From Bdellovibrionales bacterium (lineage in GTDB: Bacteria; Bdellovibrionota; Bdellovibrionia; Bdellovibrionales; UBA1609), in the NCBI GenBank assembly GCA_019637855.1, contig JAHBUX010000004.1:1-64000 (forward strand): 64,000 bases of DNA, in the 5' to 3' direction. Shown piece by piece: positions 1 to 64,000 of this stretch; position 1 is the first letter of the stretch, and each line of letters begins with the position of its first letter. A program made the translations under genes and the position numbers. The notes beneath the pieces are model-generated. The model ran no database searches. It saw only the letters and a list, made by a program, of their open reading frames with translations, and had not been told where the DNA came from.

Positions 1-35
1 TTCGGACCGGGTGGACAAGGGTGCGGTTCTTCGGT

Positions 36-350
36 TTAGCCGTGCCGACGAAACTTGGCGGCACGTTTTTCTATTTTCTTCAGCTCCGAGGTCTTTTCAA
101 ACTTTCCGTTCGGATAGAGAAAGATCATGGGATGCACATCTAAAGCGGCCGCGAACATTTCCGCGTAGTGCTGGCTCATCTCGATGCGGTCGTTTTCAAT
201 GGCGCTCAAATTATTATCGCGAATGCCCGTAATCTGCTCCATATCTTCGAGCGTCAGCCCTTCGCGCTTTCGCAAAGCCCGCAACATTTCACCCGGTGTG
301 GCACCTTCGGGAACCAACTCATCCAAAACATCCATCATTCTTTTACCCAT
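36..350 (-). CDS. HTH XRE-family antitoxin (HigA-like)
   Basis: 104-residue protein with a helix-turn-helix DNA-binding domain at about residues 20-75; the segment LTLEDMEQITGIRDNNLSAI fits the XRE/Cro fold. The short charged tail is rich in Lys and Arg. It follows a RelE-type toxin gene on the same strand after an 11-nt gap, the toxin-first order typical of HigBA-like modules. By family knowledge the antitoxin binds and neutralises the toxin and represses the shared promoter. The toxin match and the gene order support the call; the exact family (HigA or another XRE antitoxin) is not certain. Confidence 0.8.
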   Translation of the reverse strand: MGKRMMDVLDELVPEGATPGEMLRALRKREGLTLEDMEQITGIRDNNLSAIENDRIEMSQHYAEMFAAALDVHPMIFLYPNGKFEKTSELKKIEKRAAKFRRHG

Positions 351-361
351 AGCCTAGCTCC

Positions 362-670
362 TTATTTCTTATAATCATGATCCGCCGTCACACGGACTAC
401 TCGCACAATGATTTTTTCATTCTCAATCCGATAAATAACCCGGCCGGAATAGGAAAATGAAATCGCCCTGTGCCCCTTCCATCGACCATCCAGTTCATGG
501 TCCCGCCAGTCGGATTTACGCTGGGCAAATTCCAACCCTTGCTCTTCGACATCCACGATCCAGCGCTTAATAACCTTAATATCCTCAGATGTGACTTTGC
601 CGGCCTTAAAATTCGTTCGAAGCTCCTTTTCCGCTTCATCCGTCAACTCTACCGACCAGCTTTTCTTCAC
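362..670 (-). CDS. RelE/YafQ-type mRNA interferase toxin
   Basis: 102 residues with the compact RelE/ParE layout: N-terminal helices, then beta strands containing HELDGRWKGHRAISF and VIYRIENEKIIVRVVRV, ending HDYKK. The family cleaves mRNA on the ribosome; the C-terminal basic/aromatic residues match that role. The start is a GTG at 670, with only a weak purine-rich stretch upstream. It is the first gene of the toxin-antitoxin pair. An AT-rich promoter region with two TCCTATAT repeats (688-712, plus strand) lies just upstream and is a likely autoregulatory site. Confidence 0.8.
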   Translation of the reverse strand: MKKSWSVELTDEAEKELRTNFKAGKVTSEDIKVIKRWIVDVEEQGLEFAQRKSDWRDHELDGRWKGHRAISFSYSGRVIYRIENEKIIVRVVRVTADHDYKK

Positions 671-687
671 CCAAACCCCGCCTTTGA

Positions 688-712
688 TCCTATATTTATA
701 TATATCCTATAT
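688..712 (-). promoter_or_regulatory. Direct repeats in the toxin-antitoxin promoter region
   Basis: The octamer TCCTATAT occurs at 688-695 and again at 705-712, 17 bp start to start, inside a strongly AT-rich stretch directly upstream of the toxin gene. Antitoxins of the XRE type commonly bind repeated sites overlapping their own promoter, so this is a candidate operator. The role is inferred from position and repetition only. Confidence 0.4.
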
Positions 713-777
713 TATAATATAAGTAAAGCATTAAGCCCCACCCACAAACATCCGAAATGCTTATAAAAGGCGGTAAT

Positions 778-1932
778 ATGGGTTACTACATTCGAGAACT
801 AAAGAGTAAAAATCAAAATCCACGCTGGAAAATTCAGTTCATCTCCTACAAAAAGCAATATACCGCCCAATCCAACGCCAAGAAACCTCGTAAAGATTGG
901 GACATATCGAAAAGGCGGTGGATTGCTTTGGGGTTCAAAGATTCGATGAGTCTTGAACAAGCCAGAGCCAGAGCGCGCCAAATCAACGCCAAAATCGAAA
1001 TGCGACGCCAAGAAGAGCGAAGGAAACAAATTGAAGAGGAACAATTTGTACTGGAGCGCAAGTTCACTGCGGTACTACCAGATATCTATAAAGAAGAATT
1101 TGAACAAAAATATCTCGTGGGTCGATATAAAAACCCAGGATGGCAGAAACGATTCCTCACAAGCTGGCGAGCCACCCAACGCATGCTGACTGAGTTACAA
1201 ATTGACCCCGTTGATTGGAACGAAGACGTCCACCTTTTTTATGACTATTTCCAAAAGAAAGCTTACAGCTTTTCCTATATCAAAAAGATTCTTCTTGTGA
1301 CCAATCTTTGGGGTTATTTCCTATCTCGCAGGCTGGGGCAGAACTTTATGCGAATCCCAAGCCCTCGTGGAAATGAGAAGGCTCGACTGCTTGATGCCTA
1401 TTTTGGCAAACGCGGCCACCGACTGACCCCCTCGGATCCAATCACTCCGTCGCAACTCACGCAGGTCAAGCACAAGTTCAAGAAGGAACAGTATAACTGG
1501 CTTTATCTTTCGGTCTGGCTCGGCCTTCGCCCACAAGAAGTCGACCAACTCAAAAATCCACAGATGGTGCGCCTGCAAAATTCCACAGAAGGTACGCCGA
1601 CGCTCTGGATTTATCAGACCAAACTTGTCTCCGTCCCACATCGATATCGCTGGAAACTTATTCCTATCATCTTTAAGGAACAGAAAAAGGCCTTACAAAT
1701 TATCCGCTCTAAAAATTTTCAAAGGCCGATCGTCAAAACCGTAAAGAAGCATTTCGGAGCGCACACGACACTGTATGGCGGCAGGAAGGGATTCACTGAC
1801 CTCATGCTTAGCCATCAACAAAATCTATTTCATATAAGCCAGTGGATGGGGCATTCGTCCATCAAGAGAACCTGGAGGAATTATAAGTCGAAATGCATAG
1901 CGCATCACTTACCGATAAAAAAATCAGCGTGA
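778..1932 (+). CDS. Tyrosine recombinase / integrase-like protein
   Basis: 384 residues from the ATG at 778, which follows AAGGCGG at good spacing; an ATG at 757 has no such site. The C-terminal half carries tyrosine-recombinase motifs: the first Arg in LGLRPQEVDQL, a Lys in a predicted beta turn (YQTKLVS), YGGRKGFTDLM for box II, then MGHSS and the candidate nucleophile Tyr in RNYKSK. The usual HxxR reads YGGR, so the box-II His is replaced by Tyr; this is tolerated in some members. The N-terminus is Lys/Arg-rich and could bind arm sites. It sits beside a toxin-antitoxin pair, so it probably belongs to an integrated element, but no att repeats could be identified by eye. Confidence 0.75.
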   Translation: MGYYIRELKSKNQNPRWKIQFISYKKQYTAQSNAKKPRKDWDISKRRWIALGFKDSMSLEQARARARQINAKIEMRRQEERRKQIEEEQFVLERKFTAVLPDIYKEEFEQKYLVGRYKNPGWQKRFLTSWRATQRMLTELQIDPVDWNEDVHLFYDYFQKKAYSFSYIKKILLVTNLWGYFLSRRLGQNFMRIPSPRGNEKARLLDAYFGKRGHRLTPSDPITPSQLTQVKHKFKKEQYNWLYLSVWLGLRPQEVDQLKNPQMVRLQNSTEGTPTLWIYQTKLVSVPHRYRWKLIPIIFKEQKKALQIIRSKNFQRPIVKTVKKHFGAHTTLYGGRKGFTDLMLSHQQNLFHISQWMGHSSIKRTWRNYKSKCIAHHLPIKKSA

Positions 1933-1960
1933 TCGCGTAAGACATATTGCTTGAGATAAG

Positions 1961-2176
1961 CTATGAGTGATCAATTAAAATTGCCGGGATCTTGCCATCT
2001 TTTGAAGACTCATACTCCCCGATGATTTCGCGCGCATATTCTGATTCGCGTTCTCTAACGTGAATAGCTTCAACGAAACGGATGTCGGCAAAGCCATCCT
2101 CATCCAGCCCCCTGGTGACAACCAAGGACTCAGGATCAAAGGTTCTTAACTTCTCTATCAGTTCCTGCACTTTCAT
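1961..2176 (-). CDS. Small conserved-type hypothetical protein
   Basis: 71 residues starting MKVQELIEKLRTFDPESL. This opening (MKV-ELI-L-DP) resembles a widespread group of small proteins of unknown function found in phages and mobile regions; the rest is acidic. A longer reading frame from 2263 would overlap the upstream lipoprotein gene by 50 nt, so the internal ATG at 2176 is preferred, although its ribosome-binding site (GGGGCGG) is only fair. It probably forms an operon with the lipoprotein and transglycosylase genes upstream. Function unknown. Confidence 0.55.
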   Translation of the reverse strand: MKVQELIEKLRTFDPESLVVTRGLDEDGFADIRFVEAIHVRERESEYAREIIGEYESSKDGKIPAILIDHS

Positions 2177-2213
2177 CAGCCGCCCCAACCGCTTGATTCG
2201 TTCTAATAATAAA

Positions 2214-2720
2214 TCAATCCTGAAATTCGGGACTTTCTTCAAATAAATTCCAGTAGCCGCCAACGCCCTTCAGCCGATTAATGTACCATAAAGATTGCGG
2301 CAGATCCCCATCTGAATCCAAATCGACGTCGGGCATATGAGCGGCGAAGATACAAGCTTCACTCCCGCCAGCGAGTAATTGCCGCCAGGAAGATAAAGTC
2401 TGTTCGCAATCCAAGCGGTCCTCCACATGCGTATCAAAAAGAAAAATCTCTCTTTCGGTCGCGACGCTGATACTTGGAACCAAAGTGCCATGGTCATAGT
2501 CGGCACAGGTGAGTTCGACCTGAGACATATGGAAGCAGTGCCATTGATTGTAAGATCCCCATGGATGCTCGCTCTTCAGTTCCGAGCCTAACGCCACACC
2601 ACTGGCGTTGTCGATACGCTGAAATTCCATATCACTCTCGCTAAGTAACTGGGTATATGTGAAGCCAAAAGCCGAGGCACATCCAACAAGCACACCCAGA
2701 ACCACAAGATATTTTTTCAC
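2214..2720 (-). CDS. Hypothetical secreted protein / lipoprotein
   Basis: 168 residues with an N-terminal signal sequence; LVGC at residues 11-14 could act as a lipobox, although a cleavage site a few residues later is also possible. The mature part contains several Cys residues (WHCFHM, LTCADYD, DCEQT, EACIF), suggesting disulfides in the periplasm. Its start overlaps the stop of the transglycosylase gene by 4 nt (ATGA), which indicates translational coupling. No recognised domain. Confidence 0.6.
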   Translation of the reverse strand: MKKYLVVLGVLVGCASAFGFTYTQLLSESDMEFQRIDNASGVALGSELKSEHPWGSYNQWHCFHMSQVELTCADYDHGTLVPSISVATEREIFLFDTHVEDRLDCEQTLSSWRQLLAGGSEACIFAAHMPDVDLDSDGDLPQSLWYINRLKGVGGYWNLFEESPEFQD

Positions 2721-3430
2721 TTCTTAAGCCTTTCGTAAAAATCCACCAATCTATTCATTTGCTTATGGCCAGGGTCTTTCTGCCATTGCTCAAGATACGA
2801 CTTGTAATCGGCAGCAGCTTCAAGCCATGTCGCCTGACGCTTCAATTTTGCCGACGCCGTCTCACGTTTACGGTGCAACCATCGGACACCGGCCGCGATA
2901 TTCAGAGATGCGTCCGTCATGTCCTTTTGATCTAAGTCGATGAGATGATCCCGCAGCTCACCCTTTTCATCTTTTAGAATTTCTAACGCCCAGTCCGTGA
3001 CCTGCATAAGGCCACGAGCCCAGCCCGCCTTCTTACCGGCTCGTATTTTCGCCTTACGATCAAACCCGGACTCGGAGGCAATAAGAGCTTTTACCAAATT
3101 CGATTCCAACGGCTCATTCGGCGACAGAACCTCATTCCAATACTTTGTCCATCCCGCAATGGCTTCATCATACTTATTCCCGCGATATTTAAATCCAAGA
3201 TTGTCGGCGGTGGGCCCTCCCTCGATATCAGAAAAGTAGTCATCCGAAATTTGCTTAAGCTCTCCGGAATAGATCTGATCTTTACGGGAAGGATTGGTTC
3301 GACAATGGCCGGCAACCTGAGTCGCCCCACTTTTCGTGCGCCGCAAATGGGTCGTAACCCAATGTTCACCGCCCGGGCATATGCGCCATGGGTGCGTCTT
3401 CTGTTTCTTTGCAGATTTCTTATTCGCCAT
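2717..3430 (-). CDS. SLT-type lytic transglycosylase-like protein
   Basis: 237 residues. The lysozyme-like core lies at about residues 110-225: LIASESGFDRKAK carries the catalytic Glu-Ser, followed by ARGLMQVTDWA and LNIAAGVRWLHRK, the usual order of soluble lytic transglycosylase motifs. These enzymes cleave the MurNAc-GlcNAc bond to give anhydro-MurNAc. There is no signal peptide; the N-terminus is basic, with a short segment containing Cys and His residues (CPGGEHW, GHCRTNP). That is unusual for a chromosomal murein enzyme and typical of phage or conjugative-element enzymes delivered by another route. First gene of a three-gene operon near the integrase. Confidence 0.75.
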   Translation of the reverse strand: MANKKSAKKQKTHPWRICPGGEHWVTTHLRRTKSGATQVAGHCRTNPSRKDQIYSGELKQISDDYFSDIEGGPTADNLGFKYRGNKYDEAIAGWTKYWNEVLSPNEPLESNLVKALIASESGFDRKAKIRAGKKAGWARGLMQVTDWALEILKDEKGELRDHLIDLDQKDMTDASLNIAAGVRWLHRKRETASAKLKRQATWLEAAADYKSYLEQWQKDPGHKQMNRLVDFYERLKK

Positions 3431-3574
3431 AGCAATCTCGATTTATGAAGAGGTGGCCAAATTGCTATTTTATGGAATTAAGTGGAGTTTTCAATCCTGC
3501 TGTATCGTTCTTTGAGAAAGATGCGGCGCCCAACGAGACGTTATTCGAACTCTAAAAGTGGGGACCAAACTGAC

Positions 3575-3589
3575 GAGAACAATGTTCTC
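3575..3589. promoter_or_regulatory. Perfect 7-1-7 palindrome, operator-like
   Basis: GAGAACAATGTTCTC reads as two 7-bp inverted halves around one base. It lies in a gene-free stretch about 240 bp upstream of a predicted 41-residue ORF and 135 bp from the transglycosylase start. The size and symmetry suit a dimeric repressor site. The AGAAC/GTTCT halves recall LexA-type boxes, but the central spacing does not match the Gram-positive LexA consensus. No regulator is assigned. Confidence 0.35.
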
Positions 3590-3727
3590 CGGGTAGATTT
3601 GGGCTCTAGTGCTTGTTCGCCAAAGGCGCGTGCAGCCCGCGGCGAAGCGGAGGGGCGAGGGCAGGAGCCCGAGCCAATCTCAACGGTGTAATGTCCGAAC
3701 TCCGTTCCCGCCGAACGCTCAAAACGC

Positions 3728-3754
3728 AAAAAAGCCAGGTCTTAACAACCTGGC
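3728..3754 (-). terminator. Rho-independent terminator reading on the minus strand
   Basis: GCCAGGT (3734-3740) and ACCTGGC (3748-3754) form a 7-bp stem with a 7-nt loop. On the minus strand the stem is followed by TTTTTTG. No protein-coding gene is visible on the minus strand between here and 4160, so the terminator may close a small RNA or an untranslated transcript. Confidence 0.55.
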
Positions 3755-3816
3755 CTCTCTTGCAACTCCCTCTTTCCGTCAGGCCATGGTTAGGCACCGA
3801 GCGGAAAGGAGAACAT

Positions 3817-3942
3817 ATGAATCCAAAACACCAGGATTCTTATCGGACCGCCATGGAGACATTTAAAGTCCTGATCAGCGTACAGCTTCTGCTGTTCCAG
3901 CTGCTTTGGATTTGGTGTCAAAGGGCCATGTTTATCAAGTAA
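3817..3942 (+). CDS. Small single-span membrane protein, 41 residues
   Basis: Short ORF starting MNPKHQDSYR and preceded by AAAGGAGA at ideal spacing from the ATG at 3817, the main evidence that it is translated. Residues about 15-34 form one hydrophobic helix (TFKVLISVQLLLFQLLWIW), followed by CQRAMFIK. Stand-alone gene in an otherwise empty region. Function unknown; it could be a type I toxin-like or regulatory membrane peptide, but nothing in the sequence shows which. Confidence 0.5.
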   Translation: MNPKHQDSYRTAMETFKVLISVQLLLFQLLWIWCQRAMFIK

Positions 3943-4165
3943 GGGCTTACGTGCATTTGATGTCTGTGGGCGCAAACTGAGAACAATCTAACCCCCTCGG
4001 CCCGACCATGGCCTGGCACCTTTTCGCAAAATCCCCGGTCCTCAGCCCTGATATCTCTCTGACATTCGGGTAATTCCGCCAAAAGCCCTCAGGCATAGCC
4101 GAGAGTCCTTTAGAAATCCCGCCCACCAATGCTATAGATAGCCCGATTTACCCTCTAAGGACCTT

Positions 4166-5284
4166 ATGAAGCCCTCATTTAAAGATTTCGCTCTGCTGCC
4201 TTCGTTGCAAGCCACATTGAAAGAAAAAGCTCTCACCATCCCCACTGAAATTCAGCAAAAGGCCCTACCCGCTATTTTAGCGGGTAAATCTATCGTCGGT
4301 GTCGCAGAAACAGGTAGTGGCAAGACCTTGTCTTATGTGCTTCCCATTCTCGATTTGATTAAACGCCAAGAGAACGATGGCGACAAAGTTAGCAAGGAAA
4401 GTCTGCCGCGAGGATTGGTCATCGTGCCGACGCGTGAACTGGGTGAGCAGGTCAGCAAGGTGTTTAAGGTCTTCACTCATGGCACTCGCCTACGCGTGCG
4501 CACCATTTTGGGCGGTACCAAACTGCAAGTGGCCAAAGAGAATGTGAAAGGTCAGTTTGAAATCCTAGTGGCCACCCCAGGGCGCTTGTTGCAGATGATT
4601 CAACGGCGACAAGTGGCACTGACTGATGTGCGCCTCTTGGTCTTAGACGAAGCCGATCAAATGATCGATCCTGGCTTCCTCGCTGACGCCAAGAAAATCA
4701 TGGCCGCGGGCCCAGAGAATGTGCAGATCGCGTTGTTCTCGGCAACCGTTTCCCCCGAAGTGCAGGCCCTGATGAACGAACTTGTTCCCAGCGCCAAAGT
4801 ATTTCGTACCGCCGGCGCGAGCCGCGTAGTGCCTCAGCTCAAGACCGAAAACAAAACAGTTCAGAATGGTAAGCGCTTCCCCCTACTGCAGAACTTGATT
4901 GCCAATGATAGTGAAGGTGGAACCCTTATCTTCACTAACACGCGCGAGCAATGTGATCGACTAGCCGCAGAGCTCAATAAAAAGGGTGTCAAGTGCGCCA
5001 TTTATCGCGGTGAGATGGACAAAATCGAACGCCGGGCGAATCTAAAAGCCTTTCGCGATGGCGATGTTAAGCTTTTGATCTCCACCGACTTAGCCTCACG
5101 CGGGCTCGATGTGGAGCATGTAGGACGCGTGATCAACTATCATATGCCGCAGCACCTGGAAAACTACCTTCACCGTGTCGGTCGCACCGCACGCGCCGGC
5201 CGAGAGGGGATAGTCATCAACTTCGTCACCGAACGCGACCAAGAGATTATGAATCAGGTGCAGAGAGTCTCAACTCGCAATTAG
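4166..5284 (+). CDS. DEAD-box ATP-dependent RNA helicase
   Basis: 372 residues with the full helicase core: Q motif region at about 6-30, Walker A AETGSGKT at 47-54, PTRELG near 88, DEAD at 161-164, SAT near 192, then TDLASRGLD and HRVGRTARAG in the second RecA lobe. It belongs to the RhlE/SrmB-type DEAD-box group that unwinds RNA in ribosome assembly or decay. The usual basic C-terminal extension is absent; the protein ends soon after motif VI, so it is a minimal-core helicase. The stop overlaps that of the convergent outer-membrane gene by 4 nt. Confidence 0.93.
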   Translation: MKPSFKDFALLPSLQATLKEKALTIPTEIQQKALPAILAGKSIVGVAETGSGKTLSYVLPILDLIKRQENDGDKVSKESLPRGLVIVPTRELGEQVSKVFKVFTHGTRLRVRTILGGTKLQVAKENVKGQFEILVATPGRLLQMIQRRQVALTDVRLLVLDEADQMIDPGFLADAKKIMAAGPENVQIALFSATVSPEVQALMNELVPSAKVFRTAGASRVVPQLKTENKTVQNGKRFPLLQNLIANDSEGGTLIFTNTREQCDRLAAELNKKGVKCAIYRGEMDKIERRANLKAFRDGDVKLLISTDLASRGLDVEHVGRVINYHMPQHLENYLHRVGRTARAGREGIVINFVTERDQEIMNQVQRVSTRN

Positions 5285-6297
5285 AAATTGTAGCCCATAC
5301 GGAATACCATACCAGGCAACGTCCCCTTACCATAGTTGGCTGTGGCCGCACCGTTGGTGGCGTTCACATTGGTCGCAACCACCATAGAGAGTAGCTCCAA
5401 ACGCACTTTTTCCGAAGCATAGTAGCCAATACCGACCTGTGCGCCCATAGAGCCCGAAGTTTCCACCGTCTCACCCGTGCCCTCTTGTTGTGTGTAGGCC
5501 GGGATCGAGTAGTTGATGCCAAACGGAATGTAGATCTGCGACCAACGATAGATGGCACTGAGCTCAAACAGCGTGAATTGAATGGTCGGCTTCGTCCCTA
5601 CATAGACGCCGGTAAAAGCAGTGCCACCATCCGCATTGACAGTCACCGTTTTGAGTTCGCGCTTGCCCTCGATGATAGCACCGAAGTATACGCCCCAAGA
5701 ATGTTCGGCGGAAAGAATCGCACCCACGGTGATTTGGCCAGAGCCTTCAGTGTCAAAGCTGGCGCTACCCTTACCGCTGTTCACACCGTTATTGGCGGAG
5801 ACGGATGAAAATGTGATCTTGCTCCCAGTGTGATAACCAAGGCCAATGGAAAAGCGCGGTTGCGCACGGCCATCTCCTGGCTCCGCATTCGCATGCGGGC
5901 TTGCCTCTTTTACCTCAGCAAACAACGGGCGCGACAAAGGAGAGCCGGCTTTGATAGCGTCGAATTTCCCGCAGGCACTGAAGTCCACCAAGGCTTTGCC
6001 GAGTTGCGCTTGCAACACACGACCTTCACAGGCCTCGCCGCTAGCAGCAGTGAAAATCACAGTCGGCGGCACTTCCGCATCGGCGACGTAGGCGTCCACA
6101 GCCATCACCACTCGTTTTTTATCGCGGAAAATCTGCCCCACCTGACCAATTCGCTCCGCGCCAGTAGTCGGTATCGCCACCACCGCAGCAACGGGTGCAG
6201 GCTCTGGGGCTGGAGTCGCAGTGGCCTCCGAAGGTGCTTCCTGAGCCCAAACTTGAACTGTCAGCAAAAGGGCGAAGACCTGCATAGCCGAGCGCAT
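5281..6297 (-). CDS. Outer-membrane beta-barrel protein
   Basis: 338 residues from the ATG at 6297, preceded by GGAGG five bases upstream; a TTG at 6309 would overlap that site. A signal peptide ends near VWAQ, followed by a Pro/Ala/Glu-rich linker and a small domain with two Cys (EACEG, FSACGKF). The C-terminal two thirds show alternating hydrophobic/polar strands rich in Gly and aromatics and end in MGYNF, the terminal-Phe signature recognised by the BAM machinery. Function unknown; it could be a pore or structural protein. Confidence 0.75.
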   Translation of the reverse strand: MRSAMQVFALLLTVQVWAQEAPSEATATPAPEPAPVAAVVAIPTTGAERIGQVGQIFRDKKRVVMAVDAYVADAEVPPTVIFTAASGEACEGRVLQAQLGKALVDFSACGKFDAIKAGSPLSRPLFAEVKEASPHANAEPGDGRAQPRFSIGLGYHTGSKITFSSVSANNGVNSGKGSASFDTEGSGQITVGAILSAEHSWGVYFGAIIEGKRELKTVTVNADGGTAFTGVYVGTKPTIQFTLFELSAIYRWSQIYIPFGINYSIPAYTQQEGTGETVETSGSMGAQVGIGYYASEKVRLELLSMVVATNVNATNGAATANYGKGTLPGMVFRMGYNF

Positions 6298-6456
6298 GAA
6301 CGCCTCCAATAGGACGAATTTTATTTAGTATAAAGTAGCCGACCAGACCGTCAATTTGCGCCGACGACGCGGCACGTTCCCAAAGGCATCCGAATATAGA
6401 CAAAAGTCCGTGCCCGGAGGAGAACAAAATCTGAATTTCCGCTACGATAGGCCCCC

Positions 6457-7674
6457 ATGCCCACCGATCTATATAAGCTCGTATCCGCTCGCTTCTTCTT
6501 TACTTTTGCTGTTCAAATGCAAGCCGTCGTTTTGGGCTGGCGCATTTATGAGCTGCTCAAAGATCCACTCGCCCTCGGCTTGATCGGACTTACCGAAGCC
6601 GTACCGGCTATCGGGCTTGCGCTCTATGCCGGCTATTTGGTCGATCGCTCACGCCCACTGATTACCTATCGCCGTGTGATCTATGTCAGCTTTCTCTCCG
6701 GCGTATTGGTTTTGGCAGAGCATTTACTCGAGCACCGACTCAGTCTGCATTCGCAGGTGGGGATGCTCTACGGCGCCGCTTTTTTAACAGGATTGGCGCG
6801 CTCATTCGCGCAACCTTCGATCTTCGCCTCCGTACCCCGCATGGTCGAACGCGGGGATCTGCTAAGAGCCACAGCTCAAATGAGCTCGGCGCTACAGGTG
6901 GCGCGCATTGCCGGCCCTGCCTTTGGAGGGCTGGTGTTTGGATTTTTCGGCGCTGTCGCTTCCTCAACCCTGGTGTGCTTGATTTTGCTCTTCGCCATTG
7001 CCGCCATGTTCAGCATCAAGATCAGCCTGTCACCGCCATCTGCCAATCACCGCCACACTTCGATCAAGGACGAGCTGCTCTCAGGTCTGCATTTTGTTTT
7101 TAAGCATCCAATTCTTTTACCGGCACTGACGCTCGACATGGTGTCAGTCATGTTCGGTGGGGTCACCGCCCTCTTGCCCATCTTCGCCAGCGAAATTCTC
7201 ATGGTCGGCCCCAAAGGTCTCGGCATGTTACGAGCCGCGCTCGCAGTCGGTGCAACGATCATGAGTCTTTACCAATCGAAAAAAGAGCTTCGGGGTCGAT
7301 CGGGTACCTGGCTTTTTTCCGCCGTGACCGGCTTTGGCGTTTGCATTCTCGTATTCGGACTCAGCCAAAACTTTTACCTGTCACTGTTCGCCCTGTTTAT
7401 GAGCGGAGTGTTCGATAGCGTCAGCATGATCATTCGTTCGAGCGCCGTTCAGCTCTCATCGCCGGATGATATGCGCGGCAAGATTTCCGCCGTCAACTCC
7501 ATCTTTATCGGCTCATCCAATGAGATAGGCGAGCTTGAAAGCGGAATCGCGGCAAAACTTATGGGCACCGTACCGTCTGTGGTATTCGGTGGCGCGATGT
7601 GCCTGATCACAGTGGCGTTTGTCGCGTGGAAATCCCCACAGCTCAGACGACTTGAGCTAAGTCGCCTTGCTTAA
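6457..7674 (+). CDS. MFS transporter
   Basis: 405 residues with about 12 hydrophobic spans and an MFS-type loop after the second helix (GYLVDRSRPLITYRR). The N-terminal region and overall layout resemble the EntS-type exporter group of MFS proteins, which move siderophores or drugs. The substrate cannot be read from the sequence. The 3' end overlaps the convergent HD-GYP gene by 18 nt. Confidence 0.85.
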   Translation: MPTDLYKLVSARFFFTFAVQMQAVVLGWRIYELLKDPLALGLIGLTEAVPAIGLALYAGYLVDRSRPLITYRRVIYVSFLSGVLVLAEHLLEHRLSLHSQVGMLYGAAFLTGLARSFAQPSIFASVPRMVERGDLLRATAQMSSALQVARIAGPAFGGLVFGFFGAVASSTLVCLILLFAIAAMFSIKISLSPPSANHRHTSIKDELLSGLHFVFKHPILLPALTLDMVSVMFGGVTALLPIFASEILMVGPKGLGMLRAALAVGATIMSLYQSKKELRGRSGTWLFSAVTGFGVCILVFGLSQNFYLSLFALFMSGVFDSVSMIIRSSAVQLSSPDDMRGKISAVNSIFIGSSNEIGELESGIAAKLMGTVPSVVFGGAMCLITVAFVAWKSPQLRRLELSRLA

Positions 7675-9006
7675 CGACACAGGCGTCGCAGGACGAAACA
7701 ACAACGTCAGGGCTTCAAGAAATTTCTTATCCAATTGTTCGGCGAGGTTGACCTTTAGGTCCTGCAAAGCCTCAACAGGCGTTAAGTCCTTGAACTCGGG
7801 ACCTTTGATAATCCGGTAACAGAACTCATCGGCCACCGAAATCAATTTGGCCATCGGATGTATATTCGATTTTCGAATTCCAGCCGGGTAACCATGCGAC
7901 AAGCAGTTCTCATGGTGCTGTTTCACCACCTCGCGCACGTCTTCAGGAATACAATCGATGTCATTCAAAATGGCGATTCCGCGCGAAGGATGAGTTTCGT
8001 AAACTTTAACCTCTTCCCTACTCCATGCGTAGCGAGGCCTATCTAAGATCGATCGACTGACCTCCTTTAGACCGACGTCGTGGAAGAGTGCGCCCATTGC
8101 CACCTTCAGTCGATTGGTGGGCAGATTCCAACCCATACGCTGCGCGATCATCAACGAGTAAAGACTGACCCCCACACTATGAACCATCATGTAATCCGCA
8201 TGGTTCCTAAGCGCATCCAAAACATCCAAAGCGCGCGGGTTATCCGTAAGAATATCGACGGTCGCCCCCACAAAAGCTTGGGCCGATTCGAACGCCTCTT
8301 CGTCAACGCCATCATGCCGAATTTGCTCGTTGAGAATCTCTCCCGTATGGCGTAGCAAACCGAGCTTTTTCTCGGTGTTGATAATTCCTTTAGCCCGGGC
8401 CGCTTGATTCAGCTGAGCGCTGAAACCTACATATTGGCGGAAGTCCTCTCGTCGCAAATAAAGAAAACGCAGACCCTTCTCACGATAGAAACGTATGCGC
8501 TCCATCGAGATATCTTCACCCTTATGCGCCAGCTTGATATGTTTGTTACCGGTCAAACGCACAAAAATATTGAATTTGATCGTACGGCCGGTCACGAAGT
8601 CGTTCAGCGCAAGCTTGCAGAAGTCCTCACTCTCATCGACGCTCCTGGTGTTGAAAACCAAACAACGATTGATGGCCGTGGATAAATCCTCCGTACTAAA
8701 TGGCTTGGGAATAAACTCGTTGGCACCCAGACTATGGGCTGCCTGAGTCTCAATAATCTCAGAAAAACCCGTCATAAGAATGACCGGCAGTTGCCCCTGG
8801 GACCGTATCTGCTTGAGCAGCTCAACGCCATCCATCTCAGGCATGCGAATATCTGAAATCACTACGTCGAATTTAAGCCGCTGCAAAGCATCGAGCGCTA
8901 TCCTGCCGTTGGCGGCGGTGGTGACTTCATGCCCCAGGCTGCCCACGCTCATCTCTACGGCGCCGCGGAAAATCTCATCATCATCAACAATCAGAATTCT
9001 AGCCAA
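7657..9006 (-). CDS. Response regulator with HD-GYP c-di-GMP phosphodiesterase output
   Basis: 449 residues from a TTG start at 9006, six bases after GGGAGG; the start places RILIVDDDE at the N-terminus as expected for a receiver domain. The receiver (1-120) has the acidic pocket DDD, phospho-acceptor Asp in VVISDIRMPEMDG, and a Lys in PKPFS. A middle segment of unknown fold follows. The C-terminal HD-GYP domain has LFHDVG, QHHENCLSHGYPAG and SVADEFCY. Family members hydrolyse c-di-GMP. It is divergent from a membrane histidine kinase, its likely partner, across a 206-bp AT-rich intergenic region. Confidence 0.9.
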   Translation of the reverse strand: MARILIVDDDEIFRGAVEMSVGSLGHEVTTAANGRIALDALQRLKFDVVISDIRMPEMDGVELLKQIRSQGQLPVILMTGFSEIIETQAAHSLGANEFIPKPFSTEDLSTAINRCLVFNTRSVDESEDFCKLALNDFVTGRTIKFNIFVRLTGNKHIKLAHKGEDISMERIRFYREKGLRFLYLRREDFRQYVGFSAQLNQAARAKGIINTEKKLGLLRHTGEILNEQIRHDGVDEEAFESAQAFVGATVDILTDNPRALDVLDALRNHADYMMVHSVGVSLYSLMIAQRMGWNLPTNRLKVAMGALFHDVGLKEVSRSILDRPRYAWSREEVKVYETHPSRGIAILNDIDCIPEDVREVVKQHHENCLSHGYPAGIRKSNIHPMAKLISVADEFCYRIIKGPEFKDLTPVEALQDLKVNLAEQLDKKFLEALTLLFRPATPVSLSKAT

Positions 9007-9081
9007 AATCCGCCTCCCATTTTCCCAAACTAAGGTTACGGTTTTCGCGCCAAGCAGCAAAGGCCAAATCTTCACACCGTC

Positions 9082-9109
9082 AAACATAGATTAAATATGT
9101 TTATTTAAT
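9082..9109. promoter_or_regulatory. Overlapping inverted repeats between the HD-GYP and kinase genes
   Basis: AAACATA at 9082-9088 and TATGTTT at 9096-9102 form a 7-7-7 inverted repeat. Overlapping it, ATTAAAT (9090-9096) and ATTTAAT (9103-9109) form a second. Both lie in the divergent intergenic region, closer to the HD-GYP gene. They could be operators or simple AT-rich promoter sequence. Confidence 0.3.
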
Positions 9110-9212
9110 TCGTTCTGAAGATGAGCGCCGCATTCAAACTTTGGTCCATATGCGTTCCAAAACGATATTTACGCCCTCTTATTTTGTAAATAAAATATTC
9201 CGATAAACATTT

Positions 9213-10556
9213 ATGATTCATAAAGTTGAATCCATACGCATCAAACTTCTCTGGGAACAAGGGCTTTTAACTCAGGCCACCGGGTTGATCAATGTGTGCA
9301 TCTTCGCTTTTGTAGCGAAGGACGTGGTGACACGGCCCGTTCTACTTATGTGGATGGGGACCGCAGTCACCATCTTTTTTATGCGCTTTGGCGTCGAGCT
9401 GTGGTTTCGCTCGGTGTATCTAAACAAAGGCCGCGAGTACACTACAGGTCTCTGGGAAAACATCTTTTGCATTGGCGCGTTGCTGAGCGGTACGAACTGG
9501 GCCATTGCTAGCACCGTTTTGCTTTCTTCGGACATGGTCGTCTATCAAGTCTTCTTAGGATTCGTACTGGCCGGCACCACTGCAGGAGCCGCCGTCGCCT
9601 ACAGCAGCTCCTATCGCGCGGTGGCGGCGTTCCTTTTGCCAGCCCTCCTGCCATTCGCGGCAACGCTTATTTTGAACGGCGATGGCATTCAACATGCCAT
9701 GGCCACCATGCTGATTCTCTACACAGTTCTGCTTATGGTACTCACCGTACGCGTGAACTCTTACCTCATTAGTTCTATCCGCTTAGCTTGGGAAAAAGAC
9801 GACCTCATGAATCGACTGCACGCATCCCAGTCGCAAACTGTCTACTCTCAGAAAATGTCTGCACTCGGCACCATGGCTTCGGGAGTGGCGCATGAGATCA
9901 ATACCCCGCTTTCATCGATCAACCTGTTTATGGATCAGCTTCTACGCAGCTCCAAAAATGGCAGCGTCAACAGCCAGGAGATCGGAGACGTAGCCACCAA
10001 AGTCACCGCGATCGTGACCCGCATTTCGAAGATCATCTCTTCGCTGCGTACCTTTGCGCGCTCTTCAGGACGGTCCGACTTCGAACCGGTGTACATGGGC
10101 ACGATTATCTCGGACACACTGGCTCTGTGCGAGTCCCATTTCAAGAGCAACGGCATGAGCATAGTCATGCCGGAAATTCCACCGAATGCCATATTCATGG
10201 GAAGAAGCATTCAAATCAGTCAAGTGCTCTTGAACCTCCTCACGAACTCTTTGGAGGCCCTGCAAGGAATGGCCAATGGTTGGGTGAAAATCGAAGTGCA
10301 AGTTGACGAGCGCCTGATCACTCTTTCAGTCACCGACAATGGGAGAGGTATTAAACCCGAGCTACGTGAGAAACTGATGACGCCATTCTTTACCACAAAA
10401 GAAGTCGGCAAGGGACCGGGACTCGGTTTGACCACCGCTCTCGGAATCGTCAAAGATCACGGCGGTGATTTGCAACTCGATACCGATTGTGAGTGGACAC
10501 GTTTTGTAGTCACGCTAGAAAAAATTCCAGGAATGCAATCGCTAGCGGCAAGCTAG
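9213..10556 (+). CDS. Membrane sensor histidine kinase
   Basis: 447 residues. The first ~190 residues contain about six hydrophobic spans with little periplasmic sequence, so the sensor is within the membrane. The dimerisation/phosphoacceptor box MASGVAHEINTPLSS places the phosphorylated His at residue 227. The ATPase domain has LLNLLTNSLEAL (N box), VTDNGRGI (G1) and GPGLGLTTALGIV (G2). It probably phosphorylates the divergently encoded HD-GYP regulator, linking a membrane signal to c-di-GMP turnover; the pairing is inferred from position. The stop is interlocked with the convergent small membrane gene. Confidence 0.9.
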   Translation: MIHKVESIRIKLLWEQGLLTQATGLINVCIFAFVAKDVVTRPVLLMWMGTAVTIFFMRFGVELWFRSVYLNKGREYTTGLWENIFCIGALLSGTNWAIASTVLLSSDMVVYQVFLGFVLAGTTAGAAVAYSSSYRAVAAFLLPALLPFAATLILNGDGIQHAMATMLILYTVLLMVLTVRVNSYLISSIRLAWEKDDLMNRLHASQSQTVYSQKMSALGTMASGVAHEINTPLSSINLFMDQLLRSSKNGSVNSQEIGDVATKVTAIVTRISKIISSLRTFARSSGRSDFEPVYMGTIISDTLALCESHFKSNGMSIVMPEIPPNAIFMGRSIQISQVLLNLLTNSLEALQGMANGWVKIEVQVDERLITLSVTDNGRGIKPELREKLMTPFFTTKEVGKGPGLGLTTALGIVKDHGGDLQLDTDCEWTRFVVTLEKIPGMQSLAAS

Positions 10557-10771
10557 TTTTTTTCTCGATCAGATGTCCAGGCCCAGCGCGGAACAAAAAT
10601 CGCACCAAGTAACGCACCCAAAACTGCGCAAAATACGGGCACTCGCCAATCCCGCATGTCGGTTACTAGCGCTATCAAACTGACCAAGAGAAACATCGCA
10701 ACGGCACCGAATGTAGCACCCAATAGAGATGAGAGTGTGGCTTTGATTTCGGATCGAATCACTTCGGGCAT
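10553..10771 (-). CDS. Small two-span membrane protein
   Basis: 72 residues from the ATG at 10771, preceded by AAAAGGAGG. Two hydrophobic helices (about residues 12-36 and 42-60) separated by a short charged turn (TDMRDWR). No known family recognised. It is divergent from the BON operon promoter and convergent with the histidine kinase, overlapping it by 4 nt. Confidence 0.65.
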   Translation of the reverse strand: MPEVIRSEIKATLSSLLGATFGAVAMFLLVSLIALVTDMRDWRVPVFCAVLGALLGAIFVPRWAWTSDREKN

Positions 10772-10916
10772 AGCTTGCCTCCTTTTCAATTCCAATTTGA
10801 CGAACTGCAAATCGTGGACCCAATACAGCTTGAAGCCGTGAGTTCCATCCCTCCCCACGGCAAGGCGAAAATCCCCAACACGACGACGCGACAGAGCCGA
10901 GAAGGGAGTGCTTCAG

Positions 10917-10932
10917 TGGCATAGCACTTGCC
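10917..10932 (+). promoter_or_regulatory. Sigma-54 promoter (-24/-12) of the BON operon
   Basis: TGGCATAGCACTTGCC matches the sigma-54 consensus TGGCAC-N5-TTGC closely, with GG at 10918-10919 and GC at 10930-10931 exactly 10 bases apart. The predicted transcript would start near 10943, 24 bases before the BON-gene ATG. Activation by an NtrC-type enhancer-binding protein would be expected; no obvious dyad was found upstream. Confidence 0.6.
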
Positions 10933-10966
10933 TCCATTATTATATCAATCCAAAGGAGGTTCTTGC

Positions 10967-11602
10967 ATGCGTGCACAATCTGGAAAACGAAACAAGCGTG
11001 ACTATCGACAGAGCCGCGACGAAGACGACTACGCTCTTAGAATTAACGACGAATTCGATAGCTCCGATGAAATGCTCAGTGCTGATTTTGACAGCGAGTT
11101 TGCTCCCGCAGACCTCCGCACACGTGGCAGCTATGGCGACGATTTCAACCGCGGTTTACGCGATTTCGATGAAACTGCCACCGAGCGACGCAGCCGCGGC
11201 CATCGCTGGCAAGCCAATGAAAACTGGACACCTACCCCGACAAACTATGAAGGACGAGAAACGCGGCAGGCCAGTACCATGGAGAAAGTCGGTCGCTTTT
11301 TTGGTATTGGACCAAAGGGCTGGAAGCGTTCAGACAGCAGTATTTTAGAAGATGTGTGCGAGGCTCTGGCTCGCGACGGCGAAGTCAATGCCGCTCATAT
11401 TGAAGTGAAAGTGGACGACGGTATTGTCACACTTTCCGGGTCAGTTGAAAGTCGAAAGATGAAACGTCAGGCCGAAAGCTGCGCAGACGATATTTCCGGT
11501 GTGCAGGATGTGAACAATAATCTACGTGTGGATTCCACGCTTGGCACTTCACCATATGCACGTGAAGAAACCAAGTCGGCAAAGCCGCGCAAGACGCATT
11601 AA
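10967..11602 (+). CDS. BON-domain protein with charged N-terminal region
   Basis: 211 residues from the ATG at 10967, which follows AAAGGAGG. The first ~100 residues are highly charged (many Arg, Asp, Glu) and probably disordered. A BON domain covers about residues 125-190 (HIEVKVDDGIVTLSGSVES, then SGVQDVNNNLRVD). BON domains bind phospholipids or surfaces and occur in osmotic-shock proteins such as OsmY; this one has no signal peptide, so it is likely cytoplasmic. It sits behind a sigma-54-type promoter, upstream of a 61-residue charged protein, and may be stress-induced. Confidence 0.8.
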   Translation: MRAQSGKRNKRDYRQSRDEDDYALRINDEFDSSDEMLSADFDSEFAPADLRTRGSYGDDFNRGLRDFDETATERRSRGHRWQANENWTPTPTNYEGRETRQASTMEKVGRFFGIGPKGWKRSDSSILEDVCEALARDGEVNAAHIEVKVDDGIVTLSGSVESRKMKRQAESCADDISGVQDVNNNLRVDSTLGTSPYAREETKSAKPRKTH

Positions 11603-11672
11603 GCAGGTGGTTTGCACGCTTGTTGCAAAAGAACCGCTGTAGAGAAGCACCGCTAAGGTGAAGGAGATCGAC

Positions 11673-11858
11673 ATGGAAAAAAAGAACGTGAACAGCTCAG
11701 AAAAAGAAGGATTGCGTGATCGTGTCGGCGATCTGATCGAGAAGGCAGGCCACAAGATATCAGAAGCCGGTATGCCCGGCCTCGGCCAGAAAATTCACGA
11801 TCTCGGTGACAGTGTGGAGAAGAAACACAAAAATCCGCAACACCCTCACAAAGTCTGA
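11673..11858 (+). CDS. Small charged hypothetical protein
   Basis: 61 residues from the ATG at 11673 after AAGGAG; a GTG at 11658 overlaps that site and is not used. The sequence is amphipathic and charged (GLRDRVGDLIEKAGHKISEAG), resembling small stress proteins of the CsbD/LEA type in composition, but no family is claimed. Second gene of the BON operon, followed directly by a strong terminator. Confidence 0.65.
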   Translation: MEKKNVNSSEKEGLRDRVGDLIEKAGHKISEAGMPGLGQKIHDLGDSVEKKHKNPQHPHKV

Positions 11859-11865
11859 GCTTGCG

Positions 11866-11907
11866 CGCGCGGTTCAAGCGCTTGAACCGCGCGTTTAATA
11901 TTTTTTT
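11866..11907 (+). terminator. Strong rho-independent terminator of the BON operon
   Basis: CGCGCGGTTCAAG followed by its exact inverse forms a long GC-rich stem (11866-11893) directly followed by TTTAATATTTTTTT. It lies 8 bases after the stop of the 61-residue gene. Confidence 0.9.
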
Positions 11908-12030
11908 AACAATTCCTGAATTCTCGCTGCACCTTCGTCTAAAGAGCGCTAAAAAAGTAGAGGCCGCCATTTTAAGCTCTGCTGTAACTGATGTTAGAAT
12001 TTAGCTTCACGTTCGCACAGGAGCTAGATA

Positions 12031-12894
12031 ATGAGATTGTTTCTAAGCGCCGTTCTTTTTGTAAGCACCACCGCTATCGCGTTTATGGCTTGCTCGTCCT
12101 CCAATAGCGCCTCAAGCTCAAGCAGCACCGATGGATGCACAACGGGTACCGACGTCACGGAAACCCCTCTTACGACAAGCGTAAACGCAACCGCGCTCTC
12201 TTGTGTGACTAACATCTCACCGGATGCGCCGGACTGGATAAAAGATAACTTTCACTGCGTGACTGTCAAAGTTTGTCCCACCACATATGTTTTTATCACT
12301 AACAATCTGCCGCCCTACAAAACGGCTTACTACTCTTCGAGCAGTGGGAATACGGCAACATTTCCCACCACGGGGCTGTCAGACGGCGCCGGCGGGCGAC
12401 ATAAAAATCCAAATACCATCATCACTCAGTCCATCACGATGACTATTCCCAAGACACCCACATTGAAAACGAGCGGTCTTCAGGTGACGATGGGCTCCGG
12501 ATTGGATTGCTTAGGCTTAAGCACCTACGGTGTGTGTCTGTTCAACAATCGTGCGGCTCCTCCCGACTTGCTCGCAGATGAATTCGAAACGATGGACAAC
12601 GGCGACGGCCATCCGCAAAACACCGGTAAGTATCACCATCATACCGAGCCCTGGTTGATCTCGCACAATGACGACAAACTCGTTGGCATCATGCTCGATG
12701 GCTACCCTGTCTATGGCAAGTATATGCAAGGCACGGCCTCTTACCCCACTCTAGATGCCACCACTCATTCCGTAGCCTGCACGACGACAGAGTTTCCCGA
12801 TGGCACTTACTGCTATCACGTCAATCAGGGAGCCGGCGTCAATGCTGATATCATCGGCGACTACTTTCGCGGCGCCATTGGCAGCGTGAACTAG
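12031..12894 (+). CDS. YHYH-domain lipoprotein
   Basis: 287 residues. The signal peptide ends at a lipobox (AFMAC, Cys 21), then a Ser-rich linker. The C-terminal half carries the YHYH signature region (KYHHHTEPWLI and GIMLDGYPVYGKY), a His-rich domain of unknown activity often seen in secreted bacterial proteins. It starts a four-gene operon with a SCO-type protein. The His cluster could bind metal; with SCO as neighbour, a link to copper handling is possible but is inference. Confidence 0.8.
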   Translation: MRLFLSAVLFVSTTAIAFMACSSSNSASSSSSTDGCTTGTDVTETPLTTSVNATALSCVTNISPDAPDWIKDNFHCVTVKVCPTTYVFITNNLPPYKTAYYSSSSGNTATFPTTGLSDGAGGRHKNPNTIITQSITMTIPKTPTLKTSGLQVTMGSGLDCLGLSTYGVCLFNNRAAPPDLLADEFETMDNGDGHPQNTGKYHHHTEPWLISHNDDKLVGIMLDGYPVYGKYMQGTASYPTLDATTHSVACTTTEFPDGTYCYHVNQGAGVNADIIGDYFRGAIGSVN

Positions 12895-13595
12895 TGATTT
12901 CACTCTGCGCACGCCTCTCCGCAGCAACCGCTGTGCTTATATTCAGCGTGAGCTGTAAAAAAGCGGTTTCGATCGCAAGCGAATATCCCACGGAAGTCAC
13001 CGCCTTCGCCAGCGAAGGCGGTGAAGGGCTTCCTTATTTTGTAGGGCAGGATCTACGACCCGCCTGGAATGTGCAAACCGGACCTGCTCCACGCTCGCTC
13101 TCTTCTTTCCATTTGACTGATCAAAACTCGAAAAATTTCACAAGCCACAAGCTGCAAGGAAAAGTCACGATCGTGTCGTTTTTCTTTACCAAATGTCCCG
13201 GCATTTGCCCAGTAACCACCGCACGACTACGCCCGGTACAAAAAAAATTCTTGCAGGAAAACCGTATCGAAATGCTATCCTTTTCCATCACTCCCGAAAT
13301 CGACACGCCCGAACAACTGACTAAGTTCGCCAAAGTGCACCACATCAATGATCGCCGCTGGCACCTGCTGACCGGTGACAAGACGAGCATTTATCGCCTG
13401 GCACGTGAGAGCTTTAATGCCGACACCTTCTCTCCCAAAGCCAACGCGCATAAAAAGATCACAGCGAGCGATTTCCTACACTCAGAAAATGTTTACCTTC
13501 TCGACGGTGAACTCAAAGTTCGCGGCATTTATACTGGTCGCGACACCGCGGCGATACAGAACCTAATTCGCGATGCCGAAAGCCTCCTGCAATGA
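12894..13595 (+). CDS. SCO1/SenC-family copper-chaperone-like lipoprotein
   Basis: 233 residues from a GTG that shares one base with the preceding stop. Signal peptide with lipobox FSVSC (Cys about 21). The thioredoxin-like core has the SCO copper motif CPGICP and a downstream His in LHSENVYLLD, the third copper ligand. SCO proteins deliver copper to cytochrome oxidase Cu-A or act as thiol reductases in the periplasm. No cytochrome oxidase gene is in the window. Confidence 0.87.
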   Translation: MISLCARLSAATAVLIFSVSCKKAVSIASEYPTEVTAFASEGGEGLPYFVGQDLRPAWNVQTGPAPRSLSSFHLTDQNSKNFTSHKLQGKVTIVSFFFTKCPGICPVTTARLRPVQKKFLQENRIEMLSFSITPEIDTPEQLTKFAKVHHINDRRWHLLTGDKTSIYRLARESFNADTFSPKANAHKKITASDFLHSENVYLLDGELKVRGIYTGRDTAAIQNLIRDAESLLQ

Positions 13596-14125
13596 ACGCG
13601 AGGCTTTTCGCATTGCACCTACTTCTTCTCACCGCCTGCACACAGACAATCACTCGTCCCTCACAAGATATCAGTTTCTCCGGCGATCGCCTTCTCTACA
13701 AAGGGCAAGCGTTCAGTGGGGTCGTACAAGAGTCTTTTACCGCCGCAGAAATCACCCGCCGCACACACTATAAAAATGGTCTACCGAACGGGAGTGAGGA
13801 GGAGTTCTTTCGTGACGGTCAACTCGCTACCCACAGAGAATACACGGATGGCATTAAAACCGGCGTGCATAAAGGCTGGTTTGCGAGTGGTCAACGCCGT
13901 TTTCACTACGAGTACATCGCAGGAAAGTTTCACGGCGAAGTCTGGGAGTGGTATGCTTCTGGAAAACTGTCGCAATACATGCGCTTCGAAGAGGGCCAAG
14001 CCTTAGGCAAGAAAATGTGGCGCGAAAACGGTCAGATCTATACGAACCTCGTTTTCCCTAAAGGCCACTTGCAAGGATTACCCGGCACCAAACTCTGTTA
14101 CCAAACTCGCGACGGGAAGTTCTAA
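13592..14125 (+). CDS. MORN/YwqK-type repeat lipoprotein
   Basis: 177 residues with a lipoprotein signal (LLLTAC, Cys 16) and tandem MORN-like repeats with the pattern NGLPNGSEEEFFRDGQL, KTGVHKGWFASGQ, FHGEVWEWYASGK. Such repeats occur in the YwqK family; the antitoxin label sometimes attached to it is not supported here. The start overlaps the SCO stop as ATGA. Probably an outer- or inner-membrane-anchored structural protein. Confidence 0.75.
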   Translation: MNARLFALHLLLLTACTQTITRPSQDISFSGDRLLYKGQAFSGVVQESFTAAEITRRTHYKNGLPNGSEEEFFRDGQLATHREYTDGIKTGVHKGWFASGQRRFHYEYIAGKFHGEVWEWYASGKLSQYMRFEEGQALGKKMWRENGQIYTNLVFPKGHLQGLPGTKLCYQTRDGKF

Positions 14126-14133
14126 GGAGAACC

Positions 14134-14388
14134 ATGGATTTGGACGCGATTGATCTCAACGATCCGCTGGCATTGCTCAGCAGCTTTTCACTTTCGGCCC
14201 TGCTTGCTGCTTTTGTTTTTGGAGTAGTCGGGTTCTACCTGTTTTTGCATGGCCGCCGCCGCACGAACTACTGGTGGGTTTGGACTGGCGTTGGTTTGAT
14301 GATTTACCCGCTATTTATCAGTGGCGCCTGGAGCAGCTGGGCCACCGGAGGCGCCCTATGTATCTTGGCCTATACCCGCCGAGAGTAA
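14134..14388 (+). CDS. Small membrane protein
   Basis: 84 residues with an acidic N-terminus and two or three hydrophobic spans (SALLAAFVFGVVGFYLFLHG; WWVWTGVGLMIYPLFI). A clear AAGGAG precedes the ATG. Last gene of the YHYH/SCO/MORN operon. A perfect 8-bp inverted repeat (AACTGCTG / CAGCAGTT, 14388-14411) starts inside the stop codon but lacks a T-tract. Function unknown. Confidence 0.65.
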   Translation: MDLDAIDLNDPLALLSSFSLSALLAAFVFGVVGFYLFLHGRRRTNYWWVWTGVGLMIYPLFISGAWSSWATGGALCILAYTRRE

Positions 14389-14536
14389 ACTGCTGACTGC
14401 TCACAGCAGTTCGGTAATTACGACACGGATCAAAGACCTTCCCTCCATAAAGACCAAGAAATTCTTTCGTTGATAGTCTAATTCTTTATTGCCTACCTCA
14501 TCTGCCGTACAACGACGGAATCAAGGGGGGGGAATC

Positions 14537-15247
14537 ATGAAAGCAATTTTAGTTATATCCGCATTTCTGGCTTCGACAGTGGCCAGTGCCGCTCAGTTTA
14601 AGACAGTGAAAGAGTCCAGCAATGCCAACCGTTCGGAAATTGAAATCAGCTATCCCGAACTGTTCAGCAACTCCGTACCGGCCTACGCGACTATCAACGC
14701 AGATATCGCAAAAAACGTACGCAATGGTTGCGGTGAACCCGAAGCCGATCAACCCGGCTTCTACTACGAAGCCGAGGCCCGCGTGGTGGCTCTAAATAAA
14801 AATTATGTCGGCATCGGCGTCAGCGGTAACGACTACTGTGGTGGCGCTCATCCGAATAGCTGGAGCTATTATCTGACTTACGACTCTCAGAGCGGAAAGA
14901 GTTTGAATATCGAGCGCGAGTTCGGTTTCACCGACTACGATGCGCCTGACTATGACTCCGATATGAACGACGCTCTTCGCACCAAATTGGCGGGAATTCT
15001 GGTCAATCACATTCCGCCTGAAGATCAAGGCGAGGAAGGATGTTTCCCTGGCACTCGCCAAGAGAAAATCGAAGCTCTCTTGACTTTCTACCCAGTGGTG
15101 CACGGCTTGGCCAAAGACAAGACGATCGTACTCGGCATCCAACCTCCGCACGTTGCCGCTGCATGCCGCTTCGAAATCCGCGTAAAATTGCAGGACGTAA
15201 AGTCGATGCTACCTGAGAGCAGCTACCTCAATGAATGGTTAAAATAA
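14537..15247 (+). CDS. Secreted DUF3298-like protein
   Basis: 236 residues from the ATG at 14537, which follows GGGGGGG. Signal peptide ends near SAAQ. The mature region fits the RsiV-type DUF4163/DUF3298 layout, including GNDYCGGAHPNSWSYYLTYD, where the conserved GGAHP motif lies, and a long C-terminal strand-rich region. The family includes periplasmic proteins that bind cell-wall ligands such as lysozyme; the role here is unknown. Transcription ends at a clear terminator just downstream. Confidence 0.7.
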   Translation: MKAILVISAFLASTVASAAQFKTVKESSNANRSEIEISYPELFSNSVPAYATINADIAKNVRNGCGEPEADQPGFYYEAEARVVALNKNYVGIGVSGNDYCGGAHPNSWSYYLTYDSQSGKSLNIEREFGFTDYDAPDYDSDMNDALRTKLAGILVNHIPPEDQGEEGCFPGTRQEKIEALLTFYPVVHGLAKDKTIVLGIQPPHVAAACRFEIRVKLQDVKSMLPESSYLNEWLK

Positions 15248-15273
15248 AATCCAAAGCTATAGCTCGAAAGTGG

Positions 15274-15305
15274 ACGGCGTCTTTTCCAGACGCCGTTTTC
15301 TTTTT
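15274..15305 (+). terminator. Rho-independent terminator
   Basis: ACGGCGTC and GACGCCGT form an 8-bp stem with a 7-nt loop, followed by TTTCTTTTT. It lies 26 bases after the stop of the DUF3298-like gene. Confidence 0.85.
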
Positions 15306-16185
15306 AGCGGCGCTTGAGAACTACCGTTCCAAGCTGTTTGAATTGATCTAACCCCTGTCGCTGATAGTAGTTCCCCACCAAAAGCGCATCGTTTTCCGTC
15401 GAGTAAAGTTGAAAGTAGCCTTGGTCCCCATAGACCGCGACAAAAATGGCCGCTGAACCGTCTCCACCTACGGATAAACCGCGATCAATCTTGCCACGAC
15501 CGGAACTGTGGGAAAACATTTTGCCGTTCTTAGAAAGCTTGATGTCATTGCGGCCCTGGATCTCACTGCCATCGGCGCGAGCGCGCAATGTCCAATCCAC
15601 TTTCCACGCTGTTGAATTGTCGAAGAACGTAACTTCCCCAGTATAGCGACCACTTAACTCACGCGCCTGCTCAGCATTCAAAGGAACAGAGCGCTTCAAT
15701 TCGTTAAATAGATCACCGATTGTCGCTTCTTTTACAGCGTGCACGGCTTCGCGTTCGTTACGGGCATGTTGAATCGCCGGCTCGGCGGCCAACCACGCGC
15801 GCACAGGCGGTGCCGGTGTGGCCTCCTCTTCCTGTACGGCAGCAGTGGGAGCCGCATTGACCATCGCTGGTACATCTGCCGGCGAAGAGACCGCCGGACG
15901 CGCTGAAGGCCCCTTATTCAACCTTAAACCTAAGTCAGCTATAAAGAGCTGCATGATCTTAGTCAGCAGCTCGTCGGCCTTATGCGCCTTTTCAGGCGAG
16001 GCCTTCATCGCCAAATAGTCTTGATATTCTGATGCGCTGATCTTCAGCAGCTGATCCCGGGCCGCCTTCAGATCCTGTGCACTGTCCTCTGGGGCCATCG
16101 GTATCGGAGATTCGGCGGTCCAGCGACCGAAAGTGAAGGCCAAGGCTGCCACCAGGCATACGATCGCAAGCCAACGTAAAGTCAT
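15304..16185 (-). CDS. Hypothetical membrane-anchored periplasmic protein
   Basis: 293 residues with one N-terminal membrane anchor (WLAIVCLVAALAFTFG), a helical segment, a Pro/Ala-rich linker (about residues 90-130) and a C-terminal beta-rich domain of about 120 residues beginning LSGRYTGEVTFFD. No family recognised. It is four bases from the next gene on the same strand, so the two are probably co-transcribed. Confidence 0.6.
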   Translation of the reverse strand: MTLRWLAIVCLVAALAFTFGRWTAESPIPMAPEDSAQDLKAARDQLLKISASEYQDYLAMKASPEKAHKADELLTKIMQLFIADLGLRLNKGPSARPAVSSPADVPAMVNAAPTAAVQEEEATPAPPVRAWLAAEPAIQHARNEREAVHAVKEATIGDLFNELKRSVPLNAEQARELSGRYTGEVTFFDNSTAWKVDWTLRARADGSEIQGRNDIKLSKNGKMFSHSSGRGKIDRGLSVGGDGSAAIFVAVYGDQGYFQLYSTENDALLVGNYYQRQGLDQFKQLGTVVLKRR

Positions 16186-16189
16186 ACTT

Positions 16190-16606
16190 CTAGTCTGGCG
16201 CGAGGGCGCCCTCTAGGCAAGCCTCGTCCGCCCGTGCCGGAGTCACCGCCAAACCAGGTAGCATTTCTTTGCCCGCAAGTTTACCGGCAATCACTACGCA
16301 GACCCTGTCACGACCATGCCTTTCAATGTGAACGATTTTGGGTTTGCTCACAATGGCTACCCAATCCCCCGGGCGGGTAAGACTGCCGTCATCATTGCGC
16401 ACGGCCTCGCGGGCTCGCTTTATGCCCTCTGAGCGCGAAGTCACGAGCAATCCGGGAGCCTCATCGTCGGAGCTCCAATCCTCCAATGCCTGCGCAATTT
16501 CGTTCTGATCGTCGTCAAAGACGCAGTTAATAACATAGGTACGAGAGGGCGTGGCCGCAAAAGCCGTCGAACCAATAAGAGTCGCAAAGAGAATCAGGGC
16601 TTTCAC
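16190..16606 (-). CDS. Hypothetical secreted protein
   Basis: 138 residues from a GTG at 16606, preceded by GGAG; a longer frame to 16651 would add an unlikely extension before the signal peptide. Signal peptide ends at AFAATP. The mature protein contains three Cys (VINCVFD, DRVCVVI, DEACLEG). No domain recognised. Confidence 0.6.
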   Translation of the reverse strand: MKALILFATLIGSTAFAATPSRTYVINCVFDDDQNEIAQALEDWSSDDEAPGLLVTSRSEGIKRAREAVRNDDGSLTRPGDWVAIVSKPKIVHIERHGRDRVCVVIAGKLAGKEMLPGLAVTPARADEACLEGALAPD

Positions 16607-16720
16607 GCAGTCTCCAAAACTAAGTTCACCACAGATCATAGCGAGGACCATGCCAGTGAGGCATTGACCTTACGGACTCCTCGCGAGGACTTAAGGGACG
16701 AACGGGTCAGATTCGACTAT

Positions 16721-17137
16721 TCAAGCGAGCCAATGCTCGACAGTGCGTTTGGCGGCCTCATGATGCTCTTTCTTAATATGAGCTGCAAACAACGCAAGGG
16801 TGGCCACCATCACGCCCAAATCATCACCAAAGCCGATTCCAGGCAGTGGGTCAGGGATCGCGTCTATAGGGGATATGAAATAAACCAGATCGCCGAAAAT
16901 AAGGGCCTTCACCCGGGTGGGCGTAGCCGAGTCAATCATGGTGTACCAGAGGGTCAAAGCCTTGATCAGGACCTCACGTCCCGCTTTCTTACCGACAGTC
17001 TTTAAGCGTGCGAACAACTGGTCACGCGTCATCTCAGGAAGAGTGCCTGAAGCAAAAACAGGTGTCAAATCGCCTCGCCCTGGTAAACTTGAACTATGAA
17101 CCTGTACTTTCGTTTCTTCGCTCTTTTGATCCGCCAT
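16721..17137 (-). CDS. YkvA/DUF1232-family protein
   Basis: 138 residues from the ATG at 17137 (after GGGGGAAG). The DUF1232 signature DLVYFISPIDAIPDPLPGIG, followed by DDLGVM, is clear at about residues 85-115. The family consists of small membrane-associated proteins of unknown role. The chosen start overlaps the divergent thioesterase gene by 42 bp; an ATG at 17032 would avoid this but has a poor ribosome-binding site. Confidence 0.75.
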   Translation of the reverse strand: MADQKSEETKVQVHSSSLPGRGDLTPVFASGTLPEMTRDQLFARLKTVGKKAGREVLIKALTLWYTMIDSATPTRVKALIFGDLVYFISPIDAIPDPLPGIGFGDDLGVMVATLALFAAHIKKEHHEAAKRTVEHWLA

Positions 17138-17626
17138 ATCTTCCCCCGCCCCGCACAAGATCCTTTCTCCGCCTGCACCACGCACTTTCGCGTCAGCTTA
17201 GGCGATTTGGATTTGAATATGCACATGAACAACGGTCGCTATCTCACGTTGATGGATCTCGGACGCTTCGACCTACTGCTTAAGGCACGAATCTTTTGGA
17301 AGCTTTTGCGCCTCGGCTATTACCCCGTGGTGGTCTCGGAGAGCATACGTTTTCGCAAATCCCTCGAACCATTTCAGCGCTTTGCTATCGTAACGCGTAT
17401 GGAATCGTGGGACGATCGCGACATCTTCCTGCACCAACGCTTCGTACGCGCCGATAAAACGGTGGCGGAGGGCTTCTTAAAAGCCCGTTTCAAGCAACGC
17501 GGGCGACAGGGTTCCGTCCCTACCGCCGAACTATTTAAGATTTTGGGCCTTGCGTACACCGGCCCAAAGCTTTCACCTCTGGCATTGGCGCAAACACAAA
17601 TCGAAAGCCAGTTGACCGCACCTTAA
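17096..17626 (+). CDS. Hotdog-fold thioesterase
   Basis: 176 residues. The hotdog signature LGDLDLNMHMNNGRYLTLMD covers about residues 35-54, with the catalytic/binding Asp and Asn of 4-hydroxybenzoyl-CoA-type thioesterases, followed by the expected strands (VVVSESIRFRKSL, RFVRADKTVAEGFLKARF). It probably hydrolyses acyl-CoA or a related thioester; the N-terminal hydrophobic stretch (LYFRFFALLIRHIF) may tether it to the membrane, as in THEM6-like proteins. The 5' end overlaps the divergent YkvA gene. Confidence 0.75.
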   Translation: MNLYFRFFALLIRHIFPRPAQDPFSACTTHFRVSLGDLDLNMHMNNGRYLTLMDLGRFDLLLKARIFWKLLRLGYYPVVVSESIRFRKSLEPFQRFAIVTRMESWDDRDIFLHQRFVRADKTVAEGFLKARFKQRGRQGSVPTAELFKILGLAYTGPKLSPLALAQTQIESQLTAP

Positions 17627-17643
17627 CGTGCCTATCTTCCACA

Positions 17644-18039
17644 CTAGTGCTTGCCAGGCTCGAGCTTAACGCCTTTACGCTCGGAAACCGCGTAGGCAAT
17701 GAGCGCGGTCATTTCTTTTGAGCCAGGCTGCAAGTCCTTACCTTGCAACGGATTGCGAATGCACCAATTCACCATCTCCCAGAACTGGGTCACCTTGCCC
17801 AATTGCTTTTGAAACTTAGGATAGGTTTCCGGGTGTGAGTTCGCCCCATTGGGGTGACATTGGGCACAGGCGACACCATTGGTGCCGAGCTTAATCTTGG
17901 CAGAATTGGTCCACAGCGTGCGGCCGTATTTTGCCACCGAATCGTATTCGCCCTGCCAGCGCGCCACATCTTCCTTGCTGAAGGTGTCAGCTTGTGAGGA
18001 GAGTGCTGCGAACATTAAACTTGCAAGAATCCATTTCAT
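17644..18039 (-). CDS. Periplasmic monohaem c-type cytochrome
   Basis: 131 residues with a signal peptide (ending SSQADT) and one haem c site CAQCHPNG near residue 59. The surroundings (NSHPETYPKF) and the C-terminal GSKEMTALIAYA resemble class I cytochromes such as the SoxA/TsdA group. It is the last gene of an operon with a Tat-exported metallophosphoesterase and a di-haem peroxidase, so it is a candidate electron donor to the peroxidase. Confidence 0.85.
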   Translation of the reverse strand: MKWILASLMFAALSSQADTFSKEDVARWQGEYDSVAKYGRTLWTNSAKIKLGTNGVACAQCHPNGANSHPETYPKFQKQLGKVTQFWEMVNWCIRNPLQGKDLQPGSKEMTALIAYAVSERKGVKLEPGKH

Positions 18040-18050
18040 CTCGGAACTCC

Positions 18051-19124
18051 TTAGTAATGATTCTGCGGAGGAATGCGCTTCGCGGGATCTTGGAAGCTGA
18101 CGTCCTCAGGTTTGTCAGTCTTGGTGTTGTAAGCCACCTTGCGCGTGTCATTATCGGGCAACTGAAAGGTCGCATTCACGCGTCCAGAGTTCATACCGAT
18201 AAACTGCCAGCCTGTGGCGTCGCGCTCGAAGAACGGATCGGCGCGATTCATCGGCACGGTCAACACCGGCAAATGGCTTTCCGCCAAAGCGTAGGACTGC
18301 GGATAGGGCCATGGCCAGGCCGTGGCCATTACCGAGTTGAACGCGATATTGCCGATCTTGTTGTACTGGATCTGGTGAACGTGTCCGTAGAGCACATTCA
18401 CCTTTTTAAACGGCTTCAAGATCGCCTGCACTTGCTCGGCGTCATCCGTCCAGAAGTTCCAATTCTTAAAGATCTTCTGCAGCGGCGAGTGCGACAGCAC
18501 CACGAGCGGCGTGTTCTTGTCCACTTTCTCCAAATCCTTCTTCAGCCACTCTCTTTGCTTTTCGCCCACCATGAAGGGTGAACCGTTGGGGTTGTCGAGA
18601 CCGGCCATTTCATCCATACGCTGCTTGGCGGTGGGCCAGCGTTTAAATGTCCACTCATCGGTGGTCAGAATGCTGTTCAAAACCACAAAGTGAACGCCTT
18701 TATGGTCAAAGCTATAGGTGTGCGGACCGAACAGTTTGGACCAGTACTCGCCTAAGTCTAAGTAGTAGTCATGCTCGCCCATCACGTAATGCACTTTGTG
18801 TTTGCAGGCCGACATGATTTCGGCGCCGTGATCGAGTTCGGGCTTAGTGCCGAGCTGGGCTAAATCGCCACCGTAAATCACGAAATCCGGCTTAGGCAGG
18901 AGCAAGTTGCACTCAGCCACCGCGCGCTTCAACCCCTGGTCCCAGTTGCGCACGAACTCTTTACCCTTGATGTGCTGAATGTGCGAATCGGAAATGTAGG
19001 CGAAAGTAAAATCCTGCGCGCTGTCCGCAAAAGCCAAACGCACCAAACTGATCGGCAGGGTCGCCAATGCTCCTGCAGCCAGTCCCGCTTTACCGAATTC
19101 ACGACGTGAAAATTTGAAACTCAT
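18051..19124 (-). CDS. Tat-exported metallophosphoesterase
   Basis: 357 residues. The N-terminus carries a twin-arginine signal (SRREFGKAG then a hydrophobic stretch). The calcineurin-like core shows ISDSHIQH, YGGDLAQLG, MGEHDYY (GNHD variant with Glu), LSHSPL and YGHVHQIQ, giving the expected metal ligands. The substrate is unknown. It lies between a di-haem peroxidase gene (9-nt gap) and a monohaem cytochrome gene (11-nt gap), an unusual partner for a phosphoesterase. Confidence 0.85.
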   Translation of the reverse strand: MSFKFSRREFGKAGLAAGALATLPISLVRLAFADSAQDFTFAYISDSHIQHIKGKEFVRNWDQGLKRAVAECNLLLPKPDFVIYGGDLAQLGTKPELDHGAEIMSACKHKVHYVMGEHDYYLDLGEYWSKLFGPHTYSFDHKGVHFVVLNSILTTDEWTFKRWPTAKQRMDEMAGLDNPNGSPFMVGEKQREWLKKDLEKVDKNTPLVVLSHSPLQKIFKNWNFWTDDAEQVQAILKPFKKVNVLYGHVHQIQYNKIGNIAFNSVMATAWPWPYPQSYALAESHLPVLTVPMNRADPFFERDATGWQFIGMNSGRVNATFQLPDNDTRKVAYNTKTDKPEDVSFQDPAKRIPPQNHY

Positions 19125-19133
19125 CGTTGTCTC

Positions 19134-20252
19134 CTATTTTTTGGCCACGAGTTTAGGACTGCTCAGGGCTTTCATAAATGCGACTAGGTCTTTCTTCTCT
19201 TGCGCCGTCAAGTTGAGCGGACGAATACCACCGCTCAAATATGGGTTGATGACTTCTTTCGGATTGGAGGCGCCGCCCAGATTGTAGTGCTCGACAACCT
19301 CATCCAAAGTCTTCAAGCTGCCATCGTGCATGTAAGGTGCAGTGAGATCGATATTACGCAAAGTGGGAGTTTTAAAACCACCCATCTCGAAAATATAACG
19401 AGTGACTGCAAAGCGCCCGAGCTCGGAGCTCTTCTCGTCGGTCAAAGCTTTCTTGTCGACTTCGTTCTGGTCGTATTGCGCGCGCAGATACTCTTTCGAC
19501 AAACGATCGATATCGGCTTGCTTCATCTTGTTGATACCTACACCGATATTGTGAAACTTGTTGTCGGTGAAAAGTGCTTGTGTTTGCTCGATAACATGGC
19601 AAGAAACACAGCGGCCGTTTCCGATAAAGGCCTGAAAGCCGCGCTTCTCAGCCGCATTTAGCGTATTCTCGCCACCATAGTACCAACGGTCGAATTTCGA
19701 TCCGCCAAAGAGCTGCGTGCGCTCAAAGGTCGCAATCGCTTGCGTCACATGCTGAATCTTGATGTCATTCGGCTCAAGATTGAACGTTTTCTTGAAGGCG
19801 TCCACATAGGCTTTGTCTTCACGAATGGTCTTTAAGATCGGCTCATGATTGGCTAAGCCCATCTCCACCGGATTGGTGAAAGGGTGCAGAGCTTGATCTT
19901 CAAGATCGGGCGAACGACCGTCCCAAAACTGCGTCGTGCTGAACGCCGCATTGGCCACCGTCGGACTGCTACGCGTCCCGGTCAAACCATTCACACCTTT
20001 GGAAACCGCCAAGCGGTCGGTGAAACCCTTATTGGGCTCATGGCAAGTGGCGCAAGAGATCTTGCCAGTCGAGCTAAAACGCGTGTCATTGTACAAGCGC
20101 TGACCAAGCGTCACCCGCTCCGGCGTGATGGGGTTGTTCGCAGGAACTTTAAGGGCCGGAAGTCCCAAAAGATTGGCATCTTCCTTCGTGTCCGCCACCG
20201 CCGGTAAGGCGAAAAGCAAGGCAGCAAGCAGAGAACCAAGTTGTAAGAACAC
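19134..20252 (-). CDS. Di-haem cytochrome c peroxidase (CcpA/MauG family)
   Basis: 372 residues with a signal peptide (ending AVADT) and two haem c motifs, CATCHEP near residue 71 and CVSCHVI near 212. The layout (RVTLGQRLYNDTRFS, WDGRSPDLEDQALHPF, FKTPTLRNIDLTAPYMHDG) is that of bacterial cytochrome c peroxidases, which reduce hydrogen peroxide to water in the periplasm. First gene of a three-gene operon, divergent from a Fur/PerR-type regulator, with a palindrome between them. Probably peroxide- or metal-regulated. Confidence 0.92.
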   Translation of the reverse strand: MFLQLGSLLAALLFALPAVADTKEDANLLGLPALKVPANNPITPERVTLGQRLYNDTRFSSTGKISCATCHEPNKGFTDRLAVSKGVNGLTGTRSSPTVANAAFSTTQFWDGRSPDLEDQALHPFTNPVEMGLANHEPILKTIREDKAYVDAFKKTFNLEPNDIKIQHVTQAIATFERTQLFGGSKFDRWYYGGENTLNAAEKRGFQAFIGNGRCVSCHVIEQTQALFTDNKFHNIGVGINKMKQADIDRLSKEYLRAQYDQNEVDKKALTDEKSSELGRFAVTRYIFEMGGFKTPTLRNIDLTAPYMHDGSLKTLDEVVEHYNLGGASNPKEVINPYLSGGIRPLNLTAQEKKDLVAFMKALSSPKLVAKK

Positions 20253-20299
20253 TATTGCCTCCTTATGTCTTCACAAATGAATGCTAAATGAGAGTATTT

Positions 20300-20314
20300 T
20301 TAGATTCAATCTAA
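20300..20314. promoter_or_regulatory. Fur/PerR-type 7-1-7 operator
   Basis: TTAGATTCAATCTAA is a perfect 7-1-7 inverted repeat, the architecture of Fur-family boxes (for example the PerR box TTATAATnATTATAA). It lies in the 106-bp intergenic region between the peroxidase operon and a Fur-family gene, 48 bp and 45 bp from their starts. The regulator next door is the natural candidate to bind it. Confidence 0.7.
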
Positions 20315-20358
20315 TATTAAATTCCGTCTAAACGTTAAGACTGCTAAATTATTGAACG

Positions 20359-20742
20359 ATGAATCAGCTTTTAGAAAAACGCGGGTTGCGCGCGACACCG
20401 CATCGTGTGCGTATCGCTCAAAAAGTTTTGCAGGAGCATTGTCACTTTACCGCCGAAGACATCTGCGGCTGGGCTGGCGGGCTTAAGAAGCGATTGAGCC
20501 GTGCGACGGTCTACAACATACTAAATGAGTTTGTAGCCGTCGGACTGTTGAAGTCGTTTTACTCGTCCGCTCTGGGCAAGACAATCTATGACTCGAATAC
20601 CGAGAATCACTTTCATTTGTATGACACCGATAAAGATCAAATTTTGGATGTGGACCCTTCTCTGGTGACGGTCAACACGAGTGGTTTAAAGGGCTATCGT
20701 ATCGATCAAATCGAAATTTTAATGAAAGGCCGCCGGCGCTAG
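20359..20742 (+). CDS. Fur/PerR-family transcriptional regulator
   Basis: 127 residues. Winged-helix domain with RATPHRVRIAQKVL and SRATVYNILNEFVAVGLL, as in Fur proteins. The metal-sensing residues HCHFTAEDI and ENHFHLYD are present, but the structural zinc CxxC pairs of many Fur/PerR proteins are absent (YDTDKDQ where a Cys pair usually sits) and the C-terminus is short. Divergent from the peroxidase operon. Probably represses that operon and itself; whether it senses peroxide (PerR), iron or manganese cannot be decided. Confidence 0.85.
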   Translation: MNQLLEKRGLRATPHRVRIAQKVLQEHCHFTAEDICGWAGGLKKRLSRATVYNILNEFVAVGLLKSFYSSALGKTIYDSNTENHFHLYDTDKDQILDVDPSLVTVNTSGLKGYRIDQIEILMKGRRR

Positions 20743-21248
20743 TTCGGATGAGCTTCTAGATATTTGCGCACCGCTTGAGCCATATCGTCTTTCAGTCCCA
20801 TTCCCGAAGCCGTGAGAATAGCTTGCTCTACAGGCATCTTCTCATCACGCACTAAGTGAATCGCCAAATAGGCAGCAGCTCGATTTCCGGTTTTGCAAAA
20901 AAGCAGTATGGGTTTCTGCCCGGCCTCTTTGATCACCTTGTCGATGCCGGCGATGGTTTCCGGATGAATTTCCGCTTTCTTAGCAAACACCACACGGTTG
21001 TAACGCAGACCGAGCTTGCTGGCTGAAGCCGGCTGAGAGCAACTACCCAACTCATTGAAATCGCGCAGATCCAAAACTTCAGCCCCCTTCTCCTTCTTAA
21101 AGTGGGCCAGCGCCTGGTCACTTGGCTCGCCGGAAATATACAATCGCCCGAAGCGCTTGGCCTCGTCGATGGACGAGGCTGGCCCGGGGGCCGCAAAAGT
21201 GTTCAGGGATGTAAACAGGACCAGTGCGGAGAAGAGTGTGCGAATCAT
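20739..21248 (-). CDS. Periplasmic DUF442/BLH-like phosphatase-type protein
   Basis: 169 residues with a signal peptide (ending TFAAP). The fold matches the beta-lactamase-hydrolase-like/DUF442 group: GRLYISGEPSDQALAHF, EVLDLRDFNE and the active-site loop LFCKTGNRAA (Cys-x4-Arg). Members act as phosphatases or sulfurtransferases; secretion is less common. Convergent with the Fur-type gene and overlapping it by 4 nt. Confidence 0.75.
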   Translation of the reverse strand: MIRTLFSALVLFTSLNTFAAPGPASSIDEAKRFGRLYISGEPSDQALAHFKKEKGAEVLDLRDFNELGSCSQPASASKLGLRYNRVVFAKKAEIHPETIAGIDKVIKEAGQKPILLFCKTGNRAAAYLAIHLVRDEKMPVEQAILTASGMGLKDDMAQAVRKYLEAHPN

Positions 21249-21340
21249 ACCTCTATGGCTAGGCCAGATCGCAAATCTTGTCGAGACAAAATCCGCCCGC
21301 TCGGTAAAATTAAAATGGAACTTTGAGCGGAGGGGAAGCT

Positions 21341-21724
21341 TTGAAATACATTCTGGCGCTACTGTTAGTTGCGACCACTAGCCCCGCGGCATTCGCCAAA
21401 AAGATCGATGAATTTCTGGCCACAGATGCATGGTGTTTTGCAGACCGATCTGGCCAATGGGACAGCGGGCGCTTTCGTTTCACGTGGGACTATTGGGGAC
21501 CAAACATCGGCATGTACGATGTGGTCGATGCCCCTGGCCCTGGCGCCGCCGAATTCCACTGGAACACATTTTGGACCATCTCGAATATCTATCGCATCAC
21601 CCTCTGGGATGCACAAGGCCGCACCTATCAAGCCGATATGGAAATCCGAAAAGACGGCAACAGCATGGTTTGGTATTGGATCGGCCCTGACTACCGACGT
21701 TCGACTTTAAATCGCTGCAAATAG
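21341..21724 (+). CDS. Small secreted hypothetical protein
   Basis: 127 residues from a TTG at 21341, preceded by GGAGGGG at good spacing; an upstream alternative at 21323 would place that site inside the gene. Signal peptide ends at AFAKK. The mature part is Trp/Tyr-rich with two Cys (DAWCFAD, LNRCK) that could pair, and repeated short strands (GRFRFTWDYWG, RITLWDAQG). No family recognised. Confidence 0.6.
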   Translation: MKYILALLLVATTSPAAFAKKIDEFLATDAWCFADRSGQWDSGRFRFTWDYWGPNIGMYDVVDAPGPGAAEFHWNTFWTISNIYRITLWDAQGRTYQADMEIRKDGNSMVWYWIGPDYRRSTLNRCK

Positions 21725-21725
21725 C

Positions 21726-22826
21726 TCACAAACTGCGTTTCAATGTGAGTAGAGTCACCTCGGGTGTCGTGCCCAAACGTAGCGGCGGTCCCCACGTGCC
21801 GGTGCCATGACTGACATATATCCACATGCGACCGACCTGACTTAAACCTTCATGAAACTCATGTACCGCACGCACCACCAGGGTCCACGGAAAAAACTGA
21901 CCTGCATGCGTGTGGCCACTCACTTGCAAATCAAATCCTACCTGCGCCGCCGCACGGGCCGCACTGGGCCGATGTGAGAGCAAGATCCTAAAATCCGCGC
22001 TTTCGCCTCCGCGGATCGCCGCCTGCACATCCGGTTGAACATCGGCCTTCATCTGCGCGCCCGCTTTGTCTGGAATGCCACCAACGAGGATGCGAGCACC
22101 GTTATGTTCCACAATCTCACCGCGGTTGTGCAGCACACGTGCCCCCAGCTCGCGGAACACCGTCAACCATTCATCGATATTCCAATAGTATTCGTGGTTA
22201 CCGGAAACGTAGAACACGCGACCGCGCGGTTGCAGGTCAGCCAAAGGATCGATCCCATAGCGCGAGCGCACACTATCACCATCACCAATATCGCCCGTGA
22301 GCGCCACGACATCCGCGGCTAACGAATTCGTCTTTTGCACCACGCGCTCGACATACGTGCGCGTGATCGGCCCGCCCACATGTAGATCTGTGATCAATGC
22401 CACCTTAAAGCCTTCAAGCGTTGAGGGTAGTTCAGAATACTTCACGTCGATCCGCTTTATCGTGGGCCCTCGCAAGGCCACAACGGCGCCCGCCACTAGC
22501 GCAAGAATGCAGGCGACGAGCACATAGATATTTCCGGCCCGATAGCCAGTACTCAACCACATCAGATCGCGCAAGACGGTGAACACGAATATATAAGTCA
22601 ACAAACCCATCGCCGAGTAGGCCACATGGGCAATGCTGTCCTTCAATCTGACATTGTCGCGACGATCACTCCCCCAAACCGTGAGCGGCATAGCTAGGAT
22701 GCAGAGAAAGGGAACGGCTAAAATAATCTGCAGATAAAGTTCGCCTTGGGCCAAACTCCAAACCAAGTAGGAATATGCCAGGGCAAATAGCGCCAAGGCC
22801 ATAAAGAAGACGCGTGCAATGCCCAA
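21726..22826 (-). CDS. Membrane metallophosphoesterase (YkoQ/YaeI type)
   Basis: 366 residues. The first ~130 residues contain four or five membrane helices. The C-terminal phosphoesterase domain has ITDLHVGG, LTGDIGDGD, VSGNHEYYW, LLSHRPS and VSGHTHAGQFFPW, the full set of metal ligands. Relatives remove phosphate from lipid-linked or UDP-sugar substrates at the membrane; the substrate here is unknown. Confidence 0.85.
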   Translation of the reverse strand: MGIARVFFMALALFALAYSYLVWSLAQGELYLQIILAVPFLCILAMPLTVWGSDRRDNVRLKDSIAHVAYSAMGLLTYIFVFTVLRDLMWLSTGYRAGNIYVLVACILALVAGAVVALRGPTIKRIDVKYSELPSTLEGFKVALITDLHVGGPITRTYVERVVQKTNSLAADVVALTGDIGDGDSVRSRYGIDPLADLQPRGRVFYVSGNHEYYWNIDEWLTVFRELGARVLHNRGEIVEHNGARILVGGIPDKAGAQMKADVQPDVQAAIRGGESADFRILLSHRPSAARAAAQVGFDLQVSGHTHAGQFFPWTLVVRAVHEFHEGLSQVGRMWIYVSHGTGTWGPPLRLGTTPEVTLLTLKRSL

Positions 22827-22874
22827 GAAACCTCCGATCCAATCAGTCTAACGACGGCCGATGGAGGCGGCAAT

Positions 22875-23894
22875 TTACATTTGCAACTGACGATCAGGCC
22901 AACCGGCAGGGCGGTCGACGCCTTCTATCGCGGAGATGTAGGGCGCTTGCAGCCTTAGGAATGTATCGAACAGACAGACAGTCGATTGTTCGGGGCGAAT
23001 AGCGGGAAACACGTAAGTCGACCGCTCCATCTCCGGACCGCCACACGGTCTCACTTGAAAGATCTCGATAGTTAGTCCGCGCGGTTCACCTCCCCTGTGT
23101 TGAAGAAATGGTGCCGCAATCACATACGCGAAAAGAGTAGCGCGGTGGCGACGAAACAACGCCAGCTGTCCATGCTCACTCAGAAAACGGAGCATAGCCT
23201 CATCGCCCTCTGGGAATCTGATCTGGCGAAAGTCATTAGGCCAATCCTCTGCACTGACCTGAGCCGCTTGCCATTGTGGAATTACGTTTTGAAATCCGGG
23301 CCGTATTCTCGCTATCTGCAGACGCAAACCGCCAACGACCTGATCCCCCTTCAGCATATCTATCTGCAGAAACTTGTTCTTCTGTACGCTTAGACGCGCC
23401 TTTAACTCCTGCACGGTCACCGGCATGCGACTGGCTATACCAAGAGCCGACAGATCCGTGTCGGACAGCGGCCTTTCCATCTGCTGATGTTGAATTTCAG
23501 CAAGGACACGTTCATGCGTCGGCAGTGGCAAAGAACGAATCATGTCCAAGTGATACCGATCGCTGCGTTGCTTTGCTTCTTCGTAGCGTGCACGAACTGC
23601 TTCGCTATCTTCCCCTTGCTTGGCGGTGAACCAAACAATCTTCGGATTCAAAACAGAAGGGTCCGGAGCTTCGCGCCCCGAGATTTCCACTTTACGCGGG
23701 TTCAGAAAAGTCACCGTCGGCAAGTCGCGCAACCAAGCCACAGCATCGCGCACCATTTGACGACCACCGCGACCGGCCAAATACTGTTCGCAAGTCGCAC
23801 GAGAAAATGTAGCGGGACTTTCATAGTCCATAGCGGAGGCAAGACAAGGCGCGAGCATTGAGAACAGGAACACGGCCAATGAGGGGTGAAACAT
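22875..23894 (-). CDS. Hypothetical secreted protein
   Basis: 339 residues with a signal peptide (ending CLASAMD) and no membrane helices after it. The middle is mixed charged helix (RARYEEAKQRSDRYHLDMI), the C-terminal part strand-rich with two Cys (RPCGGPE, TVCLFD). No known domain recognised. Single-gene unit preceded by a 175-base intergenic region. Confidence 0.6.
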   Translation of the reverse strand: MFHPSLAVFLFSMLAPCLASAMDYESPATFSRATCEQYLAGRGGRQMVRDAVAWLRDLPTVTFLNPRKVEISGREAPDPSVLNPKIVWFTAKQGEDSEAVRARYEEAKQRSDRYHLDMIRSLPLPTHERVLAEIQHQQMERPLSDTDLSALGIASRMPVTVQELKARLSVQKNKFLQIDMLKGDQVVGGLRLQIARIRPGFQNVIPQWQAAQVSAEDWPNDFRQIRFPEGDEAMLRFLSEHGQLALFRRHRATLFAYVIAAPFLQHRGGEPRGLTIEIFQVRPCGGPEMERSTYVFPAIRPEQSTVCLFDTFLRLQAPYISAIEGVDRPAGWPDRQLQM

Positions 23895-24069
23895 GCTGGT
23901 CCTCCATATTCCAGGTGACGGTCTGGCATCGGGCTAGGGTGCAAAGGATGTGCACAACATGTCAGCGCGGTGTGAGTGTCGACTCTCTAATGTGGGGCAA
24001 AAAAGAATTCGTATCCGATGAATTCCACCCCAGAGAGAAGCGTGAGTGCCGCGGTGCTAAAGGCAAGGC

Positions 24070-24867
24070 CTATACGCCAACAGCCAAGCGCGAGTGTTGA
24101 ACGACTTCGCTCAATTCGAGCATCTGACCGGCACCGGCCTCAAGCAAGGCGGCGCAATTCATACGCTCCATCGGAGAAACCAGGCCCAGGAGGTTAAACA
24201 CCGTGCGCACCAAAGCGTAGGACGGGCTTTGGCGGTGAGATTCACGCGCCGATTTCACCCAGCGAGCCACGACACTTTCATAAGCCGCCACGAACTGCTC
24301 CGGAATCAAACCCTCGCGGCGTGAAGGCTTTAAGAAGAATGTATTGTAAGAGTCATGTACGCCAAACAAGATAACTTCGCGATGCTTGGTTTCCAAACTA
24401 CGCGAGCGGCCCATATGATAGATCGCGAGCAAGTAGATTTGAAAGACCTCTTGTTTGTATTCGATATCGAGCTCCACACCTTTCTCATTGTAGAAAGCTT
24501 GCAGAGTGTGTTCATACAATTCAAAAGCCGAAGTGAAACATGCGAAGCCCATCTCATGTAAAAGAGCGATATGGCGAACGCCGGCGGGAATTGTGCTGTC
24601 CACCACATTCAGCATTTGCGTGCCAAAGGACTCTTCACTTAAAGACAGAGAAAACTTAAGGTGACGCAAGACACTCAAAATGCGGCAGCGCGAGAGAGGC
24701 GAATCTTTATCGGGCCACGAGCGTACGATGCGCAGCAGTTCCTTATGAGCCGCAGCCGTCGAATTCGGCTCGATTACAGGACGTTTCAATTCACGAACAT
24801 AGTCGGAAATAGACATGTGGGGGGAACGGATGGAATCAATCAGCAGTTCATCAAGTCGGTCAATCAT
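24070..24867 (-). CDS. Unknown alpha-helical cytoplasmic protein under a sigma-54-type promoter
   Basis: 265 residues from the ATG at 24867 with AGAGGTG upstream. No signal peptide or membrane span; the sequence is mostly helical with aromatic-rich segments (LHEMGFACFTSAFELYEHTL, YLLAIYHMGRSR). No family recognised. A sigma-54-type -24/-12 element lies at 24895-24908 and a perfect palindrome at 24984-25004. The same palindrome half-sites recur upstream of the cyclase-like gene at 37902, suggesting shared control. Confidence 0.65.
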   Translation of the reverse strand: MIDRLDELLIDSIRSPHMSISDYVRELKRPVIEPNSTAAAHKELLRIVRSWPDKDSPLSRCRILSVLRHLKFSLSLSEESFGTQMLNVVDSTIPAGVRHIALLHEMGFACFTSAFELYEHTLQAFYNEKGVELDIEYKQEVFQIYLLAIYHMGRSRSLETKHREVILFGVHDSYNTFFLKPSRREGLIPEQFVAAYESVVARWVKSARESHRQSPSYALVRTVFNLLGLVSPMERMNCAALLEAGAGQMLELSEVVQHSRLAVGV

Positions 24868-24893
24868 AAGCACCTCTTCTGTCCAACCACTTG

Positions 24894-24909
24894 TGCAACC
24901 GGTATTCCC
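24894..24909 (-). promoter_or_regulatory. Candidate sigma-54 promoter (-24/-12)
   Basis: Read on the minus strand the element is GGGAATACCGGTTGCA, with GG and GC separated by exactly 10 bases (complements at 24907-24908 and 24895-24896) and TTGCA at -12. The predicted start is near 24883, just ahead of the ribosome-binding site of the unknown gene at 24867. The -24 half is weaker than the -12 half. Confidence 0.5.
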
Positions 24910-24983
24910 CGCAGGCCCTCGAATTTAAGCGATCCTAGACTGTGTGTTGCCTTAGCTTTTGACTGTGCGGAGCGCTTTTGGTC

Positions 24984-25004
24984 CCTGTCTCATTTTGAGA
25001 CAGG
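24984..25004. promoter_or_regulatory. Perfect 9-3-9 palindrome, candidate enhancer site
   Basis: CCTGTCTCA, three T, then TGAGACAGG. Its centre is about 98 bp upstream of the -12 element of the minus-strand gene at 24867, the usual distance for an NtrC-type activator site. The half CCTGTCTCAT and the dyad TCTCA-N3-TGAGA recur at 37773-37789 upstream of another sigma-54-type promoter. An alternative reading is a terminator hairpin, but only ATTTTAG follows it. Confidence 0.5.
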
Positions 25005-25059
25005 ATTTTAGACCTTGGTCGGGTGACTTCCGCCCAGTCGAGTCCTTACAATTGAGAGC

Positions 25060-25659
25060 ATGTTGCGCACCATTCGCCTTCTCCTATTCGTTGGTACTTT
25101 CCTCTATATATCTAACGCCAATGCCGCGATCTCGCCGATTTCCTTGGGCATTGTGCCCCCGCTGCAGTTCCCGCCCTCGGACTTCACCATTGCGGGTGCT
25201 CGTTTAAGCCTGCTGTATGGGCAGCAGCGCGACGTCTACGGACTGGACGTGGGGGTGATCGGCAATATCACTGAGGTGGCCTTTGTCGGCGTGAGTGTTT
25301 CTGGCGGTTTCAACTACCATAAGGGCATGACCACCGTCCTCGGCTTGCAACTTGCCGGCGGCGCTAATGTCACTACACAAAAGACACGAGTGTTTGGCCT
25401 GCAGGCTGCCGCCGGCGCAAATTATATGACCGCGGAATCCTCGGTGGTGGGCGTACAGTTGGCTCTGGCAAATTTGAGCGACCATACCACCATCTATGGA
25501 CTGCAGGTCGGCGTCTACAATCGCGCCTTGGCGGTCTACGGCTTTCAAGTTGGACTTATCAATGATGCCACAAATCTGCACGGCGTGCAGATCGGCTTGC
25601 TCAACTACAATCGTACCGGTACTCTCCTCGTTTCCCCGATCATCAACGTAGGATTCTAA
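25060..25659 (+). CDS. Surface-repeat protein (LA_2272-like)
   Basis: 199 residues with a signal peptide (ending SNANA) and tandem ~20-residue repeats of the form VYGLxVGxxN, GLQxAxGAN, YGLQVGVYNR, VYGFQVGLIND, HGVQIGLLNYN. Such Gly/Leu/Gln repeats occur in LA_2272-type surface proteins and probably form a beta-barrel or beta-solenoid; the C-terminal Phe (NVGF) suits an outer-membrane strand. Its stop is followed immediately by the ATG of the HIT-family gene, so the two are co-transcribed. Confidence 0.65.
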   Translation: MLRTIRLLLFVGTFLYISNANAAISPISLGIVPPLQFPPSDFTIAGARLSLLYGQQRDVYGLDVGVIGNITEVAFVGVSVSGGFNYHKGMTTVLGLQLAGGANVTTQKTRVFGLQAAAGANYMTAESSVVGVQLALANLSDHTTIYGLQVGVYNRALAVYGFQVGLINDATNLHGVQIGLLNYNRTGTLLVSPIINVGF

Positions 25660-26118
25660 ATGCCCACTGGGATTCACAAGAAGATACGGCTGGCCGAAAC
25701 AGGTCAGCTGCCTTCTGTTATTGTTCGACTGTCTTCAGGGTGGGTGGTGGCCGGTGATGTTCAACCTCTACGCGGCTATTGCATGATCCTGGCCGATCCG
25801 GTCACGCGCGATTTCAATGCCCTGAGCGAAGAGGAGCGCGTTCGTTACGCTCTCGATATGGGCCGCGTGGGCGATGCTCTTTTGCAAGTGCTCGGTGCCT
25901 ATCGCATTAACTATGAAACTTGGGGCAACTTGGATCCGGCTCTGCACACGCATATCGTCCCTCGCTACAAAGATGAGCCTGACGCTCAACGAATCCTGCC
26001 TCCCCGCCAAGCCTATGATTGGGGCGCGGGTCGCCCATTTGATCTGGCCGTCGATGGCGAATGGACGGAGGCTCTGGCCGAAGCTTTAAGGCCGTGGAAA
26101 AGTCCTGGGCATCTTTGA
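25660..26118 (+). CDS. HIT-family hydrolase-like protein
   Basis: 152 residues with the HIT-type active-site region ALHTHIVPRY. The canonical pattern is HxHxHxx; here the first His is Ala (A-L-H-T-H), while the catalytic second His and the third remain. The remaining sequence (GYCMILADPVTRDFNALSEEE) fits diadenosine-polyphosphate hydrolase-type members. It starts directly at the preceding stop. Confidence 0.75.
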   Translation: MPTGIHKKIRLAETGQLPSVIVRLSSGWVVAGDVQPLRGYCMILADPVTRDFNALSEEERVRYALDMGRVGDALLQVLGAYRINYETWGNLDPALHTHIVPRYKDEPDAQRILPPRQAYDWGAGRPFDLAVDGEWTEALAEALRPWKSPGHL

Positions 26119-26143
26119 CGTGTAAAAACTTAGGCTCTGGCAG

Positions 26144-26884
26144 CTAACGTAACAGAGAGTACAGAGGAATCGTGTCAAATGTGGCCACCGGGCGGAAACC
26201 GGCGGCGGGAAACATGCGCAGCGAAAGTTGCGGAATCTCCGTGGCGCTAAATACGGGAAGCGGATTATGACGAACAACGGTTTGCAAAATCTCTGCGCCG
26301 TAGCCGCGACCACGCAGTTCGGGACGTACCGCCAGGTGCATCAGCCTTGATAGGCCGGCGCTGTGAATCAGGCTGACTACAGCGGCCGTTTGCCCGTCTT
26401 TTTGAAATAAGAAGAAGCTACCGGTATAGCGGCGAAGCACGCGACCCATCCGTTGATGAAATGAGAACACAAAGTCCGTCCCACGCCCATAGCATAGGCG
26501 TGCCGCTTCCGCGAAGGCCCCAAGCTCCCCCGCCGCGCACCGGTGCATCGTAAGTGCGGGCGGGAAAGCCAGAGCGGTTGATGTTTCCGGATCAAAGTAC
26601 ATATAGGTGTAGGTGCCGAGACTCTTACTTTTAAAGTCACCGTGGAAGTCGCGCAAAAATCCTTCAAGTCCATGAACCTGATAGAAGGTTTCTAAGCGGT
26701 TGGCGTCCACCAACTCAAAGCGATGACCGACATCGGGAGTATAAATCGCATTGCTCCACAAATGGGTCGGACTCAAAACGTCGTACACCAAACAATGGCC
26801 TTCGACTTCATGATGTTGAGCAAAGACGCTCCATACATCAGCCTCAGCCTTGTTGATGCGGTTCAATACCTCCTCGTCCGTCAT
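26144..26884 (-). CDS. GNAT-family N-acetyltransferase
   Basis: 246 residues. The C-terminal half has the acetyl-CoA-binding motif LAVRPELRGRGYGAEIL at about residues 187-203, preceded by a strand AAVVSLIHSA. The N-terminal half is a separate domain of unknown fold. The substrate is unknown. Convergent with the HIT-family gene after a 25-nt gap. Confidence 0.75.
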   Translation of the reverse strand: MTDEEVLNRINKAEADVWSVFAQHHEVEGHCLVYDVLSPTHLWSNAIYTPDVGHRFELVDANRLETFYQVHGLEGFLRDFHGDFKSKSLGTYTYMYFDPETSTALAFPPALTMHRCAAGELGAFAEAARLCYGRGTDFVFSFHQRMGRVLRRYTGSFFLFQKDGQTAAVVSLIHSAGLSRLMHLAVRPELRGRGYGAEILQTVVRHNPLPVFSATEIPQLSLRMFPAAGFRPVATFDTIPLYSLLR

Positions 26885-27099
26885 CTCTGCTCTCCTACTT
26901 GAGAAAAGTGAGACCGGTAGGCGCAGCTCAAAAGGCCGTTGTGATGAAAAAGGGTAGGCGCACTACCGGTCCCTCGGGTTGCGCTTAGACAATACAACCG
27001 ATGTGCCACGTCCACTGACATTCACAGCGAGTTGACGACACTTCCCTTCCCAACCTGTCGACGGCCGCGTGACACATCCACGTTTTTGGTAAAATTCGT

Positions 27100-28083
27100 G
27101 TGTCGAGACGAGACGCTGTTCTGCTTCTTTACATTTTTCGGAGAATTTGTGACGCTAACTGCGTGAATCGCGTTCGCGGCGTACTTATTTTGCTGATTCT
27201 TGGCATCAGTCTCTGGTTTGTGTGGAATAAACCACGCACCAATACGGTGATTAAGAACACTGAAAATGAATTCGCGGATGAGCGCCCCTCAGCCCCCGCT
27301 TCGCAGGCCATGAAGACGAAGAGCGTGGTGGTAACCTCACCCGCGCCTCGCGTGAGTCTTCCCGTGCAAATGCCTGCTGCCTCCGCCGATCCCCATAAAC
27401 CACCTGACAACAGCATGCCCTTTGAAGTGATCAAAGGTTTTGTCGTGGCTTATGGTGATATCCTCTTGGGCAAGCCTACGCGCGACGACTTTCCACCCAC
27501 GGGCTTTATCAAGGCGCAAAAACCGCAGCTTTGGGCGCGAGGTGAAATCCCTTTTTCTTTACATGAGAGCCTGCCTAATCCCGAGCGTGTCTTGCGCGCG
27601 ATCGCTTATTTCAACGAAAACACCAGCGTGAAGTTCGTCCCTTATTCAGGCCAAGCTGACAATATCGTGTTTATGCCTTTCGACGGCATCTGCTTGTCCT
27701 ATCTGGGCAAAATCGGCGGCAACCAACCCATCTACCTGGACGATCGCTGCGGCGATCAAGAGGTGATGCACGAAATCCTGCATGCGCTAGGTTTTATTCA
27801 CGAGCACTCGCGCCCCGATCGCGACGCTTACGTTCAGGTGAATTGGGACAATATCGAAGAAGACAAACAGAGTCAGTTCATGGTTATGCCTGACAGTATC
27901 AGTGAATCCGCTAGTGGCCGACCTTTCGACTTCAATTCGATAATGATGTATTCGCCGGACATCTTCGCACTCGACCGATCGCGCCCCACCATTCAATCAC
28001 GCCGTGACACCGCCATCGCCCCCGTTCAAGAAGGCCTAAGCGCTGAAGATCTAAATCGCCTAAGGAAAATGTATCCACGTTGA
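27100..28083 (+). CDS. Astacin-like (M12A) zinc metalloprotease
   Basis: 327 residues. The zinc-binding motif HEILHALGFIHEHSR (three His ligands plus Glu) and the Met-turn IMMYSP are diagnostic of astacins; the catalytic domain spans about residues 135-325. A hydrophobic anchor (GVLILLILGISLWFVW) and a Pro/Ala-rich linker precede it. The start is uncertain: GTG at 27100 and GTG at 27163 both lack a good ribosome-binding site, and the second puts the anchor at the N-terminus. Likely a secreted or membrane-tethered protease; a predatory role would suit the organism but is inference. Confidence 0.85.
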   Translation: MSRRDAVLLLYIFRRICDANCVNRVRGVLILLILGISLWFVWNKPRTNTVIKNTENEFADERPSAPASQAMKTKSVVVTSPAPRVSLPVQMPAASADPHKPPDNSMPFEVIKGFVVAYGDILLGKPTRDDFPPTGFIKAQKPQLWARGEIPFSLHESLPNPERVLRAIAYFNENTSVKFVPYSGQADNIVFMPFDGICLSYLGKIGGNQPIYLDDRCGDQEVMHEILHALGFIHEHSRPDRDAYVQVNWDNIEEDKQSQFMVMPDSISESASGRPFDFNSIMMYSPDIFALDRSRPTIQSRRDTAIAPVQEGLSAEDLNRLRKMYPR

Positions 28084-28152
28084 TTTATGTCGGCCAAATT
28101 TTTTAATACAATTTTGATTTCAGAATCCCAGGCAAGGAATTCTAAGGAAGAA

Positions 28153-28183
28153 GTGCGCGCGGGCAGCCAAGCCACCCGCACAC
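28153..28183 (-). terminator. Possible terminator of the RRM gene
   Basis: On the minus strand GUGUGCGGG can pair imperfectly with CCCGCGCGCAC around a short loop, followed by TTCTTCC. It lies 15-45 bases beyond the stop of the RNA-binding protein gene. The stem has a bulge and the T-run is weak. Confidence 0.4.
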
Positions 28184-28197
28184 GTCTTTGCTACTAA

Positions 28198-28512
28198 CTA
28201 GTAACGGTTGCGTCCGCCGCCGCCGCCACCGAAACCGCCACGACCACCGCCGCCTTCGCGGGGAGCTTGCGGGCGAGCTTCGCTGATGTTCATTGCACGG
28301 CCGTCCATAGTGGCGCCGTTGAACTGCTTGATCACTTCTGCAGCTTCGTCATCGGTCGACATTTCGACGAAACCGAAACCTTTGCTGCGGCCAGTGTCGC
28401 GGTCAGTGATGATTTTCACCGACTCAACAGTGCCGCACTCAGCGAACGACTGCGACAGATCTTGTTCAGTGGCAGAGAAGGGCAGATTGCCCACGTATAG
28501 TTTTTTACCCAT
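28198..28512 (-). CDS. RRM-type RNA-binding protein
   Basis: 104 residues: one RNA-recognition motif (RNP2 LYVGNLPF at 5-12, RNP1 KGFGFVEM at about 44-51) followed by a short Gly/Arg tail (GGGGRGGFGGGG). This is the typical layout of bacterial and cyanobacterial Rbp proteins, often cold-induced, which bind RNA and may act as chaperones. The ribosome-binding site GGAGG lies fully inside an 8-bp hairpin (28517-28550), so translation is probably controlled by RNA structure. Confidence 0.92.
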   Translation of the reverse strand: MGKKLYVGNLPFSATEQDLSQSFAECGTVESVKIITDRDTGRSKGFGFVEMSTDDEAAEVIKQFNGATMDGRAMNISEARPQAPREGGGGRGGFGGGGGGRNRY

Positions 28513-28516
28513 GTTA

Positions 28517-28550
28517 ACCTCCGTTGGTCCAGGGGGGCCGCTACGGAGGT
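28517..28550 (-). promoter_or_regulatory. Hairpin sequestering the RRM ribosome-binding site
   Basis: On the minus strand ACCTCCGT (28550-28543) is exactly complementary to ACGGAGGT (28524-28517), which contains the GGAGG five bases upstream of the ATG. The stem is 8 bp with an 18-nt loop. Such a structure hides the ribosome-binding site and could act as a temperature switch or as a binding site for the RRM protein itself. Confidence 0.6.
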
Positions 28551-28702
28551 CAAAACGGTATGCTTAGATCCTAGTAGACGACGAATTCTTAAAACTGCGG
28601 GCAATGTAGCAGACGGCCCTGTTCGACGCAAACTGAAAAGCCTACATCGAAAGGTATACCCAGAGCGCCTAGAGCCTGGGCAGCAGGCTCGTTTTAAAGC
28701 CT

Positions 28703-29410
28703 CTAAACCGTCATTTCTTTGAGATGGCGGCGCAACTCACGCCTCTGCCGCCGGTCTAAGCCGGTGAACTCAATGCCCACGCCCGACGGATATATCCCCC
28801 GGGCTTCCGTGCAGCGAACCACCCGGCCCTCACAGCGTAACCGTGCAAAGGTGCCAAAAGACAGCCGCAAGGTGATACGGTCATCCACGCTCAAAGGAGC
28901 GCCTTTGAGCGGAATAAACAAACCTGTTTCTGAAACATCGAAAGTTTCCGCGCGCAAGGAGACCTTGCGCGGACTGCCGATGATCAAGGGTAAACTTAAG
29001 CGATGGCGATGCGAGCGCATCCACCAACGACGGTGCGGCTGACGAATCAACTCCGTCACCTCCGGCATCCACAGTGGACCGTTTAAGGCAGCAAAGCCTA
29101 AAGTCCCTAAGGCAGCCGTAAAGGGCGAAAAATCAATAGCGTAGTAGCCGACAAAAAAGTTGTTCATGGCCACCACACCGGTCAACGCCAGCATGGCTCG
29201 ACGACTTAACGGTGAGGCATTGGCGACCAAGAAGGCTGTGACTAAACAGCCCGCGATCACCAGCCAATTCAAGATCGTCAGCTTGCCAGCAACGGCGCTG
29301 AACTCATGCCATGTGTGTCCATAGAGCACCATGATTTGAGCCGGTAGAGCTAACCCCACCGCAACTAAAGCGAAAGACAACGCTAACAACGGACGTGGGC
29401 GGCGTTGCAT
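28703..29410 (-). CDS. Membrane protein with C-terminal PilZ domain
   Basis: 235 residues. About four hydrophobic spans in the first 110 residues, then a PilZ domain at about 130-225 with RSHRHRLSLPL (an RxxxR-like segment), DVSETG (DxSxxG) and YPSGVGIEF. PilZ domains bind c-di-GMP; the presence of both motifs suggests binding is retained. It lies four bases downstream of the transglycosylase gene and is probably co-transcribed with it. Confidence 0.8.
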   Translation of the reverse strand: MQRRPRPLLALSFALVAVGLALPAQIMVLYGHTWHEFSAVAGKLTILNWLVIAGCLVTAFLVANASPLSRRAMLALTGVVAMNNFFVGYYAIDFSPFTAALGTLGFAALNGPLWMPEVTELIRQPHRRWWMRSHRHRLSLPLIIGSPRKVSLRAETFDVSETGLFIPLKGAPLSVDDRITLRLSFGTFARLRCEGRVVRCTEARGIYPSGVGIEFTGLDRRQRRELRRHLKEMTV

Positions 29411-29413
29411 TCT

Positions 29414-30496
29414 TCACTCCTCCTTGTGCGCGAAGTACGAGCAATAGCTCGTCACTCGCTTAACATACTTGCGGGCCTCACCCAGTTCCTCATCCTCGAG
29501 GTAGGCGGGGCCACGATTTACCAAAGCCGCGGACACCCGCTTCGCTCCGGAATTATAACTAGCTAAAAGAACCTCACTGAAGGCTAAATCCGAATCACCT
29601 AAGTTCTTCTCAATCAACGCTCGCTTGTCGGGTCGACTCCAGTATTCCGAAAGATAGGCCAAATATTCAATTCCGCCCTTGATCGATAGCGCCGGGTTTA
29701 AACGCCATTCGTTGGTAGCGTTGATCTTGCCATTCAGAATCGCCATACGCAGAACCGGCAACGGCATCTGATCAATGCCCGCATAGCGCGGCCAACCGTT
29801 GTTGGCCCGTACCACTTCTGCCTCACCCAAGGCGGTCACCTGGGTCAAACCCAGCGCGCGCCCCGAACTGATGGCACTGGGATCAAAACCCGACTCCTGC
29901 GCAATCAGGCCAGCCACATAAAACGGGTTGAGATTACGCGAAATCGCCTGCTGATTGATGATTTGAACCATCAAAGATGGCGGCTCGAATTCAGGCACAC
30001 TGGCCAGCGCGCGGCTCGCTTCAAAAGCTGAGCAGCTGGGCGGCTCGTAGTACGACCAAACCGGCTTGCTCTGCGCCTCACGCTGATAGGTCGCCTTAAC
30101 GCGATTTTCACTCAGCGCACTTAAGCGCACATGCGGTACTGTCAGCCGCAAACGACGACGAGAAGAATCTAAATACGTGCGCTCAGCCCGCGCCAGAAAT
30201 CCGTGTGTAACGTCGAGACCGTTGTAGGACAATTGCATCCAATGGTCCTTAGGAACACCTTCAGGATCTTCGACAATAATAGAGAAGGATGTAGGGCCGT
30301 GCAGAACTTGATGTGAAGGATAGAAGCTCACGCGTGTATCGCGCCCGTTCCACGGCTGAACTTTGCCGTCTCCCATGGAAACGAGCTTGGGAAGACCATT
30401 GATGGCGCCAAAAGGCGACATTGGTCCCGCGCACGCCGTAAGCATGATCAAATTGAGACAACCCGATAGGGCGGTTGTAAACGTCCTAATGCCCAT
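29414..30496 (-). CDS. SLT-family lytic transglycosylase lipoprotein
   Basis: 360 residues with a lipobox (MLTAC, Cys 22). The catalytic domain at about residues 190-340 has LIAQESGFDPSAIS (catalytic Glu), GRALGLTQVTALG, KGGIEYLAYL and LLASYNSGAKRV, in the order expected for Slt/MltC-type enzymes. The N-terminal ~150 residues form a separate domain of unknown type. It cleaves the glycan strand in the periplasm. Confidence 0.88.
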   Translation of the reverse strand: MGIRTFTTALSGCLNLIMLTACAGPMSPFGAINGLPKLVSMGDGKVQPWNGRDTRVSFYPSHQVLHGPTSFSIIVEDPEGVPKDHWMQLSYNGLDVTHGFLARAERTYLDSSRRRLRLTVPHVRLSALSENRVKATYQREAQSKPVWSYYEPPSCSAFEASRALASVPEFEPPSLMVQIINQQAISRNLNPFYVAGLIAQESGFDPSAISSGRALGLTQVTALGEAEVVRANNGWPRYAGIDQMPLPVLRMAILNGKINATNEWRLNPALSIKGGIEYLAYLSEYWSRPDKRALIEKNLGDSDLAFSEVLLASYNSGAKRVSAALVNRGPAYLEDEELGEARKYVKRVTSYCSYFAHKEE

Positions 30497-30621
30497 GCTT
30501 TACTTTTCGGAAAGATGGGCCCGACGTTTGACGGGTGATTTCACCTTGAGTCAAAGAAGATGTACGCGCGTAACAAACGGAAACGCGAGTGCACTAAGCT
30601 GATGCGTTCGAAGGAAAATGT

Positions 30622-30888
30622 TTAGTCAGATTCGGCTTGCGTCGTCGGACGGCAGCCGTTCCAATCGTTCTGATTTTTGTCACTATGGCGGCAAAAGTAC
30701 TCTTGCCCGCCGCAGGTCACATACCACGAACGGTACCAGCCGTGGCTAGTGACTTCCACCGGCTTAATCTCTTTGGGGTCGCAACTTACATATTTGGCGC
30801 TAATTTTCTCGTACTTGGGTACTGACGAGCAGGCGCTGATAGCCAGCGCAGCAAAAGCGAGAAGAACTGTCCGAGTGAGTAAGGTCAT
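30622..30888 (-). CDS. Small lipoprotein
   Basis: 88 residues with a lipobox (ISAC, Cys 20) and four further Cys (VSCDP, VTCGG, YFCRH, NGCRP) likely in two disulfides. No family recognised. Single gene between the transglycosylase and GH3 genes on the same strand. Confidence 0.65.
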   Translation of the reverse strand: MTLLTRTVLLAFAALAISACSSVPKYEKISAKYVSCDPKEIKPVEVTSHGWYRSWYVTCGGQEYFCRHSDKNQNDWNGCRPTTQAESD

Positions 30889-30977
30889 ATAAACTCCTCG
30901 GTCAAAGAATAGCAGGAATCTTTAAAAAAGCGTCAACGGACTCAGCAAAACACTAAGTCCGTATCAATACGAGACGT

Positions 30978-33272
30978 TTACAGGAGCGTAAAACCAGCTT
31001 CCTTCACATTGTCAGAAGATGTGCCTACAAAAACTTTGAAGTCGCCCGGCTCGGCAACCCACTTCATGTTCTTGTCATAAAACTTCAGGTCTTCTAACGC
31101 CACTTCGAAGGTCACTTGTTTGCTCTCACCCTTTTTAAGAAAAACCTTTTGAAAGCCGCGCAGTTGCTTCACAGGACGCGTGACAGAAGCCACCATATCG
31201 CGGACGTAGAGTTGGGCTGTCTCTTCTCCATCGTGCTCACCGTTGTTGGTGATGGTCACGCTCACCTTCAGTTTTTGCGTCGGTTTGATTTTAGCGCTGC
31301 TCAACTTGAGATCGGAATAATCAAATTTACCGTAGCTCAAACCGTGCCCAAACGCATACAGCGGAGTATTGGCCACATCCAGATACTGCGAGCGGTATTT
31401 GTCTTTGCCGTCATACGGGCGGCCCGTGTTTTTGTGACTGTAATAGATTGGAATCTGCCCCTCATTGCGTGGGAATGTGACCGGCAGTTTGCCCGAAGGG
31501 CTATGGTCACCAAACAGCACATCAGCGATAGCATTGCCGCTCTCGGTGCCGGGAAACCAAACGGCCAGCATGGCATCGCTCTGCGCGGCTTCTGCCTCAA
31601 GAGCCAACGGACGACCACTGAAAATCAGAGTGATCACAGGCTTGCCTGTCGCACGGACGGCCTTAAGGAGTTCTTGCTGAGGCTCAGGCACGCGAATAGA
31701 GGTGCGCGATGCGGCCTCACCGCTCAGGCCATGCGACTCGCCGATAGCCATCACGACAACATCCGCCTTCTTCGCGGTCCTCACTGCTTCATTGATCATC
31801 TCTTCGCGCGAGCGCTTATCCTTGGTCAAGTTGGCGCCGTGCTCGTTCTGCACTTTCAACATGGCCTCGTCATAGAAGAACTCAGAGCCCTTGGCATGCA
31901 GCACTTTCACCTTAGAGCCGCCCACTTGTTTGAGGCCATCAATCACAGTGATGGCCTTTTTCCACTCATCCATAGCCGAGCCCGCTGCTGACCACGCACC
32001 AATAAGATCGCGCTGATTGTCCGCCATAGGACCGATGACAGCAATCGTACCCTCGCGCTTCAGCGGCAACGCACCGTTGTCGTTCTTCAACAACACCAAA
32101 GAGCGACGAGCCACATCGCGAGCCACCGCTCGGTTCTCCGGCGTCAGCATGGCCTTCTCGGCCCGCTTCTCATCACTGAAGCGATACGGATCATCAAACA
32201 GCCCCAGCTTGTACTTGGCCTCCAAAACACGGCGAACTGAAGTGTCCAACTGAGCCTTGGAGATTTTGCCCTCTTTCACCAATTGCGGCAGATATTTCGG
32301 ATAAGCCCCGCTCATCATGTCCATTTCCGAACCGGCGCGGAAGGACTGCAAAGCCGCATCTTTCAAATCTTTGGCGACACCGTGCGGGATCAGTTCATAG
32401 ATAGCCGTGTAATCGGTGACCACAAACCCTTTGAACTTCCACTGCTTGCGCAAAACATCGTTGAGCAACCAATCGTTAGCAGTAGCCGGAACACCGTTAA
32501 TATCATTGAATGAGGTCATAGCTGTCGCCGCACCAGCATCGATGGCGGCTTTATAAACAGGTAAATAGCTCTCCCACAACTCACGGTCGCTCATGTCCAC
32601 AGGATTGTAATCTCGACCGGCTACTGGAGCGCCATACACCGCAAAGTGCTTCACACAGGCCAGCACGCGATCAGTAGCGCCCGGTTTATCGCCTTGAAAG
32701 CCGCGCACACGAGCGGCCGCGATCTTCGAACCCAACCATACATCTTCACCCGCGCCTTCCATAATACGACCCCAACGCGGATCGCGTGAAATATCGACCA
32801 TGGGCGCAAAGGTCCAATGAATTCCGTCGGCGGACGCCTCTTTGGCAGCTACTGCCGCCGCATCTTCGATACGCTTCATGTCCCAACTCGCGGCTTCACC
32901 AAGCGGAATTGGAAAGATCGTGCGGTGACCATGAATCACGTCGTAACCAAACAGAAGTGGAATTTTCAGCCGCGTTTTTTCAACCGCCACCTGCTGCAAC
33001 TCGCGCGTGAACTTAGGCGTAAACGCATTTAAGAGGGAGCCCACGCGGCCGGCGATGATATCCTCACGATAGTTCTCGCGCACGGTGTTTCCGGTCTTCG
33101 ACATATCCGCACTATATTGCGTGAGCTGCCCAGCTTTCTCTTCAAGAGTCATCTTGGACATCAGATTGTTGATGAATTTGTTCATCTTCGCAGTGTCCGT
33201 GGTTTTAGCCGTGGGGGCCGCGAAAGCGGTGTTCATGACGAGAGCGGCAAACAAGCCGACGACGATGCGCAT
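30978..33272 (-). CDS. bglX: GH3 family beta-glucosidase (BglX-like)
   Basis: 764 residues from the ATG at 33272, which follows AAGGAG; signal peptide ends at AFAAP. The GH3 N-terminal barrel contains GRIMEGAGEDVWLGS, KHFAVYGAPVAGRDYN and the catalytic nucleophile Asp in FKGFVVTDYTAI; the C-terminal alpha/beta sandwich has EAASRTSIRVPEPQQELL, and a fibronectin-III-like domain ends the protein. It releases glucose or related sugars from beta-linked oligosaccharides in the periplasm. It lies 83 bases downstream of a sugar-type MFS transporter and a two-component system, all on one strand. Confidence 0.93.
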   Translation of the reverse strand: MRIVVGLFAALVMNTAFAAPTAKTTDTAKMNKFINNLMSKMTLEEKAGQLTQYSADMSKTGNTVRENYREDIIAGRVGSLLNAFTPKFTRELQQVAVEKTRLKIPLLFGYDVIHGHRTIFPIPLGEAASWDMKRIEDAAAVAAKEASADGIHWTFAPMVDISRDPRWGRIMEGAGEDVWLGSKIAAARVRGFQGDKPGATDRVLACVKHFAVYGAPVAGRDYNPVDMSDRELWESYLPVYKAAIDAGAATAMTSFNDINGVPATANDWLLNDVLRKQWKFKGFVVTDYTAIYELIPHGVAKDLKDAALQSFRAGSEMDMMSGAYPKYLPQLVKEGKISKAQLDTSVRRVLEAKYKLGLFDDPYRFSDEKRAEKAMLTPENRAVARDVARRSLVLLKNDNGALPLKREGTIAVIGPMADNQRDLIGAWSAAGSAMDEWKKAITVIDGLKQVGGSKVKVLHAKGSEFFYDEAMLKVQNEHGANLTKDKRSREEMINEAVRTAKKADVVVMAIGESHGLSGEAASRTSIRVPEPQQELLKAVRATGKPVITLIFSGRPLALEAEAAQSDAMLAVWFPGTESGNAIADVLFGDHSPSGKLPVTFPRNEGQIPIYYSHKNTGRPYDGKDKYRSQYLDVANTPLYAFGHGLSYGKFDYSDLKLSSAKIKPTQKLKVSVTITNNGEHDGEETAQLYVRDMVASVTRPVKQLRGFQKVFLKKGESKQVTFEVALEDLKFYDKNMKWVAEPGDFKVFVGTSSDNVKEAGFTLL

Positions 33273-33355
33273 GCAGACTCCTTGGAAAAGGAGTTGGATT
33301 AGCAAAGTCAGCGGCTAAAGGCCAACACCGATAGTGATCTTCGCCAAGGCGCGGC

Positions 33356-34849
33356 TTAGCTGTCGACCCGGCAAGAGAGGGGCAGGGCAATCTCCTCCAA
33401 CGCCTTACCCTCAGCGTCGATACCATAAATCCACTCTACGATGGCGGCACCGATCATTAAAACAGCCGCCGCAGCGTAGCCGTAAAAAATCGCGTAACGT
33501 GAGCCACTGCCGATCAACTCACCAAAAAGATACGGCGCCACTATGCCGCCTGCCCCCGTTCCCAGCGCAAAGAAGAAAGCGATGGCGAGACCGCGTGTTT
33601 CGAGTGGGAATATCTCACTCACCGTCAAATACGCCGAACTGGCTGCCGCCGAAGCGAAAAAGAAAATCACACTCCATAGCGCTGTCTGCGTGGTAGCTGT
33701 TAAGTATCCTTCCGCAAAAAGATATCCGGTGATCGCCAGCAACACCGCGGACATCGCATAGGTCCCAGAGATCATAATGCGGCGACCGACGGTATCGAAG
33801 AAATGTCCCAGCAGCAGCGGACCGAGGAAGTTTCCGATCGCAAAGGGCAAAAGATATAGCCCTGTGTCCATGGCCGGCACATTGTAGAAATTGGTGAGAA
33901 CAAGTGCGTAGGTAAAGAAAATCGCGTTATATAAAAAAGCTTGCGAAGTCATCAGTGCTAAACCGAGAAAAGACTGTCGGCGATAACGCGTGAATACCGT
34001 GCGCGCGATTTCGGTAAAGCTCACTGGTCCACGCGGATGCACCTCGATCGAATAGCTAGGCGCGGGCAATGGCTTCCCCGTCTCCGCGACGGCAATCTTC
34101 TCCACCCCACTGACAATCTCCTCAGCCTGCCTGGGATCGCCGTGAATCATCAACCAGCGCGGACTTTCCGGAACGTGTTTGCGCAACGCCAGAATTCCGA
34201 TGCCAATAAGCCCGCCCACAGCGAAGCCCACACGCCAGCCGTGATCGACTTCGAAATATTTGGGATTTAGAATCACCAGTGTCGAAAGTGAACCCAAAGC
34301 TGCGCCCAACCAATAAGATCCGTTGATAATCAAATCCACGCGGCCGCGCACGCGCGCCGGGATCAACTCATCCACCGCCGAATTGATTGCCGAGTATTCG
34401 CCGCCGATCCCGGCCCCAGTGATGAAACGGAAAAATAAAAAACTCCAGATATCCCAAGCAAAAGCACTTAGCAGACAGCCAGTCAGGTAAACGGCCAAAG
34501 TGATGAAGAAAAGTTTTTTGCGCCCCAAGGAATCGGTGAGTCTGCCGAAGATCAAAGCTCCAACGACGGCACCTGACACATAGGCTGAACCTAAAAGTCC
34601 AATCTGCGCCGGCGAGAACCCCATAGAGGCAGGATCTTCCAACACTCCACTGATGGCACCCCCCAGGGTGACTTCGAGACCATCGAGAATCCAGGTGATT
34701 CCGAGGGCAAATACGACCATCCAATGAAAGCGCGTCCAAGGCAGGCGATCCATGCGAGCAGGAATCTGACTGCGAAAAGAATTCAGCGCCGCGGGACGAT
34801 TTTGTACGCTGTCACCTGATGAGGTGACCGGTGTTCGTTGATTCGTCAT
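33356..34849 (-). CDS. MFS transporter, sugar-porter-like
   Basis: 497 residues from the ATG at 34849; a longer frame to 34972 would overlap the kinase gene. About 12 spans with the signature FGRLTDSLGRKKLF between helices 2 and 3 and HVPESPRWLM in the long central loop, both typical of the sugar porter/SV2-type branch. The protein lies between the kinase gene (32-nt gap) and the GH3 glucosidase, so a sugar or glycoside substrate is plausible. Confidence 0.85.
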   Translation of the reverse strand: MTNQRTPVTSSGDSVQNRPAALNSFRSQIPARMDRLPWTRFHWMVVFALGITWILDGLEVTLGGAISGVLEDPASMGFSPAQIGLLGSAYVSGAVVGALIFGRLTDSLGRKKLFFITLAVYLTGCLLSAFAWDIWSFLFFRFITGAGIGGEYSAINSAVDELIPARVRGRVDLIINGSYWLGAALGSLSTLVILNPKYFEVDHGWRVGFAVGGLIGIGILALRKHVPESPRWLMIHGDPRQAEEIVSGVEKIAVAETGKPLPAPSYSIEVHPRGPVSFTEIARTVFTRYRRQSFLGLALMTSQAFLYNAIFFTYALVLTNFYNVPAMDTGLYLLPFAIGNFLGPLLLGHFFDTVGRRIMISGTYAMSAVLLAITGYLFAEGYLTATTQTALWSVIFFFASAAASSAYLTVSEIFPLETRGLAIAFFFALGTGAGGIVAPYLFGELIGSGSRYAIFYGYAAAAVLMIGAAIVEWIYGIDAEGKALEEIALPLSCRVDS

Positions 34850-34881
34850 AGAGTTGAAGACTATCGCAATGACCGTGCCAC

Positions 34882-36237
34882 TTAAACGAACTGAACTTTT
34901 ATGATCGTGGCACCTGGGCTCGATTCGATGGCCAGCTGCCAACCGTACTTCTCGCAAAGAGCTTGCACCCAAGCTAAACCGAGCCCTGAACTACGATGCC
35001 CCGAACGCCGAGCATCGCCGCGATTAAATGGACTACCTAAATGCTTGAGGACTTCTTCAGGAATGCCAGTTCCTTGGTCTTCAACACTCAGACCGAAACG
35101 GGAAACACGGCACACCACCTCTTTGTCCGAGTAATTGAGCGCGTTGCTCAAAAGATTGCCCACCAACTGGCGCACATGGTCCGGAAGCGCGAACACCTGC
35201 ACCTCCCCTTCAAGCACAACACGTAAGCGGCCGGCCGCCGCGGCCTTATGATCGCCCGCCGCTTGCTGCACAACCTCTGAAAGCTTCACCGCATAGATCT
35301 CAATGGGCTGGGCCGGATTCGAGCTCAACACACTCCACTGCAAATAGTCGTTGATCAGGCGCGTGAGCCGATCGATCTCGGTCTGTGCACCCGATCCCAA
35401 CTCTTTCACCTTCGGCATATCTTGGGCACGCTTCAAATCCTCAAGATAGTTGCGCAAAACGGTCAACGGCGTCTTGAGTTCATGCGTGAGAATGGCGGTC
35501 TGCGCATGGAAAGAACGCGTGTAACCTTCCAGCTTCTTTAAGAAGGCTTCGATCTCCGCGCATAAGAGTTCGAACTCATCGCGCGTGTCTTTGCGCTGGG
35601 CCAAACGCGCAATTTCCGGTCCGACAACAAATCCCGTCAGCGACTGCCCCAGCTTGCGCTCCAGCTGCTGCGACATAGATTGCAATTCAAGCGTGACCGC
35701 GCGCAAAGGGCGAAACAACACCATCGAGCTCACATAAGCGGCCGCCACCAGAAGGGCGAACACAAACAGAGTGAAAAGCACAAAGCGCGAATTGATGAGC
35801 ATAAAGCGATTCAACCACCCTGGCCCAAGCAGCGCCCCAACCTGCACAACCAGACGACTGCGCTTGATATTCAGTACGCGCACAGCTTGATTGTGCACCT
35901 CATAGGTCTGGTGGATCTCATCCTTGTCGAACTTCAGCGGAAACTCCAAAGCGGTGAAGTTTTGCGCCAGCACTTTGCCATCGATGGCGTAGACATTGAT
36001 AATATGATCAACTCGCTCTTCGCCCAATAGATCGCTGATCAGATCATCGGTCGACTCCAAATTTTGAATCATGTTCAGAGACAAGCCTGAAGCCAGAAGT
36101 GAAGAAGCGATAGTCTCTAGACGTTGATCGACCAGACGCAACCGCTCATTCTCAAAGAACAAAACCTGTAGGGTGCTAACCACCACTATGGTCACAATCA
36201 AAAAGCCTAAGACGATAAGGAAGAACTTACGTCTCAA
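34882..36237 (-). CDS. Sensor histidine kinase with periplasmic domain
   Basis: 451 residues from a TTG at 36237, overlapping the response-regulator stop by 11 nt. Two membrane helices (about 5-25 and 140-165) enclose a periplasmic domain; a HAMP-like linker follows. The phosphoacceptor box ILTHELKTPLTVLRN has His 252; ATPase motifs are LLSNALNYS (N), VEDQGTGIPEE (G1) and SSGLGLAWVQAL (G2). It phosphorylates the OmpR-type regulator encoded just upstream. Co-transcription with a sugar porter suggests a sugar-type signal. Confidence 0.9.
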   Translation of the reverse strand: MRRKFFLIVLGFLIVTIVVVSTLQVLFFENERLRLVDQRLETIASSLLASGLSLNMIQNLESTDDLISDLLGEERVDHIINVYAIDGKVLAQNFTALEFPLKFDKDEIHQTYEVHNQAVRVLNIKRSRLVVQVGALLGPGWLNRFMLINSRFVLFTLFVFALLVAAAYVSSMVLFRPLRAVTLELQSMSQQLERKLGQSLTGFVVGPEIARLAQRKDTRDEFELLCAEIEAFLKKLEGYTRSFHAQTAILTHELKTPLTVLRNYLEDLKRAQDMPKVKELGSGAQTEIDRLTRLINDYLQWSVLSSNPAQPIEIYAVKLSEVVQQAAGDHKAAAAGRLRVVLEGEVQVFALPDHVRQLVGNLLSNALNYSDKEVVCRVSRFGLSVEDQGTGIPEEVLKHLGSPFNRGDARRSGHRSSGLGLAWVQALCEKYGWQLAIESSPGATIIKVQFV

Positions 36238-36913
36238 TCCAGTAGCCCATATTGCGCTTGCTCTCGATGCGCACATCGGCGCCGGCTTCCTCCAGCTTGC
36301 GCCGCAGATTCTTAATGGTGGTTTCAACCACATTGGATTCGGTCATACGTTCGATCTCCCAAACACGATCCAGAATTTGAAAGCGATTGTACACTCGACC
36401 GGGACTATCCATCAGCAGACTGAGCAACTGAAACTCTTTGCGTGTCAGATCCAAGCGCGCGGATGCCACTGTGGCGTTTTGAGTTTTCAAATCCAAAACC
36501 AAATTGCCCAGCGCGCGCACAGCCGCATTCTCGGCCCGTCCCGAGCGCCTTACCACCAAACGCAGACGAGCCGTAAGTTCATCTAGGGAAAATGGTTTAG
36601 ACAAATACTCATCGGCACCGGCATCGATCACGCGGGCTTTTTCCGAAGGCATATCGAGCGAAGAAAGAATCAAAATACCCGCATCGGGATAACGCGATTT
36701 GAGCGCGGGAATCAATGTAGCCCCATCGTCCCTGCCCAGCATTCGATCGAGGATGATGACTCTGGGCGCTTGGCCTTGTAGAGCCATAAAGGTTTGCGTC
36801 TCTTCGATACTGGCGCATACGTCCAACGTGTAACCTTCGCGGCCTAGGGCCTCGCGCATGTACTGGGATAGGCGTGGGTCGTCTTCGACGAGGAGTAGCT
36901 GCATGCCACCCAA
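36227..36913 (-). CDS. OmpR-family response regulator
   Basis: 228 residues. Receiver domain at 1-120 with LLVEDDPRL, phospho-acceptor Asp 56 in VIILDRMLG and LSKPF; winged-helix DNA-binding domain at about 130-228 (LTRKEFQLLSLLMDSPGRV, TTIKNLRRKLEEAG). Start: the TTG at 36913 is preceded by AAGGAG at 7-nt spacing; the ATG at 36904 has a poorer site. Partner of the overlapping kinase gene. Confidence 0.92.
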   Translation of the reverse strand: MGGMQLLLVEDDPRLSQYMREALGREGYTLDVCASIEETQTFMALQGQAPRVIILDRMLGRDDGATLIPALKSRYPDAGILILSSLDMPSEKARVIDAGADEYLSKPFSLDELTARLRLVVRRSGRAENAAVRALGNLVLDLKTQNATVASARLDLTRKEFQLLSLLMDSPGRVYNRFQILDRVWEIERMTESNVVETTIKNLRRKLEEAGADVRIESKRNMGYWIET

Positions 36914-36940
36914 GATAGTGCTCCTTGATTTAGGAGTCTA

Positions 36941-36976
36941 GAAAGGAAAAGGCGGCCCTCTTACCAAGGCCGCCTT
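36941..36976 (-). terminator. Rho-independent terminator
   Basis: On the minus strand AAGGCGGCC and GGCCGCCTT form a 9-bp stem with a 10-nt loop, followed by TTCCTTT. It lies between the small Lys-rich secreted protein gene and the response-regulator gene and ends transcription of the former. Confidence 0.8.
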
Positions 36977-37000
36977 TGAGAACACAAGATCCGCTAGGGA

Positions 37001-37198
37001 CTACTTGCCTTCTTCTTTTTTCTTTTTGGTCGTGTGGGCTTTTTTAGCCTTCATGTCTTTTTTGGCCGCGTGATCAGCATGCTCAGCGGGAGCGGCGGCA
37101 GCAGGTTGCTCAGTGGCGGGGGCGACAGGTTGAGCAGCTTCGTTAGCGAAAGCAGAAAGACCGAAAGCGAACAAAGTAGCCAGCATTACGTTTTTCAT
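37001..37198 (-). CDS. Small Ala/Lys-rich secreted protein
   Basis: 65 residues with a signal peptide (ending AFANE) and a low-complexity mature part rich in Ala, Pro and Lys with His-Ala repeats (EHADHAAKKDMKAKKAH). Composition resembles acid-shock-type or histone-like small periplasmic proteins, but no homology is claimed. Good ribosome-binding site (AAGGAGA) and its own terminator. Confidence 0.65.
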   Translation of the reverse strand: MKNVMLATLFAFGLSAFANEAAQPVAPATEQPAAAAPAEHADHAAKKDMKAKKAHTTKKKKEEGK

Positions 37199-37376
37199 GA
37201 TTCTCCTTTATGGCACACCGGAGTGCACCTGTGTTGAATACAAGCATAAGGTGGCTACATAGATCCAAGATGACGGGAAGATAGTTTTTTCTTTATTCCT
37301 GCTCGAAGTAATTCGAGCTGAGAGGTTCAGCGCCTCAAAAGGCAGCAGTTAAACCACGTGGCTCAGAGCAGCAGGA

Positions 37377-37673
37377 CTAAGCGCTAGCTTTCTTATGGGA
37401 GTGCAGCCATTGGCGAACAGACTGCAAATCATGAGTGGAGAGGGCGATGAAATCGAGCTTCAACGTGTATAAACCTTCGCTCAACGACGAAGGCTCGCAG
37501 CTCACCACCCGCACTTGCGGCGTAGTGATGCCAAGGGATTGGAAGATGTCGCTGGCAAAACAAAATTCATAAGCTTCAGGCAACGGCACCGGGCTATCGA
37601 TACGCAATCCGGACTCAGAAACTCCTGTCACTTGTAGCATGGACGTCGAAAGTGCTTTTTCACGCACGGGCAT
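37377..37673 (-). CDS. PilZ-like domain protein
   Basis: 98 residues resembling a PilZ barrel: GVSESGLRIDSP fits the DxSxxG strand-turn (with Val for Asp), followed by QVRVVSCEP and LKLDFIALS. The N-terminal RxxxR c-di-GMP motif is missing, so ligand binding is doubtful. Single gene, divergent from the cyclase-like gene at 37902. A hairpin (37300-37317, GCTCGAA-4-TTCGAGC) lies beyond its stop without a T-tract. Confidence 0.6.
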   Translation of the reverse strand: MPVREKALSTSMLQVTGVSESGLRIDSPVPLPEAYEFCFASDIFQSLGITTPQVRVVSCEPSSLSEGLYTLKLDFIALSTHDLQSVRQWLHSHKKASA

Positions 37674-37772
37674 TTCTCCTAAACGCAGCGCTGGCCATCC
37701 GAGCCAGGTGTCTCCATTTTAACGCGAAAACTTCCGGTTGAATCGTCCTTCATCACCTAGACCGGACGAAGG

Positions 37773-37790
37773 CCTGTCTCATAGTGAGAT
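37773..37790. promoter_or_regulatory. Palindrome shared with 24984, candidate enhancer site
   Basis: CCTGTCTCATAGTGAGAT contains TCTCA-TAG-TGAGA centred at 37783, about 82 bp upstream of the -12 element at 37865. The first ten bases are identical to the palindrome upstream of the unknown gene at 24867. The right half is less complete than in that copy. Confidence 0.45.
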
Positions 37791-37851
37791 GTAGATCCTA
37801 TACGCACTGTCGTCTCGCTAACGCCCGTCAGCCCACCAAAGCCGCAATGCC

Positions 37852-37867
37852 CGGCCCCACCTTTGCA
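37852..37867 (+). promoter_or_regulatory. Candidate sigma-54 promoter (-24/-12)
   Basis: CGGCCCCACCTTTGCA has GG (37853-37854) and GC (37865-37866) exactly 10 bases apart with TTGCA at -12. The predicted transcript would start near 37878, 24 bases before the cyclase-like ATG and just ahead of its GGGGG ribosome-binding site. The -24 half is only partly conserved. Confidence 0.55.
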
Positions 37868-37901
37868 ATCTCATATATCGATTGAGCTTCATGGGGGTCG
37901 C

Positions 37902-38588
37902 ATGAAACTGAAGCTTGGCTGGTTACCGGCCAAACTTAACGATTTGATCGAACGCGGTGAGGAAAGCTTGCCCGAGCGCCGGATCTTCGCGCGTGCCGTG
38001 GTCGGATCGGTCTATTTCAAAGGCGAAAATGAAGCCATGGCAGATCTGACCGTGCGCCTGGCCACTGAGTACGGCATGGTCGTCCTTAAAAGAGACAACA
38101 AAGACATTCAGTTCCTGGTGAACTACTTCGAAACTGCCAATTGGCCATTAAACTTAATTTGTTTTTTTGAAGCCTTGATGCAGCAAACCTCCGGGCGCGC
38201 ACGAGGCGCGGTCAGCCAGGGCCCAGCCACGCTCACCCACGACGATAATCGCGGATTCCAGCTAGAGAGCGCCGAGTCCGAACTGGCGCCTCGACTCGCA
38301 CGCGTGGCCATGCCCGGCCAAATGGTTCTAACCTCGAAAGTCTGGCACGCTTTGGCGGATGCTCTTGAGGGTTGGACGAGCGCCAGCGTGCTTCATGAGT
38401 TGGCCGGCTTCTCGGCCCCAGTGCCCACGTTGCATCTGCATTCGCGCCTGGCACACGCACGCAAGTGCGCTGCCTGCTCTAGCTCTCTAGAAGTTAAACA
38501 AACAGCGGAGGGATATATCTTTGTGGCCTGCAGTCAAGGTCATGAACAGATCCCCGAGCTGCCTATCAAACTTAAGCGCGCCGCCTAA
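37902..38588 (+). CDS. Degenerate class III cyclase-like protein with Cys-rich tail
   Basis: 228 residues from the ATG at 37902 after GGGGGTCG. The middle region matches class III nucleotide-cyclase sequence: FLVNYFETANWPLNLICFF resembles the dimerisation segment, RARGAVSQGPATL resembles the GxxxGP strand, and ELAPRLARVAMPGQMVLTS resembles the AARL-xx-A-PGxIxVS block. The metal-binding Asp residues and the GDG motif are not present, so catalysis is unlikely. The C-terminus has CAACSS and a later Cys and His (VACSQGH), a zinc-ribbon-like arrangement. It could be a signalling or DNA-binding scaffold; function unknown. Confidence 0.6.
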   Translation: MKLKLGWLPAKLNDLIERGEESLPERRIFARAVVGSVYFKGENEAMADLTVRLATEYGMVVLKRDNKDIQFLVNYFETANWPLNLICFFEALMQQTSGRARGAVSQGPATLTHDDNRGFQLESAESELAPRLARVAMPGQMVLTSKVWHALADALEGWTSASVLHELAGFSAPVPTLHLHSRLAHARKCAACSSSLEVKQTAEGYIFVACSQGHEQIPELPIKLKRAA

Positions 38589-39319
38589 CGAGCCAGCGCT
38601 GCCACCACAGCGCCCTTCTTGGCGCAAACCGCAGTCACTCCACAAATCGCCACTTTGAAATGATCGGCCACGCGCCTTAAAAAACCGCGACTGAGCTGCG
38701 AGTCCAAACGTACATTGACGTTCACGTTACGAATATCGCCGGCAGAATTCACAGCCACCACCACGTTCTCGCCATTCTCGCGCAAAAAGGCAGGCCCGCC
38801 TGAATCCCCCTGGCATAAAATCGCTCCATCTTTTGACGCCGACAGAATGTGGTCCTCATCCATACCGATCACTTGCGTGAGTCCCATGCGCAGCTGTCCC
38901 GGTTGTCCGCCGGGATGTGTACACCCAAAGCCGGCAAAGAAAATGCGGCTACCATGGCGCAAGCCCGAGCCGATCACGCCAAACTCGGCATCCTTGATGT
39001 CTCGAGTGGTGAGCGCCACCGCCACATCGTGCTCTTTGTTTTTGTAGTCGCGACTTGAGGTGAACTTCACCTCGTAGCGCTCTCCTTTATAAATAAAAAA
39101 AGAGTTTTTCAAATCTGCGCAGTGAGCCGCGGAGAGAACTACCCGCGGACCAATGATTGTACCGGTGCAAACCTCACGCTCCGACTGCAGGCGCACGATC
39201 TCCGGAAAGGCTTTGTGCAGATTATCCGGTAGATCCTTTGTGGCACCGATGACGGCGCCGGCTTGTAAACTCCAAGTCAGCAGGGCGACTGCCGGCCAAA
39301 GACGTGAATTGTGTGACAT
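38585..39319 (-). CDS. Trypsin-like (S1) secreted serine protease
   Basis: 244 residues with a signal peptide (ending QAGA). The catalytic triad is visible: LSAAHC (His), EHDVAVAL (Asp) and CQGDSGGPAF (Ser). Extra Cys pairs (CTGTI/SAAHC, FGCTH) fit disulfides. It probably acts outside the cytoplasm on proteins of self or prey. The stop interlocks with the convergent cyclase-like gene over 4 nt. Confidence 0.88.
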   Translation of the reverse strand: MSHNSRLWPAVALLTWSLQAGAVIGATKDLPDNLHKAFPEIVRLQSEREVCTGTIIGPRVVLSAAHCADLKNSFFIYKGERYEVKFTSSRDYKNKEHDVAVALTTRDIKDAEFGVIGSGLRHGSRIFFAGFGCTHPGGQPGQLRMGLTQVIGMDEDHILSASKDGAILCQGDSGGPAFLRENGENVVVAVNSAGDIRNVNVNVRLDSQLSRGFLRRVADHFKVAICGVTAVCAKKGAVVAALAR

Positions 39320-39378
39320 GCTTTGACCGTAAACGAGAACGCGCGGTGACGGAACGGGCCTAACACACGTGGTTTAGA

Positions 39379-40575
39379 TTATTTTTTGCGGCGTTTTTTT
39401 CCAGCCTTGCCGCTGGCTTTCTTCGCGGTGGTCTTATCCGGCTCGGAGGACTGGGCTTCGGACTCGATATCTTCTTTCAAACTCGATAACTGCTTTTCAG
39501 AAACAGCGCCAGGATAGGTCGGCCCTTTGTAAACTACAGGCGGTGTGACAGACGCAGGACCTTTGGCCTTCTTCTTCAGAATCAACTGTGTTTGTACGGC
39601 TTCCGCCTCTTGATCAGAGAACGTAAATTCCGCTCTTAAGGGAACCGTGTCGCCCAACGCAGCTTCAACCTCAGAGGGATTAAGCTCTGGAAATTGCTCA
39701 TACAAATTGATCGGCTCAGCCACAATCAGAGATAGATTTTTAAACCAAAAGTTATCTAGAGATCTCTTAACAGTTTTCTTTGTGCCTTTAACTGAACCGC
39801 CACTCATTGCGGCTTTAAAGTTCCACTTCCGCACGTCTTTAAAGGCGGGGTTCTTGACCGAAGTCTTGGTGTCACCGGCATAAACCACGGGCCATTCGCT
39901 CTCGCTGTGTGGACGGAAAAGCCGCGGCATCTCACGGTCTGGGTTTTTAACCTCTTGCAAATCGAGAGCATTCAAAACAAACATGCGCCGATTCGGTTTT
40001 AAGAAAAAAGTGGCTACGCCATAATCTTTTGTTTCAGTACGCATAACTATGGGTCGCTGAGTGCAACTCTCACGCAGCTCGCCATTCTTATCAACGTGAG
40101 CTATTTGATTGTCGCGCCAAATGAACCCAAAGCGATTCCTTTTTCCCGCAGAATTTTTAAACCAGCCGCGGCAGACCTTTTCGTTTAGCCTTTTTTCGAG
40201 GATATTAGCCATCACGTTCACGGAGGTTTCGCCATTTTCGTTGAACTCGATGTCTTGCAAAACCGTGATATCAGCTGTGGCGATCACGCTAGCCACCCGG
40301 TCCACATCGTACTTAAACGAACCCTTCTTCAGCTTCCACGAAACAATATTCAAACGATCTTTGGAGTTCGAGTAGTCTTCGCTGCCATCCGTACGGTGCG
40401 TGGTCACCTTGAAGTCTTCATCGCTTTCCAACAATGCCTCTTCAGCCGGTTCCCGCCTCTCTTTCTTGGTTTTTTTGCTCTTGCTCGCAGCCGTGCCGCC
40501 CGTTGCAGGAGCATCGGCGGCTTGAACTTGCAGAGCCATCGTAAAAATGGAGATGAAAGCGATCAAAGTGTGCAC
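39379..40575 (-). CDS. Secreted EEP (DNase I-like) fold protein, probably degenerate
   Basis: 398 residues with a signal peptide (ending QVQAAD), a Lys-rich linker and a Lys-rich tail (SGKAGKKRRKK). The segment LNIVSWKLKKGSFKYDVDRVASVIATADITVLQDIEF follows the opening of endonuclease/exonuclease/phosphatase domains, but the usual N and QE residues read differently (WKLKK, QDIE), and later metal-site motifs are hard to find. It may be a diverged nuclease or a binding protein. Confidence 0.55.
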   Translation of the reverse strand: MHTLIAFISIFTMALQVQAADAPATGGTAASKSKKTKKERREPAEEALLESDEDFKVTTHRTDGSEDYSNSKDRLNIVSWKLKKGSFKYDVDRVASVIATADITVLQDIEFNENGETSVNVMANILEKRLNEKVCRGWFKNSAGKRNRFGFIWRDNQIAHVDKNGELRESCTQRPIVMRTETKDYGVATFFLKPNRRMFVLNALDLQEVKNPDREMPRLFRPHSESEWPVVYAGDTKTSVKNPAFKDVRKWNFKAAMSGGSVKGTKKTVKRSLDNFWFKNLSLIVAEPINLYEQFPELNPSEVEAALGDTVPLRAEFTFSDQEAEAVQTQLILKKKAKGPASVTPPVVYKGPTYPGAVSEKQLSSLKEDIESEAQSSEPDKTTAKKASGKAGKKRRKK

Positions 40576-40678
40576 GTCTCTTTATCGGTCCCGTGCACAA
40601 CGCTCTTTACAAAAGGGCACCTAGGCCAAGGACCGTTTTCCAGTGCAACTGTCCGTCAACCCAAACAAGGAGAAAAAT

Positions 40679-41056
40679 ATGCTGCCTACGGTCTCACCAA
40701 GTCTCGGTGGAGTTCCCTATCCTTACGACATCCGCTTCGCGGATTGTGAGAACTCGCCAGCCACGCGCACGTATATTGAGGAATATCTCGAGCGCATGGC
40801 CCATTTTTATGACCGTATCACTTATGGACGCGTCACGGTTCGCATACCGCACAAACATGGGGGAGTTCGCTTTTTCCATATTCACGTGCAACTCGATGTG
40901 CCCGGACGCCGACTGGCCGTCAGCCGAGAGCCCGAGGCGAACGAGAAACACACCGACATCCGTCTCGCGATTCGCGACGCCTTTCATAAGATGACGCGAC
41001 AGCTGGAGGACTTTGTTAAAACCCGCAACGAAAGCAAACGGAAAGGGGTCGCTTAA
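40679..41056 (+). CDS. HPF/RaiA-family ribosome hibernation factor
   Basis: 125 residues from the ATG at 40679 (AAGGAGA upstream). The short-HPF fold is recognisable: FADCENSPATRTYIEEYLERM, FFHIHVQLDVPGRRLAVSRE and DIRLAIRDAFHKMTRQLEDF, matching the beta-alpha layout of HPF/YfiA, which binds the 30S decoding centre in stationary phase. It ends after the core domain, so it is not the long dimerising form. Confidence 0.8.
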   Translation: MLPTVSPSLGGVPYPYDIRFADCENSPATRTYIEEYLERMAHFYDRITYGRVTVRIPHKHGGVRFFHIHVQLDVPGRRLAVSREPEANEKHTDIRLAIRDAFHKMTRQLEDFVKTRNESKRKGVA

Positions 41057-41106
41057 AAGCTTGAGCGGCTGTTGACAGCGGCTCGGATTCGCCAACTAAT
41101 GAGTAT

Positions 41107-41478
41107 ATGAAGATGCGCCAAGTTCCCGGCGAATACTCCATTGGGCGCTACGAGCCCAACACGGATTTCAAGCCGCTGTTCAGCCGAAGCTTTTGTTCTA
41201 TCACCCGTACACCTGATGAAGTGACGATCGTTTGCGAAAGCGATCTTCTGCCACAGGGATTTGCCAAGCGAGAGGACGGTTGGGCTTGCCTGCAGGTGGA
41301 AGGCATCATGGATTTCAATCTCACCGGAGTTCTCTCCAAAATCGCAGGTACACTGGCCGGTGCGGAGGTCAGTATCTTCGCCATCTCCACTTTCGATACC
41401 GATTATGTATTGGTAAAAGCCGCCACCCTGGAGAAGGCCCGCCACGCGCTAACCGAAAACGGCATTGCTTTACGCTGA
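41107..41478 (+). CDS. ACT-domain protein
   Basis: 123 residues with two ACT-like halves; the second (FNLTGVLSKIAGTLAGAEVSIFAISTFDTDYVLV) is a clear ACT fold, which binds amino acids as a regulatory domain. The layout matches a stand-alone ACT protein group (COG3603-like) of unknown role, related to the CASTOR type. Follows the HPF gene after 50 bases. Confidence 0.8.
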   Translation: MKMRQVPGEYSIGRYEPNTDFKPLFSRSFCSITRTPDEVTIVCESDLLPQGFAKREDGWACLQVEGIMDFNLTGVLSKIAGTLAGAEVSIFAISTFDTDYVLVKAATLEKARHALTENGIALR

Positions 41479-41500
41479 AAACCGGCTGAGCAGCCTGTCC

Positions 41501-42115
41501 TCACTCGACGATTTGAAAACGACTGCGCACTTCTTCGCGCGGAAGCGCGTCGAAGTGCCACCACTCGTGCGGCAGCTGACGAAATCCAGTGGGTTGCATG
41601 GCACGACGAAGAATATCCCGATTGGCGATATGAGCATTTGTGAGTGTCCCGTCTTTTAAAAACTGCTGCTCCAACTGGGGCTGGGCGACGGGGCGAAAGT
41701 CATCAAAGCCCGCACCCATATCGAGCTCTTTACCGTTCTCATCAAGGACCGAAAGATCAACGGCAAAACCAAAATTGTGCAACGACCCCTTCTCGGGATT
41801 GGCGATGTACTTCTCGCCGTCGGTGCCGACCACGTGCTTCCATAGCACGCGTTGGATCGAGCGCGGCCTTAAGGCATCGTAAATTATAAAACTATACGCA
41901 GGACACTCGGCCTTTAGGCGCTGGAGCGCAGCAAACAGCATTTCGGCCGCAATGTTGTGCAGAAAAGCCCGATTGAAAGGGCCGTACATATTGTGACCGA
42001 CAAAGTTATTGTCCGAGGCGTAGCGCAGATCGATGCGAAAATCTGGCCCGGGCTTGAGCTCGGTGAAGTCACTAGACTCAAGTAGAAAGCCAAGAGAATC
42101 GCTGATCGACGGCAC
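41501..42115 (-). CDS. D-alanyl-D-alanine dipeptidase (VanX/DdpX type)
   Basis: 204 residues from a GTG at 42115, ten bases beyond the mltA stop. The zinc-peptidase motifs of M15D are present: DALRPRS, SLHNFGFAVDLSV (His and Asp ligands) and EWWHFD (catalytic Glu and third ligand). The enzyme cleaves D-Ala-D-Ala; outside resistance operons it recycles murein dipeptide. No signal peptide is seen, which points to the cytoplasm. Operon with mltA. Confidence 0.87.
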   Translation of the reverse strand: MPSISDSLGFLLESSDFTELKPGPDFRIDLRYASDNNFVGHNMYGPFNRAFLHNIAAEMLFAALQRLKAECPAYSFIIYDALRPRSIQRVLWKHVVGTDGEKYIANPEKGSLHNFGFAVDLSVLDENGKELDMGAGFDDFRPVAQPQLEQQFLKDGTLTNAHIANRDILRRAMQPTGFRQLPHEWWHFDALPREEVRSRFQIVE

Positions 42116-42125
42116 GCCTATAACC

Positions 42126-43364
42126 TCACTTCAACAGCAGAAAATGAATCTTACCTAGCTCATGCTGGTACATCGCCGCAAACATAGCATACTCATCCGA
42201 GCCAAAGTAGATATCTACACGCGCCTTACCGTTGATCGCACCGCCGGTGTCTTGATCAATAAAGAAGCGCGAGAATGGCATAAAGGGAACATTGGATTTC
42301 AACTCTTCTTCTTGGTTGTAGTTGCCGTTTTCAACGGGGCGCTCTGATTCAATATAGGCCAGTAAGCCTTTAAACGGATAGAATGCATTGTCCTGCGCGA
42401 TGGTGCGGCCATCGGTCACCGGTACAACATCGCTGCCCTTGGGCACATTCGGAGTGGCTTTCGTGTAGATATATGAAGGACAGTAGCCATAGATCTCTCG
42501 CTCTTTATCTGGGTTTTCACGCATGAATTTGCGCTGTGACGGTATGGAGCCGTTCACAATATAACCCTTCTTGGCCATGTACAGAGAGATGAAGGCCCAG
42601 CGTTGTTTGTTGGTGCCGTCGTACTGCAGAAAAAAATCGTTGGCGGTACCGTCAGGGTTGTTGACCGTGATACGACCGCTTCCCTGCACGTGCATCATAT
42701 AGACATCGAACAAGTTCTTCACGTAGACGATCTCAAGGCCACGGCCCGCCAGAGCGTTATCGAAATCAATCTGCACCCGTGTCTTACCGTTGAACTTGGT
42801 ATTCTTTGGATGCGCGTAGATGGCGTGTTTGAACTCCGCATCCGGCTGCAGGCGGCCTTCAATGCGATGGGTGTTGTAACCGGTAAACATGGCGAAGTTC
42901 TCTTTACCGTAGCGCGGATCTTTGCTGGTCAGGAGCGGTTTGAAGACATAAAATTTCTGCCGAATGGCGGCGTTGAACTCTTCATAGCAGCGATCCTTAG
43001 CTTGGCGGTTCACACATTCTTCGAAAGCATCGATCATTTCGTTGAACGTCTCTAGCGAGGTCTTCACTTTTGTGAGCGGATAGGAGACGCCGCCCATAAT
43101 AATTTTGCCGGTGAGCGATTTTGATTTGAAACGCACCAGCTGACGCGCAATCGCGAGCTTCATTCCGCGCAGGTCGTAGTCGTCAGAGAATATAGGGTAA
43201 TTCGCCTCTTTCACCATGGTCGTTGGTGTGCGATAAGTGCCGGCATCGACCTCGTACTCGTAAGGACCGCCGAGGGTGTTGAGATTGCTGAATTCCAAAC
43301 CAAAGGCTGGGGAAGCACAAAGCATCGACATGAGAAGGAGGCACATCCTGTGCGGCGCTTTCAT
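42126..43364 (-). CDS. mltA: Membrane-bound lytic murein transglycosylase A
   Basis: 412 residues with a signal peptide (ending PAFGLE). MltA domains: FTGYNTHRIEGRLQPD, MHVQGSGRIT and the 3D-type double-psi barrel segment FIDQDTGGAINGKARVDIYFG holding the catalytic Asp. No lipobox Cys, unlike E. coli MltA. It releases anhydro-muropeptides from the sacculus. GAGGTG precedes the ATG. It is followed by a VanX-type dipeptidase and lies near ampG, forming a murein-recycling neighbourhood. Confidence 0.9.
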   Translation of the reverse strand: MKAPHRMCLLLMSMLCASPAFGLEFSNLNTLGGPYEYEVDAGTYRTPTTMVKEANYPIFSDDYDLRGMKLAIARQLVRFKSKSLTGKIIMGGVSYPLTKVKTSLETFNEMIDAFEECVNRQAKDRCYEEFNAAIRQKFYVFKPLLTSKDPRYGKENFAMFTGYNTHRIEGRLQPDAEFKHAIYAHPKNTKFNGKTRVQIDFDNALAGRGLEIVYVKNLFDVYMMHVQGSGRITVNNPDGTANDFFLQYDGTNKQRWAFISLYMAKKGYIVNGSIPSQRKFMRENPDKEREIYGYCPSYIYTKATPNVPKGSDVVPVTDGRTIAQDNAFYPFKGLLAYIESERPVENGNYNQEEELKSNVPFMPFSRFFIDQDTGGAINGKARVDIYFGSDEYAMFAAMYQHELGKIHFLLLK

Positions 43365-43519
43365 ATTTATTCACCTCTTGTTGTGCCTCAATTCTAAGCT
43401 GACTTGACACAGGCGAGGAAACAGCAATCTGACGTCCCAGGACCATGGTCGGTGCAATAGAACGCTTGTAAACAAGAATTTCTTATCCTGGTTATTAGCA
43501 GTCCTGCTACATTGCAGTC

Positions 43520-43924
43520 ATGATCACCAGTGACCGCCTTCGCAGCGAAGTGTTTTTCAAAGCCGTACGCAGTCGTGGCCCCGGAGGCCAAAATGTCAAT
43601 AAAGTGTCCTCGGCCGCGATCATGTATTGGGACTTCCTCTTCTCTTCTTTGTTGAATGAAGATCAGAAGCGCCGTGTCCGCCTACGGCTGCACGCCATGA
43701 TCAACTCCGAAAATCAGCTCTATGTGCGCAGCGACGAATTCCGCGATCTAGGCCAGAACAAAGCGCGTTGTCTGGAGAAAATGGCGGCGCTGGTGACGGC
43801 GGCGCTGCATGTGCCGAAGAAGCGCAAAGCTACAAAACCTACATTTGCCTCCAAACAGAAACGCCAAGAGAGCAAACGACGCCGCGGGGAAATCAAAAAA
43901 CTGCGTGGCCGCGTTGACGACTAA
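43520..43924 (+). CDS. arfB: Peptidyl-tRNA hydrolase ArfB (YaeJ)
   Basis: 134 residues. The GGQ motif occurs in RSRGPGGQNVNKVSSA near the N-terminus, and there is no codon-recognition domain, as expected for ArfB. The basic C-terminal tail (KRQESKRRRGEIKKLRG) would enter the empty mRNA channel. It rescues ribosomes stalled on messages without a stop codon. Confidence 0.9.
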   Translation: MITSDRLRSEVFFKAVRSRGPGGQNVNKVSSAAIMYWDFLFSSLLNEDQKRRVRLRLHAMINSENQLYVRSDEFRDLGQNKARCLEKMAALVTAALHVPKKRKATKPTFASKQKRQESKRRRGEIKKLRGRVDD

Positions 43925-43969
43925 AAGATTCGCCTTCGCGATTGCAGGCGAGCCACGCTAGAATCGGTC

Positions 43970-45442
43970 ATGGCAAAACCGACCTTTTGGAATCTCCTGT
44001 TTAAAGATCGTCGCATGATTATCGTTCTCCTGCTCGGCTTCTCCAGCGGCCTACCGCTTGCGCTCGTAGGGGGAACTCTGCAGGGCTGGCTTACGGACGC
44101 CAAGCTGAGCGTGGGAACGATCGGGCTATTTGCACTGGCGGGCTTGCCCTACACTTGCAAATTTTTATGGTCGCCCTTCTTGGACCGCTACGCTCTTCCT
44201 TTCCTCGGACTGCGCCGGGGTTGGGGCGTACTAAGTCAGATCGGGCTCGCTCTTTCCTTGGTGGCACTGACCACCATTGACCCGGCGACTCAGACGGATT
44301 TGTTCGCGATGATGGTTATCGTCATCGCTTTCTTTAGCGCCAGCCAAGACATCGTGCTCGATGCTTACCGCACGGAAATATTGACCGATGAGACTTATGG
44401 TGTCGGAGCCGGCATGTACACGACGGGCTATCGCTTGGCCATGGTCGTTTCTGGCGGTGCCGCACTCTCAATGGCTCAGCGTATGAGCTGGAATCAAGTG
44501 TATGTGATCATGGCTACGCTTTGCTTGGTCGGTGCAATCACTCTTTTGTTCTCTCCCGAACCGCAGGTGGCACGTACGTTGAAAACTTCGGGCTTGCGCG
44601 AAACCGTCGTGCGTCCGTTTGTGGAGTTCTTCCAGCGTTCAGGCGCAATGGAGATTCTGCTCTTCGTGATGATCTACAAGCTATCAACATTGATGGCGAC
44701 GGCGCTCACCACAAAGTTTCTTTTGGATTTGGGCTACACCAAAGATGTGATCGGGATGGCCAACAAGACGGCCGGGTTGGTGGCCACCATCCTTGGAACC
44801 TTGGTGGGCGGCTCGATGATGATCAAAATGGGCATGAAGCGTGCGCTCTTCGTGTTCGGCATTGTGCAATCCTTAGTGGGCCTGACTTTCTATGTAATGC
44901 CGCACTTGGCACAGCTCGATCCCGTATGGCGCGACACCAGCTTGGTGAGCGTCATTTTCATCGATTACTTTATGATGGGCCTGGGCACAGCCGCCATCAT
45001 GGGTTTTATGATGAGCGTGATCAGCAAGCAGTTTAGCGGCACGCAATACGCTTTGCTGAGCAGTTTAACCGCTGTAACGCGCGTGATCCTGACCGCGCAC
45101 GCAGGCCACATCGTAGAAGTGATCGGTTGGGACCTCTTCTTCCTGTCCACAATTCCGTTGGCTATTCCAGGCTTACTGCTACTGCGTCACTTTGATGACT
45201 GGCAAAAAGGCTCAACTGTCCTTAAACATGGCATCGGCCGCTTCGATCTCGGCATGGTGATCACGTTTATGATCTCACTCCTGGCCCTGTCGAGCGATCC
45301 CCTGTGGCGCTGGCTCGACCACAAAGAAGCAGGAGACGTGGTGGTTCTGATCGGCGCGATCGGTATCGTGGGTGTGGTCTTCGCCGGTTTAGCTAAACCC
45401 TACTTTACGTCGGTATCTTTAGATAAAAAGCCAGTGCAGTAG
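43970..45442 (+). CDS. ampG: AmpG-type muropeptide permease
   Basis: 490 residues with about 12-14 membrane spans. The N-terminal region (GFSSGLPLALVGGTLQGWL and YTCKFLWSPFLDRYALP) is characteristic of AmpG, the inner-membrane importer of anhydro-muropeptides; the segment FFSASQDIVLDAYRTEIL is also typical. It fits the neighbouring mltA and vanX-like genes. The 3' end overlaps a convergent holin-family gene by 24 nt. Confidence 0.92.
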   Translation: MAKPTFWNLLFKDRRMIIVLLLGFSSGLPLALVGGTLQGWLTDAKLSVGTIGLFALAGLPYTCKFLWSPFLDRYALPFLGLRRGWGVLSQIGLALSLVALTTIDPATQTDLFAMMVIVIAFFSASQDIVLDAYRTEILTDETYGVGAGMYTTGYRLAMVVSGGAALSMAQRMSWNQVYVIMATLCLVGAITLLFSPEPQVARTLKTSGLRETVVRPFVEFFQRSGAMEILLFVMIYKLSTLMATALTTKFLLDLGYTKDVIGMANKTAGLVATILGTLVGGSMMIKMGMKRALFVFGIVQSLVGLTFYVMPHLAQLDPVWRDTSLVSVIFIDYFMMGLGTAAIMGFMMSVISKQFSGTQYALLSSLTAVTRVILTAHAGHIVEVIGWDLFFLSTIPLAIPGLLLLRHFDDWQKGSTVLKHGIGRFDLGMVITFMISLLALSSDPLWRWLDHKEAGDVVVLIGAIGIVGVVFAGLAKPYFTSVSLDKKPVQ

Positions 45443-45775
45443 TCCACCAGTTAGCGATAGGACAATTGCACCGATAATAGCAGAGAACCAGCCGCTGATC
45501 TCAAAATCTTTGAGAAAGGCGGCGCTCAAGCGCAAGATGATCGCGTCCACCACGAACAGAAAAAATCCCAAAGTCAGAATCGTCAGCGGAAATGTCAAAA
45601 AGACTAAAAACGGACGCACGAAGAAGTTGGCCACGGCAATAAACAATGCCGCCACCATCGCCGTACTAAAACCCTTCATTTTAAAGCCAGGCACCAGAGC
45701 CGAGGTCAAAGACAAAGCCACAGCGGAAACCACCCAATGGGCCAACAACTCCAACCAACTCATTTCAGCGACCAC
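45419..45775 (-). CDS. Phage-holin-family (YvlD-type) membrane protein
   Basis: 118 residues with four hydrophobic spans and the family features VANFFVRPFLVFLTFPLTILTLG. The GTG at 45775 is five bases after AGGAGG; an ATG at 45763 is the alternative. Despite the name, chromosomal YvlD-type members are usually not lytic holins; function unknown. Confidence 0.8.
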   Translation of the reverse strand: MVAEMSWLELLAHWVVSAVALSLTSALVPGFKMKGFSTAMVAALFIAVANFFVRPFLVFLTFPLTILTLGFFLFVVDAIILRLSAAFLKDFEISGWFSAIIGAIVLSLTGGLLHWLFI

Positions 45776-45954
45776 GTCGTCCTCCTAAAATACCCTGTTC
45801 AAAAGGAACGGCGTACCTCAGCCCTCACAGCCTGTCAAAACATAGGCTCACGCGCGGCCGGAGACGAGCCGCACGGCCTATACATTCCATACTACAAATA
45901 CATTGACCCCGCCCCACTCGAGGCCTAAGTCGGTGGGCGAACGATGGAGAAAAC

Positions 45955-46755
45955 ATGAGCAAATTTATAATATTAGTTTTTTTGTTTACAACGGGTGTTA
46001 GCTACGCCGACTCTCCTCTTACATCGACAAACTTCTGGCGTGAACATCTGGACGTCGAAAAAGACACTCGCGCGCGTGTGCTGATTATGTACGCTTATGA
46101 TAGCGCTGTTCTCACGGATCAGATGATGGACTTCCTCTCATCAACGAAATTTCGCCTGGGATCCAAACTCGCACTGGTGAACGCCCTTTATCATCAGGGT
46201 CTATACCATCAACCGAGCGTCAGCCCCAACGCTGAACTGTACCTGCGTTATCTCGAAAACAAATACCAGATAACGATCGTACCTCAGCCGCCTTTCAGCA
46301 AAGAGCGTTCATTGACTTGGGATTTGGTGTACGGCAGTCCGCGTTTTGAATATCCCATTGAACTCACGACCGATGAGCTTACTGTGCTCGGTTATCTAAT
46401 TGCGCTGAACAAATATGATATGCCGACCGATGCGCTTGGCTTTCTGATGGGTGGCGTACACAAGCGTCCGAAAAGCTTGGCGGCGCGCACCGCACTGGCG
46501 CTGGCGCTAGGCAATATGGTCATGCTGGGCGACGAGGAGCTGGCGCCGCTGGCCCACCACGCACGCTGGGGATATGTGTACGCGCTCTTCGTTCCGTTAC
46601 TTGAACAATCCAAACTTTTTGCCGATCTGCCACGCGCCCCGTTTAACAAAATCATGGAATATATCTCAAACTACAAAGGCGACTACGATGAGTGGCTGCA
46701 AGAGCAGGTAGGCTGCGAGGCAAAGCTAAAACCGAATATATGGACTCGGCCGTAG
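45955..46755 (+). CDS. Hypothetical secreted protein
   Basis: 266 residues with a signal peptide (ending SYADS) and a largely helical mature region (TTDELTVLGYLIALNKYDMP, ARTALALALGNMVM), no recognised domain. It is followed after three bases by another secreted-protein gene, so the two form an operon. Confidence 0.6.
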   Translation: MSKFIILVFLFTTGVSYADSPLTSTNFWREHLDVEKDTRARVLIMYAYDSAVLTDQMMDFLSSTKFRLGSKLALVNALYHQGLYHQPSVSPNAELYLRYLENKYQITIVPQPPFSKERSLTWDLVYGSPRFEYPIELTTDELTVLGYLIALNKYDMPTDALGFLMGGVHKRPKSLAARTALALALGNMVMLGDEELAPLAHHARWGYVYALFVPLLEQSKLFADLPRAPFNKIMEYISNYKGDYDEWLQEQVGCEAKLKPNIWTRP

Positions 46756-46758
46756 ACT

Positions 46759-47250
46759 ATGCGACACTGTGTACGCGCCCTGCTTTGCCTCTCTTTGACG
46801 CTCACGCCTGCTGCAAGTCAGGCACAAAACTTTAAAGAGCGTTGCGCACGCCTTTTGTCCTCGTTCGCTTCGTTCTTTGCGGCGAAAATCCGTCCTCGCG
46901 AATTGCGCGTCTATATCAAGCCAGCCAGTCTCAATCGGCACCGTGGTGATCGTGTCCGCCTGACCGACGCATGGCTAGACCGAGAAGCCTTTGTGCGTGG
47001 AGAAGATCTTTTTGTTCAGAATGAATATGTCTTTACGAGAGCGAAAATGACCTCGCTTATGAATCAAGGTCGACTTGGCATCGAAGGCCTTTTGATCGCC
47101 GTGGATAGCAATGGCATTGTGGTTCTTAAAGACAACGGTCAATTGGCCAGAATAAAGACCTATTCCAGCAGCCGTTATATAGGCGTATACGCTTTGCTCG
47201 TACTGGAAAGAGAGGTCCTTCAACTTCCGGGTCGCGACGAATCGTCTTAG
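46759..47250 (+). CDS. Hypothetical secreted protein
   Basis: 163 residues with a signal peptide (ending SQAQN), then a basic region and a C-terminal part with SH3-like short strands (RVRLTDAWLDREAFV, IVVLKDNGQLARIKTY). No family recognised. The stop interlocks with the convergent purT over 4 nt. Confidence 0.55.
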   Translation: MRHCVRALLCLSLTLTPAASQAQNFKERCARLLSSFASFFAAKIRPRELRVYIKPASLNRHRGDRVRLTDAWLDREAFVRGEDLFVQNEYVFTRAKMTSLMNQGRLGIEGLLIAVDSNGIVVLKDNGQLARIKTYSSSRYIGVYALLVLEREVLQLPGRDESS

Positions 47251-48407
47251 TATTCGATTTCGATGCGCTTAGCCGCCTGCTTAGCATTCCTGCGAGCACC
47301 TTCCACAGTCTTCGCGCGCGCCAACGCCACCGCCATGCGCCGATAAGGTCGGGTCGCCGGCTTGCCAAACACGCGAGCGTCAGTGCCTTTGATCTTTAAA
47401 GCCTTTTCGACGCCGATGATTTTGAATGTCTCGGCGTCACGATCGGCCAAAACCACGGCGGAAGCAGAGGGGCCATAATATGTGATCTCAGGAATCGGCA
47501 ATCCCAAGATCGCACGTAGGTGCAGATCGAACTCCGACAGATTTTGCGAAATCAGTGTCACCAATCCAGTATCATGTGGACGCGGCGAGAGCTCAGAGAA
47601 ATACACCTCTTTGCCGTGAATAAAGAACTCCACACCAAAGATTCCCGCACCGCCAAGATGGTCCGTCACCTTCTTCGCCATCTTCTGTGCCTTAAGCAAC
47701 GTAGAAGGCGACATCCGGGCCGGAATCCAGGACTCGCGGTAATCACCTCGCTCCTGATAATGACCAATGGGTGAAACAAACAAAGTCGGTCCGCGCTTTT
47801 GTTTCACGGTCAGAAGGGTGATTTCAAAATCAAACTTAATAAACTCCTCGACGATAATCTTCGCCTTGTCCCCGCGCATGCCTTCGACCGCGTAGTCCCA
47901 AGCTGCGGGCAAGTCCTCGGCCTTACGCACGATGGATTGGCCTTTACCCGACGACGACATAACCGGCTTTACCACATTTGGAAAACCAATGTCGCGCGCC
48001 GCTGCTATCAAGTCGGCTTTCGCAGTCGCATAGGCAAATTTGGCTGTCTTCAATTTCAACTCGCGAGCCGCCGCATCTCGAATAGCGTCGCGATTCATGG
48101 TCAAGTGAGCCGCTTTGGCCGACGGAGTGACTTGAATGCCTCGCCTCTCGAACTCAAGTAGCTTTTCCGTGCGGATCGCTTCGATTTCAGGCACGACAAT
48201 ATGCGGCTTATGCTTTTCAACCACGCGCTCGAGCTCGGTTGGTGAAAGCATATCAATGACCTCATAGGCATCTGCCACTTGCATGGCCGGAGCCATGGGA
48301 TAACGATCCACGGCCACTACATGAAGCCCCAAGCGCTTGGCCGCGATGGTAAACTCTTTGCCCAGTTCACCTGAGCCCAGCAACATGATCCTGACATTTG
48401 AATTCAT
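47247..48407 (-). CDS. purT: Formate-dependent GAR transformylase
   Basis: 386 residues. PurT ATP-grasp features: N-terminal LLGSGELGKEFTIAAKRLG, KPVMSSSGKGQSIV for the glycine-rich nucleotide loop, FGVEFFIHGKEVYFSELSPR and RPHDTGLVTL. It makes formylglycinamide ribonucleotide from GAR, formate and ATP in purine synthesis. The full length matches the family. Confidence 0.95.
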   Translation of the reverse strand: MNSNVRIMLLGSGELGKEFTIAAKRLGLHVVAVDRYPMAPAMQVADAYEVIDMLSPTELERVVEKHKPHIVVPEIEAIRTEKLLEFERRGIQVTPSAKAAHLTMNRDAIRDAAARELKLKTAKFAYATAKADLIAAARDIGFPNVVKPVMSSSGKGQSIVRKAEDLPAAWDYAVEGMRGDKAKIIVEEFIKFDFEITLLTVKQKRGPTLFVSPIGHYQERGDYRESWIPARMSPSTLLKAQKMAKKVTDHLGGAGIFGVEFFIHGKEVYFSELSPRPHDTGLVTLISQNLSEFDLHLRAILGLPIPEITYYGPSASAVVLADRDAETFKIIGVEKALKIKGTDARVFGKPATRPYRRMAVALARAKTVEGARRNAKQAAKRIEIEY

Positions 48408-48488
48408 GCCGCCATCCTTGCCGGGACCAGAGCTGTTTGTCAGCCAATAACGGCTATGCTAACGTGAGCCCAACGAAGGCAGGTCCCA

Positions 48489-49040
48489 ATGAACCCATGG
48501 CATGATGTCCCTCTCGGCGAGGCAGCCCCTAAACTGGTGCCCGCGATTATCGAAATCCCTAAAGGTTCCAAAGTGAAATACGAAATGGACAAAGCCACAG
48601 GGCTAATCATGGTCAATCGTATTCTTATGAGTTCGGTGATGTACCCCGCCAACTATGGCTTTATCCCGCGTACCTACTGTGAAGACGGAGATGCACTCGA
48701 CATTCTCGTGCTGGGACAAGAGCCCGTCGTGCCGCTATCGATAATGGTGGCAAAACCCATCGGCGTAATGAACATGAAGGACCAGGGCGATGCAGACGAC
48801 AAGATCATCGCCGTACATGCGAACGACCCAGAATATGCACACTACAAATCCATTGAAGAACTGCCGCCCCACCGTATGGCGGAAATCCAGCGTTTCTTCT
48901 TGGACTATAAGACGTTGGAAAAGAAAGTGGTCGAAGTTAAAAAGGCGTTGGGTTGCAAAGAAGCCTACGAAGTTATCGAAGAGGCGATTCGGTTTTACGA
49001 CAAAGAGAGTAAGAAGCTAAAGGCCGACGTCATCAAATAA
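48489..49040 (+). CDS. ppa: Inorganic pyrophosphatase (family I)
   Basis: 183 residues. The family I signature [12 protein letters not shown] (three Asp metal ligands) and DQGDADDKI are present, with [15 protein letters not shown] at the N-terminus. It hydrolyses pyrophosphate to drive biosynthesis. Divergent from purT with an 81-bp intergenic region. Confidence 0.95.
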
Positions 49041-49057
49041 CTTCGACCTTTGCGCTA

Positions 49058-50011
49058 TCACTTGCGATCCGCGGGCGTTACGATTTCACCGGGTTGAATG
49101 TATTGGGGCTCACCGGCAAAGAAATAAAAGCGTTCATTATCGAATGGCCAACCGAGGTTACGGCGATAGATTTCCGCCAGGACCATACCAGACATAGCTA
49201 AGCGCTGGGCAATCAAGGGTTCGAACTTAAAACAGGTGGCGGTCAGCTTGTCGCGCTTATTGGCTTTGTCGATAGCTAATAGCTCTTTCACTTTCTTGTC
49301 CGAATCGTTCGCCAAATCCTGCAACATCTCCAGCAAAGGTTTGTTCTGATTTTTCAGCTTGAACGCAGGCCATTGCACCTGAGCCAGATTTTTTGCCTTC
49401 ACCGCCACACCGGGGTAAACCTCATCCACACAAGTGTCTTCAAAAAAACCATGAAGCCCTTTTTGTCCCGTCAACTGACCATCATAGTTCTCCGAAACGT
49501 GCAGCGGCATGCCCAAATCGCCAATATAGTGGCCAAGCAAACCTGCCTGCAGCAGCCATTTCTCCTGCAACGCTTGGCGCGCTTTACCTTTCGGCTCTTT
49601 CAATTGGCGCAGCTCCTCACTGATCTTCTCAAGCTCAGTCACCATTTCGCGCACGCGCCAAAAAGCCCGGCCCGCATCTTTAGGGATGTCGGGAAACTGG
49701 GCTTCAAAATCTTTGCGCGACAGTTCTAGCGGAGCTTTGATGTCAGGCTTCTTCTTGAACGCGCGCTTAAAGATCTCCATATCCATAAAATGCTGAGGCT
49801 TCTCAGTCTCGTATGTCGCCGGGCGCTTCCAGATAAAATCAGGCACATTGCAATAGTAGCCAATATCGTAGGCATGAGCTTTTAATCCCGGCACATTTTT
49901 ATCTTTTGCAGCCAATGTTGCAGCGATTTCTCCCACCGTATGATGGCCATGACGGCCCCAGGCAAAAGCGGTCCACGGACTTAACACGAGCAAAATCAAA
50001 ATGTATTTCAT
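49058..50011 (-). CDS. S1/P1-family nuclease
   Basis: 317 residues with a signal peptide ending AFA; the mature protein starts with Trp (WGRHGHHTVGEIA), whose N-terminal Trp and His residues are zinc ligands in S1/P1 nucleases. Other ligand segments are VPDFIW, HFMDME, HYIGDLGMPLHV and LHGFFEDT. It probably degrades RNA or single-stranded DNA outside the cytoplasm, useful for nutrient scavenging. Confidence 0.88.
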   Translation of the reverse strand: MKYILILLVLSPWTAFAWGRHGHHTVGEIAATLAAKDKNVPGLKAHAYDIGYYCNVPDFIWKRPATYETEKPQHFMDMEIFKRAFKKKPDIKAPLELSRKDFEAQFPDIPKDAGRAFWRVREMVTELEKISEELRQLKEPKGKARQALQEKWLLQAGLLGHYIGDLGMPLHVSENYDGQLTGQKGLHGFFEDTCVDEVYPGVAVKAKNLAQVQWPAFKLKNQNKPLLEMLQDLANDSDKKVKELLAIDKANKRDKLTATCFKFEPLIAQRLAMSGMVLAEIYRRNLGWPFDNERFYFFAGEPQYIQPGEIVTPADRK

Positions 50012-50050
50012 GCCGCCAGGTCTAGCGGAAAGGCGGTGGCTTGTCCAACG

Positions 50051-51121
50051 CTAGAACAGCGTCAATTGATCGCCGGGCCGGCAAAAATGACTGGAATCTA
50101 ACTGCCAACGCTCTCCCCGATTTAAACCGTATTTACGGCAGTACAACTCGAACATTTGGCGCATATTGGCGGCGATGGCGCCCTGCCCGCGCATCCGCGA
50201 ACCAAACTCCCCGTCGTTCAATTTGCCTCCGCGCATATCGCGGATGTTGGCTAAGACCTTTTCTTTGCGCAAAGGACGATTCACCTCGAGCCACTCTTCA
50301 AACAGCGGTGTCACTGCCAGCGGCAAACGAATCGGAACAAAACCGGCACCACGAGCGCCCGCATCCGCGGCCGCTTTGAGAATCTCCGGCATTTCATGAT
50401 CCGTCAGGCCAGGAATACAAGGTGCCACATTCACCGAGACCGGAATTCCCGCGGTCGCTAACTGTTCGATAGCTTGCAAACGAGCGCGTGGCCGCGAGGT
50501 ACGCGGCTCCAAAGAGGCACACAGATCATCATCCAGTGTAGTGATCGAAAGCGTAACCCAGGTGGCGTTCAATGCGGCTAGCTCCTTCAACAGGTCCATA
50601 TCGCGCGTGATCAAAGCATTTTTGGTAATCAACGAGCAGGGGTTACGAAACTGCACAAGCACTTCCAAACATCGTCGCGTCAGTCTCAACTGTCGCTCGA
50701 CCGGTTGATAGCAATCCGTATTACCGCTGATGGTGATCTGCTCACCCTGCCAACGAGGCGACATCAGCTTTTCACGCAGCAACTCCGGCGCCTCGTGCTT
50801 AACAAAAATCTTCGATTCAAAATCCAAGCCGGCCGACATCCCTAGATACTCATGCGTGGGCCGAGCGTAACAATAGGCACATCCATGCTCGCAACCCCGG
50901 TAGGGATTGATCGAATAGGTAAAAGGAATGTCCGGGCTGTTGTTCTCGGCCACAATGGTGCGCGAAGAGTCCTTGAAAAACCGCGTCCGCAGAAGAGGTT
51001 TTTCCTCCTCAGCAAACTCCTCGCCCTCGTAGGGCTCTAGGGCTAAACTGTGCCGCTCGAAACGATTGTCGGTGTTGGAGCTAACACCACGGCCTTTGAT
51101 GTTGTTACGAAAGTCCTTCAT
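50051..51121 (-). CDS. Radical SAM protein (PA0069/SplB-like)
   Basis: 356 residues. The 4Fe-4S motif is CEHGCAYCYARPTHEYLG (Cys-x3-Cys-x2-Cys) near residue 75, followed by TISGNTDCYQPVERQ and later SAM-binding strands (VTLSITTLDDDL, VSVNVAPCIPGL). Family members of the PA0069 group have no fixed function; similarity to spore photoproduct lyase is limited. The protein lies 27 bases downstream of the ABC-F gene on the same strand. Confidence 0.88.
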   Translation of the reverse strand: MKDFRNNIKGRGVSSNTDNRFERHSLALEPYEGEEFAEEEKPLLRTRFFKDSSRTIVAENNSPDIPFTYSINPYRGCEHGCAYCYARPTHEYLGMSAGLDFESKIFVKHEAPELLREKLMSPRWQGEQITISGNTDCYQPVERQLRLTRRCLEVLVQFRNPCSLITKNALITRDMDLLKELAALNATWVTLSITTLDDDLCASLEPRTSRPRARLQAIEQLATAGIPVSVNVAPCIPGLTDHEMPEILKAAADAGARGAGFVPIRLPLAVTPLFEEWLEVNRPLRKEKVLANIRDMRGGKLNDGEFGSRMRGQGAIAANMRQMFELYCRKYGLNRGERWQLDSSHFCRPGDQLTLF

Positions 51122-51148
51122 CGGCCCGCCAATATAGCAGACCTCTCG

Positions 51149-52771
51149 CTAGGTAGGAACGCCGGTCTTTTGCACGTAGTAGTCCCACGTGCCGTCGTAG
51201 ACGGTGAGCTCATGGTGATCCAGGCGGAAAACCCGCGTCGTCATCTTACGCAAGAAGTGACGATCGTGACTTACGATCATTACAGTTCCGGGAAAGTTGA
51301 CCACCGCGTCCAGCAAGACCTCACGCGATTGAATATCCAAATGGTTGGTCGGTTCGTCGAGAATCAACAGGTTCACTGGTTTGCAAAGAATCGTGGCCAG
51401 AACGACTCGGCTTTTCTCACCACCGGACAACACCGAAATTTTCTTTTCCACTTCGTCGCCGGAAAACTTAAACGCTCCAAGAAGACTACGCACATAGCCT
51501 AAATTGGCAGTGGGAATGCGCGAATGCACCTCTTCCAAAACCGTGAGCTTCGGGTCGAGGACATCCAAAGAGTTCTGACTGAAATACCCCATATCGATGC
51601 TCGCACCGACTGCCACTTTGCCCTCGGTGGCTTCTGTTTGGCCGGCGATGATTTTTAGAAGTGTCGATTTTCCAGCCCCGTTCACGCCCACCACGGCCAC
51701 ACGATCCAAGCGCTTCACCAAGGCCGATGCCCCCTTAAAGACTGGTATCTGTTTGCCATCGCTGCGGCTCCAGACTTTGCCAAGATTTTCAAACTTAACG
51801 ACCTCATCCCCACCTCGCGGGGGTTCTGGCCATACAAAGCTAATGGCTTTTTCTTCGCTGGGGATTTCGATGCGATCAATCTTCTCTAACTTCTTAACCC
51901 GTGACTGCACTTGCGCCGCGTGGGAAGCGCGAGCGGCAAAGCGCGCGATAAACTCTTCTTCTTTGGCCAACATCTCATCTTGACGTTTGGCGGCCGCTAT
52001 CAACTGCTCACGGCGCAGTTCTTTGTCTTTTTCGTAGAAGTCGTAGTTGCCACCGTAGGTGGTGATCGCTTGGTTGGCCACTTCGACGATTTTGCTCACC
52101 AGCCGATTCATAAAATCGCGATCGTGACTGGTCATCAACAATGAGCCTTTGAACGAACGCAGCCACCCCTCCAGCCACACGATAGACTCCAAGTCCAAAT
52201 GGTTAGTGGGCTCGTCCATCAACAAAACGTCAGGATTTAAAATCAAAATTTTGGCCAAAGCGATGCGCATTTTCCAACCACCGCTGAAGGTGGAGGTGTC
52301 GCGGTGATGATCGTCCGGCGGAATTCCCAAACCCGTCACGATCTCCGCAACTCGAGCATCTAAATCGTAACCACCCAAGCGCTCGAATTCACCCTGCACT
52401 TCGCCATACTGCTCGAGCACGCGCGCCATCTCATCGTCGTCCATGGGCTCAGCTAGCTTTTGCTCATATTCAAGCATCTGGTTCTGCAAAATCGGCAAGC
52501 GCCCGGCCGCGGACTTCACCTCGTCCAAAACAGAGCGGCCCTTCATCTCTTCAATGTTCTGCGAGAAATAGCCGACCACAGTGCGCTCGGGTTTTGCCAC
52601 CTGACCGGTGTCATAGCCTTCTTCGCCCGTCAAAATACGAAAGATGGTGGTTTTGCCCGCTCCATTGGGTCCAACCAGCCCCACCTTTTCACCGGGGTTA
52701 AGTTGGAAAGAAGCATTCTTGTAGAGCACTTTGTTGCCATAGTGCTTGGAAATTCCGGCGACATGTATCAT
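51149..52771 (-). CDS. ABC-F family ATPase (YbiT-like)
   Basis: 540 residues with two ABC domains: Walker A GPNGAGKTT and GVNGAGKST, signature TFSGGWKMR and LSGGEKSR, Walker B LLMDEPTNHLDL and LILDEPTNHLD, joined by a charged linker (residues about 240-320). No membrane domain. ABC-F proteins bind the ribosome and rescue or modulate translation. A perfect 9-3-9 palindrome (52757-52777) spans the ATG, leaving no clear Shine-Dalgarno; translation may be controlled by it. Confidence 0.92.
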   Translation of the reverse strand: MIHVAGISKHYGNKVLYKNASFQLNPGEKVGLVGPNGAGKTTIFRILTGEEGYDTGQVAKPERTVVGYFSQNIEEMKGRSVLDEVKSAAGRLPILQNQMLEYEQKLAEPMDDDEMARVLEQYGEVQGEFERLGGYDLDARVAEIVTGLGIPPDDHHRDTSTFSGGWKMRIALAKILILNPDVLLMDEPTNHLDLESIVWLEGWLRSFKGSLLMTSHDRDFMNRLVSKIVEVANQAITTYGGNYDFYEKDKELRREQLIAAAKRQDEMLAKEEEFIARFAARASHAAQVQSRVKKLEKIDRIEIPSEEKAISFVWPEPPRGGDEVVKFENLGKVWSRSDGKQIPVFKGASALVKRLDRVAVVGVNGAGKSTLLKIIAGQTEATEGKVAVGASIDMGYFSQNSLDVLDPKLTVLEEVHSRIPTANLGYVRSLLGAFKFSGDEVEKKISVLSGGEKSRVVLATILCKPVNLLILDEPTNHLDIQSREVLLDAVVNFPGTVMIVSHDRHFLRKMTTRVFRLDHHELTVYDGTWDYYVQKTGVPT

Positions 52772-52777
52772 GTCGCC
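52757..52777. promoter_or_regulatory. Perfect palindrome over the ABC-F start codon
   Basis: GGCGACATG, TAT, CATGTCGCC: a 9-bp inverted repeat with a 3-base centre. The start codon of the ABC-F gene is inside one arm. In RNA it would form a stable hairpin over the initiation site; in DNA it could be an operator. Chance occurrence of a 9-bp dyad somewhere in 64 kb is not negligible, but the position is striking. Confidence 0.4.
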
Positions 52778-52807
52778 AGATTAATCATCGTTCTTGGGGA
52801 CTTTCAA

Positions 52808-53341
52808 TTACAATTCGCGGATCTGCAGGGCTTGCTCGGTGGCATTGAGCACGGAAGCGATTTTAAGCGAAGCCTGAATGCCTTCGTTGCTGATTCCCGC
52901 TTTGCGCAACTCTTGTAAATGCGCCGTCAAGCACTGCCCGCATCCAGCCAAGGCCGAAATCGCAAAACACATTAGCTCAAAATCGGCCTTTTCGATGCCG
53001 GGTTTGCCGATGATATTCATTCGCAAACGGGCCGGCAGGGCCTTAAGCTCTGCATCGCCCATTAAATGCTGCGAACGATAATACACATTGTTCATCGCCA
53101 TAATGGTGGCCGCCCCTTTTGAGGCATTGCGGATGTCGTCGTTCAACGCATCCGCCCCTGCGTCGAGAGCCATGCGCACCAAGTCCTGCGACTTAAGGGC
53201 ATAGGCTGAAGCCAAAGCCACTCCCCAGATTTGGGGCGGGGTTAGGCCTTGTGCGCCCTCCGCACTCAACACTGCTTCCAGATTGAGTTTGATGTCGCGA
53301 CCGTAGTCGGGAATGAGTTCTTTGACTTCAGCTAATTTCAT
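52808..53341 (-). CDS. ahpD: Alkyl hydroperoxidase AhpD
   Basis: 177 residues from the ATG at 53341, two bases after the ahpC stop. The redox motif CGQC (Cys 134, Cys 137) followed by LTAHLQEL provides the catalytic Cys-x-x-Cys-x3-His. AhpD reduces AhpC, using lipoamide in Mycobacterium. Second gene of the ahpCD operon, divergent from oxyR. Confidence 0.92.
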   Translation of the reverse strand: MKLAEVKELIPDYGRDIKLNLEAVLSAEGAQGLTPPQIWGVALASAYALKSQDLVRMALDAGADALNDDIRNASKGAATIMAMNNVYYRSQHLMGDAELKALPARLRMNIIGKPGIEKADFELMCFAISALAGCGQCLTAHLQELRKAGISNEGIQASLKIASVLNATEQALQIREL

Positions 53342-53343
53342 AT

Positions 53344-53883
53344 TTACCCCACATGTAGAGTTTCTTGACCTTTTTCCCAGTTGCACGGGCACAACTCATC
53401 GGTTTGCAAACCGTCGAGAACCCGCAAAACTTCTTTGGGATTACGTCCCACGCTTAGATCGGTGACATACACAAAACGAATCGTGCCTTCCGGATCGACG
53501 ATAAACGTTGCTCGTTGAGCCACGCCTTCGTTTGGATCCAAAATACCGAGAGCGGTTGTCAACTCGCGCTTTAAATCTGAAACCATCGGGAAAGCCAAAT
53601 TGCTTAGATCTTTTTCACTCTTGCGCCAGGCCAAGTGCACATGCTCGGAGTCAGTGCTGAAGGTCAATACTTGAGCGTCACGATCTTTGAACTGACCATT
53701 GAGCTCGTTGAAACCTTTGATTTCGGTAGGACACACAAAAGTAAAATCCTTAGGGTAGAAGAAAGCCACCAACCATTTGCCTTTAAATGAGTCGTTGGTG
53801 ACGTCGGTAAACGCTGTTTTGATATCGTTGTTCACTACGGCTTTTAAGTTAAACTGCGGAAACTTTTGACCAATGCCTAACAT
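53344..53883 (-). CDS. ahpC: Peroxiredoxin AhpC
   Basis: 179 residues with peroxidatic Cys 51 in FTFVCPTE and a C-terminal DELCPCNWEKG carrying the resolving Cys residues, the pattern of AhpC1-type peroxiredoxins paired with AhpD. It reduces hydrogen peroxide and organic hydroperoxides. Divergent from oxyR, which probably activates it. Confidence 0.95.
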   Translation of the reverse strand: MLGIGQKFPQFNLKAVVNNDIKTAFTDVTNDSFKGKWLVAFFYPKDFTFVCPTEIKGFNELNGQFKDRDAQVLTFSTDSEHVHLAWRKSEKDLSNLAFPMVSDLKRELTTALGILDPNEGVAQRATFIVDPEGTIRFVYVTDLSVGRNPKEVLRVLDGLQTDELCPCNWEKGQETLHVG

Positions 53884-53957
53884 TCTTAGAACCTCCTGTT
53901 ATGACCTACTTTCGGCTCAGCCGAGCCATAAGTAAAATCGATTGTTTAAATAGGTCG

Positions 53958-53976
53958 ATCAATGTTATCTATTGAT
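53958..53976. promoter_or_regulatory. LysR-type operator (OxyR) next to the oxyR start
   Basis: ATCAATGTTATCTATTGAT is a perfect 6-7-6 inverted repeat satisfying the T-N11-A rule of LysR-type sites twice, and on the reverse strand contains ATAG, part of the OxyR half-site. It ends two bases before the oxyR ATG, so binding would block oxyR initiation, and it is about 80 bp from ahpC. OxyR autorepression plus ahpC activation is the natural model. Confidence 0.55.
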
Positions 53977-53978
53977 AT

Positions 53979-54932
53979 ATGCCTTCACTGACCCAACTGG
54001 AATACATCGTGGCCGTCGAGAAGCATCGTCACTTCGGCAAAGCCGCCGAAGCCTGTCACGTCACCCAACCGACCCTCAGCATGCAGATACAGAAGGTCGA
54101 GGAAGAGATCGGCTATCCGCTTTTCGACCGGCTCAAAAAACCCATCGTACCGACCACGAAGGGCACACGCTTCATAACCCAAGCCAAAGTGCTTCTACAC
54201 GAGCACCACAAACTGGTGGATTTGTCCCGCAGTCAAAGCGGCGAGCTCAGCGGTGATCTTCGACTCGGAGTCATCCCCACCATTGCGCCCTATCTGCTGC
54301 CTCTGTTTCTCGAGTCCTTCTCGAAGGAATTTCCTAAGGTACATTTGTTTGTGGACGAGTTGAAGACCGACACCATCTTACAAATGCTGGCGGAGGACCA
54401 GCTGGACGCCGGAATTCTAGCGACTCCGCTGCATGAGCCCGGTCTAAAAGAACGGCCACTGTACTATGAGCCGTTTTCCCTGTACGTATCGAGAGCGAAT
54501 CCACTCAATGCACGTAAGCGCATCAAAGAGGATGATTTGGACGCGGAACATATGTGGCTCCTAGAAGATGGTCACTGTTTTCGCAATCAGATTGTGCGTT
54601 ACTGTTCGCTCAAGGGTAAAGAGGGCGTATTTCCCAATGTGCGTTTTGAAGGCGGCAATATCGATACGCTCCGTTATCTCGTACGCAAATCCAACGGTTA
54701 TACTCTTGTGCCCGCACTGTTTGTAGAAACGTTGACAGAGAGTGAGCGACGCGACCACGTACGCGAGTTTGAGAAGCCGGTACCCGCCCGTGAAGTCAGT
54801 CTAGTCTATCGCCGCGACCAATGGAAAAGCGATGTGCTGAAAGCTCTGGAAGAGGCCATTCGTAAACAGCTCCCAAAGGGACTGCAAACCTCCGACCCTA
54901 AACGCATGGACGTTCTCGATGTGCGAAAGTAG
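53979..54932 (+). CDS. oxyR: Peroxide-sensing LysR-type regulator OxyR
   Basis: 317 residues: N-terminal helix-turn-helix (FGKAAEACHVTQPTLSMQI at about 19-37), C-terminal sensor domain. The two redox cysteines match OxyR: Cys 200 in EDGHCFRNQ and Cys 209 in RYCSLKG. They form a disulfide on peroxide exposure. Divergent from ahpCD, its expected target. Confidence 0.93.
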   Translation: MPSLTQLEYIVAVEKHRHFGKAAEACHVTQPTLSMQIQKVEEEIGYPLFDRLKKPIVPTTKGTRFITQAKVLLHEHHKLVDLSRSQSGELSGDLRLGVIPTIAPYLLPLFLESFSKEFPKVHLFVDELKTDTILQMLAEDQLDAGILATPLHEPGLKERPLYYEPFSLYVSRANPLNARKRIKEDDLDAEHMWLLEDGHCFRNQIVRYCSLKGKEGVFPNVRFEGGNIDTLRYLVRKSNGYTLVPALFVETLTESERRDHVREFEKPVPAREVSLVYRRDQWKSDVLKALEEAIRKQLPKGLQTSDPKRMDVLDVRK

Positions 54933-54941
54933 GCTAAAAGC

Positions 54942-55610
54942 ATGAGTTTGAAACTAGAAAGCTGGCCCGCGCGAACGGCGACCTTCACACTGCCCATGCG
55001 TTACTCGCTTTGGGGACCGAGCGATAAAGGCGTGGTGATCGCGCTGCACGGTTATCAAGACCATGCGTTGTCGATGATGAAACGTATCGGTTGGTGGGAG
55101 AAAGAGCTGCCCTTTCAAGTGTTGGCGATCAATGCGCCCTTTCCGGTGCCGATTTGGACGGCGGATGGGTTTAAAGAGGCTTATGCATGGTACTTTCGTG
55201 ACACCGATCGCGGCTTCACAATCGTCTCTCCCAACGAAACCGCGTTGCGGGTGTATGAGTTGATTCAGTCGCTAGGTTTGCAGAAAAAGCCCACGATGAT
55301 CTTTGGTTTTTCGCAAGGCGGATACTTGGCGCCATTTCTTGGTCCACACCTAGAAAACCTACGCGGCATTGTCAGTCTGGGAAGTGGCTATCCGATGGAA
55401 CCGTACAAATCCCTAAAGCCCACCTATATTTTTGGCCTGCACGGAGACCGCGACGAGCGCATTCCCTGCGATAAATCCGCTGAAGCCCACGCCGCGCTTC
55501 TCGCACAAGGTTTTAAAGGAGAATTTATCGTTCTCCGGGGACTTACTCACAAAGTCGATCCGCAGGCCGAACCCATCGTGCGCCGCTTGCTTGAAGAGCA
55601 TCTGTCATGA
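54942..55610 (+). CDS. Alpha/beta-hydrolase (esterase/phospholipase type)
   Basis: 222 residues. Nucleophile elbow GFSQGGY, acidic residue in HGDRDERIP and catalytic His in LTHKVDP; ALHGYQDH supplies the oxyanion region. This is the carboxylesterase/lysophospholipase (YpfH-like) pattern. Follows oxyR by 9 bases and overlaps the epimerase gene by 4 nt. Confidence 0.85.
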   Translation: MSLKLESWPARTATFTLPMRYSLWGPSDKGVVIALHGYQDHALSMMKRIGWWEKELPFQVLAINAPFPVPIWTADGFKEAYAWYFRDTDRGFTIVSPNETALRVYELIQSLGLQKKPTMIFGFSQGGYLAPFLGPHLENLRGIVSLGSGYPMEPYKSLKPTYIFGLHGDRDERIPCDKSAEAHAALLAQGFKGEFIVLRGLTHKVDPQAEPIVRRLLEEHLS

Positions 55611-56494
55611 AGGTGCTAGTGATCGGCGGCAATCGCTTTGTCGGACTTCGCCTTACCCACGAACTGGCGCAAGACAAATCTGTGGATTTAAACATCGTCA
55701 ACCGGACAGGCCAGGCGCCGCACGCGCCGGGAGCCGCGGTCTACAAAGCCGATCGTGCACACTGGAAACTCTCACACATCGATCGCGATTGGGACGTTAT
55801 CGTCGATTTCGCAGCCTTTAACGACACAGATGTGCACGGAGTGCTCGACTATTTTAGAAACATCAAACGCTACATCTATATTTCAAGTGTCTCGGTCTAC
55901 GATGGCGGGTCGGCGCTGAAGGAGTCGGCTTTCGATGCCGCAAGTTTCGATCTTACACAAACGCCCCGTCCCGCACCTCACGCCTATCAAGATGGCAAGC
56001 GCCGAGCGGAAGCCGCCTTCCTGAAACTCTGCCCATTTCCTACATTGAGCGTACGTTTTCCCTTCTTGCTCGGCCCGGATGACTACACTCGGCGCCTCGA
56101 GTTTCACGTGCAACGGACTGAGGGGGGCCAGCCCATCTATGCCCCTGCACCTGACAGCAGATTTTCCGTTCTACACGCGGAGGATGCTTGTCGCTTTTTA
56201 AAATGGAGTCTCACACAAGACTTCCACGGTCCGCTCAATGTGGCGGCCGCAACTCCCCTGTCACTCACTCAGCTTTTTAGTAAGATTGAGAAACGCACCG
56301 GGCGTAAAGCGTTGCTCACCCAACACCAGATGCCAGAAAATCGTTCGCCCTATGGTATTGGTGAGGACCTCTATGTCGACGTGGACAAGCTCACTGAGCT
56401 TGGGTTCACTGCGCGCACCTGGGACAAGTGGCTGGGAGAACTGATCGAAGGAGCCAGCCGCAACCCGGCCAGCTCCAATACAAAGCTACACTAG
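55607..56494 (+). CDS. NAD-dependent epimerase/dehydratase (extended SDR)
   Basis: 295 residues. N-terminal nucleotide loop VIGGNRFVGLRL, active-site region ISSVSVYDGG and YQDGKRRAE (Tyr and Lys of the SDR dyad). Similar proteins act as reductases or sugar-nucleotide epimerases; the substrate is unknown. ATGA overlap with the esterase gene indicates an operon. Confidence 0.85.
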   Translation: MKVLVIGGNRFVGLRLTHELAQDKSVDLNIVNRTGQAPHAPGAAVYKADRAHWKLSHIDRDWDVIVDFAAFNDTDVHGVLDYFRNIKRYIYISSVSVYDGGSALKESAFDAASFDLTQTPRPAPHAYQDGKRRAEAAFLKLCPFPTLSVRFPFLLGPDDYTRRLEFHVQRTEGGQPIYAPAPDSRFSVLHAEDACRFLKWSLTQDFHGPLNVAAATPLSLTQLFSKIEKRTGRKALLTQHQMPENRSPYGIGEDLYVDVDKLTELGFTARTWDKWLGELIEGASRNPASSNTKLH

Positions 56495-56515
56495 GGCTCG
56501 CAAGCGCCCAAAACC

Positions 56516-57145
56516 CTAGTATTTAACGCTACAGCCGTATGGAGTGGTTGAAGCGGTTTTTACCGGCTCGCCTTTTTCCAATGAAGTCAGAGCGGCGGTC
56601 ACATAGTTCTGAGCGCCTTCCAAGCTTTTCATTGTGGCCGACGGGCGATCATCAATCGCGCCTTGGTAAGCCACTTTGCCTGCTTTATCGATCACAAACA
56701 TGTGGGGAGTGGTTTTTGCCGAATAGGCTTTACCAACTGAGCCTTTGTCATCGAACAAGAAAGCCGTGGAAGCGACGCCTTTTTCCGTCATCAGCTTTTG
56801 CGCATCAGCGGCCGCCAGGTGGCCTTCTTTACCGGCCGCGGAAGAAATAATAGTCAACCACACCGTGCCTTTAGCGACCTGCTCTTTTTGCAGGCCTTGC
56901 ATCGTTTTAGAATCATAGAATTTCTTAACGTAAGGACAATCCTTATTGAACCACTCCAGAACTACGGTTTTGCCTTTAAACTGGCTAAGTTTGTAGTCCT
57001 TGCCATCCGCACCTTTCAGCGCGAAGTCCGGGGCCACATCGCCGTTTTTCAGCACGGCTGGCGCAGCCGCCGCCGCTTTCGACGGGCTATTGGCCAAAGC
57101 CAAAGGCGAAACGATCAGGGCACAAACAAGCATAAGAGCACGCAT
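56516..57145 (-). CDS. Secreted thioredoxin-fold (redoxin) protein
   Basis: 209 residues with a signal peptide (ending ALANS) and an AhpC/TSA-type redoxin domain (GDVAPDFALKGADGKDYKL). The active-site region is WFNKDCPYVKKFY with a single Cys; a second Cys sits at the C-terminus (PYGCSVKY). AAGGAGG precedes the ATG. It lies 27 bases downstream of dsbD, its probable electron source in the periplasm. Confidence 0.88.
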   Translation of the reverse strand: MRALMLVCALIVSPLALANSPSKAAAAAPAVLKNGDVAPDFALKGADGKDYKLSQFKGKTVVLEWFNKDCPYVKKFYDSKTMQGLQKEQVAKGTVWLTIISSAAGKEGHLAAADAQKLMTEKGVASTAFLFDDKGSVGKAYSAKTTPHMFVIDKAGKVAYQGAIDDRPSATMKSLEGAQNYVTAALTSLEKGEPVKTASTTPYGCSVKY

Positions 57146-57172
57146 TAAAGCCTCCTTGTTGTAAATCCGAGT

Positions 57173-59209
57173 TCATGGGAACTCTTTGTGTATCCAATCC
57201 ATGAAGGTACTTTTGGTCAGCACTTCAGGCAAGACTTGCCCATTCGGATGCTGAGGCGAATAAAGAACATAAAACGGAACACCCACACGCTCATAACGGT
57301 TCAAAAACAGCGTGATCTCTTCGTTCCGCTGCGTCCAATCACCTTTAATCAATACGATGTTCTTCTTCTCAAACAGCCCGACGACTTCCGGATCGCTGAA
57401 CACCAGTCTCTCATTCACCTTGCAGGTGAGGCACCAGTCCGCCGTCATGTTGACAAAAACATTTTTGCCACGCAGGGACTCGAGCAACGCCGGCGAATAC
57501 GGCTGCCAAATATCGGGACCTGCATCCACACTGACGGCGCGCCTTTCCGCGCGATAAATGTAAGTGAGTCCACCCACTACAGTGATCGCTGCAATCAGAG
57601 CCGCAATCAAGCGACGCCAAGCCGATAGCCAGAAAGCAAAACCCAAAGTCACACATCCGGCCAATACAAAAGCCACCGCGTTCGGTCCCCGCACTTGGCC
57701 TAACACCCACAATAACCACACCAAGGTCAGCAAGAGCGGGAACGCCATGGCTTGCTTTAAGCGCATCATCCACATTCCCGGCTTAGGTAAAATGCGAATC
57801 CATGACGGGAAAATAGCAAACACCAGGTAAGGAAACGCCAAGCCCAAACCTAAGCAGGCAAAGACCGCAAACAAAACGTAAGTCGGTTGCGAGAGTCCAA
57901 AACCCAACGCCACGCCCATAAAGGGCGCCGTACAGGGTGAGGCCACAACCACGGCCAAGACGCCGGTAAAGAACGAACCCGGCAATCCTCCCAAACGGGT
58001 TAGCTTCTGTCCGAAACCAGCATCAAAGATATCCAACTCAAACAGACCGAGCAGATTGAGTGCGAGAACGAAAAATAACCAGCTCAACAGACTTAAAAAT
58101 ACCGGCGACTGCAGCTGAAAGCCCCATCCTACCAAAGTTCCCGCTGAGCGCAGACCCGAAAGTAAAAGCGCGATCAGCACGAAAGACACCAGCACACCGG
58201 CCACGTAGGCGAAGTTGTTGCTACGCACTTCATCCGGATGTTTTTCCGCCAGCTTCAACAGGCTCAAAAGTTTGATCGACAGGATCGGAAACACACATGG
58301 CATGAGGTTAAGAATTAGTCCGCCGACAAAAGCCGACAACAACATCCACCACAGATCTGCCAACGAAGCTTTGGGCTTGCTCTGCTCAAAGGACCAACCT
58401 GAATCGCCAAATTGCCAAGCCTCGACCTGCCCACTCTTGTTACGCATCACCAGCACACCGGTGCGATCAGCCTTGGCCTGTGGCACATTGGCTTTATGCA
58501 GTTTGAGCAGCAAGCCCTCGGCGGAGGTCGACACCACCGGCGCTTCATTGGTCACACCTGAGTTCTTGAAGGGAAAGAACTCAGCAAAATCACGATCGGC
58601 AGGCCAATCCTTCACCATCAACGCCATGTTCTCGCCATCAGCGATATACTGCGGCGCTGATGCCCTCACCTGCGGCACACGCGCACGCACCTTTTGAAAG
58701 GCATTGAAATGATCGGTCGGTTTTACATCTTCAAGGCGGCCAATAGGGACATCGAGTTTAAGCGTATCGATCGCTGGAATACACACGTCCTCACACACCA
58801 GCCACTCGGCATCCACTTGAATGTGTGCGGTGTCGCCGATCTTCGCATCCTTGTCCACATCGAGCTCGATGGGAATGATCACCTCTTTGTCGTAACCAAA
58901 CGAGATCAACGGGCCTGTTTCAAAACGTTTAGGAATGGGCATCATCACCCGCACGACACGCAGGCCGTGACTGTTATCAAAGTTCAAACGAATCGCAGTT
59001 CCACTGTCACCGGGGTTTACCCAGTAGGTGTGCCATTTGGGCGCCAAACGAATGCGGAGGCCCACCGTGGCGGTAGCACCGGGAGTAAGCGCAGTGGTTT
59101 CACTGATCAGTTCGCCCTGCGAAAACTTGCGCCAGGATGAAAAGTCTTTCTCGGCACTGGCCAGTGGCGCCGCGCAAGTCAAAATCGTCAGAACTAATTT
59201 TTTAAACAA
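57173..59209 (-). CDS. DsbD/ScsB-type thiol:disulfide reductase
   Basis: 678 residues from a TTG after GGGAG. Signal peptide, an N-terminal DsbD-like domain with a Cys pair (LVCEDVCIP), an eight-span membrane part with the two conserved redox Cys in LMPCVFPIL and ASPCTAPFMG, and a C-terminal thioredoxin domain with CLTC in ADWCLTCKV. It carries electrons from cytoplasmic thioredoxin to periplasmic proteins. A weak 5-bp hairpin (59219-59231) touches the ribosome-binding site. Confidence 0.9.
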   Translation of the reverse strand: MFKKLVLTILTCAAPLASAEKDFSSWRKFSQGELISETTALTPGATATVGLRIRLAPKWHTYWVNPGDSGTAIRLNFDNSHGLRVVRVMMPIPKRFETGPLISFGYDKEVIIPIELDVDKDAKIGDTAHIQVDAEWLVCEDVCIPAIDTLKLDVPIGRLEDVKPTDHFNAFQKVRARVPQVRASAPQYIADGENMALMVKDWPADRDFAEFFPFKNSGVTNEAPVVSTSAEGLLLKLHKANVPQAKADRTGVLVMRNKSGQVEAWQFGDSGWSFEQSKPKASLADLWWMLLSAFVGGLILNLMPCVFPILSIKLLSLLKLAEKHPDEVRSNNFAYVAGVLVSFVLIALLLSGLRSAGTLVGWGFQLQSPVFLSLLSWLFFVLALNLLGLFELDIFDAGFGQKLTRLGGLPGSFFTGVLAVVVASPCTAPFMGVALGFGLSQPTYVLFAVFACLGLGLAFPYLVFAIFPSWIRILPKPGMWMMRLKQAMAFPLLLTLVWLLWVLGQVRGPNAVAFVLAGCVTLGFAFWLSAWRRLIAALIAAITVVGGLTYIYRAERRAVSVDAGPDIWQPYSPALLESLRGKNVFVNMTADWCLTCKVNERLVFSDPEVVGLFEKKNIVLIKGDWTQRNEEITLFLNRYERVGVPFYVLYSPQHPNGQVLPEVLTKSTFMDWIHKEFP

Positions 59210-59224
59210 AGTTGTTCTCCCGTT

Positions 59225-60538
59225 TTACGGGAAGACAAAGACACTCTGCTCGTGAAAGGCGCCTTCAATCCGTCCCGGAAGCTTCGAGCCGATAAAGCAG
59301 CTGTTTTTGGATAAGCTCGATATACTGTCCTCAGTATAGACCTGTTCCGGCGCATTGACATCCACCCAAGCCGCATGAAAAGGCGCGTCCAGCGTGAAAG
59401 TTCCAAAGCCGCCGGGCAAACGCAAGAATTCCGCGGGCTTCGAAGCAAAGACCTCAACCAAGCGACGCTCATTCAACCAACCTCGACGATGACCAAAAAT
59501 GAGAACGTTCATCGTGGTTTCCAGTCCTAAAGTGCCGAATGCCGCTTTATCAAATGAACCGATTTTCATAACGGACTCATGGGGCGCATGATCCGTGGCC
59601 ACAAAGTCGACCACACCTTCTTGCAGCCCTTGCCACAAGGCTTTCTGATCTTCAGGCGAACGGATCGGCGGATTCATTTTGAACGCCAAGTTGTCACCAT
59701 CGATGGTTTCCGTATTGAAAAACAAATGGTGAGGGCTGACTTCAGCCGTGACTAGTAAACCCTCACGCTTGGCCTGACGAACCAGCTCCAGGGTTTTACG
59801 ACTCGAAACGTGCAGCACGTGATAGCGCGCACGCGGATGTTTACGCAATTCACGTAGATCGCGCTCGACCATCTTCCATTCAGGCTCATCCGGATAGGGC
59901 GAAGCACCGAGTTTCTCTTGCACCGGGCCGGGCGCCAAGCTGCCACCATGGCCCAAGAATTCCGCATGCTGCAAGAGCGGCACACCCAGCTTTTCGAGCT
60001 GCGCAAACGCCTGCTCCATCACCTTGTCATTCGTCACGCCAAGCCCGTCATTGGTGAAGGCGCGCACACCGGCGCGCACCAAATCTTCATAGCTTGTCAG
60101 ATCATCGCTGTTTAATTTCTTCGTGATCGCTGCGGACCAAAAGACATGTACGCCGAAATCACTTTCAAACGGACGCACTTCCTCCTGACCGCGCTTCAAC
60201 ACCTCCACCGAATCAATGGTGGGCTGCGTGTTGGGCATAGTCAGGATTGCCGAGTAACCACCCTTGAGGGCAGCCAACAGGCCGGTAGCCGGAGTTTCTT
60301 TATGACCTTGCCCCGGGACACGCAGATGCGCTTGTGCATCCACCCCGGCCGGCATCAAGACTTTTCCACCGCCGTCGATACGCTCCACTTTGCCCGTAGG
60401 CGTGGCGTTAATGCCGCGGAAGCGACCATTCTCAACCCACACGCGAGCGTTTTTAATTACACTCTCGGTGGTCCATACATCGACGTTTTCAATCAGAAGG
60501 GAGCGAAACTCGCGTTTGGCAAATCGGCTTTTGATCAT
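59225..60538 (-). CDS. pyrC: Dihydroorotase-like amidohydrolase with altered metal site
   Basis: 437 residues of the class I dihydroorotase type. The conserved DxHxHxR reads DAQAHLR (Asp 67, Gln 69, His 71), so the first metal-binding His is Gln. Other ligands remain: LLQHAEF, YHVLHVSS and ATDHAPHE, and the substrate-side KMNPPIRS is present. The normal enzyme closes carbamoyl-aspartate to dihydroorotate. The change could impair zinc binding, as in non-catalytic PyrX proteins, or be tolerated. No second pyrC is in the window. Gene order pyrC-dsbD, 15-base gap. Confidence 0.75.
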   Translation of the reverse strand: MIKSRFAKREFRSLLIENVDVWTTESVIKNARVWVENGRFRGINATPTGKVERIDGGGKVLMPAGVDAQAHLRVPGQGHKETPATGLLAALKGGYSAILTMPNTQPTIDSVEVLKRGQEEVRPFESDFGVHVFWSAAITKKLNSDDLTSYEDLVRAGVRAFTNDGLGVTNDKVMEQAFAQLEKLGVPLLQHAEFLGHGGSLAPGPVQEKLGASPYPDEPEWKMVERDLRELRKHPRARYHVLHVSSRKTLELVRQAKREGLLVTAEVSPHHLFFNTETIDGDNLAFKMNPPIRSPEDQKALWQGLQEGVVDFVATDHAPHESVMKIGSFDKAAFGTLGLETTMNVLIFGHRRGWLNERRLVEVFASKPAEFLRLPGGFGTFTLDAPFHAAWVDVNAPEQVYTEDSISSLSKNSCFIGSKLPGRIEGAFHEQSVFVFP

Positions 60539-60577
60539 GCCTATGGTGTTATCTGACTTGGGCGGGATTTTGAAGCC

Positions 60578-62542
60578 CTATTTGCCGGGTTTTTGCCCAG
60601 CAAGAGCAAAGCGCCGGCCCCGCACCTCAAAGCGCACCTTGTCGACAAGCAGCCCTTTGGAATCTCTCAGTTCTAAAGTGTAGAGGCCTGACTCGGGTTC
60701 CCACTTTAGAAAGGGTTCGGCACGGCCCAAGCGGCGGCCGTTCAGGTAAACGTTCTGGTCCCCTTGCGGAGCCGCGATCTGAATCAGCAGGCGGTGGTCA
60801 GGCCGCGAAGACGATTCCAAGTCCAGCGCGATGATGGCATTGTTTTTGGGGTAGGAAATGGAGCTACGTCGCTTTGTGGTGTCGGCGGTCGAAGTGAGAC
60901 TGGGCTGAGTGCCGCTGAGAAACCATTCTTCTCTTTGACCGGAGATCTCACGTATCAGTCCCTCGGGCAGGCGCGGACTTTCACTGGGTTGGCGGCGGTG
61001 CAGGTAACTCAAGAGTTCCTGCCAGATGGCGGCGTTATGGGGTCCACTCACGCCGATGGTGTACCTATCGGAAAATCCGATGGACCATGTGTCGCGATTG
61101 TCGGTCGCCGGCAATCCATGCTTTACCATGGACCACAGGTTGTGATTTTCATTGCTAAGAATATCTTTGATGATAAAGGCCGCCGCCGGGCTAAACACCC
61201 GGCGCGCTCCGAATTCACTGGGCACATCGGGAGAAAAGCGCAGCGGCGTCCAGATCCCATTGTTGGCCAGTGCGCGATAGGCATTGGCAAGGTCACTGAG
61301 CTTTACCGGCGCCGAGCCAAGGGCCAGCGAAGGTCCATACGCTTCCGGGGACTGCAGATCCGTGAAGCCAAGGTCTTGCATCGATTTGACGAAAGTCTCC
61401 GCACCTAGTCGCTCAAGAGTGCGCAGGACAGGAATCTCAAGCCCCCCTCGGAGCGCCACGCGCATATCCGATCGATCGACCTCGCCGAAATCACCTTCTA
61501 GCGCGGTGGCGACAGTAAGAACGCGTTCGTCGAGCGCTTTGGCAAAAATCAGCGGGCGGAGCATGGAACCCGCAGCACGAGGGTCGGTGGCTGCGTCCGC
61601 AGCTGAAGCGGAGACATAGGCAAGCACGTGCCCGCTGCTGTTTTCAACAACGATCACCGCGCCATCGATCGAGTTCTGTTTTTGTAGCGCGTGAATCGCG
61701 GTCCACTGTAGCTCACGGTCCAGCGTAGTGCGAACTAGTCCCAATGATGTGAGTTTAGGTTCGTTAGCAAGGCGTTGCATAACATGCGGAGCCAAGCGGA
61801 TATAGGGACGAATACGGTAAGCTCGCTCAAGGTAAGACAAATGCTCAGGCGTAAGAAGAGCGCACTCCTCTGGGGCTCTCATTTGAGCAAGTATTTCGCA
61901 GGCGCGGGCACGCACTTCATGGGCACCCGCCTCAGGTAACCGGATCAGTGCGGCGAGCACGGAAGCCTCACGCAGGTTCAATACGCGCGGAGGTTTTTCG
62001 AACAGACCAAATGCGGCGGCGTTGAGCCCCTGCAGCTCTCGGCGATAGCGCACAAGATTGATATAGGCTTCCAAAATATCACGTTTGCTCCAAGCAAGCT
62101 CGAACGCCAGGGCTTTCGAATAACGATCGAGAAGAGATAAGAGCGGCTCTCTCTGGAATCTCAACCACGAAACGTTGGCATTTCTCACTTTGTCCCGCTC
62201 GATCAGCTGCACCAGTTGTAGTGTCAGACTGCTTTGCTTGTTCAGTAAAGAAAGCGGATCAAGCCCAGGATGGTAAAAAAAGCGCCGGTCTTCGCTGCTC
62301 AGAACAGCGTTGAGAAAAGACGATGGTACATCGGCAAGTGAAATCCAGTTTAGACGCCTGGCGGACTTTTCCGCGCGCACGCCGTCGAGAACCTGACCCT
62401 GCCGATCCAAGAGAGCACGATCGGAAGCTTTGAAATCGTGTTTAATTTGCGCGAGAGACGGCGTGCGGCTGACCTGGAAAAGCAGTGTCATCGCCAATAC
62501 GGCAAGAGCTATCGACAAAGTGCAAAAAAAGAAGCGTCGCAA
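60578..62542 (-). CDS. PBP1C-like protein with degenerate transpeptidase domain
   Basis: 654 residues from a TTG after AAGAGG. Membrane anchor at 4-24, then a GT51 domain with catalytic Glu 84 in LSSEDRRFFYHPG, SSLTLQLVQL, and the second Glu in ILEAYINLV. The transpeptidase motifs are all lost: SxxK reads SMLR (326-329), SxN reads GLE (368-370), and KTG is replaced by GLPAT near 476. A C-terminal BiPBP_C-like domain (570-650) is present. It is shorter than usual PBP1C (about 770). Glycan polymerisation may persist, but cross-linking by the usual mechanism cannot. Confidence 0.8.
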   Translation of the reverse strand: MRRFFFCTLSIALAVLAMTLLFQVSRTPSLAQIKHDFKASDRALLDRQGQVLDGVRAEKSARRLNWISLADVPSSFLNAVLSSEDRRFFYHPGLDPLSLLNKQSSLTLQLVQLIERDKVRNANVSWLRFQREPLLSLLDRYSKALAFELAWSKRDILEAYINLVRYRRELQGLNAAAFGLFEKPPRVLNLREASVLAALIRLPEAGAHEVRARACEILAQMRAPEECALLTPEHLSYLERAYRIRPYIRLAPHVMQRLANEPKLTSLGLVRTTLDRELQWTAIHALQKQNSIDGAVIVVENSSGHVLAYVSASAADAATDPRAAGSMLRPLIFAKALDERVLTVATALEGDFGEVDRSDMRVALRGGLEIPVLRTLERLGAETFVKSMQDLGFTDLQSPEAYGPSLALGSAPVKLSDLANAYRALANNGIWTPLRFSPDVPSEFGARRVFSPAAAFIIKDILSNENHNLWSMVKHGLPATDNRDTWSIGFSDRYTIGVSGPHNAAIWQELLSYLHRRQPSESPRLPEGLIREISGQREEWFLSGTQPSLTSTADTTKRRSSISYPKNNAIIALDLESSSRPDHRLLIQIAAPQGDQNVYLNGRRLGRAEPFLKWEPESGLYTLELRDSKGLLVDKVRFEVRGRRFALAGQKPGK

Positions 62543-62664
62543 GCCTGAACCTCTTAAGGTTGAACCGTAGGGCCAGTTAAATCTCTCATTGAGGTGCTTG
62601 CAACTAGTAAACCACGGCCCTCCACCGTCAATCCGCCATGGCCGGGCCGTGTGAATCGGATGGG

Positions 62665-62748
62665 CTACTTGTGTTTGCGCATCAGCTTCTTTTTACGAGC
62701 CTTCCGACGTGCATGCAGCCTGTTTTTCGTACGCTTTTTGCCTTTCAT
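62665..62748 (-). CDS. Very short basic protein (27 residues), possibly ribosome-associated
   Basis: 27 residues, about half Lys and Arg (KKRTKNRLHARRKARKKK), ending RKHK. It begins seven bases after GGGAG. Such tiny basic proteins occur as AURKAIP1/COX24-type or ribosome-associated peptides; no firm family can be named. It sits between the degenerate PBP1C gene and tRNA-Arg. A dyad at 62613-62651 (CACGGCCC / GGGCCGTG) follows its stop and may terminate it. Confidence 0.55.
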   Translation of the reverse strand: MKGKKRTKNRLHARRKARKKKLMRKHK

Positions 62749-62841
62749 AACAGCACTCCCGTTGTAAAAAATTTAGATCCGCCTAGAGGATACTTTGACT
62801 ATTGAAGGTTTCCCAGTTCATTTAGTCAATCCACAAGAAAG

Positions 62842-62918
62842 GTGCCCGTAGCTCAGTTGGATAGAGTGTCAGCCTCCGAAGCTGAAGGTCGCGCGTTCGA
62901 ATCGCGCCGGGCACACCA
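62842..62918 (+). tRNA. tRNA-Arg(CCG)
   Basis: 77 bases forming a full cloverleaf: acceptor GTGCCCG / CGGGCAC with encoded CCA, anticodon stem TCAGC / GCTGA around the loop CTCCGAA (anticodon CCG), and T arm GCGCG-TTCGAAT-CGCGC. The 3' end with encoded CCA is complete. A 7-bp inverted repeat (TTGACTA 62795-62801, TAGTCAA 62823-62829) lies just upstream. Confidence 0.95.
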
Positions 62919-63003
62919 GATTTTTCACAGAAAAAATCCGTCATTTTTCGACTCCCGACTTCTCTAAATTTCCCGGCTCCAAGCAGTTGCCCGACAATCC
63001 AGT

Positions 63004-63399
63004 TCAATGTTTTGTCGTGCGCGCTTGGTTTCCATAAATATACAGCGGATTATAGGTAATATGCGCAGCACTCTGTTTACCAAGCAAAGTGCTGCCAATG
63101 GATAGTACGTCGAGGGGCCACCACCGATTATTGCGACGACCAAGGATCACATACATCATGTCGAGCCTACAGCTATGTTTACTGATATCTGGATCGATAG
63201 GGACGTGGCGCAACTTTCTTCCATCTTCCAGGTGAAAGCCGATTGTATTTTTTGTGAGGTCCGAGATAACGGCAGTCCCTTCATAGATCTCATCAATTTG
63301 GCTATCATCGAATTCAAGATGGACCTTCATTAGATATGCGATCCAGGCATCAAAAAGGACAGTTTTACGATTGTCTTCGCTGGTAAGTGTTCGATTCAT
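63004..63399 (-). CDS. Hypothetical protein
   Basis: 131 residues of mixed alpha/beta composition (AWIAYLMKVHLEFDDSQIDEIYEG, KLRHVPIDPDI), with no recognised domain. Strong ribosome-binding site GGAGG, but it forms a 5-bp hairpin with CCTCC just upstream (63406-63419), so translation may be structure-sensitive. Converges on tRNA-Arg. Confidence 0.55.
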   Translation of the reverse strand: MNRTLTSEDNRKTVLFDAWIAYLMKVHLEFDDSQIDEIYEGTAVISDLTKNTIGFHLEDGRKLRHVPIDPDISKHSCRLDMMYVILGRRNNRWWPLDVLSIGSTLLGKQSAAHITYNPLYIYGNQARTTKH

Positions 63400-63786
63400 G
63401 AAATTCCTCCGCGAGGAGGGATATCAAACGCAACGCCAGGCTCTCCCTCGCTGTATTGCTTTTCAAGCCCGCTATTCGGACAGAGTTCCGATGTTCGGAT
63501 CGCTTAGACTTTCTGCGGGTTCCACGCTTTGCAGTTTGCTTAAGAAGCCGCTTAGCGCCTGTCGATCACGGTCGTACCACTGTTTGAATCACCACTTTTC
63601 AGCGGTTACGTACGGGCTAGGCTTGTGCTCATCGAGCCACGGGCATGGCTCATGCTCACGGCTCATCGGCTCATCGGCTCATCGGCTCACGGCTCATCGG
63701 CTCATCGGCTCACGGCTCATCGGCTCACGGCTCATCGGCTCATCGGCTCACGGCTCATCGACTCACGGGATGCCTACGAAGAGACA
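63400..63786. other. Gene-poor region with tandem repeat
   Basis: No convincing coding sequence; the long open frames here result from the repeat array at 63661-63767. Otherwise only the ribosome-binding-site hairpin of the adjacent gene is recognised. Confidence 0.5.
63661..63767. repeat. Tandem array of 7/8-bp units
   Basis: Fourteen contiguous units of two types, GCTCATCG (8 bp, A) and GCTCACG (7 bp, B), in the order A A A B A A B A B A A B A B, with one base change in the last B (ACTCACG). Diverged copies precede it from about 63647. Because of mixed unit length the array keeps no constant reading frame. It is a probable variable-number repeat; no spacers are present, so it is not CRISPR. 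Confidence 0.85.
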
Positions 63787-64000
63787 CTACGCCCAAGCTG
63801 GGGCCGTATCTTCGAATGAATAAGACCGCGCTTCCCTCTTTGCACGCCCGCGCTGTTTACGGAGGTAAGCGTTCATCTCCGACAAATACTCCTCACGCCG
63901 GGCTCGCCCAGCCAAACCTTCGAGTCGGTTGGCGCAGAAGTAGTTATGTAGCCGCATCTCTTCCACTGAACTCATCAAGACGCGCGTGTAGGCAAGCCCC
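63787..64000 (-). CDS. C-terminal part of a gene cut by the window edge
   Basis: The frame stays open to the end of the window, giving 71 visible residues, strongly basic and helical (RARREEYLSEMNAYLRKQRGR). ATG codons at 63975 and 63978 have no ribosome-binding site, so the real start is probably outside. Family not recognised. Confidence 0.4.
   Translation of the reverse strand, partial: GLAYTRVLMSSVEEMRLHNYFCANRLEGLAGRARREEYLSEMNAYLRKQRGRAKREARSYSFEDTAPAWA

Follow-up and report, generated by a model that had tools for sequence, protein, structure and literature searches.

Which task could join a peroxidase, a phosphoesterase and a cytochrome in one bacterial operon beside a Fur-type regulator? 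This question is raised by a locus in the window, that is, the whole stretch of 64,000 nucleotides analysed here (contig JAHBUX010000004.1 of a Bdellovibrionales bacterium, positions 1 to 64,000). The following features can be distinguished:

CYC, 17644..18039, minus strand: predicted exported monohaem cytochrome with a SoxA/TsdA fold
MPE, 18051..19124, minus strand: calcineurin-like metallophosphoesterase, predicted to be Tat-exported, with a GpdQ/Rv0805-type fold
CCP, 19134..20252, minus strand: di-haem peroxidase, by sequence of the MauG/MbnH type, with a GTG start codon and a predicted signal peptide
Candidate operator TTAGATTCAATCTAA, 20300..20314, no strand: perfect 7-1-7 palindrome
Imperfect second copy of the box TTAAATTCCGTCTAA, 20317..20331, no strand: 3 mismatches, 17 bases beyond the box
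FUR, 20359..20742, plus strand: divergent Fur-superfamily regulator of 127 aa, PerRB/Irr-like
ROD, 20739..21248, minus strand: exported CX5R protein, rhodanese/DUF442-like or PTP-like

The layout given in the preliminary description was borne out: the open reading frames of CCP, MPE and CYC are present, the gaps between them were recounted as 9 bases (CCP/MPE) and 11 bases (MPE/CYC), and FUR, on the plus strand, diverges from CCP across 106 bases (29% GC) that hold the perfect 7-1-7 box. A Shine-Dalgarno-like AGGAG precedes each of the three genes. Domain matches identified CCP_MauG (1.5e-56), Metallophos (1.4e-12), SoxA-TsdA_cyt-c (3.1e-11) and FUR (2.6e-14). Beyond the FUR gene, ROD lies on the strand of the operon; in related loci, the operon has a relative of ROD as its fourth gene.

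The three-gene order is by no means peculiar to this genome. A scan of 84,980 species genomes for MPE gave 28 loci, distributed among the alpha-, beta- and gamma-proteobacteria, Desulfobacterota, Myxococcota, Acidobacteriota, Campylobacterota and Bdellovibrionales, in which the MPE proteins are 64-79% identical (main clade) and, in every case where the contig extends far enough, MPE is preceded by CCP and followed by CYC. In all, at least 40 loci besides that of the window have the order CCP–MPE–CYC, and they come from six phyla (Bdellovibrionota, the alpha-, beta- and gamma-proteobacteria, and the four other phyla just named), some near-duplicates having been entered separately in the locus counts (e.g., L024/L025 and L032/L035). 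The order also occurs on a plasmid, with a Tn3 transposase nearby. MPE was detected in 3 of the 369 genomes from the phylum of the window, the window genome included, and in none of the 3 other genomes of its genus; therefore, the set has been gained or lost often. Surveys of the classes of a Helicobacteraceae MAG (1/397) and of Pacificimonas (1/385) found MPE in no genome other than the one on which each was centred. A sample from the class of Methylobacter marinus contained MPE in 36 of 369 genomes; 35 flanking regions were read, one of which is a second Thiohalocapsa copy. The gene set is a mobile module made up of known families.

In the preliminary description, the peroxidase and the cytochrome were regarded as an obvious redox pair, with no evident role for the phosphoesterase in peroxide removal. 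The comparison of loci reverses this view, the constant pair being phosphoesterase and cytochrome. CYC lies directly downstream of MPE in 63 of 68 loci, or in 63 of the 64 that can be assessed: four of the five loci without it end at a contig edge and the fifth (L004) is a Methylocystis plasmid stretch with many insertion sequences and no CCP. A reciprocal search for CYC in 72,556 plasmids matched 42 records, 41 of which belong to Sinorhizobium, Rhizobium, Methylocystis and Phyllobacterium, genera whose plasmids also carry MPE; the sole other record is from Exiguobacterium. Tree distances correlate at 0.92 between MPE and CYC and at 0.83 between MPE and CCP, values to which a shared species history may contribute.

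Three genomic contexts can be differentiated: (i) CCP–MPE–CYC, in at least 40 loci but in one MPE clade only; (ii) MPE–CYC followed by a gene with an Lcl_C domain (DUF1566), in 12 loci; and (iii) a CarboxypepD_reg-like gene followed by MPE, CYC and genes for a cbb3-type oxidase, in L006, L104, L105 and L108. Because the pair persists without CCP in the second and third contexts, MPE plus CYC is the constant unit, and CCP is optional, one of several partners. The idea that CCP is the constant partner of CYC was accordingly discarded, as CYC stays with MPE where CCP is absent. An apparent CCP–MPE fusion in L027 was also set aside as evidence: at the join, CCP lacks its end and MPE its Tat motif, as would result from faulty assembly or from a genuine deletion.

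MPE departs from its relatives at one point of its active site. Its export by the Tat pathway, claimed earlier, is predicted from SRREFGK at the N-terminus, whose twin arginine is kept in 65 of the 66 family sequences that span it. The fold is calcineurin-like, with matches to GpdQ/Rv0805 far above those to SoxB. Like the class III phosphodiesterases GpdQ, Rv0805 and CpdA, it retains the metal ligands D46, H48, D87, H212, H248 and H250; compared with the calcineurin-like motif set (DxH, GD, GNH(D/E), H, GHxH), it departs only at the metal-ligand Asn, which is replaced by Glu (E117, giving GEHD) in 69 of 69 MPE sequences. In contrast with those phosphodiesterases, moreover, it is predicted to be Tat-exported and is encoded with an electron carrier. 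It also has a conserved WPWPYP motif. Its predicted structure is weak (pLDDT 66, below 50 in the WPWPYP region).

These data bear on an account of the locus as a set of ordinary neighbours: a phosphoesterase that scavenges phosphate would share an operon, by chance and in this lineage, with a peroxidase and the cytochrome that donates electrons to it. MPE does come from a large superfamily of hydrolases, many of which are extracellular phosphatases. Nevertheless, a gene order kept across six phyla, the pairing of MPE with CYC in the absence of CCP and the invariant GEHD make such a coincidence extremely improbable. At the other extreme, the GEHD proteins might be redox or redox-gated two-metal enzymes, i.e., oxidoreductases with a calcineurin fold that pass electrons to a dedicated carrier and then to a peroxidase or oxidase. 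We know of no precedent for a calcineurin-fold oxidoreductase, and we hold this specific reading to be quite unlikely. Distant Tat-exported GEHD relatives occur in Burkholderia, Mycobacteroides, Cupriavidus and Gemmatirosa, three of the four being encoded beside or near a cupredoxin, and cupredoxins are one-electron carriers. The dedicated carrier of such an enzyme would be the SoxA-like cytochrome here and the cupredoxin in the distant relatives.

Regarding CYC, its description as a monohaem cytochrome stood insofar as there is a single haem motif (C58xxC61H62), and can be refined: the protein is SoxA-like instead of a generic class I cytochrome. The sequence points to SoxA and the fold to TsdA/SoxA (Foldseek probability 1.00, E about 0.01). 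C93, invariant in 64 of 64 sequences, aligns with the position of the Cys haem ligand of SoxA and is thus a predicted ligand. CYC differs from SoxA and TsdA in having one haem, in scoring 40.8 bits against a SoxA cut-off of 110 bits and in carrying Met89 (Met in 63 of 64 CYCs) where the catalytic Arg stands. This Arg, four residues before the Cys, is invariant in TsdA (Arg119) and SoxA (PMC4423706).

The resemblance to SoxA would fit a sulfur system, in which CYC would be a SoxA-like sulfur carrier or oxidant, MPE, like SoxB, would hydrolyse a carrier loaded with sulfur or sulfate, rhodaneses would supply sulfane sulfur and CCP would serve only as an electron sink. Apart from the sequence, the fold and the position of Cys93, this proposal is kept alive by the occurrence of soxYZ near the pair, limited to Sinorhizobium meliloti (L007) and the second Thiohalocapsa copy (L109, in the Lcl_C context), and by rhodanese-like genes of three unrelated types adjoining the set. 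Rhodanese genes adjoin it in L010, L020 and L034, and the CX5R protein ROD in L008, L014, L036 and the window; ROD, however, could equally be read as a PTP-like phosphatase, which would remove its family from the rhodaneses. SoxB, itself a two-metal protein with a calcineurin-like fold, does appear among the fold matches of MPE, but far down, GpdQ and Rv0805 being much closer. The soxYZ carrier is absent beside the window locus, and the missing catalytic Arg weakens the proposal, which we consider unlikely.

CCP belongs, by its sequence, to the bCcP/MauG superfamily and to its MauG/MbnH type. Two haem motifs are present (C67xxC70H71 and C215xxC218H219), and Y323, a predicted ligand, aligns with the Tyr of MbnH and with the Met of bacterial cytochrome c peroxidase (bCcP) at the axial (sixth-ligand) position of the second haem. 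Tyr occupies this position in 43 of 44 CCPs; the Met ligand of the bCcP electron-transfer haem is therefore lacking. With Nitrosomonas-type and other bacterial peroxidases (1iqc and relatives), CCP shares the two-haem fold, the FWDGR segment and Glu130, but it differs from them in Tyr323 and in its neighbours, a near-obligate pair of MPE and a SoxA-like cytochrome. In structural comparison over the full length, MbnH (6e1c) matches best. Even so, the scores stay below the family cut-offs (248 against 362.85 bits for the MbnH model TIGR04039 and 217 against 444 for MauG), and the partner is a metallophosphoesterase; a search for MbnP (TIGR04052) gave no match in the window genome or in any control genome.

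MauG/MbnH-type enzymes often modify proteins instead of scavenging peroxide: the target of MauG is methylamine dehydrogenase, that of MbnH is MbnP. In the same manner, CCP might use peroxide to oxidise a Trp (or another residue) of MPE, which would then be the matured product. Besides the full-length match to MbnH and the Tyr at the ligand position, this proposal can draw on the ten near-invariant Trp of main-clade MPEs (those of WPWPYP included), on the name 'WxW' given to an NCBI family of MbnP-like proteins, and on W163, which is Trp in 44 of 44 main-clade MPEs versus 1 of 25 other family members (L004, without CCP). It is weakened by the fact that WPWPYP, W158, W193 and W222 are equally conserved in MPEs without an adjoining CCP, while four CCP-linked MPEs (L005 and L090-L092) have Gly at 163; no Trp, therefore, tracks CCP cleanly. 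Furthermore, CYC is left unexplained. Protein modification is an unlikely explanation.

The reading preferred here, though tentatively and as one slightly short of an even chance, is that of a mobile periplasmic redox module with MPE and CYC as its core, CCP as a peroxide-reducing sink and FUR as a local repressor. In the core, a Tat-exported MPE with an altered site would form a near-obligate, electron-delivering or redox-regulated pair with CYC, whose Cys/His-ligated haem would carry the electrons of MPE. CCP would then reduce H2O2 with electrons from CYC. The net effect would be that a substrate handled by MPE, or another reductant feeding CYC, is oxidised at the expense of peroxide. The reaction of MPE is, above all other steps, the one that we infer. 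Where CCP is absent, the cbb3-type oxidase of L006, L104, L105 and L108 may take its place as electron acceptor after the pair; in the clade with the Lcl_C-domain gene, no obvious electron sink adjoins MPE–CYC. The cupredoxins encoded near distant GEHD relatives, as carriers of single electrons, also speak for this reading. Finally, FUR would sense peroxide or metal status and, as a repressor, control the operon through the box at 20300-20314.

By the family membership tests, the module is set apart from MbnH, bCcP and SoxA; its mode of action would come closest to an electron-transfer chain in the periplasm that is linked to peroxide. Its links to peroxide are real but patchy. In L032 and L035, KatG begins 11 bases after CYC; L032 continues with a Dps-like ferritin, a two-domain rhodanese and a YceI-like gene. 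Near the set, genes were also found for rubrerythrin (L024, L025 and L034), superoxide reductase (L013), an AhpC-type peroxiredoxin (L009) and CMD/AhpD-like proteins (L018 and L019). Most CCP-type loci have neither a Fur gene nor a peroxide gene adjoining.

The proposal of an unrecognised periplasmic system held up, as no description of the MPE–CYC pair or of the operon was found in the literature searched: the families are known, and their combination is without a description there. That MPE and CYC are nearly inseparable points to a redox system, so far without a description, that lies outside the cell membrane and is probably directed against peroxide. What seemed an odd operon becomes a module that recurs and can be transferred, in which the phosphoesterase–cytochrome core is fixed and the electron sinks are exchangeable. 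For a large group of exported phosphoesterases, annotated by fold only, this offers a concrete way to test what they do. If the reading is true, bacteria have a new way to couple periplasmic chemistry with peroxide removal.

As for the regulator, the preliminary description had called it PerR-like. In an alignment with PerR (2fe3), H29, D78, H84, H86 and D97 of FUR correspond to His37, Asp85, His91, His93 and Asp104 of Bacillus subtilis PerR, which we take to be its regulatory metal ligands. Because all five residues of the metal site are kept, the label is reasonable but unproven: the best models are those of Leptospira PerRB and rhizobial Irr, and FUR scores far under both family cut-offs (94 against 250 and 70 against 170 bits). 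No CxxC pairs of a PerR-type structural Cys4 zinc site occur in the FUR sequence, and PerRB and Irr are not known to carry this site either.

The Fur gene accompanies the three-gene order in part of the loci only. Fur/PerR-type genes adjoin the set in six CCP-type loci from three phyla (the window, L024, L025, L031, L032 and L033), among them loci of Campylobacterota and Acidobacteriota, but the association is not general. The gene in L033 lies directly upstream of the set and has an apparent frameshift. At E<=1e-5, no relatives of the window FUR were found in the 2 other set-bearing genomes of the same order.

When the gap between CCP and FUR is shuffled, 1.6% of the shuffles contain a perfect 7-1-7 palindrome; the exact box TTAGATTNNATCTAA occurs once in the 3.37 Mb genome. 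It resembles what we take to be the ICE motif of Irr (TTTAGAA-N3-TTCTAAA). Across the genome, relaxed forms of the box show no enrichment (3 sites versus 5 for the reversed pattern; 6 versus 7 with another relaxation). A genome-wide regulon was rejected, given that these counts are no higher than those of the reversed control, and any regulon must therefore be local: as an operator, the box would serve the window locus only. Upstream of CCP in L036, a related palindrome, TTGGATTGATTCCAA, matches the box at 11 of 15 positions; its kinship with the box is only suggestive, since a 6-of-7 palindrome is no unusual chance event in 250 bases. Conserved palindromes, GGAAAAATWTTTTCC, also lie ahead of CCP in L031 and L032.

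The set of genes encoding the di-haem peroxidase (CCP), the Tat-exported metallophosphoesterase (MPE) and the monohaem cytochrome (CYC) is also found on a plasmid of Methylocystis sp. MJC1 (L005) and, since a Tn3-family transposase gene lies about 1.3 kb away from it, this location is a direct sign of mobility. In 12 loci (L095-L103, L106, L107 and L109), MPE and CYC are followed by a gene for an Lcl_C-domain (DUF1566) protein. In the main clade, the MPE group to which the window's locus belongs, every CYC cytochrome has PGKH at its C-terminus (17647-17658 in the window), so that the chain finishes on His.

Two further features can be listed:

L031 ~3896 and L032 ~3881, conserved palindrome GGAAAAATWTTTTCC, immediately 5' of CCP, with a PerR-like gene on the other side; a candidate operator in both loci
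Window 21726-22826, (-) strand, second metallophosphoesterase with membrane helices at its N-terminus

The latter is YkuE/YaeI-like by appearance and apparently unrelated to the CCP–MPE–CYC operon.

Distant phosphoesterases with the GEHD metal-site motif, predicted to be Tat-exported, are carried by Burkholderia, Mycobacteroides, Cupriavidus and Gemmatirosa plasmids (L116-L119). Next to them lie genes for cupredoxins or a Rieske protein, for ECF sigma factors or for a rhodanese, and these phosphoesterases appear to represent a wider, redox-linked group.
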